Source of the DNA: a virus
Length of the DNA stretch: 22,004 nt
Reading direction: 5' to 3' (one strand)
Virus record (IMG/VR): IMGVR_UViG_3300032304_000819
Location: 1 to 22,004 of that record
The translations under genes were made by a program, and so were the position numbers. The notes beneath the pieces were generated by a model. It ran no database searches. It was not told the origin of the DNA and saw only the letters and a list, made by a program, of their open reading frames with translations. This document shows, one piece after another, positions 1 to 22,004 of this stretch. Position 1 is the first letter of the stretch. Every line of letters begins with the position of its first letter.

Positions 1-63
1 ACAATTGTAATAGCAGTAGTGCTAGTTATATATGCTATGGTTCAACAACTATTTTTTAAATAA
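1..63 (+). CDS. C-terminal end of a small membrane protein (partial)
   Basis: The first reading frame is open from the window edge to a TAA at 61-63 and encodes about 20 residues rich in Ile, Val, Leu and Ala, followed by a short polar tail ending in Lys. This looks like the end of a transmembrane helix. The upstream part lies outside the window, so neither its length nor its identity can be judged. The next small ORF is also hydrophobic, so a lysis- or membrane-related pair is conceivable, but that is only inference. Confidence 0.45.
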   Translation, partial: TIVIAVVLVIYAMVQQLFFK

Positions 64-70
64 GAATGAT

Positions 71-157
71 ATGGAAAACTATCCACAGTGGGTAAACAAT
101 CTTGTTTACTTTTTAGCCGGTATTGGCTTTTATGGTGTATTACTAAACTTTTTATAA
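71..157 (+). CDS. very small hydrophobic protein, 28 aa
   Basis: ATG at 71 opens a 28-codon frame ending at TAA 155-157. The stop shares its last A with the ATG of the next gene (TAATG), the same coupling seen at several other junctions in this cluster. The product has a polar N-terminus (MENYPQW) followed by about 18 mostly hydrophobic residues, consistent with one membrane-spanning helix. The family is not recognised. Support comes from the tight junction and the gapless packing with the partial upstream frame. A chance ORF cannot be excluded at this length. Confidence 0.45.
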   Translation: MENYPQWVNNLVYFLAGIGFYGVLLNFL

Positions 158-381
158 TGGCTGATATAACCATGTGTCCAGGGACTGATTGTCCAGTTAA
201 AGAAAAATGTTATAGATTTACAGCCCCTAAGAGTGAGTTCATGCAAAGTTATTTCTTTGAAGCTCCTGGTAAAACAGAAGATGATAAGTTTACTTGTGAC
301 ATGTACTGGGGTGAGAACAATGAACGTATATGGAATCAATTAAAAGATATAGTAAATGGGAAAGATAATACTGGAGTTTGA
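157..381 (+). CDS. small cysteine-containing protein, 74 aa
   Basis: The frame is open further upstream to a GTG at 88, but ATG 157 is the better start: it overlaps the preceding stop by one base, and the extra upstream residues are merely the shadow of the 28-aa ORF. The protein begins MADITMCPGTDCP and has cysteines at residues 7, 12, 18 and 47. Four cysteines in 74 residues suggest metal binding or a compact disulfide or zinc fold. Function is unknown. It overlaps the next gene by 26 nt, typical of compact phage operons. I believe related small proteins occur in other tailed phages, but no function can be given. Confidence 0.7.
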   Translation: MADITMCPGTDCPVKEKCYRFTAPKSEFMQSYFFEAPGKTEDDKFTCDMYWGENNERIWNQLKDIVNGKDNTGV

Positions 382-592
382 CTCTGAAGAAGAAAGAGAT
401 GATGCTAGAACAGCCCTAGATGGCTATAAATGGAAAGGTGCTGTATGGGATCTTGACCAAAAACTACGTGAAATAACCAAGTATGGTTATGTTGACAAGA
501 AAGAAGCTACTGATCAAGAAAGAGACTTAGCTGATAGACTTAGAAAAGAATTAAGAGAAATATTAGAAGACTATAATTTAAATCTAGACTAA
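356..592 (+). CDS. small charged helical phage protein, 78 aa
   Basis: ATG 356 lies inside the end of the previous gene; the stop at 590-592 shares a base with the next start. The protein opens with MGKIILEFDSEEE, a short beta strand plus acidic turn seen in a widespread class of small phage proteins of unknown role. It then becomes strongly helical and charged, with a Leu/Arg/Glu-rich C-terminal third (ADRLRKELREIL) that could form a coiled coil. There are no catalytic motifs and no signal peptide. It is probably a cytoplasmic accessory protein; the job is unknown. Confidence 0.7.
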   Translation: MGKIILEFDSEEERDDARTALDGYKWKGAVWDLDQKLREITKYGYVDKKEATDQERDLADRLRKELREILEDYNLNLD

Positions 593-771
593 TGAGTACA
601 AGAAAGAAAGATTACAAAGTAGTAGAAGTACAGTATGGTTTTACAACCAAGTATGTTGTACAGAAAAAGTTCTTATGGTTCTTTTGGAAGACTATTAAGA
701 ATAATGCTGGTTATGATATGGAGTATGATACCAAAAGAGGGGCTCAAGCTTATATTAATTTTAGAAGATAA
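592..771 (+). CDS. small basic hypothetical protein, 59 aa
   Basis: ATG 592 overlaps the preceding TAA by one base; the frame ends at TAA 769-771. The 59-residue product is basic at its N-terminus (MSTRKKDYK), has an aromatic-rich centre (FLWFFWKTIKN) and ends in basic residues. It resembles small phage proteins in which a beta hairpin precedes a Trp/Phe-rich segment followed by a conserved-looking 'A-AYINF' end, but I cannot name a family. The one-base coupling at its start and the five-base gap to the next gene support it as a real translated gene. Confidence 0.6.
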   Translation: MSTRKKDYKVVEVQYGFTTKYVVQKKFLWFFWKTIKNNAGYDMEYDTKRGAQAYINFRR

Positions 772-776
772 TCTGT

Positions 777-1370
777 GTGTTAGGAAAAGCGGGAAGAAAT
801 GAGGTCTCTATTGCACCAGCTTTAGAGACTTTTTTAGATGACACAGTATTTGGAGTTAGAGAGGTTTTACAAATACCCACGGGATTGAATCTATGGGAAT
901 ACAAAGAATTTGGTAGTCCCATACTATCATTAACAATGCAATATGCTTACGGAGAAATGGATCAAGATATTAGAAAAGAAATAGAAGCTCTGACAGCAGA
1001 AATTGCAGCAGAGCATTATAACATTACAGAAGATGTAGATAGTAATTTACACTATCTATGGTATATGTACCACAAAGGTACTAAAGCAGGTACCTTCAGA
1101 CCATTTGTATTTATGGCTGAGTTACAGTTGCTAAAGAAAATGGGTTATACTAATGATAAAGAGGTGCAGAGTATGATCAAGATGCTTGAGTCTGAAGATG
1201 AGGATAATATTCATCTTGTTACTCTTGCTATTAAGAACTATAGAGACCTAAGAATTCAAGAACATGGGGAGTACAGTAAAGTAAATAAGGACTATGCAGA
1301 TATTGCAAAGAACTATGCATTTGAGATACTCAACCATGAAGTATTCATGACTACAATGGCTGTTAAGTAA
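777..1370 (+). CDS. hypothetical protein, 197 aa, GTG start
   Basis: A 197-codon frame ends at TAA 1368-1370 with a one-base overlap into the next gene. No ATG lies near its 5' end. The frame is open only back to a TAG at 762-764, and GTG 777 is the only plausible start before the protein-like stretch; the first in-frame ATG comes more than 150 nt later. The middle and C-terminal parts are acidic and helix-rich, with no recognised catalytic motif, membrane segment or signal peptide. The residues around the start (ICVLGKAG) look superficially like a P-loop beginning, but no GKT/S follows. No family is recognised. Confidence 0.7.
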   Translation: MLGKAGRNEVSIAPALETFLDDTVFGVREVLQIPTGLNLWEYKEFGSPILSLTMQYAYGEMDQDIRKEIEALTAEIAAEHYNITEDVDSNLHYLWYMYHKGTKAGTFRPFVFMAELQLLKKMGYTNDKEVQSMIKMLESEDEDNIHLVTLAIKNYRDLRIQEHGEYSKVNKDYADIAKNYAFEILNHEVFMTTMAVK

Positions 1371-1537
1371 TGGCAAATGTTATGAAAGAGTATATCATCA
1401 AGGAGATGAAACTCAAGAATAAAGATATTGCTATTATGGTACCAAAGGCTGTGGAAGATTACGTCCGGGCTAAGTACAAGTGCACACCATATCTTGCAAA
1501 ACAAATCTCTAAAGAATTAACAAATGACGGAAAATGA
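1370..1537 (+). CDS. small basic hypothetical protein, 55 aa
   Basis: ATG 1370 shares a base with the preceding TAA and the frame runs 55 codons to TGA 1535-1537, overlapping the start of the next gene by 14 nt. The product is lysine-rich and predominantly helical, with a single cysteine in 'AKYKCTPY'. No family is recognised and no motif suggests a role. Its standing as a gene rests on start/stop coupling with both neighbours and on filling an otherwise empty stretch of the operon. Confidence 0.6.
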   Translation: MANVMKEYIIKEMKLKNKDIAIMVPKAVEDYVRAKYKCTPYLAKQISKELTNDGK

Positions 1538-1784
1538 ATTAACAGACTTAGGCTTTAGTAAAGTAGAAGTCAATGACTTAGAGAGTCAAAATGGATATGA
1601 TTATTTTTATTACACCTTTGATGTATTTGAGAATCTTACACTAATCTCAGTAGATAATGATAGAGTAGAAAATGAAGATTGGTATGTCTATAATCTAGAC
1701 TGGCCAGATCAGTTTAAACTTCAGACAAAGGATCAAGTTCTTCAATTTCTTCAATCTGTGGGTCATCTTTCCGAAGCAGTTTAG
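1524..1784 (+). CDS. small acidic hypothetical protein, 86 aa
   Basis: The start at 1524 lies within the previous gene; the frame ends at TAG 1782-1784. The protein begins MTENELTDLGFSKVEV and is rich in Asp, Glu, Tyr and aromatic residues, with a pattern of short strands and a final helix (TKDQVLQFLQSV). This resembles a common class of small alpha/beta phage proteins with an N-terminal 'L-LGF' helix, function unknown. It is the last gene of the left plus-strand cluster. Its last 71 nt overlap the end of a minus-strand gene, so the two transcripts converge and would be partly antisense. Confidence 0.65.
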   Translation: MTENELTDLGFSKVEVNDLESQNGYDYFYYTFDVFENLTLISVDNDRVENEDWYVYNLDWPDQFKLQTKDQVLQFLQSVGHLSEAV

Positions 1785-2025
1785 CTTTTTCAGAAAGTAC
1801 TGAAGATAAAATTAAATAAGATGCAGATTCCCAAGCATCATCAATAGCTTCGGATAACAGATCAAATTCCATTGGTGTTTTTAAAATTTCTCCTGTACGG
1901 AGATGTATTTTACTACCAGCATCCGGATTTCTAGGATTGGCAAAAGATATTCTTGTTATGTGAGTAACATTTAGGTGCTCAATATATGGACCATGCTCAT
2001 CTCTAAATTCTATTGGTAGAAACAT
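1714..2025 (-). CDS. small hypothetical protein, 103 aa
   Basis: This gene reads leftward from ATG at 2025-2023, and that start shares a base with the stop of the upstream metallophosphatase (TGATG), so the two are probably translationally coupled. The first half is beta-rich ('HITRISFANPRNPD', 'SKIHLRTGE') and resembles short FlbD-like or phage 'H-T-I' folds; the second half is an acidic helix. No function can be assigned. The C-terminal 24 codons are antisense to the end of the plus-strand gene finishing at 1784. The coupling is the main evidence that it is not a shadow ORF. Confidence 0.6.
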   Translation of the reverse strand: MFLPIEFRDEHGPYIEHLNVTHITRISFANPRNPDAGSKIHLRTGEILKTPMEFDLLSEAIDDAWESASYLILSSVLSEKAKLLRKDDPQIEEIEELDPLSEV

Positions 2026-3053
2026 CAGACTATTTGGTTACCTTCTATTTTGTAATTATTAACTTGTACTAATTTATCAGTTCTTTTTAATATAGCAAAA
2101 CCATGGTTCCATTCATTTATTTCTAAATATTCTGGAGTTAGTTCACATAAACATCCAAGACTATATCCACGGATAGTTGTAGACTCTCCTGGACCATATA
2201 CTCTTTGTGAGCTAGAACTAGTTTTATGAAAGTGATTTATAAGACAGTTAGTCTTTAGTCTCATTAGAGCAGTGCGTGCAGGTACAACACCTCCAGCACC
2301 AGGGATTTTATCTCCATGCTCTATAAGGAAGTCTCCGAATACTACTTTAGATCTAAATGGAATATATTGTACACCATATTCAGCTACACGTAGAAGTACA
2401 TCTAGTCTGAATTCATCCATGTCTAATAGTTCAGATGCCTTAACTCTAAGGTATCTTTCAAATCTATTTTCATGGTTACCTGGAATGAAGTATATTGGAA
2501 TACCGGGAAATCTAGATCTACAATAGTCTAGGAATTGTCTACCTGCTTCAAGCTCTTGTTTAAAATGAACCATTCTTGGATCCTTCTCATGGAATGACAT
2601 TTGGTAAAAGTCTAGTAAGTCACCGTTAATGTAGAGAGAGTCAATACCTTCTTCTTCCATCTTATTAAATGCTACTTCTATAGCATCATTATCTTGGTAG
2701 GGGATGTGGACATCACCAATGATGCCTAGTGTTTTACATCCTGTTGGAAACACAAAAGTCTCACGCTTGTTAGCATAAGACTCCGGTAAAAATTTTTCTT
2801 TCATAGTGTATTCTATTTTGAGTTCTTTCTGAAAAGTCTTATCTTTGAGGTTCTTTCTATGTTGTGTACCTAGTTGACCACGGTAATACCTAACTCTTCC
2901 GTACACTGCTTCAAATGAACTAAATGTGGGATGATCTGCATAGATCTTTTTAGCAAGAGTTTTAGAGGGGGCTTCTGGAAAGTTGGCTAAGTATTCAAGA
3001 ATGATTTGAGTAGCTTGTTTCCTGTTGTTTTTAACTCCGTTATTCATTGTCAT
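2025..3053 (-). CDS. calcineurin-like metallophosphoesterase with N-terminal HTH-like region
   Basis: A 342-aa protein. Residues about 107-280 carry the metallophosphoesterase signature in order: GDVH (113-116), NGDLLD (143-148), GNHE (192-195), HGD (246-248) and an H-x-H in NHFHK (273-277). These are the residues that hold the two catalytic metals in this family, so hydrolysis of a phosphoester (nucleic acid, nucleotide or protein phosphate) is likely; the substrate cannot be told. Residues about 10-65 are helical and rich in basic residues, with a pattern like a small winged or plain helix-turn-helix ('SKTLAKKI', 'AVYGRVRYYRGQLG'), which suggests nucleic-acid targeting. The second Met (residue 3) is an alternative start. 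It is divergent from the gene at 3080 with a 26-nt AT-rich gap. Confidence 0.88.
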   Translation of the reverse strand: MTMNNGVKNNRKQATQIILEYLANFPEAPSKTLAKKIYADHPTFSSFEAVYGRVRYYRGQLGTQHRKNLKDKTFQKELKIEYTMKEKFLPESYANKRETFVFPTGCKTLGIIGDVHIPYQDNDAIEVAFNKMEEEGIDSLYINGDLLDFYQMSFHEKDPRMVHFKQELEAGRQFLDYCRSRFPGIPIYFIPGNHENRFERYLRVKASELLDMDEFRLDVLLRVAEYGVQYIPFRSKVVFGDFLIEHGDKIPGAGGVVPARTALMRLKTNCLINHFHKTSSSSQRVYGPGESTTIRGYSLGCLCELTPEYLEINEWNHGFAILKRTDKLVQVNNYKIEGNQIV

Positions 3054-3079
3054 ATTATAATATACTAAAAATAATCAAC

Positions 3080-3457
3080 ATGTTTACTGTAAAACTAGTG
3101 AAACAGGATGGGAAGTTAACCTATCCTGATGTTAAATCAAAATTAAATTATGAATTATTTATTGAAAAGCTTGCTGAGGGACAGCAAGTTGAGATATTTA
3201 TTGGTCTAGCAAATACTGACCATAGTGTTGCTCAATTAGCAAAAGTACATGCTTGTATCCGTGAACTGGCAAAGGAATCAGGATATACATTTGATGAAAT
3301 GAAAACCATCATAAAAAAACAAGCAGGTTTATGTTATGATGCAGATGGTGCTGAATACTGCAAATCTTTTTCAGAATGTAGTAAAATAGAATTAGTACTT
3401 GCTATAGAAGCATGTATACAAATTGGAAGAGAAAATTGGAATCTTAATCTAACGTAG
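3080..3457 (+). CDS. hypothetical phage protein, 125 aa
   Basis: The frame extends upstream to a TTG at 3047, but ATG 3080 gives a natural N-terminus (MFTVKLVKQDG) and avoids overlapping the divergent metallophosphatase gene. The N-terminal part looks beta-stranded; the centre has helices ('VAQLAKVHACIRELAKESG', 'FDEMKTIIKKQAGL') and ends with 'ECSKIELVLAIEACIQIG'. The layout weakly recalls NinB-like recombination accessory proteins, which are of similar size and also sit beside replication genes, but I see no diagnostic motif, so this is only a suggestion. It ends convergently, overlapping the minus gene by 14 nt. Confidence 0.65.
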   Translation: MFTVKLVKQDGKLTYPDVKSKLNYELFIEKLAEGQQVEIFIGLANTDHSVAQLAKVHACIRELAKESGYTFDEMKTIIKKQAGLCYDADGAEYCKSFSECSKIELVLAIEACIQIGRENWNLNLT

Positions 3458-3758
3458 GAGCAACATAACCTTCGTCTCCAGGTTCAAGAACTTCTTTTTC
3501 AATATACAAATTCTTTTCAGTTGCTGTTTTTTCTATTTCAGATAACAAAAGAATAATTGTATAGAAAGCTCTTTGCATAGGATCTAAGTCCTCATAGCTT
3601 TTATTAATTGTTTCTTTAAAGTATTCATCTCCTTTTTCTTCAATGTTTAAGGATTGAACAATTGCAAAGGATGCTGCTTTAGCCATTAAATAATAATTCT
3701 TATTTACAGTTATTTGCAATACTGCATCATCTTTTAATTCTTTTACTTTAACTGCCAT
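3444..3758 (-). CDS. hypothetical crAss-like phage protein, 104 aa
   Basis: ATG at 3758 is chosen over a TTG at 3779 because it yields 'MAVKVKELKDDAVLQITVNK', a clean N-terminus, and leaves room for a TATATTTG promoter-like box just upstream. The protein has a short beta-rich start, then helices with an 'FYTIILLLSEIEKTA' segment and a proline-containing C-terminus. Small proteins with this 'YYLMAKAA ... QRAFYTI-LLL-EIEK' pattern are, to my memory, conserved and uncharacterised in crAss-like phages. It stands alone on the minus strand between two plus genes, so it probably has its own promoter. Confidence 0.65.
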   Translation of the reverse strand: MAVKVKELKDDAVLQITVNKNYYLMAKAASFAIVQSLNIEEKGDEYFKETINKSYEDLDPMQRAFYTIILLLSEIEKTATEKNLYIEKEVLEPGDEGYVAPTLD

Positions 3759-3776
3759 AATATCAAATAGTATCAA

Positions 3777-3784
3777 CAAATATA
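3777..3784 (-). promoter_or_regulatory. Bacteroidetes-type -7 box for the minus-strand 104-aa gene
   Basis: On the minus strand TATATTTG (plus-strand CAAATATA at 3777-3784) lies about 18 nt before the ATG at 3758. It fits TAnnTTTG. A TTTG element at the right distance upstream is not clear. The gene is a lone minus gene between plus genes, so a local promoter is expected. Confidence 0.38.
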
Positions 3785-3791
3785 CATAATT

Positions 3792-4496
3792 ATGTCAAAC
3801 GTATTTAATATTGAAGAATATAAACAAAAAATATTTAATAAACTTGAACCTAGTGGTTGGGGTAGAGTTCTTAAACCTTTTATATTTAGTATAGAATTTG
3901 AAAAGATCTTAACAGATCTCTACAATCTAGCAAATGATGGTAAAAGGTTTACTCCTACATTAAAAGATGTTTTTAAAGCATTTGAGGAGTGTCCATATGA
4001 TGAACTTAAAGTGGTTATAGTAGGACAAGATCCATATCCTACATTAGGTGTAGCAGATGGTATTGCATTTAGTTGCAGTAAATCTGAAAAAGAACAACCT
4101 TCATTAAGATTCATTCTTGATGAAGTTGAAAAAATGTACCCGAACGGGTATGAGAGACCTTTAGATTTGTCAAAATGGACCCGACAGGGTATACTTTTGA
4201 TGAATACAGCTTTTACAACTGAAGTTGGTAAGATAGGTAAACACTATGAAATATGGGCTCCATTTGTAGCTTATATATTTGATTACCTTAAAAACTTTCA
4301 TCCAGGTTTAGTATATGTGTATATGGGTAAAAAATCTCAGGAGTGGGCAGACATGTGTGGAGAAAATTGTACTAAATTTATGGTCTCACATCCTGCAAGT
4401 GCTGCTTATAATGGTAGCAAATGGGATTCTAAAGGTGTCTTTCAAGAAGTTAAAGACACTGTGTATCACTTATATAACTATAAAATTATCTGGTAA
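3792..4496 (+). CDS. ung: uracil-DNA glycosylase, family 1
   Basis: A 234-aa protein with the family 1 uracil-DNA glycosylase signatures: the water-activating motif GQDPYP (residues 78-83, catalytic Asp at 80), the uracil-binding LLMN (135-138) and a C-terminal SHPASA (199-204), which stands for the usual HPSP minor-groove loop with His200. It removes uracil from DNA by cutting the N-glycosidic bond. The length matches the family. It is the first gene of the rightward replication block and is coupled by TAATG to the next gene. UDG next to replication genes is familiar in crAss-like phages. Its likely role is repair of deaminated cytosine or misincorporated dUMP in phage DNA, or processing of host DNA; the choice is inference. 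Confidence 0.95.
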   Translation: MSNVFNIEEYKQKIFNKLEPSGWGRVLKPFIFSIEFEKILTDLYNLANDGKRFTPTLKDVFKAFEECPYDELKVVIVGQDPYPTLGVADGIAFSCSKSEKEQPSLRFILDEVEKMYPNGYERPLDLSKWTRQGILLMNTAFTTEVGKIGKHYEIWAPFVAYIFDYLKNFHPGLVYVYMGKKSQEWADMCGENCTKFMVSHPASAAYNGSKWDSKGVFQEVKDTVYHLYNYKIIW

Positions 4497-5083
4497 TGCA
4501 AGAAATCTTTTTTAAAATGAGTCAAGTGGAACTCACACCTAATATGTTCTACATATTATACTGCATGCATGCAGGTATTGTACCTGATAAATCTGTCAAT
4601 TCTTCATTGGAAATAACTAGACTAAAAGCAAATGATTGGCTGTCTGAAGATTTGGATTTGACAAACAAAAGCATTATATTTATGGTAGAAATTGATGGCT
4701 ACTTCAAAAGATCTAAGAAAAAAACTTCTAAAACTTTAATGGGTGATAGTTTTATGCAGAATATAGAGACATATGTGTCTTTGTTTCCTAATAAAAAATT
4801 GTCCTCTGGTAAATATGCTAGAGTTCCAGCAAAGAACTTAGAAAATTCATTCAGATGGTTTTTTGAAACTTATGACTATGACTGGGAAACAATATTTTTG
4901 TCAACACAAAAGTATATCTTAGAGTATGAGTCAAAGAATTATGAGTACATGAGAACATCTCAGTATTTTATTAGAAAACAAAGTTTAGATAAAAGTTGGG
5001 ATTCTGACTTAGCTACTTATTGTGAATTCTTAAAAGATAATCCAGATGATGAGGTAGATACATTTAGTGAGTTGATTATATAA
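4496..5083 (+). CDS. hypothetical protein upstream of helicase, possible helicase loader
   Basis: A 195-aa protein. ATG 4496 overlaps the UDG stop by one base; ATG 4517 (MSQVELTPNMFYILYC) is a possible alternative start. Near its N-terminus, 'LTPNMFYILYCMHAG' followed by a region with alternating helices resembles the opening of a winged-helix domain. The C-terminal third contains Tyr/Arg-rich helices ('YEYMRTSQYFIRKQSLD') like those of DnaD-type replisome organisers. Its place directly before a DnaB-type helicase makes a helicase-loader or organiser role attractive, but that is inferred from position and loose similarity, not from a diagnostic motif. Confidence 0.75.
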   Translation: MQEIFFKMSQVELTPNMFYILYCMHAGIVPDKSVNSSLEITRLKANDWLSEDLDLTNKSIIFMVEIDGYFKRSKKKTSKTLMGDSFMQNIETYVSLFPNKKLSSGKYARVPAKNLENSFRWFFETYDYDWETIFLSTQKYILEYESKNYEYMRTSQYFIRKQSLDKSWDSDLATYCEFLKDNPDDEVDTFSELII

Positions 5084-5098
5084 TGTAAATGAAAGTCT

Positions 5099-6106
5099 AT
5101 GACAAAACTATTTAATGGAGCAAGACATTTGCTTCCTGTTAGTGAAAGAGAGAGTTTAGAAAAAGGTCTTCTCAAGATAAAAGCAAAAAGAGAAGGTAGG
5201 ATACCTGCACTAATTAGTGCGTGGCCTAAGTTCAATGATGCTTTTTGTGATGGACTTGAGTGGAGAACAATAACTGTAGTAGGTGCACGACCAGGCACGG
5301 GGAAAACTTTATTTATGGAACAGTTGGTATCTGATATTATTAAACAGAACCCTGACCAAGACTTTAGAGTCCTTAAGTTTCAAATGGAAATGGTTGATGA
5401 AACTAGTGCAATTAGAAAGTTCGGTCTGATTACTGGTGCTGATTACAATACATTAATGAGTAAAAATGGCAATTTGGTAGACAAAAAGTTATTTCAAAAG
5501 TGTGTAGATTATTACAAAGAATCTGCAGACAGTGATGTGATTAATGTTGTCTATGATGTATGTACTGTCAATGAAATGTGTGCCACAATTCATTATGAAT
5601 GTGAGAGACACAAAAAACCTGATGGTACCTACAGAAACATACTTGTTACCATAGATCACTCTGCTCTATTTAAGAATGATGTAGGACAAAAAGACAAATT
5701 TGATATGCTAGGTGCATTGGGTGAGGCCTTGACCCAAATGAAGAAAAATTATCCTGTAGCATTTGTTGTTCTAAGTCAATTAAATAGAAACATTGATGAC
5801 ACTAAGAGACAAGTAGAAGCCAATTACGGTAATTATGTATTAGATTCTGACATTTATGGTTCTGATGCTTTATTACAACATGCTGATGTGGTTATTGGTA
5901 TTAACAAACCTTCTATCAGAAAGATTAAGAAATATGGTCCTGAGAAGTTTTTGATTGAAGATCCGGATACACTAGTATTCCACTTCTTAAAATCTAGAAA
6001 TGGTCTCACAAGAATCAGTTTCTTTAAACTTGATAGAACAACTATGAGAATCATAGAGATACCTACACCAGCAAGAGAAACAACACAAAAAATACAAGTA
6101 AATTAA
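5099..6106 (+). CDS. DnaB-type (SF4) replicative helicase
   Basis: A 335-aa protein made mainly of the RecA-like motor core. Walker A is GARPGTGKT (62-70), a Walker B strand is ILVTIDH (181-187), the H3-type SQLNR lies at 226-230 and the KSRNG arginine-finger region at 298-302. These are the marks of hexameric 5'-3' DNA helicases of the DnaB/gp4 group. The protein is shorter than cellular DnaB and lacks the N-terminal primase-interacting domain; only about 40 residues precede the motor. The separate primase is encoded at 8208. It sits between a possible loader gene (15-nt gap) and a hypothetical gene, in the operon from UDG to SSB. Confidence 0.92.
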   Translation: MTKLFNGARHLLPVSERESLEKGLLKIKAKREGRIPALISAWPKFNDAFCDGLEWRTITVVGARPGTGKTLFMEQLVSDIIKQNPDQDFRVLKFQMEMVDETSAIRKFGLITGADYNTLMSKNGNLVDKKLFQKCVDYYKESADSDVINVVYDVCTVNEMCATIHYECERHKKPDGTYRNILVTIDHSALFKNDVGQKDKFDMLGALGEALTQMKKNYPVAFVVLSQLNRNIDDTKRQVEANYGNYVLDSDIYGSDALLQHADVVIGINKPSIRKIKKYGPEKFLIEDPDTLVFHFLKSRNGLTRISFFKLDRTTMRIIEIPTPARETTQKIQVN

Positions 6107-6113
6107 TTTAATT

Positions 6114-6722
6114 ATGACAACGAGTAATTTGAGAAAAGAAAAAGAAAGAGAGTTCTATATGCAGCATATGGATACTTTCACAGCAATTGGTAATCCAGAT
6201 CCATTTTTTACTCTAAAAACTGCTTTCTTTAAGAAAGGTAAGTTTGGTAGACAATGTCAATTCTTTGAATGGGAGTTGAAAAAAGGTGAGGATATCTATG
6301 TTGAATTTTATGACAATGTCTATGATGACTTTGGAAAAATCACAGGTATGGTTCCAATGAATGAAGATAGACAGTTGTTTAAACTAAGGTATAACCCATT
6401 CTTTGGTGAAGAATATGATGTTATTGAAAGTTATGATGCCGAGGGTAAAGTAGACAGAAAATATCTTATTCCTCTCAATGAGATGGCAGTTATTCTATCT
6501 AGTGGTCAAGAGATTAGTTATGCTCTTTATGAGAAAAGAAAAGAAGAGGGTAAACTTGAGCTCCCACAACTACAAAAATCACTAAGTATTTTTCCAGATT
6601 TTGAAGAAAAGTATGCACCTAAAAAAGAAGAAGAAGTATTTCATTCTGATGAAGAATCAGCTTCTGACATCTTATTAAGAATTGCAACTGAGTTTCAAAA
6701 ACTAGCACAAAAACTAAAGTAA
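6114..6722 (+). CDS. hypothetical protein between helicase and Sak4-like ATPase, 202 aa
   Basis: The ATG at 6114 follows the helicase stop by seven bases in an AT-rich leader. The N-terminal 20 residues are charged; the middle is beta-rich with many aromatic residues ('FFEWELKKGEDIYVEFYDNVYDD'), followed by an acidic linker (about 165-180) and a C-terminal amphipathic helix ('ILLRIATEFQKLAQKLK'). Such a structured core plus linker plus helix suggests an interaction protein for the replisome. No family is recognised. Its conserved placing between helicase and recombinase-like ATPase implies a role in DNA replication or recombination, which is inference only. Confidence 0.75.
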   Translation: MTTSNLRKEKEREFYMQHMDTFTAIGNPDPFFTLKTAFFKKGKFGRQCQFFEWELKKGEDIYVEFYDNVYDDFGKITGMVPMNEDRQLFKLRYNPFFGEEYDVIESYDAEGKVDRKYLIPLNEMAVILSSGQEISYALYEKRKEEGKLELPQLQKSLSIFPDFEEKYAPKKEEEVFHSDEESASDILLRIATEFQKLAQKLK

Positions 6723-6723
6723 G

Positions 6724-7446
6724 ATGAGTATTGTACTTCCAACTAAAAAAGTAAAGGCAGAAAGAGTTAATCCTAAAAGATTGATTATCTATTCAAAGCC
6801 TAAGACTGGTAAGACTACTGCATTTGCAGGATTAGATAATAATTTAATCTTTGACTTAGAGAATGGTGCTGATTATGTAGAAGCATTAAAGATCAAGATT
6901 AGTAGTCTACAAGAATTACTTGATGCAGGTAAAGCTATTAAAGCAGGTGGTTTTCCATATAAGTATGTTACAATAGATACTGTAACTGCATTGGAGGATA
7001 TGATTGGTCCTTTGGCTATTAAACTTTACCGTCAAACTAGCATGGGTAAGAACTATGATGGTGACAATATATTGTCCTTACCAAATGGTGCAGGATATTT
7101 ATATTTAAGACAAGCTTTCTTTCAAGTTTTAGATTTTATTGATACTTTAGCACCCCATATTATTTTATCTGGTCACATTAAGGACAAGCAGGTAGATGAT
7201 AAAGGTGAGATGGTAATGTCTGCAAATATAGATTTGACAGGTAAAATTAAATCTCTTATTTGTGCCAATGCAGATGCAATTGGTTATATGTATAGAAAAG
7301 GTAATAAAACCATATTATCTTTTAAAACAAGTGAAGAAGTCACTTGTGGTGCTCGTCCAGAGCATTTAAGAAATGAAGAGATAGTAGTTTCTGAAATGAA
7401 TGAAAAAGGTGAACTTGAGTTTCACTGGGATAAAATTTATGTATAA
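6724..7446 (+). CDS. Sak4-like RecA-fold ATPase (AAA_24 type)
   Basis: A 240-aa protein with Walker A SKPKTGKTT (24-32), a Walker B-like YVTIDT (81-86), and a strand ending ILSGHIKD that supplies the polar sensor residue. The short RecA core with 'P-TGKTT' and no DnaB-like linker is the pattern of Sak4/AAA_24 phage ATPases, known as single-strand annealing or strand-exchange helpers working with a cognate SSB. The next gene downstream is the SSB, in keeping with this pairing. It begins one base after the preceding stop. Catalysis and exact partner are inferred from family knowledge. Confidence 0.88.
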   Translation: MSIVLPTKKVKAERVNPKRLIIYSKPKTGKTTAFAGLDNNLIFDLENGADYVEALKIKISSLQELLDAGKAIKAGGFPYKYVTIDTVTALEDMIGPLAIKLYRQTSMGKNYDGDNILSLPNGAGYLYLRQAFFQVLDFIDTLAPHIILSGHIKDKQVDDKGEMVMSANIDLTGKIKSLICANADAIGYMYRKGNKTILSFKTSEEVTCGARPEHLRNEEIVVSEMNEKGELEFHWDKIYV

Positions 7447-7467
7447 TAATTTAAAAACAAAACAAAA

Positions 7468-8151
7468 ATGGCATTAAGTACAACTGATTTGGGCAAAGGA
7501 AGCTCAGGACTACCAAAAACAATTACTCCAGGTAATCATGTGTTAAAAATTAACAGTATTGAATTAGAAGAATTCAAATTTATCCCAGGTGCATATCATC
7601 TTATGTTACATGTAGAAACTAAACCTATTGAAGGTTTTGAAGGTTTCTTGATTGACAAAGATGATGAAAGCAAAGGTCATTATAGTGGTCAGATTGGTAG
7701 AGTAAAAGGTAGCCAATATGCATTTGCAGATGGTGAAACTAAATCTGGTATCAAAATTCAAAGAGACAGGTCCATTTTGATCTTCTTAAGAACTTTGGCT
7801 CATTCATTTGGTATTGATTCTTGGTTCCTTGAGCAAGATGGTCAGCATGAGACTATTGAAGACTTTGTTAAAGCATTCAATAAAACTGCAGACTTTAGAG
7901 GTAAATTTCTTGAGTTCTGCATTGCTGGTAAAGAGTATGAAGGTAAAACAGGTTATACAAACTATGACATGTGGTTACCAAAAGCAGAAGGTAAAAAGTA
8001 TGCATTTGGTGCTGAAGAGTCTGGTGTTGTAATTACTTATGATGAAACCAAACATCTCAAAAAATTAGAAGTTAAAGAAGTTAAATCCTTTGGGGATGAT
8101 GATGATACGTTTTCAAAACCAAAAACGTCATCTGATTTTAGTTTAGACTAA
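7468..8151 (+). CDS. ssb: single-stranded DNA-binding protein
   Basis: A 227-aa protein preceded by a strikingly A-rich leader (AAAACAAAACAAAAATG) typical of Bacteroidetes initiation. The N-terminal two thirds alternate strands and loops ('NHVLKINSIELEEF', 'YHLMLHVETKP', 'FLEFCIAGKEYEGK'), as expected for an OB fold, and the C-terminus is acidic (FGDDDDTF) before a short tail. The position directly after the Sak4-like ATPase matches the phage SSB that accompanies such recombinases. The tail ends in Leu-Asp, without the terminal aromatic residue of bacterial SSB. A 7-bp inverted repeat (ACGTTTT...AAAACGT, 8107-8128) lies in its last codons. A strong terminator follows. Confidence 0.82.
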   Translation: MALSTTDLGKGSSGLPKTITPGNHVLKINSIELEEFKFIPGAYHLMLHVETKPIEGFEGFLIDKDDESKGHYSGQIGRVKGSQYAFADGETKSGIKIQRDRSILIFLRTLAHSFGIDSWFLEQDGQHETIEDFVKAFNKTADFRGKFLEFCIAGKEYEGKTGYTNYDMWLPKAEGKKYAFGAEESGVVITYDETKHLKKLEVKEVKSFGDDDDTFSKPKTSSDFSLD

Positions 8152-8167
8152 TAACTTACTCTCTCAT

Positions 8168-8196
8168 AAAAGGGGAGAGTAACATCTCCCCTTTTT
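8168..8196 (+). terminator. intrinsic terminator after SSB
   Basis: The left arm AAAAGGGGAGA (8168-8178), a 6-nt loop GTAACA and the right arm TCTCCCCTTTT (8185-8195) make an 11-bp perfect stem running into a T tract. It closes the UDG-to-SSB operon; the primase gene starts 12 nt after the T tract. Confidence 0.9.
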
Positions 8197-8207
8197 AATT
8201 TTAGATT

Positions 8208-9185
8208 ATGATTTCAACTAAGAATATTATATCTGATTTGGAGGACGTACCCAGAGAATGGGTATTTGAGTATTATTTAAATTTAAAGGAAAAACTTATT
8301 GGTCAAGACATAAAGATGCTTTCTGCATTTAATGTAAAGGACAAAGTTCCTAGCATGTTTATCTATCGCAATGGGGATTACTATAAGTTTAAAGATTTTT
8401 CTTCAGGATTTCAAGGTGATCATATTGAACTTGTCAGACATTTATTTAATTATGATGCAAGATTCAAAGCAGCAGATAAAATTATCCGTGATTATCAAGA
8501 GTATGTAAAATATAACGTACCTGCAGAAAGAGAACCCATTAAATTTCATGATAAGTTTAAAGTTGTAGACTATGAGATGAGACACTGGAATTCCCAAGAT
8601 TCTAAGTTTTGGACAAGTTTTAGGATTGGTTCTACACTTTTGGCCAAGTATAATGTAGTGCCCCTGGCATACTTTACTATGGAAAAGAAGGAAGAAGATG
8701 GTTCTATAACTTCATTTAAGTTTAGCAAGCCGTATCTCTATGGTTATTTCCGCCAGGATGGTGAGTTATACAAAATCTACATGCCCAAGAATCTAGATAA
8801 AAAGTTTATCAAGGTTCAGAATTATGTTCAGGGTATAGATCAGTTAACTTATGAAGCCAAGTATTTGGTCATTACATCCTCTCTAAAGGACTTAATGTGT
8901 TTTAATAAGCTTGGTATAGGTAATGTAGAATGCATTGCACCAGACAGTGAGAATACTATGATAGGTGAGTCAGTCATGACAAAACTGAGTAAACGGTATT
9001 TTAAGACAATTATACTGTTTGATAATGATGAGCCCGGTATTAAGGCTGCTCAGAGATATCAAGATAAGTATGGTTTTAGCTATGTAGTCCTGGATATGTC
9101 TAAGGATCTATCTGACTCTATAAAAGACCATGGTATTGAAGCTGTTAGAGATAAATTATTACCTTTATTAAAACAAGCACTATGA
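8208..9185 (+). CDS. DnaG-type primase with Toprim domain
   Basis: A 325-aa protein. Residues about 35-85 mirror the CHC2 zinc-ribbon layout of DnaG ('VPSMFIYRNGDYYKFKDFSS' then 'GFQGDHIELV') but contain none of its cysteines. The Toprim domain spans about 215-305, with VITSSLKD (221-228) in the place of the usual Glu-Gly-x-x-Asp loop, the metal-binding FDNDEPG (271-277) and KDLSD (299-303). It should synthesise RNA primers for the phage replisome with the DnaB-type helicase. Loss of the Toprim glutamate is unusual but phage and virus primases with T-x-SLKD loops exist, to my knowledge. It overlaps the next gene by four bases (ATGA). Confidence 0.85.
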   Translation: MISTKNIISDLEDVPREWVFEYYLNLKEKLIGQDIKMLSAFNVKDKVPSMFIYRNGDYYKFKDFSSGFQGDHIELVRHLFNYDARFKAADKIIRDYQEYVKYNVPAEREPIKFHDKFKVVDYEMRHWNSQDSKFWTSFRIGSTLLAKYNVVPLAYFTMEKKEEDGSITSFKFSKPYLYGYFRQDGELYKIYMPKNLDKKFIKVQNYVQGIDQLTYEAKYLVITSSLKDLMCFNKLGIGNVECIAPDSENTMIGESVMTKLSKRYFKTIILFDNDEPGIKAAQRYQDKYGFSYVVLDMSKDLSDSIKDHGIEAVRDKLLPLLKQAL

Positions 9186-9607
9186 GTTGGAAGTATAAAG
9201 GTAAAGAGTTTGATGAAGCATGCATACCACAAAATGGTATTGGTTTTATTTACATTATGACTGCTATCATAGATGGTAAGTCTGTTGCATATATTGGTAA
9301 GAAAAACTTTTTTGCTAATATAAAGAGACCAATGGGTAAGAAAGCTTTGGCTATGTCTACAGATAAGAGACTAAAGAAATATACCCGGGAGCTCAGACCT
9401 GACTTCATGAAGTATTATAGCAGTAATAAAACTCTTAAAGATGCTCACAAAGCAGGAGTTGTTATCAAAAGAGAGATCTTGATGATATGTTACTCAGCAA
9501 TGGAATTGACTTATCAAGAAGTAAAGCACCAGTTTAAATATGAAGTGCTTGAGAAAGAAGAATATCTGAATGGCAATATTCTTGGCAAATTCTTCCGTTC
9601 TAAATGA
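9182..9607 (+). CDS. GIY-YIG-like endonuclease
   Basis: A 141-aa protein coupled to the primase by an ATGA overlap. Residues 19-40 hold the split signature 'GIGFIY ... AYIGKK', the first two strands of the GIY-YIG fold. Downstream, 'DFMKYYSSNKTLKDA', 'KREIL' and 'ELTYQEVKHQFKYEVL' followed by 'YLNGNI' match the pattern of small phage GIY-YIG-like nucleases, where the helix Glu and a late Asn serve the active site. It may act in recombination, repair or host-DNA breakdown, or as a stand-alone homing-type nuclease. The coupling with primase makes a housekeeping replication role more likely than mobility. Confidence 0.78.
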   Translation: MSWKYKGKEFDEACIPQNGIGFIYIMTAIIDGKSVAYIGKKNFFANIKRPMGKKALAMSTDKRLKKYTRELRPDFMKYYSSNKTLKDAHKAGVVIKREILMICYSAMELTYQEVKHQFKYEVLEKEEYLNGNILGKFFRSK

Positions 9608-9608
9608 A

Positions 9609-9633
9609 AATATATTAGGAATGTAATATATTA
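9609..9633 (+). repeat. two AATATATTA repeats upstream of the homing endonuclease
   Basis: AATATATTA occurs at 9609-9617 and again at 9625-9633, 16 nt apart start to start. The second copy lies in a perfect 10-bp palindrome TAATATATTA (9624-9633). Both lie directly upstream of the TATATTTG box of the LAGLIDADG gene, so they may be operators, though AT-rich sequence makes chance repeats common. Confidence 0.4.
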
Positions 9634-9638
9634 TTTTG

Positions 9639-9646
9639 TATATTTG
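9639..9646 (+). promoter_or_regulatory. Bacteroidetes-type -7 box (TATATTTG) for the homing endonuclease
   Basis: TATATTTG fits the Bacteroidetes TAnnTTTG consensus and ends four bases before the ATG at 9651, so the transcript would be leaderless or nearly so. No clear TTTG element is seen about 19-20 nt upstream. The same box-to-ATG spacing recurs before the MazG gene. Confidence 0.42.
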
Positions 9647-9650
9647 TTCT

Positions 9651-10523
9651 ATGAGAACACAAACAGGAACTTATAGAACATACACAGATATGTTAATAGC
9701 TTTACCTAAGATTGGTAAACTTCAAGTAGTAGAATTATCACATAAAAACAAATGGGGTGCTTATTATATTAAGTGTCAATGTGACTGTGGTAATATTACA
9801 ACTACAGATTTTTCTTCTTTGAACAAGTCTAAAGCACAATCCTGTGGTTGTTTACAAAGAGAAGCTGTTAAGAATACTGGTACAAAAAACAGGAAGTACA
9901 CAATTGATGTAGATAAACTAGTTAATAATGATATAACTGCCTATATAGCAGGTTTATATGCTGCAGATGGTTCAAATGAAAAATCTGCTATTTCAATTGG
10001 TTTACAAAGTACTGATAAAGATATACTTGAAAAAATAAGTAATTACTTTAATTATACAGGACCTTTATACACAATAAATAGATCTAAGAATAATGAAAAA
10101 GATCAAGTAAGACTAACAATCTCTGATAGTTCATTTAGAAAGTTTTTTGAAGAAAGAGGTATTGTAAAGAACAAAACACTTGATTATCAAGTTCCAGATC
10201 TTTATTCACATAATCCTCATTTTTGGAGAGGAATGATTGATGGTGATGGCTGTATATTTAAGTATGAAAAACAGTACACAACTTATGGTGTATCTTTAGT
10301 TGGTACAAAACATACTATTGATAAATTTAAAAAGTTTTGTGAATTTATCTTAGATAAACATGTTAAAGTTAAACCTTATAAAATTAAATCTGCTATAGAA
10401 GTTTATTCAATAAACTTTGTGGGTAAGATGTACTTACCTCTATTGAATGCTCTTTATGAAGATTTAACAAATCACATGTATATAACAAGGAAGTACAATA
10501 AGTACTTGGAGATTATTAACTAA
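9651..10523 (+). CDS. LAGLIDADG homing endonuclease with Cys-rich N-terminal domain
   Basis: A 290-aa protein; ATG 9651 is preferred over a TTG at 9636 because a promoter-like TATATTTG box sits just upstream. Residues 42-67 contain C-x-C-x-CG then, 19 residues on, C-x-C ('CQCDCG', 'SCGCLQRE'), the zinc-finger-like N-terminal module seen in phage AP2/HNH-type endonucleases. Two LAGLIDADG helices follow: YIAGLYAADG (98-107) and FWRGMIDGDG (191-200), each ending in an acidic catalytic residue, so one chain makes a pseudo-dimeric nuclease. It is free-standing, not inside an intron I can see, and breaks the even run of replication genes. It is therefore likely a mobile insertion that may cut phages lacking it. 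Confidence 0.9.
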   Translation: MRTQTGTYRTYTDMLIALPKIGKLQVVELSHKNKWGAYYIKCQCDCGNITTTDFSSLNKSKAQSCGCLQREAVKNTGTKNRKYTIDVDKLVNNDITAYIAGLYAADGSNEKSAISIGLQSTDKDILEKISNYFNYTGPLYTINRSKNNEKDQVRLTISDSSFRKFFEERGIVKNKTLDYQVPDLYSHNPHFWRGMIDGDGCIFKYEKQYTTYGVSLVGTKHTIDKFKKFCEFILDKHVKVKPYKIKSAIEVYSINFVGKMYLPLLNALYEDLTNHMYITRKYNKYLEIIN

Positions 10524-10554
10524 ACAACAAGAACAATGAAAGCAAAAAGTAAAA

Positions 10555-10890
10555 ATGGAAATTTATTTAGAAGAAATTAAGAAAGAAAATAATTTTGTAA
10601 CTGTACTTGATGATGATGGTATGATTACCATCCAAATGTCTGATATTAGTCTATTAAAAATAATAGATATTTTTGATAAATTTATAACTACTTGTAAAAA
10701 TCATAGAGATGTGGTTGAAGTAACTGAATTTGGAAATACTTTTAAATTAGACTTGACTTTAAGTTTTGAGAAAGACGGATTTAATTTAACTGGATGTATT
10801 TTGAATAGTAATTTTTACCATGACTTTGAATTGGAATATTGTAATAAAGAAACTTGGGATAAAATAAAATATATAGTAAAATACATTTAA
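10555..10890 (+). CDS. hypothetical protein, 111 aa
   Basis: The start follows an A-rich leader (AAAAAGTAAAAATG), the translation-initiation style of this genome. The product is acidic with a mix of strands and helices ('FVTVLDDDGMITIQMSD', 'LLKIIDIFDKFITT', 'FKLDLTLSFEKDGFNLTG') and a C-terminal Tyr/Lys-rich helix, compatible with a small alpha/beta fold. No family is recognised. It starts the run of small genes between the homing endonuclease and the VWA/MoxR pair. Confidence 0.65.
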   Translation: MEIYLEEIKKENNFVTVLDDDGMITIQMSDISLLKIIDIFDKFITTCKNHRDVVEVTEFGNTFKLDLTLSFEKDGFNLTGCILNSNFYHDFELEYCNKETWDKIKYIVKYI

Positions 10891-10918
10891 ATAACAAAAA
10901 CAACCAAACAAAATAACT

Positions 10919-11335
10919 ATGACAGAACAAGATTTAACAGGCCTTCTATTACAGTTGGCTGACCGTGGTGTGACTGGAATAAAGATTTATTATGCAGGTG
11001 GAGGAGACTCCGGAGCAATTGAAGATGTAGTATATACAACTGAAGTATTAGATAAAGATGAGGATAAAGCTTTTGAGACTATTTCAGATCTACCAACTTA
11101 TGGACTTGAAAAAGCTGAGAACTTAAAAGACCTTGATTCAGGTGCTTGTTCTGATATATCAGACTTTGCTGAAGAAGCAATTTTAAATGATATTGAGGAT
11201 TGGTGGAATGATGCGGGTGGTAATGGTACTATGTCTATTATGGTGCCATCTGGTAAGTATAAAGTAAATAATACTATTTACATTACTGAGACAGAAGACT
11301 ACTTCCATGAAGGTGATTTATTATCTAAAGCTTAA
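10919..11335 (+). CDS. DUF6878-like hypothetical protein, 138 aa
   Basis: An A/C-rich leader (ACAAAAACAACCAAAC) precedes the ATG. The protein starts with a helix (MTEQDLTGLLLQLADRG), then a beta strand and the motif 'YYAGGGDSGAIEDV', an acidic stretch, then 'NDIEDWWNDAGGNGTM' and strands ending 'NNTIYITETE'. This order, Gly-Asp-Ser-Gly near the front and a WW-N-GG-G block before a final beta hairpin, recalls the DUF6878 family of small phage and plasmid proteins, whose function is unknown. No catalytic proof. It is followed after three bases by a DUF6915-like gene, a pairing worth noting. Confidence 0.65.
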   Translation: MTEQDLTGLLLQLADRGVTGIKIYYAGGGDSGAIEDVVYTTEVLDKDEDKAFETISDLPTYGLEKAENLKDLDSGACSDISDFAEEAILNDIEDWWNDAGGNGTMSIMVPSGKYKVNNTIYITETEDYFHEGDLLSKA

Positions 11336-11338
11336 CTA

Positions 11339-11680
11339 ATGTCACATCCATGGGAACATGCAAAATCTTCTGCTAGAAAGTGGGGAGGCCTTCCAATTGA
11401 TTACATAGAGATTCATAACTGGTTTGATGAAACTAAAGCTTGGATAGGACATAGTAAACATAGAATGTTCCGTCACCATAGTGAGGGTATATTTGAATGT
11501 GAAAAGAAGTTTGGACCAAGTTTTGAGAACTCAGATGGTAGAACTGTATATACAAGATATGTTGGAGAACAACATGTAAAAGAGGACTGTAACAATTACA
11601 TTCCTACAGCAAAAGAATGGGTGGATAATATAAATACACCTACACAGTGGATGATTAAAACTTTAAAGATTGAAGACTAA
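11339..11680 (+). CDS. DUF6915-like hypothetical protein, 113 aa
   Basis: The protein starts 'HPWEHAKSSARKWGG' and carries 'IHNWFDETKAW', 'HSKHRMFRHHSEGIFECEK', 'NSDGRTVYTRYVGEQHVKED' and a late 'P-QWM'. This His-rich order is what I recall for DUF6915, a family with conserved His/Asp/Glu residues (for example H13xxxxR-like and RHH at about 44-46) that could bind a metal, though no reaction is known. It is coupled to the next gene by one shared base (TAATG). Its neighbours, a DUF6878-like gene and a metallopeptidase/ATPase pair, do not reveal its job. Confidence 0.75.
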   Translation: MSHPWEHAKSSARKWGGLPIDYIEIHNWFDETKAWIGHSKHRMFRHHSEGIFECEKKFGPSFENSDGRTVYTRYVGEQHVKEDCNNYIPTAKEWVDNINTPTQWMIKTLKIED

Positions 11681-12102
11681 TGATTTTTGACAAAGAAGAA
11701 ACAAAGAACTTGTTGAACATGCTACGTTCAACAGATGATGAGAATTCAGTAGTAGCATTTCAGGCCCTTGAGGGTGTTGATGTAAAAAAGTATTCGGGAG
11801 AATTAATTGTATTATACAAGTTTGGTAAGAGGAATATGGCAATTTGGGAGAAACAAGCTCCTAAATGTCATAAGCACATTGCTAAATTACTGAGCCCATT
11901 TGCTAAAGATGGAGGTAGTGAGTTAAGTACAGGATCATGTTTGTCTGCAATGACAGCAAACAATACAAGTAATCAAGCTATTGAACTCTTTATGGAGTTA
12001 TTTACAGATAGTATGATTGGCTTCCTAGGTCAGATGGGTTATCCTGCTGACAAATTTGAAATTAATATAAAATTAAAGGATGGACAAGGTACAGAGTCTT
12101 AG
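11680..12102 (+). CDS. hypothetical companion of the VWA/MoxR pair, 140 aa
   Basis: ATG 11680 shares a base with the preceding stop and the 3' end overlaps the VWA-metallopeptidase gene by 23 nt, so the two are probably co-translated. The product is helical, with 'VVAFQALEGVDVKKYSGELIVLY', a 'HKHIAKLLSPFAKDGG' stretch and a C-terminal half with 'LFMELFTDSMIGFLGQMG'. No family is recognised. Tight overlap with the VWA gene suggests that it is a third subunit or adaptor of that module. Confidence 0.7.
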   Translation: MIFDKEETKNLLNMLRSTDDENSVVAFQALEGVDVKKYSGELIVLYKFGKRNMAIWEKQAPKCHKHIAKLLSPFAKDGGSELSTGSCLSAMTANNTSNQAIELFMELFTDSMIGFLGQMGYPADKFEINIKLKDGQGTES

Positions 12103-13267
12103 TAAAACAGCCAAAGATTTAATGTTGAGAGAGCCCTATTACGGGTTCTTTCTCATTATGTTGAATAAGCTATGGAGTAAAAAGGTACCTACTGCAGGTG
12201 TCAGTAAGAACGGTATCAATTATCAGTTAGTGGTAAATGATACCTTCTGGGAGGGATTGAGTGAAAACCATAGACTTGGTTTACTCAAGCATGAATTATT
12301 GCATATTGCATTTGGTCACCTTACTACTGTATTCAAGTTCAGTGATAGAAAGTTGGCTAACATTGCTATGGACATGGAGATCAATCAGTATATTGATGTA
12401 AATTATCTACCTGAAGGTGGTATCATGATTGATGACTATGCTGAACTTAATCTTGATAGAAAAGCAGGTGCTAGATATTATTATGATAAACTTAAAGAAG
12501 CAAAAGATGAGAAAGATCAGAATGGTACAAGTGGTTCTCCAGAGTTTGATAAGTTGTGTGACCAAATGGACTCAGGGGATGGTGAGGGTTTACCAGATCA
12601 TAGTACATGGGACGAGTTTGAGAATCTTAGTGAGGCTGAACAAAAGCTCATTGAGAAACAACTACAGAAAGTTCTTGGAGATGCAAAAGAACAAACCATT
12701 AAAAAGAGAGGATCAATTCCCGGAGAAATTGAAGGGGTCATTGTAATAGATGAGATAGTTGCACCTAAGTTTGATTGGCGTGGATACATGAGAAGATTTA
12801 CTGGTATAAGCACTAAAGTCTTTACTAAAAAGATTAGGAGAAAAGAGAACAGAAGATTCTCTGACAATCCGGGTCTTAAGATAAAGATGAGACAACACAT
12901 GTTATTGGCTATTGACACTTCAGGTTCAGTAAGTGATGATGAGCTCAAAGAATTTATGAATGAGATTCATCATATCTACAAAGCAGGTGTTGATATTACT
13001 ATAGTGCAGTGTGATACCAGTATCCGTAGTATTGAACCTTATAAAGGTAAGAATGACCTTAAAGTACAAGGAAGAGGTGGGACAGAATTTGATCCCGTCT
13101 TAGATTATTATAATGCAAACAATAAGAAATATACAAGCCTAGTATATTTTACAGATGGAGAATGTGATGCAAATGTAAAACCAAAAGGTAATGTCCTTTG
13201 GGTTATATCAGAGAGATCAGAATTAAATGAAGACCTACCAGGCAAGGTGATTAAATTAGAACTATAA
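12080..13267 (+). CDS. VWA-like metallopeptidase (COG3864/DUF2201 type)
   Basis: A 395-aa protein. The N-terminal part carries a zinc-metallopeptidase motif HELLHIAFGH (71-80: H71, E72, H75 and H80) and 'AMDMEINQYI' (96-105), typical of predicted VWA-linked metallopeptidases. A linker rich in Asp, Gly and Glu (about 140-175) follows. The C-terminal part is a von Willebrand A domain with MIDAS DTSGS (279-283), RGGTEFDP (332-339) and YFTDG (356-360). Such proteins act as partners of MoxR-type AAA+ ATPases, which is exactly the next gene, 12 nt downstream. The HExxH may be catalytic or structural; the target is unknown. Inference: an ATP-driven remodelling or protease machine. Confidence 0.9.
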   Translation: MDKVQSLSKTAKDLMLREPYYGFFLIMLNKLWSKKVPTAGVSKNGINYQLVVNDTFWEGLSENHRLGLLKHELLHIAFGHLTTVFKFSDRKLANIAMDMEINQYIDVNYLPEGGIMIDDYAELNLDRKAGARYYYDKLKEAKDEKDQNGTSGSPEFDKLCDQMDSGDGEGLPDHSTWDEFENLSEAEQKLIEKQLQKVLGDAKEQTIKKRGSIPGEIEGVIVIDEIVAPKFDWRGYMRRFTGISTKVFTKKIRRKENRRFSDNPGLKIKMRQHMLLAIDTSGSVSDDELKEFMNEIHHIYKAGVDITIVQCDTSIRSIEPYKGKNDLKVQGRGGTEFDPVLDYYNANNKKYTSLVYFTDGECDANVKPKGNVLWVISERSELNEDLPGKVIKLEL

Positions 13268-13279
13268 AAAACAAAGGTT

Positions 13280-14449
13280 ATGAATCAAGTACAATTGAAC
13301 GTAGAAGAATTAAAAGATTTTATCAAACACATGGTTAATAATAACCAACACATTCAGTCTGAAGGAAAAGTTCCTGTGGCTATTAATATTGAGGGTGATG
13401 CAGGTCTAGGTAAGACTTCTGCTATCATGCAGTTGGGTAAGGAAATGAACATGCAAGTTGTAAAACTTAATCTATCTCAGTTAGAAGAATTAGGTGACTT
13501 AGTAGGTTTTCCTGTAAAAGAATTTCAGATTGAAAATGCAGAAGGTAAAAGTAAATGGATTAATGAAGCACAGATTGGTGCAGCTCAGAAAGCCGGTTTC
13601 AAGATTGTAGATAAAAGAATGTCTCATGCTGCTCCTGAGTGGATTCAAGGTAAAGGTGAGGGTGGTTTCCTAGTATTGGATGACTATACTCGTGCTGACC
13701 ACAGATTTATGCAAGCAACTATGGAGATCTTAGATAGACAAGAATATGTATCATGGAAGCTACCTAAGAACTGGCATGTTATCTTGACTACTAATCCAGA
13801 CAATGGTGACTATAATGTTACTTCTCTAGATGTAGCTCAGAAGACTAGATTTGTATCTGTTGAATTGAAGTATGATGTAAATGTGTGGGCTAAGTGGGCA
13901 GAGAAAGCAAACATTGATGGTAGATGTATCAACTTTATGTTGATGAATCCAGAACTTGTGACTCAAAGAATTAATCCAAGATCTGTAACTACATTCTTTA
14001 ATGCTATTAGTTCTATTCCTAAGTTTGAAGATAACTTACCTATTATCCAAATGATTGGTGAGGGTTCAGTTGGAGCTGACTTTAGTTCTATGTTTACCAT
14101 GTTTATTAATAACAAGTTGGATAGAATCATTAGTCCGGAAGATATCATGACTAAAGATGAGCAGTATGTTATGAACAGCTTAGTATCTGCAGTAGGTCAA
14201 GATAATGACTTCCGTGCAGATTTATCCAGTGTAATTGCAACCAGAGTAATTAATTATTCTTTGGTACATGCTAGTACTAAAACTGTTTCAGATCAAATGA
14301 TTAACCGTTTGGTTAAATTGACTACAGACTGTAAAGCATTTACTGATGACTTGAGATATTTCATGATTAAAGAAATAGTTAATGGTAACAAACTTAAATT
14401 CAGCAAATTAATGATGAATAATAGTGTTGTGAAGATGGCTGTAAAGTAA
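13280..14449 (+). CDS. MoxR-like AAA+ ATPase
   Basis: A 389-aa protein with Walker A GDAGLGKT (39-46), Walker B FLVLDDYTRA (130-139), sensor 1 at LTTNP (169-173) and an arginine-finger-like TRF (189-191). The layout of 'GFPVKEF' before the Walker B and the later 'INPRSVTTFFNAI' helix is that of MoxR/RavA-type AAA+ chaperones, which unfold or remodel complexes with a VWA partner. Here the partner is the gene immediately upstream. In other systems such pairs assemble metal centres or rearrange protein complexes; the phage substrate is unknown. A hairpin terminator follows at 14506. Confidence 0.9.
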   Translation: MNQVQLNVEELKDFIKHMVNNNQHIQSEGKVPVAINIEGDAGLGKTSAIMQLGKEMNMQVVKLNLSQLEELGDLVGFPVKEFQIENAEGKSKWINEAQIGAAQKAGFKIVDKRMSHAAPEWIQGKGEGGFLVLDDYTRADHRFMQATMEILDRQEYVSWKLPKNWHVILTTNPDNGDYNVTSLDVAQKTRFVSVELKYDVNVWAKWAEKANIDGRCINFMLMNPELVTQRINPRSVTTFFNAISSIPKFEDNLPIIQMIGEGSVGADFSSMFTMFINNKLDRIISPEDIMTKDEQYVMNSLVSAVGQDNDFRADLSSVIATRVINYSLVHASTKTVSDQMINRLVKLTTDCKAFTDDLRYFMIKEIVNGNKLKFSKLMMNNSVVKMAVK

Positions 14450-14505
14450 ATCAAACATAAAGGATTTCCCCCTTTATTTATCAAATAACTAATTAAATCA
14501 AATAT

Positions 14506-14530
14506 AAGGGGAGGTAATACTCCCCTTTTT
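14506..14530 (+). terminator. intrinsic terminator after MoxR ATPase
   Basis: AAGGGGAG (14506-14513), loop GTAATA, then CTCCCCTT (14520-14527) gives an 8-bp perfect stem into a run of Ts ending at 14530. A weaker hairpin ATAAAGG...CCTTTAT (14457-14477) lies between it and the MoxR stop, without a proper T tract. It ends the primase-to-MoxR transcript. Confidence 0.88.
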
Positions 14531-14542
14531 AAACTATTAAAA

Positions 14543-15817
14543 ATGAAACATATATTATATTTCCACCTTGACCTAGATACACATTGGTCAGCCAATGATG
14601 ATAATGAAGTAACTTGTGAAATTGAATCTTGGTTAGGCACCTTTACAGAAGATAGTAACAATTTATTAAACATTGTTAAAACACCATATGTACCACAACA
14701 AGGTGATAAGATTTATTTCTTACCAGAAGTTAGTGTACCAAGAGTAAAGTTTAAGAATGTATCTGTAGAATATGGTATTAAAACAGTAAGAGACATTAAA
14801 CAAGCTAATGTTTTCTTTGGTTGTTCTAAAAGTGCACACCATATGACTACATATAAGTGGCCCTATAAATTACCAACTTCAGAGTTGAAGGAGTTTATAC
14901 AGCTTATTGATCACAGATTTGATGGACACACTAGAGATAAAATTGAAACTGCTCTTGAGTTTTATGAGAACGAAGAGGTTGCAATATCTTGGACTATCAT
15001 GAATAATATTAACGGTGCTATTGCTAATAGTAAATGTTCTAAATATAGTCAGAGAGTAGTAATTGTTGATACTGATTACAAAGAAGAATATGAGCACTTA
15101 CAATCTCTTACTATTTATGATGAGTCTTGTGTTATTGATATTTTGAATGGTGAAGATGCTACAGTTATTGATGAAGAAATGTATGAGCATCTTGGTGAAA
15201 TGTTTAAGAGTTCAGATACAGATAATCATGTACTAGCTATGGAGATCATGGCAAATTCTAAGTACACTGAGAGTTTAATCTATCTTGAGTTACTATTTCT
15301 TCACTATTCATATAGGATTATGGATATTCATTCTAAGAACCATGTTAATTTTAAGTCTCTTGTAAGTTACTTGGGTAAGAACATGAGATCTTTAAGTACT
15401 GATATTAATGATATAGGTGATAGTTTAGTTAACAAAGGTCAATTTACTGTAGATAAGGTAGAAATTATAATGAAACATTTAAGTCACCGTATTGAGCATT
15501 ATGGTAATCAAAAATATTTTACTGTAAAGACTATTACTGTACATCCTGATCATATTGCAAGCTTAGGTACTAATTATACTTATAGTGTACAAGATGACTA
15601 TGTTGGGCCTGAATTACCTATTGAGTTTGATGAGGAAGAAGAAAGAGTAGCAGTTCCGGAAACTGAAGCTATTTTTACTGAAAAAGAAGATGCAGAAATA
15701 GAAGAAATGATTGTTGAATTAGATAATAAATCCACAGAAGTTACTCTAGAAACCGAACTTTTACCAAATAATCCTCAAACAACTAAAAATGACAGCATTG
15801 ACCTTGACTGGTTCTGA
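14543..15817 (+). CDS. hypothetical protein with SSB-like acidic C-terminal tail, 424 aa
   Basis: Starts 12 nt after a terminator, at the head of a new operon. Residues 1-345 look globular with many aromatic and charged residues but no recognised catalytic motif; a few His ('KSAHHMTTYKWP' at about 96-107) could be functional. Residues about 355-424 are a low-complexity acidic tail rich in Glu and Asp, ending in DLDWF. That acidic tail plus aromatic tip resembles the C-terminus of bacterial SSB or T7 gp2.5, the handle for partner proteins. The 3' end overlaps the PD-(D/E)XK nuclease by 29 nt. A replication or recombination role is inferred from tail and neighbours. Confidence 0.78.
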   Translation: MKHILYFHLDLDTHWSANDDNEVTCEIESWLGTFTEDSNNLLNIVKTPYVPQQGDKIYFLPEVSVPRVKFKNVSVEYGIKTVRDIKQANVFFGCSKSAHHMTTYKWPYKLPTSELKEFIQLIDHRFDGHTRDKIETALEFYENEEVAISWTIMNNINGAIANSKCSKYSQRVVIVDTDYKEEYEHLQSLTIYDESCVIDILNGEDATVIDEEMYEHLGEMFKSSDTDNHVLAMEIMANSKYTESLIYLELLFLHYSYRIMDIHSKNHVNFKSLVSYLGKNMRSLSTDINDIGDSLVNKGQFTVDKVEIIMKHLSHRIEHYGNQKYFTVKTITVHPDHIASLGTNYTYSVQDDYVGPELPIEFDEEEERVAVPETEAIFTEKEDAEIEEMIVELDNKSTEVTLETELLPNNPQTTKNDSIDLDWF

Positions 15818-16808
15818 TGAACTAGTACAATTCTACAACAAAAAATTCTATTTTAGCTACAGTAGTATTAATAAACTATTGTTCTCACCTAGAATGTTTT
15901 ACAGTCATTATGTTTTGAATCAAAGAGAGGACAGTACGGACGCGCACCTGGTAACAGGGCGTGTCCTACACTGTTTATTACTTGATCCACATACATTTGA
16001 TGACCAGTTTATGTTACTACCTGGTAAGTTACCAAGTGGTAACAACAAACAAATTATTGATAATATTTTCAAATATCATTGCACAATTGGAAATGATTCT
16101 TTAAATTTGAATGATTACTCTGATGAGATACTCACACAACTACTCACAATCAACTTACACCAATCCTTAAAAACAGATGAGCAAAGACTTGCTAAGATTC
16201 TGACCGAGGAACACAAAGATTACTTTACATTTCTTAAAACAAGTCTTAATAAGACTGTAGTAGGTGAACCTACTTTGAGTGGCTGCAAAGAAAGTGTTGA
16301 AGTCTTAAAACAGAATCAATCTGTTAGACAATTACTACAACTTGATAGGACTGAGGAAGATACTCATATCAAAGTTTATAATGAGTTGCCATTACAAGTT
16401 GATATTGAATATGTTCCGTTTGGTTTTAAAGGTATATTAGATAATGTTGTTTTGGATTATGATTCCAAGACAATATTTATTAATGACCTTAAGACAACAG
16501 GTAAGAACTTAACAGACTTTCCGGATGCTGTTAAGTTTTATAAGTATTGGATCCAAGCTGTTATTTATAATAAATTGGTATTTTACAAATTTATAAAAGA
16601 CTTACCTGATTGGGTTGAATGGAAAACTGTAGTTACATTTATTGTAATAGATAAATACAATCAAGTTTACCCATTTCAAGTATCACAAGAAAGTCTAGAG
16701 ATTTGGTTACATGACTTTGAAGATGTGGAGGATACATTAAAGTATCACTATGAAAACAAAGATTTCACGTTACCCTATGAACTAGCTATTGGTAATGTAA
16801 AACTGTAA
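15789..16808 (+). CDS. PD-(D/E)XK nuclease, RecB/RecE-like
   Basis: A 339-aa protein with the order of Cas4/RecB-type nucleases: 'SYSSINKLLFSPRMFYSHYV' (23-42), GRVLH (57-61, the conserved Gly...His), an acidic residue in 'YNELPL' (E199), then GILDNVV (215-221, Asp218), INDLKTTG (231-238, Asp233 and Lys235) and QAVIY (256-260, the Q-x3-Y motif). This is a divalent-metal exonuclease or endonuclease core that would process DNA ends for recombination, in line with the Sak4-like ATPase and SSB. ATG 15789 lies within the previous gene. An insertion of about 100 residues separates GRVLH from the core. Confidence 0.88.
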   Translation: MTALTLTGSDELVQFYNKKFYFSYSSINKLLFSPRMFYSHYVLNQREDSTDAHLVTGRVLHCLLLDPHTFDDQFMLLPGKLPSGNNKQIIDNIFKYHCTIGNDSLNLNDYSDEILTQLLTINLHQSLKTDEQRLAKILTEEHKDYFTFLKTSLNKTVVGEPTLSGCKESVEVLKQNQSVRQLLQLDRTEEDTHIKVYNELPLQVDIEYVPFGFKGILDNVVLDYDSKTIFINDLKTTGKNLTDFPDAVKFYKYWIQAVIYNKLVFYKFIKDLPDWVEWKTVVTFIVIDKYNQVYPFQVSQESLEIWLHDFEDVEDTLKYHYENKDFTLPYELAIGNVKL

Positions 16809-16813
16809 ATTGT

Positions 16814-17413
16814 ATGGCTTTAAGTTCTATTTATAAGAAATATTTTCAGAAGTCTAAGGTGTTTTTATATCCGCTCTTAGACATAAAAAGAGGTGTAAGT
16901 GTTGTTCCTGTGGAGACTTATGTAAGTTGGTCAGGATATTACAACTCTGAGGATATAAAGTTGATATGTTTGTATGATGTAAGAGAAGATGACGAATATA
17001 AAAAGTTTGAAAAAAATGTTTTACTTAAACATAACAGACTTTGTGATTATGTAAAAGTAAACTCTCAAATTGTACTTACATTTGACTTTTCTGATTTAAC
17101 TGATGACTGGGTTTATTTTATAAATGGTAGATACAGTAAATTCAGTTTGAATACAAAACAAAAAATCCTTAACTTTTTTGATAAACACAGTGGTAATTAT
17201 GCATATATGCATAGTTATTTAATACCTGAAAAGTATTTTAATAATTATGCTGAAATATTAAATGTAGAGCCACAACTATTAATTAAAGTAGGAGAATTGT
17301 GCAATAAACCAGATCTAGATAAAGAAAACTTAACTCTAGAAATTGCCGATTTAGATAATATAAATGAAAATAAATTAATAAATTTGTTAAAACCCACAGA
17401 AAATGAAAAATAG
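16814..17413 (+). CDS. conserved-looking hypothetical phage protein, 199 aa
   Basis: The ATG at 16814 follows the nuclease stop by five bases. The protein is alpha/beta with many Tyr and Phe ('YKKYFQKSKVFLYPLLDIKRG', 'VETYVSW', 'YDVREDDEYKKFEKNVL', 'GRYSKFS', 'NYAYMHSYLIPEKYF') and a helical tail. I recall similar proteins annotated only as hypothetical in phages; no enzyme motif stands out. The operon context (nuclease upstream, 118-aa protein downstream, then terminator) is the only hint, and suggests a replication-linked role. It ends in TAG and overlaps the next gene by 11 nt if that starts at 17403. Confidence 0.72.
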   Translation: MALSSIYKKYFQKSKVFLYPLLDIKRGVSVVPVETYVSWSGYYNSEDIKLICLYDVREDDEYKKFEKNVLLKHNRLCDYVKVNSQIVLTFDFSDLTDDWVYFINGRYSKFSLNTKQKILNFFDKHSGNYAYMHSYLIPEKYFNNYAEILNVEPQLLIKVGELCNKPDLDKENLTLEIADLDNINENKLINLLKPTENEK

Positions 17414-17759
17414 TATGATGCTTGTCCAAGCAACTTGGCAAGAAAACCAAACATTTAGAATGATCCCTATTGATCAAGCATGTCCATATGTAGAATGTAT
17501 TTTTGATCCAGGAACTAAGGTTTTTGTTGTTATTTCTAAAATTAAAAGAACATCTTTACAGATGCTTCCTAAATTAGATGAGTATGGCCAACCTGTAACT
17601 GGAGCAAAAGGACGCAAAGAAGAAAGAAATAAGATTGATGTCTTCCAAGAATTCTACATTGAAGATAAAACTGCAGTAGAAGGTTTAATTAAAATATTTG
17701 CAGTTAATGCAGATACATTTGATTACAAATCTTTTATGAATGCAGAAGAAGCTAAGTAA
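17403..17759 (+). CDS. hypothetical protein, 118 aa
   Basis: The first ATG, at 17403, overlaps the preceding stop; ATG 17415 or 17418 (MMLVQATW or MLVQATW) are equally possible starts just after the stop. The product has beta-rich segments ('FDPGTKVFVVISKIKRTSL') , a basic loop with 'GAKGRKEERNKID', and a C-terminal acidic helix. It is compact, cytoplasmic and of unknown family. It is the last gene before the terminator at 17781, so its transcript is co-expressed with the PD-(D/E)XK nuclease group. Confidence 0.68.
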   Translation: MKNSMMLVQATWQENQTFRMIPIDQACPYVECIFDPGTKVFVVISKIKRTSLQMLPKLDEYGQPVTGAKGRKEERNKIDVFQEFYIEDKTAVEGLIKIFAVNADTFDYKSFMNAEEAK

Positions 17760-17780
17760 TTAGTATTAATTGAACTAAGG

Positions 17781-17809
17781 AAGTGGGTAGTTTTACTATC
17801 CACTTTTTT
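17781..17809 (+). terminator. intrinsic terminator before DNA polymerase
   Basis: AAGTGGGTAG (17781-17790), a 5-nt loop TTTTA and CTATCCACTT (17796-17805) form a 10-bp stem with one G-T (G-U in RNA) pair, followed by T's to 17809. The polymerase gene starts 38 nt later, so it probably has its own promoter or depends on read-through. Confidence 0.85.
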
Positions 17810-17847
17810 ATGCACTAAAAGGGGGAACAGCTTAACTGAACTATCTT

Positions 17848-19752
17848 ATGAAGACACATTGGGTAATGGATTATGAGACTCTTAGCAATTGTTTTATTGC
17901 TGTGTTTGAGTCAGTTAAGTCTGAAGACCGTGAGATATTCACAGTTCATGCAGACAAGAATGAAATAACAGAATTTATTGGATTTCTAGAAAGAAACATT
18001 GCCTATAATGAATGGCATGTATCTTTTAATGGTTTAGGATTTGACAGTCAGATTACTGAACACATTCTTAGAAATAAAGATCAATTAATTTATGGTTATG
18101 GAAATGGTGAAGAAATTGCAAGATGGATTTACAGTAAAGCACAAGATATAATTGGTAGACAGAACCGTCAAGAGTTCTTAGAATTTGCTCCAAAGGACCT
18201 ACAGATACATCAGGTAGATGTCTTTAAACTTAATCACTGGGATAATGCAGCTAAGAGAAGTTCTTTAAAGTGGATTCAGTATACAATGGATTGGCACAAT
18301 ATAATGGACATGCCTATTCATCATACTCAGACAATTACTGCTGATCAGATTCCGGAGATTATTAAATATTGTATTAATGATGTTAAGTCTACTAAGGCTA
18401 TCATGCAACTCAGCAAAAGTCAGATAGAACTTAGGAAAACTTTGACTGAAGAGTATAATATTAATTTGTTCTCTGCATCTGAGCCACGGATCTCTAAAGA
18501 GTTGTTCTTACATTTCTTGAGTGGTCACACTGGAATTAGAAAGTGGGACTTAAAGCAAATGAGAACACATAGGAACAAGATAGTAGTTAAAGATATTATT
18601 CTAGATTATATTCAATTCAAGACAGCAACATTTGAGAATCTATTACAGAAGTTTCAAGATGTGGTTATCTATCCCGGACAAACTAAAGGAGGTTTTAAAT
18701 ACTCTGTACAGTATAAAGGGGTAAAGACTGATTATGGTCTTGGTGGTATACATGGTGCTAGGTCTGCTAAGGTATATGAGTCTACAGAAGATATGATTAT
18801 CATGACAAGTGATGTTACCAGTTTCTATCCTAATCTAGCTATTAGAAATGGATGGTCTCCGGCACACTTACCTAAGGAAGAATTCTGTGATCTATATGAA
18901 TGGTTCTTTGAAGAAAGAAAGAAGATACCAAAGTCTGATCCCAAGAATTATGTATACAAGATTATCCTAAACTCAACCTATGGGTTGAGTAATGATGAGA
19001 ATAGTTTCTTGTATGATCCTGAGTTTACTATGAGGATTACTATTAATGGTCAGTTGAGTTTGACTATGTTGTATGAGATGATCTGTGAAGAGATTCCAAA
19101 TGCTATCCCACTAATGCAAAATACAGATGGTCTAGAGACTATGATCCCGCGGGAATATGTTGATAGATATATGGATATCTGTGCAAGATGGGAACAGAGA
19201 ACTATGCTACAGTTAGAACATGACACTTATAGTAAGATAATTCTGGGTGATGTAAATAATTACATTGCTATTACAGAAAATGGTAAAGCTAAGAGTAAAG
19301 GTAGATTTGAGTATAAAGATTTAGCTCTTCATAAGAACAAGAGTTTTCTCATTATACCAAAAGCTATTCAAGCTTATTTTGTTGACGGGATTAAACCTGA
19401 AGACTATTTAGCACAGAACCAAAACATATTTGATTATTGTGGTGGTGTAAAGATTAAAGGAGATTGGGAGTTCTATGAACACTCTATTGTTAATGGAGAA
19501 CATTCTATTAAACATTTACAACACACCATAAGATATTTTATATCCAATTCCGGGTCAAAGATTATCAAGAAAAATAATACTGACGGGAGAGAAATCCAGG
19601 TAGAGGCTGGGAAGTGGATGCAAACTGTCATGATTGACTATGTTGAGAAAGAGTTTGCTGATTACAACATAAACATGAAATATTATTTAGATAATATTTA
19701 CAAAGAAATTAGGTCTTTAGAACCTATTACAAACCAATTAAAATTGTTTTAA
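17848..19752 (+). CDS. family B DNA polymerase
   Basis: A 634-aa polymerase with an N-terminal proofreading exonuclease: Exo I DYE (8-10), Exo II NGLGFD (61-66) and Exo III YCIND (174-178). The polymerase motifs follow: A with SDVTSFYPN (321-329, catalytic Asp322), B KIILNSTYG (371-379) and C QNTDGLE (424-430, Asp427). A YGLGGIHGA (296-304) precedes motif A. In motif C the first acidic residue of the usual DTD is Asn, while the essential second Asp is kept. It is shorter than T4 or archaeal PolB, in the range of crAss-like PolB. The last five residues are QLKLF, a beta-clamp-binding motif (see findings). It is followed two bases later by the DUF932-like gene. Confidence 0.93.
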   Translation: MKTHWVMDYETLSNCFIAVFESVKSEDREIFTVHADKNEITEFIGFLERNIAYNEWHVSFNGLGFDSQITEHILRNKDQLIYGYGNGEEIARWIYSKAQDIIGRQNRQEFLEFAPKDLQIHQVDVFKLNHWDNAAKRSSLKWIQYTMDWHNIMDMPIHHTQTITADQIPEIIKYCINDVKSTKAIMQLSKSQIELRKTLTEEYNINLFSASEPRISKELFLHFLSGHTGIRKWDLKQMRTHRNKIVVKDIILDYIQFKTATFENLLQKFQDVVIYPGQTKGGFKYSVQYKGVKTDYGLGGIHGARSAKVYESTEDMIIMTSDVTSFYPNLAIRNGWSPAHLPKEEFCDLYEWFFEERKKIPKSDPKNYVYKIILNSTYGLSNDENSFLYDPEFTMRITINGQLSLTMLYEMICEEIPNAIPLMQNTDGLETMIPREYVDRYMDICARWEQRTMLQLEHDTYSKIILGDVNNYIAITENGKAKSKGRFEYKDLALHKNKSFLIIPKAIQAYFVDGIKPEDYLAQNQNIFDYCGGVKIKGDWEFYEHSIVNGEHSIKHLQHTIRYFISNSGSKIIKKNNTDGREIQVEAGKWMQTVMIDYVEKEFADYNINMKYYLDNIYKEIRSLEPITNQLKLF

Positions 19753-19753
19753 A

Positions 19754-20926
19754 ATGCCAAAGAAAATTCAAGATTGCACAAAAGCACATTTGATTAGTAT
19801 TGACTTACCGGTTCATGGTGATAGCTACACAGTTATTAGCCATGAGTCAGTGATGGATTATGCATATACAGAACTTGCTAATGCAGGTTTTGGTATTGTA
19901 AGTGAAGAGTATAGAGCAACTGCAGATGGTCAGATTGCTCAGGGTATCTATAGATTGAATTACAATAGTGACCCAGAATTATCTATGATGTTTGCTTGGA
20001 CAAACAGTTATAACAAACAAGTAAGATTTAAGTGTGGTATTGGTGCATATGTGAACCAAACCGGCACCGTGATGGTATGTGGAGACATGGGAAGTTGGGC
20101 CAGAAAACATACTGGTACAGCAGATGCAGAGACAATACAGACTATTAAGGATCAGATTACTGATGCTACAATGTATTATAATCAGCTTGTATCTGACAAA
20201 GAAGCTATGAAAGATATATCTATGAACAAAAGAAGACAAGCACAGATGCTTGGTATCCTGTTTGCAGAATATCAGATTCTTACTACTGAACAAGCTAGTA
20301 TGATAAGAAACCAAATGGATAGACCGAGTCATGTATTTGATGATTCTAATAGTTTATGGGCTTTTTATAATTATGTAACTACTGCACTGCAGCATTCTCA
20401 TCCTAAAACATGGATGGAAGATCAACGTGTCTTACATTATTTTATATCTAGTGTTAATAACTTTAGCACTCCACAACCTGCACCTCAAGTTCAAACAGTT
20501 GTAGAAGCTGTGGTAGATCCATTAACTACAAATTATGGTCAACCAGAAAACCAGTTAAATCTTTTGACTGAAATTGAGAAAGCAGAAGCTGAGGAAACTT
20601 CATTAGCATTAGAACCTAATTTAGATTTAAGTGATTATAATAATGCTTTAGTTATTAATGATTCTAATGTAGAAGAAGTACTTAATGAAGCTGAGGAAAG
20701 TTTTATAGAGTTAGAAAACCAAGATGACTATGTCACAGTAGAGGAGTATATTAAATATACAGACTCTGTAGGTAATACTTTTGAAACTCCTGTAGTTTCT
20801 CCGTGTGTTGCACATGAATTTGAACCTGAACAAGAAGAAGATGTCTTTGCCAAAGAAGACAACTTTGATTTTGATTTCAGTGAAGATGCTGATGAAGAAG
20901 AGGATGCTATCCCCGACTTCTTTTAG
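19754..20926 (+). CDS. DUF932-like protein with acidic SSB-like tail, 390 aa
   Basis: Residues 1-235 resemble the DUF932 group: 'YRATADGQIAQGIYRLNYN', then 'TNSYNKQVRFKCGIGAYVNQTGTVMVCGDMGSWARKHTG' (split here by position: about 83-121), the S-Y-x-K...G-G-A-x-V core of that family, seen in phages and plasmids and of unknown function. Residues about 240-390 are low-complexity, Glu/Asp-rich, with QLNLL at 267-271, and end in the acidic-aromatic tip IPDFF. Its place right after the polymerase argues for a replication role, perhaps ssDNA- or clamp-associated; this is inference. It is followed by a terminator at 20947. Confidence 0.75.
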   Translation: MPKKIQDCTKAHLISIDLPVHGDSYTVISHESVMDYAYTELANAGFGIVSEEYRATADGQIAQGIYRLNYNSDPELSMMFAWTNSYNKQVRFKCGIGAYVNQTGTVMVCGDMGSWARKHTGTADAETIQTIKDQITDATMYYNQLVSDKEAMKDISMNKRRQAQMLGILFAEYQILTTEQASMIRNQMDRPSHVFDDSNSLWAFYNYVTTALQHSHPKTWMEDQRVLHYFISSVNNFSTPQPAPQVQTVVEAVVDPLTTNYGQPENQLNLLTEIEKAEAEETSLALEPNLDLSDYNNALVINDSNVEEVLNEAEESFIELENQDDYVTVEEYIKYTDSVGNTFETPVVSPCVAHEFEPEQEEDVFAKEDNFDFDFSEDADEEEDAIPDFF

Positions 20927-20946
20927 TGAATGAATAATTATCAATT

Positions 20947-20979
20947 AAGGGGGTAGCTTAGGCTATCCCCTTTTTTTTT
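20947..20979 (+). terminator. intrinsic terminator after the DUF932-like gene
   Basis: AAGGGGGTAGC (20947-20957), loop TTAG, then GCTATCCCCTT (20962-20972) form an 11-bp stem with one G-U pair, followed by a T run to 20979. Strong intrinsic terminator by inspection. Confidence 0.9.
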
Positions 20980-20986
20980 AACTTTG
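20979..20986 (+). promoter_or_regulatory. Bacteroidetes-type -7 box (TAACTTTG) for MazG-like gene
   Basis: TAACTTTG matches TAnnTTTG and ends four bases before the ATG at 20991. It overlaps the end of the upstream terminator's T run. No clear TTTG element about 19-20 nt upstream is seen. Transcription would start at or next to the ATG, a leaderless message. Confidence 0.42.
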
Positions 20987-20990
20987 TAGT

Positions 20991-21386
20991 ATGGAAAAAC
21001 AATTAAAAGCAGTGGAGACATTCCACACAGCATTTGGACAAGAGAATGGTAAATGGCCAAGACCAGTAGATAAAGATGAATATGATCTTAGATATAAATT
21101 AATGGCTGAAGAGAACTATGAATACTTAGAAGCATGTGAAGCTAACTCACTAGTAGAGATTGCTGATGCTTTAGGTGATCAGTTATATATCTTATGTGGT
21201 ACTATTCTTAAACATGGTATGCAACATGTCATCGAGGATGTGTTCGAAGAGATACAAGCAAGTAACATGAGTAAGTTAGGAGAAGATGGTAAACCTGTTC
21301 TCCGTGATGATGGTAAAATATTAAAAGGTCCTGGATATTTTAGACCAGACTTAAGTAAGTTTATTAAAATTAAAGGGGAGATTTAA
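20991..21386 (+). CDS. MazG-like / PRA-PH-like NTP pyrophosphohydrolase
   Basis: A 131-aa all-helical protein with the EExxE and ExxD metal-binding pattern: 'MAEENYEYLEA' (38-48, Glu40/Glu41/Glu44) and 'EIADALGDQLY' (56-66, Glu56/Asp59/Asp63). A third helix 'EDVFEEIQASNMSK' follows and the C-terminus contains 'GEDGKPVLRDDGKILKGP' (97-114), the usual ending of phage HisE/MazG-like nucleotide pyrophosphatases. It would hydrolyse nucleoside triphosphates to monophosphates, sanitising or rebalancing the dNTP pool or lowering (p)ppGpp-like alarms. It is the last plus-strand gene and its stop codon lies in the loop of a terminator. Confidence 0.88.
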   Translation: MEKQLKAVETFHTAFGQENGKWPRPVDKDEYDLRYKLMAEENYEYLEACEANSLVEIADALGDQLYILCGTILKHGMQHVIEDVFEEIQASNMSKLGEDGKPVLRDDGKILKGPGYFRPDLSKFIKIKGEI

Positions 21387-21398
21387 CTCCCCTTTTTT
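21372..21398 (+). terminator. terminator between convergent MazG gene and large minus-strand gene
   Basis: AAAGGGGAG (21372-21380), loop ATTTAA, then CTCCCCTTT (21387-21395) is a 9-bp perfect stem with T's to 21398. The TAA of the MazG gene (21384-21386) sits in the loop. The stem is symmetrical so it could also stop minus-strand transcription, but the T tract on that side is weaker. Confidence 0.88.
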
Positions 21399-22004
21399 AT
21401 TGTGTCTTGGCTTGATTCTTAATCATATTCTCAAACTGAGTAACAGGGTCTCCTGTAGATCCGGTAAATCCAAATGTTTTACCAAGTTTGTTCCAGATTT
21501 TTAACTCACCTTTTTCTTTCCAAGAATATGGTCCAGTATCTCTTTTGTACCTATCCATTTCAGAGAAGGTTAAGAAGTCTAATACATCTCCGAAGATATC
21601 AATATAAAGTACGACTGTATTATACCAAGCACTTGTTGTTTGAGTGATCATTTTTGTATAGTCATCAGCACCGAAGTTAACCCCTTTTACTTGTGGTAAT
21701 GGAATAAATGCAGAAGTTTCACCTTGTACACCCATCATCAAAAGTAACATGTGATTAGATAAGAATCCGTAAGTATTATACGTATCCTGATTTATTGCTC
21801 CTGACTTTGCTCTAAGTTTTTTCCATTTCTCATCATCATCTGGATCAAATCCAAAGATCATTAATCCAAGTAATGAAAGACCTATTGCAAAGAATGCTTC
21901 AGCAGATGCTTTTCTTACAGCAGTTTTTTCTTCATCAGTAAGGTAGTTGTAGTTTCTAAACCCAGTCTTCAATGTTTTTAACATTACTTGGAAAGCTGTA
22001 ACAT
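21397..22004 (-). CDS. C-terminal part of a large protein continuing beyond the window (partial)
   Basis: The frame stops at TAA 21399-21397 and stays open to the window edge; in-frame codons before the Met at 21984 read ...VTAFQV, so that Met is probably internal. About 200 C-terminal residues are visible. They contain a hydrophobic stretch ('AFFAIGLSLLGLMIFGF'), an acidic loop ('DPDDDEKW'), a second moderately hydrophobic stretch near 'LLLMMGV', a 'WYNTVVLYIDIFGD' segment and a final 'PYSWKEKGELKIWNKLGKTF' with 'TGSTGDP'. I recall this style of ending from very large crAss-like phage proteins encoded opposite the replication block, but the identity is unproved. Confidence 0.72.
   Translation of the reverse strand, partial: VTAFQVMLKTLKTGFRNYNYLTDEEKTAVRKASAEAFFAIGLSLLGLMIFGFDPDDDEKWKKLRAKSGAINQDTYNTYGFLSNHMLLLMMGVQGETSAFIPLPQVKGVNFGADDYTKMITQTTSAWYNTVVLYIDIFGDVLDFLTFSEMDRYKRDTGPYSWKEKGELKIWNKLGKTFGFTGSTGDPVTQFENMIKNQAKTQ

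Follow-up and report, generated by a model that had tools for sequence, protein, structure and literature searches.

In phages T4 and RB69, the family B replicase gp43 is tethered by its C-terminus to the ring clamp gp45. In Bacillus subtilis, the last five residues of the replicase PolC, QLSLF, bind the sliding clamp DnaN (Kd about 4 uM); this peptide could not be removed and appears essential (PMC12309361). Insertion-sequence transposases dock on the beta clamp of their host by a C-terminal QLxLF, an arrangement that arose repeatedly (PMC4549789). For crAss-like phages, which count among the most abundant human gut viruses, a 2023 review called the mechanism of DNA copying unknown (PMC10136315), and a clamp is not mentioned in the crAss-like literature that we examined.

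Here, we analyzed a stretch of 22,004 nucleotides of DNA from an uncultured phage (IMG/VR record IMGVR_UViG_3300032304_000819, positions 1 to 22,004), referred to below as the window, which encodes a family B DNA polymerase (PolB) ending in QLKLF. An earlier note on this DNA had proposed that the polymerase may recruit the host DnaN clamp, or a clamp encoded elsewhere, for processivity, an interpretation that the sequence comparisons presented below suggest to be well supported.

Each of the described systems resembles this locus only in part. PolC has the same pentapeptide as 54 of the 80 relatives of the window polymerase, in the same last-five-residue place and in a replicative polymerase. 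However, PolC is a family C enzyme, from an unrelated polymerase family, and it is cellular and uses its own clamp, whereas the window PolB is viral and would take its clamp from a different organism. Escherichia coli Pol II is, like the window polymerase, a family B enzyme with a C-terminal QLxLF, but it is a cellular repair polymerase from a different PolB clade. Because nearer relatives of the phage lack the tail, the tails of Pol II and of the phage enzyme do not have a common origin. The transposases, which belong to mobile elements, use QLxLF for targeting and not for the processivity of a replicase. A further comparison is provided by the phi14:2 and cr60_1-like PolBs, which belong to the same family as the window polymerase (phrog_1252) and are found in crAss-like phages. 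In the phi14:2 type, the motif (QLNIF) lies in an internal loop, whereas the cr60_1 type has it at the C-terminus of a polymerase that is only about 28% identical.

The polymerase and its C-terminal tail

The polymerase gene (positions 17848-19752, + strand) encodes a protein of 634 amino acids that matches phrog_1252 with an E value of 4e-141. AlphaFold returned a model with a mean pLDDT of 91.5 and a pTM of 0.86, and Foldseek matched it to archaeal and eukaryotic PolBs (E about 4e-13). Invariant or nearly invariant alignment columns mark motif A (DVTSFYPNLAI, 18811-18843, +), motif B (KIILNSTYGL, 18958-18987, +), and motif C (NTDG, 19120-19131, +), the last of these a crAss-like variant of DTD. 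The divergent motif C of this group of phages has already been noted (PMC7544198). Together, motifs A, B, and C and the PolB fold identify the reading frame as a family B DNA polymerase.

The product ends in ...SLEPITNQLKLF, also given as ...KEIRSLEPITNQLKLF-stop. Translation confirmed QLKLF as its last five residues (residues 630-634), encoded by CAA TTA AAA TTG TTT at 19735-19749 (+) and followed by TAA. The comparison drawn in the earlier note with E. coli Pol II, which ends in QLGLF, is also correct. The last alpha helix of the fold spans residues 610-624 (19675-19719, +), as assigned by DSSP on the model, and the alignment shows it to be the end point of tail-less relatives: the PolBs of cultured relatives (about 33-35% identical, mostly from phages of Proteobacteria) stop just past this helix, whereas those of the window clade run on into a short linker and QLxLF. 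The linker of the window polymerase is LEPITN (residues 624-629; 19717-19734, +), which is variable at positions -8 and -7 in the conservation profile. Since the tail-less relatives end right behind the last helix, QLxLF appears to be an appended tail, outside the fold.

In the AlphaFold model, a pLDDT below 50 is found in residues 629-634 only, the last six of the protein. The tail is exposed, and the burial in the polymerase fold that the earlier note had named as a possible refutation was not seen. We also rejected a structural tail packed on the fold, as the tail is the sole segment of a confident model with such low values. As in clamp clients generally, the pentapeptide has the form QxxLF, is conserved above its surroundings, and lies in a segment that is flexible and exposed as judged by pLDDT. 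In the model, a linker followed by a low-pLDDT QLxLF is the anatomy expected of a docking peptide.

Conservation and recurrence of the motif

The closest relatives of the window polymerase, 80 IMG/VR records that are 74-92% identical to it, all have Q[L/Y][S/K/T]LF as their last five residues, directly before the stop codon (54 QLSLF, 19 QLKLF, 5 QLTLF, and 2 QYxLF). All 13 further distinct PolBs reached from the most divergent member end in the same motif, so the check on close homologues suggested in the earlier note found it neither absent nor shifted. These window-clade relatives are metagenomic records, which may be incomplete, and many are close kin and hence non-independent. After thinning to <93% identity, Gln-1, Leu-4, and Phe-5 of the motif were invariant in 34/34 rows, and in the same rows, position -7 was the most variable of the last 40, with -8 among the most variable. 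Lysine at the third position of the tail departs from the S/D consensus, yet it is present in 19/80 relatives. Given the composition of the window, QLxLF has a probability of about 1.3e-5 per site and is expected 0.09 times in 6865 residues; the chance that any of the 30 window proteins ends in it is about 4e-4. In the same loci, the motif ends none of the other 964 ORFs that encode at least 120 amino acids. A chance match of QLKLF was rejected on the basis of these composition odds, the conservation in 80/80 relatives, and its absence from the 964 other ORFs.

Similar peptides are found in other crAss-like polymerases. Among gut and rumen cr60_1-like PolBs, 81 of 84 end in QLxLF/W, sometimes with a few additional residues; the three exceptions are one truncated reading frame, one protein ending in ...EQSLFW, and one ending in ...KELSLF. 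In more distant Suoliviridae, cr7_1 and cr124_1 have a C-terminal QLTIF, and cr55_1 has a C-terminal QLNLF. The marine phi14:2-like PolBs (L554-L573, L111, and L112) are without a C-terminal tail. Instead, they contain Q-x-x-I-F (QLNIF, QMNIF, QTDIF, and other variants) in a loop that lies some 60 residues upstream of the C-terminus, which was found in 22/22 loci, some of them near-duplicates; the window clade is without that loop. NQLNLF forms the end of a further PolB (L574) that shares about 31% identity with the phi14:2 type. The candidate clamp-docking peptides, whether in a tail or in a loop, are exemplified by SLEPITNQLKLF, SLEPINNQLSLF, EELQPRQLELF, and SSQLNIFDLV.

Other branches of the family are without such a peptide. 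TaPaz-like PolBs showed no C-terminal motif in 80 loci, a few of which are truncated ahead of the C-terminus, nor did their last 130 residues contain a conserved motif, although QGH[I/L]F occurs there in 6/73. PolBs typical of Proteobacteria phages have neither the tail nor the loop motif as a conserved feature. In a maximum-likelihood PolB tree built without the last 12 residues, the window clade is sister to the phi14:2 group (SH-aLRT 91) and lies far from the cr60_1 group. The C-terminal motif undergoes at least four changes on this tree, a count that includes the degenerate L401 and Sphingomonas phage Lucius, suggesting that the motif was gained, lost, or moved more than once. A clamp-type motif, as recognized from sequence, is a recurrent and relocating feature of crAss-like PolBs. 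We found no description of it in the open-access literature searched; the 2011 survey of viral replicases by Kazlauskas and Venclovas may contain one.

Phage and host sliding clamps

In agreement with the earlier note, which had seen no sliding clamp gene in the window, none of the protein families matched there in PHROG and Pfam is a clamp. T4 encodes its own clamp and clamp loader; none was found in the window clade (PF02916, n = 26; phrog_947, n = 23). In 26 long relatives (52-122 kb), PF02768 gave no match above the cut-off, and the gp45-like family PF02916 gave none. A weak PF02768 match in G008 (E 0.0017, 14 bits, with an in-frame stop) was judged to be noise. The DnaN-like clamps annotated in related phages likewise escaped PF02768. 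Therefore, we used phrog_947, the PHROG that contains these clamps, and only the negative result obtained with it is strong. In control searches, phrog_947 detected the clamp in 5/5 phages with an annotated clamp beside PolB and in 13/14 cellular genomes, and it gave no match in 23 window-clade records or in 22 other records from cr60_1-type, phi14:2-type, and other tail-less phages. The evidence that the phages have no clamp of their own thus appears strong, not absolute, as records may be incomplete and a more divergent clamp could escape the profile. As no phage clamp was found in the long relatives, the host clamp is favored over one encoded elsewhere, the second option in the earlier note.

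The situation differs in Nipunavirus/Septimatrevirus-type phages, whose PolBs are distant kin of the window polymerase (23-26% identity) and have a phrog_947 clamp gene directly upstream, whereas in the window clade, no clamp was found and the tail is present. A DnaN-like clamp gene lies directly upstream of PolB in EC151, JG012, PaeW3, Lucius, and Axy19. Sphingomonas phage Lucius (L102) encodes a DnaN-like clamp in addition to a PolB that ends in QVDMFA, indicating that a C-terminal clamp motif can coexist with a phage-encoded clamp. The DnaN-like clamp of Pseudomonas phage vB_Pae_W3 (L098) itself ends in an SSB-like tail, EDDIPF. Tail-less TaPaz- and Nitrincola-like PolBs are found without a phrog_947 clamp, which shows that polymerases of this family can function when the C-terminal motif is missing.

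Clamp genes upstream of related PolBs, the QVDMFA of Lucius, and the presence in the window of several proteins without a known family leave some room for a tail that binds an unrecognizably divergent clamp or processivity factor of the phage instead of host DnaN. We consider this improbable. The profile that finds 5/5 such clamps finds 0/23 in the clade, and the tail motif resembles the bacterial clamp motif. In addition, ORF 14543-15817, which lies in the same block of genes and was the best unknown candidate examined, was folded and rejected as a hidden clamp because it gave no clamp fold match (best E 0.09), and its body changes much faster than the polymerase (about 30-45% versus 75-80% identity in most relatives).

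The host was approached through the affinity of the phage. G021, a 122-kb relative whose contig carries L073, and Cellulophaga phage phi14:2 have TerL, portal, and MCP in common, in the same order, and also share a giant transcription protein, helicase, primase, uracil-DNA glycosylase (UDG), and PolB. The virion genes of G021 are only 20-29% identical to those of phi14:2, and gene roles were assigned by location and size on the phi14:2 map. These common genes place the clade among the crAss-like phages (Crassvirales), the window itself being the replication side only, and the crAss-like affinity guessed in the earlier note holds. A Shine-Dalgarno-like sequence was found at 1/30 gene starts in the window, and A/T-rich DNA precedes the starts. 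Scarcity of Shine-Dalgarno-like sequences is typical of Bacteroidota. A search for the window polymerase in bacterial genome contigs gave no match. The crAss-like affinity and the scarcity of Shine-Dalgarno-like sequences suggest a host in the Bacteroidota, at the level of the phylum only, and the "Bacteroides" of the earlier note was too specific.

DnaN is encoded by a single copy in 15/15 Bacteroidota genomes and is 23-28% identical to E. coli beta. The residues H175, L177, P242, V247, M362, and P363 (E. coli numbering), which we take to be positions of the peptide pocket of E. coli beta, are kept in all 15. Among the 14 Bacteroidota genomes read, 11 encode a Pol III alpha with QVSLF or a variant close to it, and in Bacteroidota Y-family polymerases, the IMS_C domain ends with QINLF or QINMF. 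With similar motifs in Bacteroidota polymerases and a largely conserved DnaN pocket, the phage motif appears to be written in the dialect of the host itself.

Proposed role of the tail and the surrounding genes

We consider it highly probable that the tail is a beta-clamp-binding motif that anchors the phage replicase on the DnaN of its Bacteroidota host for processivity. Computation established the QLKLF motif and how well it is conserved, the predicted disorder of the tail, the lack of a detectable phage clamp, the recurrence in crAss-like phages, and the motifs and pocket of Bacteroidota; from these, we infer binding, the host clamp as the partner, and processivity as the benefit. In an infected Bacteroidota cell, the host clamp loader would place host DnaN on DNA, and the flexible C-terminal QLKLF of the phage PolB would dock in the peptide-binding pocket of DnaN, which could confer processivity on a small viral family B polymerase. 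The working replisome would be chimeric, with the phage supplying the helicase, primase, and polymerase and the host supplying the clamp and clamp loader. Most likely, this crAss-like phage borrows the host clamp to copy its DNA.

Two neighboring proteins of the window also end in conserved aromatic tails (...FF and ...D[D/E]WF), suggesting that C-terminal peptide docking is used in this replisome. The QLxLF tail might thus be a true interaction motif with another partner, such as the helicase, the primase, or an SSB-like protein, as in T7-type acidic/aromatic tails. This seems to us very unlikely, as the tails of the neighbors are acidic, unlike QLSLF, and the exact Q-L-x-L-F, with S/D/E/T/K at position 3, and the Q-x-x-I-F in the loop of the sister lineage fit the logic of clamp binding. 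We give just as little weight to a tail that recruits host DnaN chiefly to outcompete host Pol III and shut off host replication, with processivity as a side effect: the tail is near the strong consensus, nearer than QVSLF, the usual motif of Bacteroidota Pol III alpha, but the clamp motifs of polymerases usually serve processivity (PMC12309361).

At the DNA level, the tail codons of the window clade are restricted, with Phe always encoded by TTT, Gln always by CAA, and the fourth codon being TTA in 79/80 relatives, and the ATG of the next gene follows the polymerase stop directly, within a few bases. As the AT-rich DNA at the start of the next gene includes these last codons, constraint on the DNA contributes to the conservation. 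That the conserved tail is a mere by-product of this translation start is hardly credible, since Leu-2 is encoded by three codons and stays Leu in 78/80 relatives, the cr60_1-like tails retain the peptide while using all synonymous codons and having no fixed downstream start, and a DNA constraint does not predict the match to QL[S/D]LF; conservation thus acts at the amino acid level as well.

Returning to the host clamp as the partner of the tail, our confidence is evenly divided on a wider generalization, namely that Crassvirales with a PolB and without a clamp replicate on the host sliding clamp. In these phages, the docking peptide would have been gained, lost, and moved (C-terminal in the window and cr60_1-like polymerases, in a loop in phi14:2), with dependence on the clamp kept, possibly under host clamp variation or clamp-centered defense. 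A conserved peptide for the host clamp would name the likely processivity factor of crAss-like phages and allow the question of their replication to be tested by means of a peptide and a single host protein. The host clamp may also be a factor that helps limit which bacteria support replication, and its use suggests why crAss-like phages can exchange polymerases and bring no clamp along. The cultured pair of phi14:2, with its internal QLNIF, and Cellulophaga baltica is suited to a genetic test.

The window also contains further genes of DNA metabolism. These encode a uracil-DNA glycosylase, which is a crAss-like core gene (3792-4496, +; PF03167, E = 1e-10; phi14:2 homologue, E = 2e-28), a DnaB-type helicase (5099-6106, +; PF03796, E = 4e-20), a Sak4-like/AAA_24 ATPase (6724-7446, +; phrog_124, E = 9e-30; PF13479, E = 1e-25), a DnaG-type primase with a homologue in phi14:2 (8208-9185, +; phrog_12622, E = 3e-23), and, by family profile matches, a PD-(D/E)XK exonuclease in a replication/recombination context (15789-16808, +). 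The replication block also contains adjoining mobile-type endonucleases, a SegE-like GIY-YIG and a LAGLIDADG enzyme (9182-9607 and 9636-10523). The LAGLIDADG gene is the only one in the window with a Shine-Dalgarno-like start and has no counterpart in the 122-kb relative. In the same block, a VWA-like/metallopeptidase (DUF2201) protein adjoins a MoxR-like AAA ATPase (12080-13267 and 13280-14449).

The gene behind the polymerase encodes a DUF932-like protein (19754-20926, +; PF06067, E = 1.6e-6) and starts one base behind the polymerase stop codon. Its disordered acidic tail, which ends in IPDFF in the window, is long and variable in length, ends in FF or F-x-F (DAIPDFF, EDDDAAFF, LQFEF) in 75 complete-ended orthologues, and recalls the acidic, Phe-ending tail of bacterial SSB. 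QLNLL in this protein was rejected as a second clamp motif, as a similar pattern occurs in 30/75 orthologues at shifting positions. The product of ORF 14543-15817 has a disordered acidic tail as well, which ends in [D/E]WF in 73/73 orthologues. Dual coding may account for some of this conservation, since the tail and the start of the next gene overlap. The protein is fast-evolving (about 30-45% identity in many relatives), with a confident, novel-looking core and no PDB fold match. Finally, the reading frame at 21397-21984 (-) is the C-terminal end of a larger protein and shares 31% identity with a 5.8-kb gene of G021. The latter adjoins the homologue of the giant protein of phi14:2, and the reading frame marks the border to the late genes.
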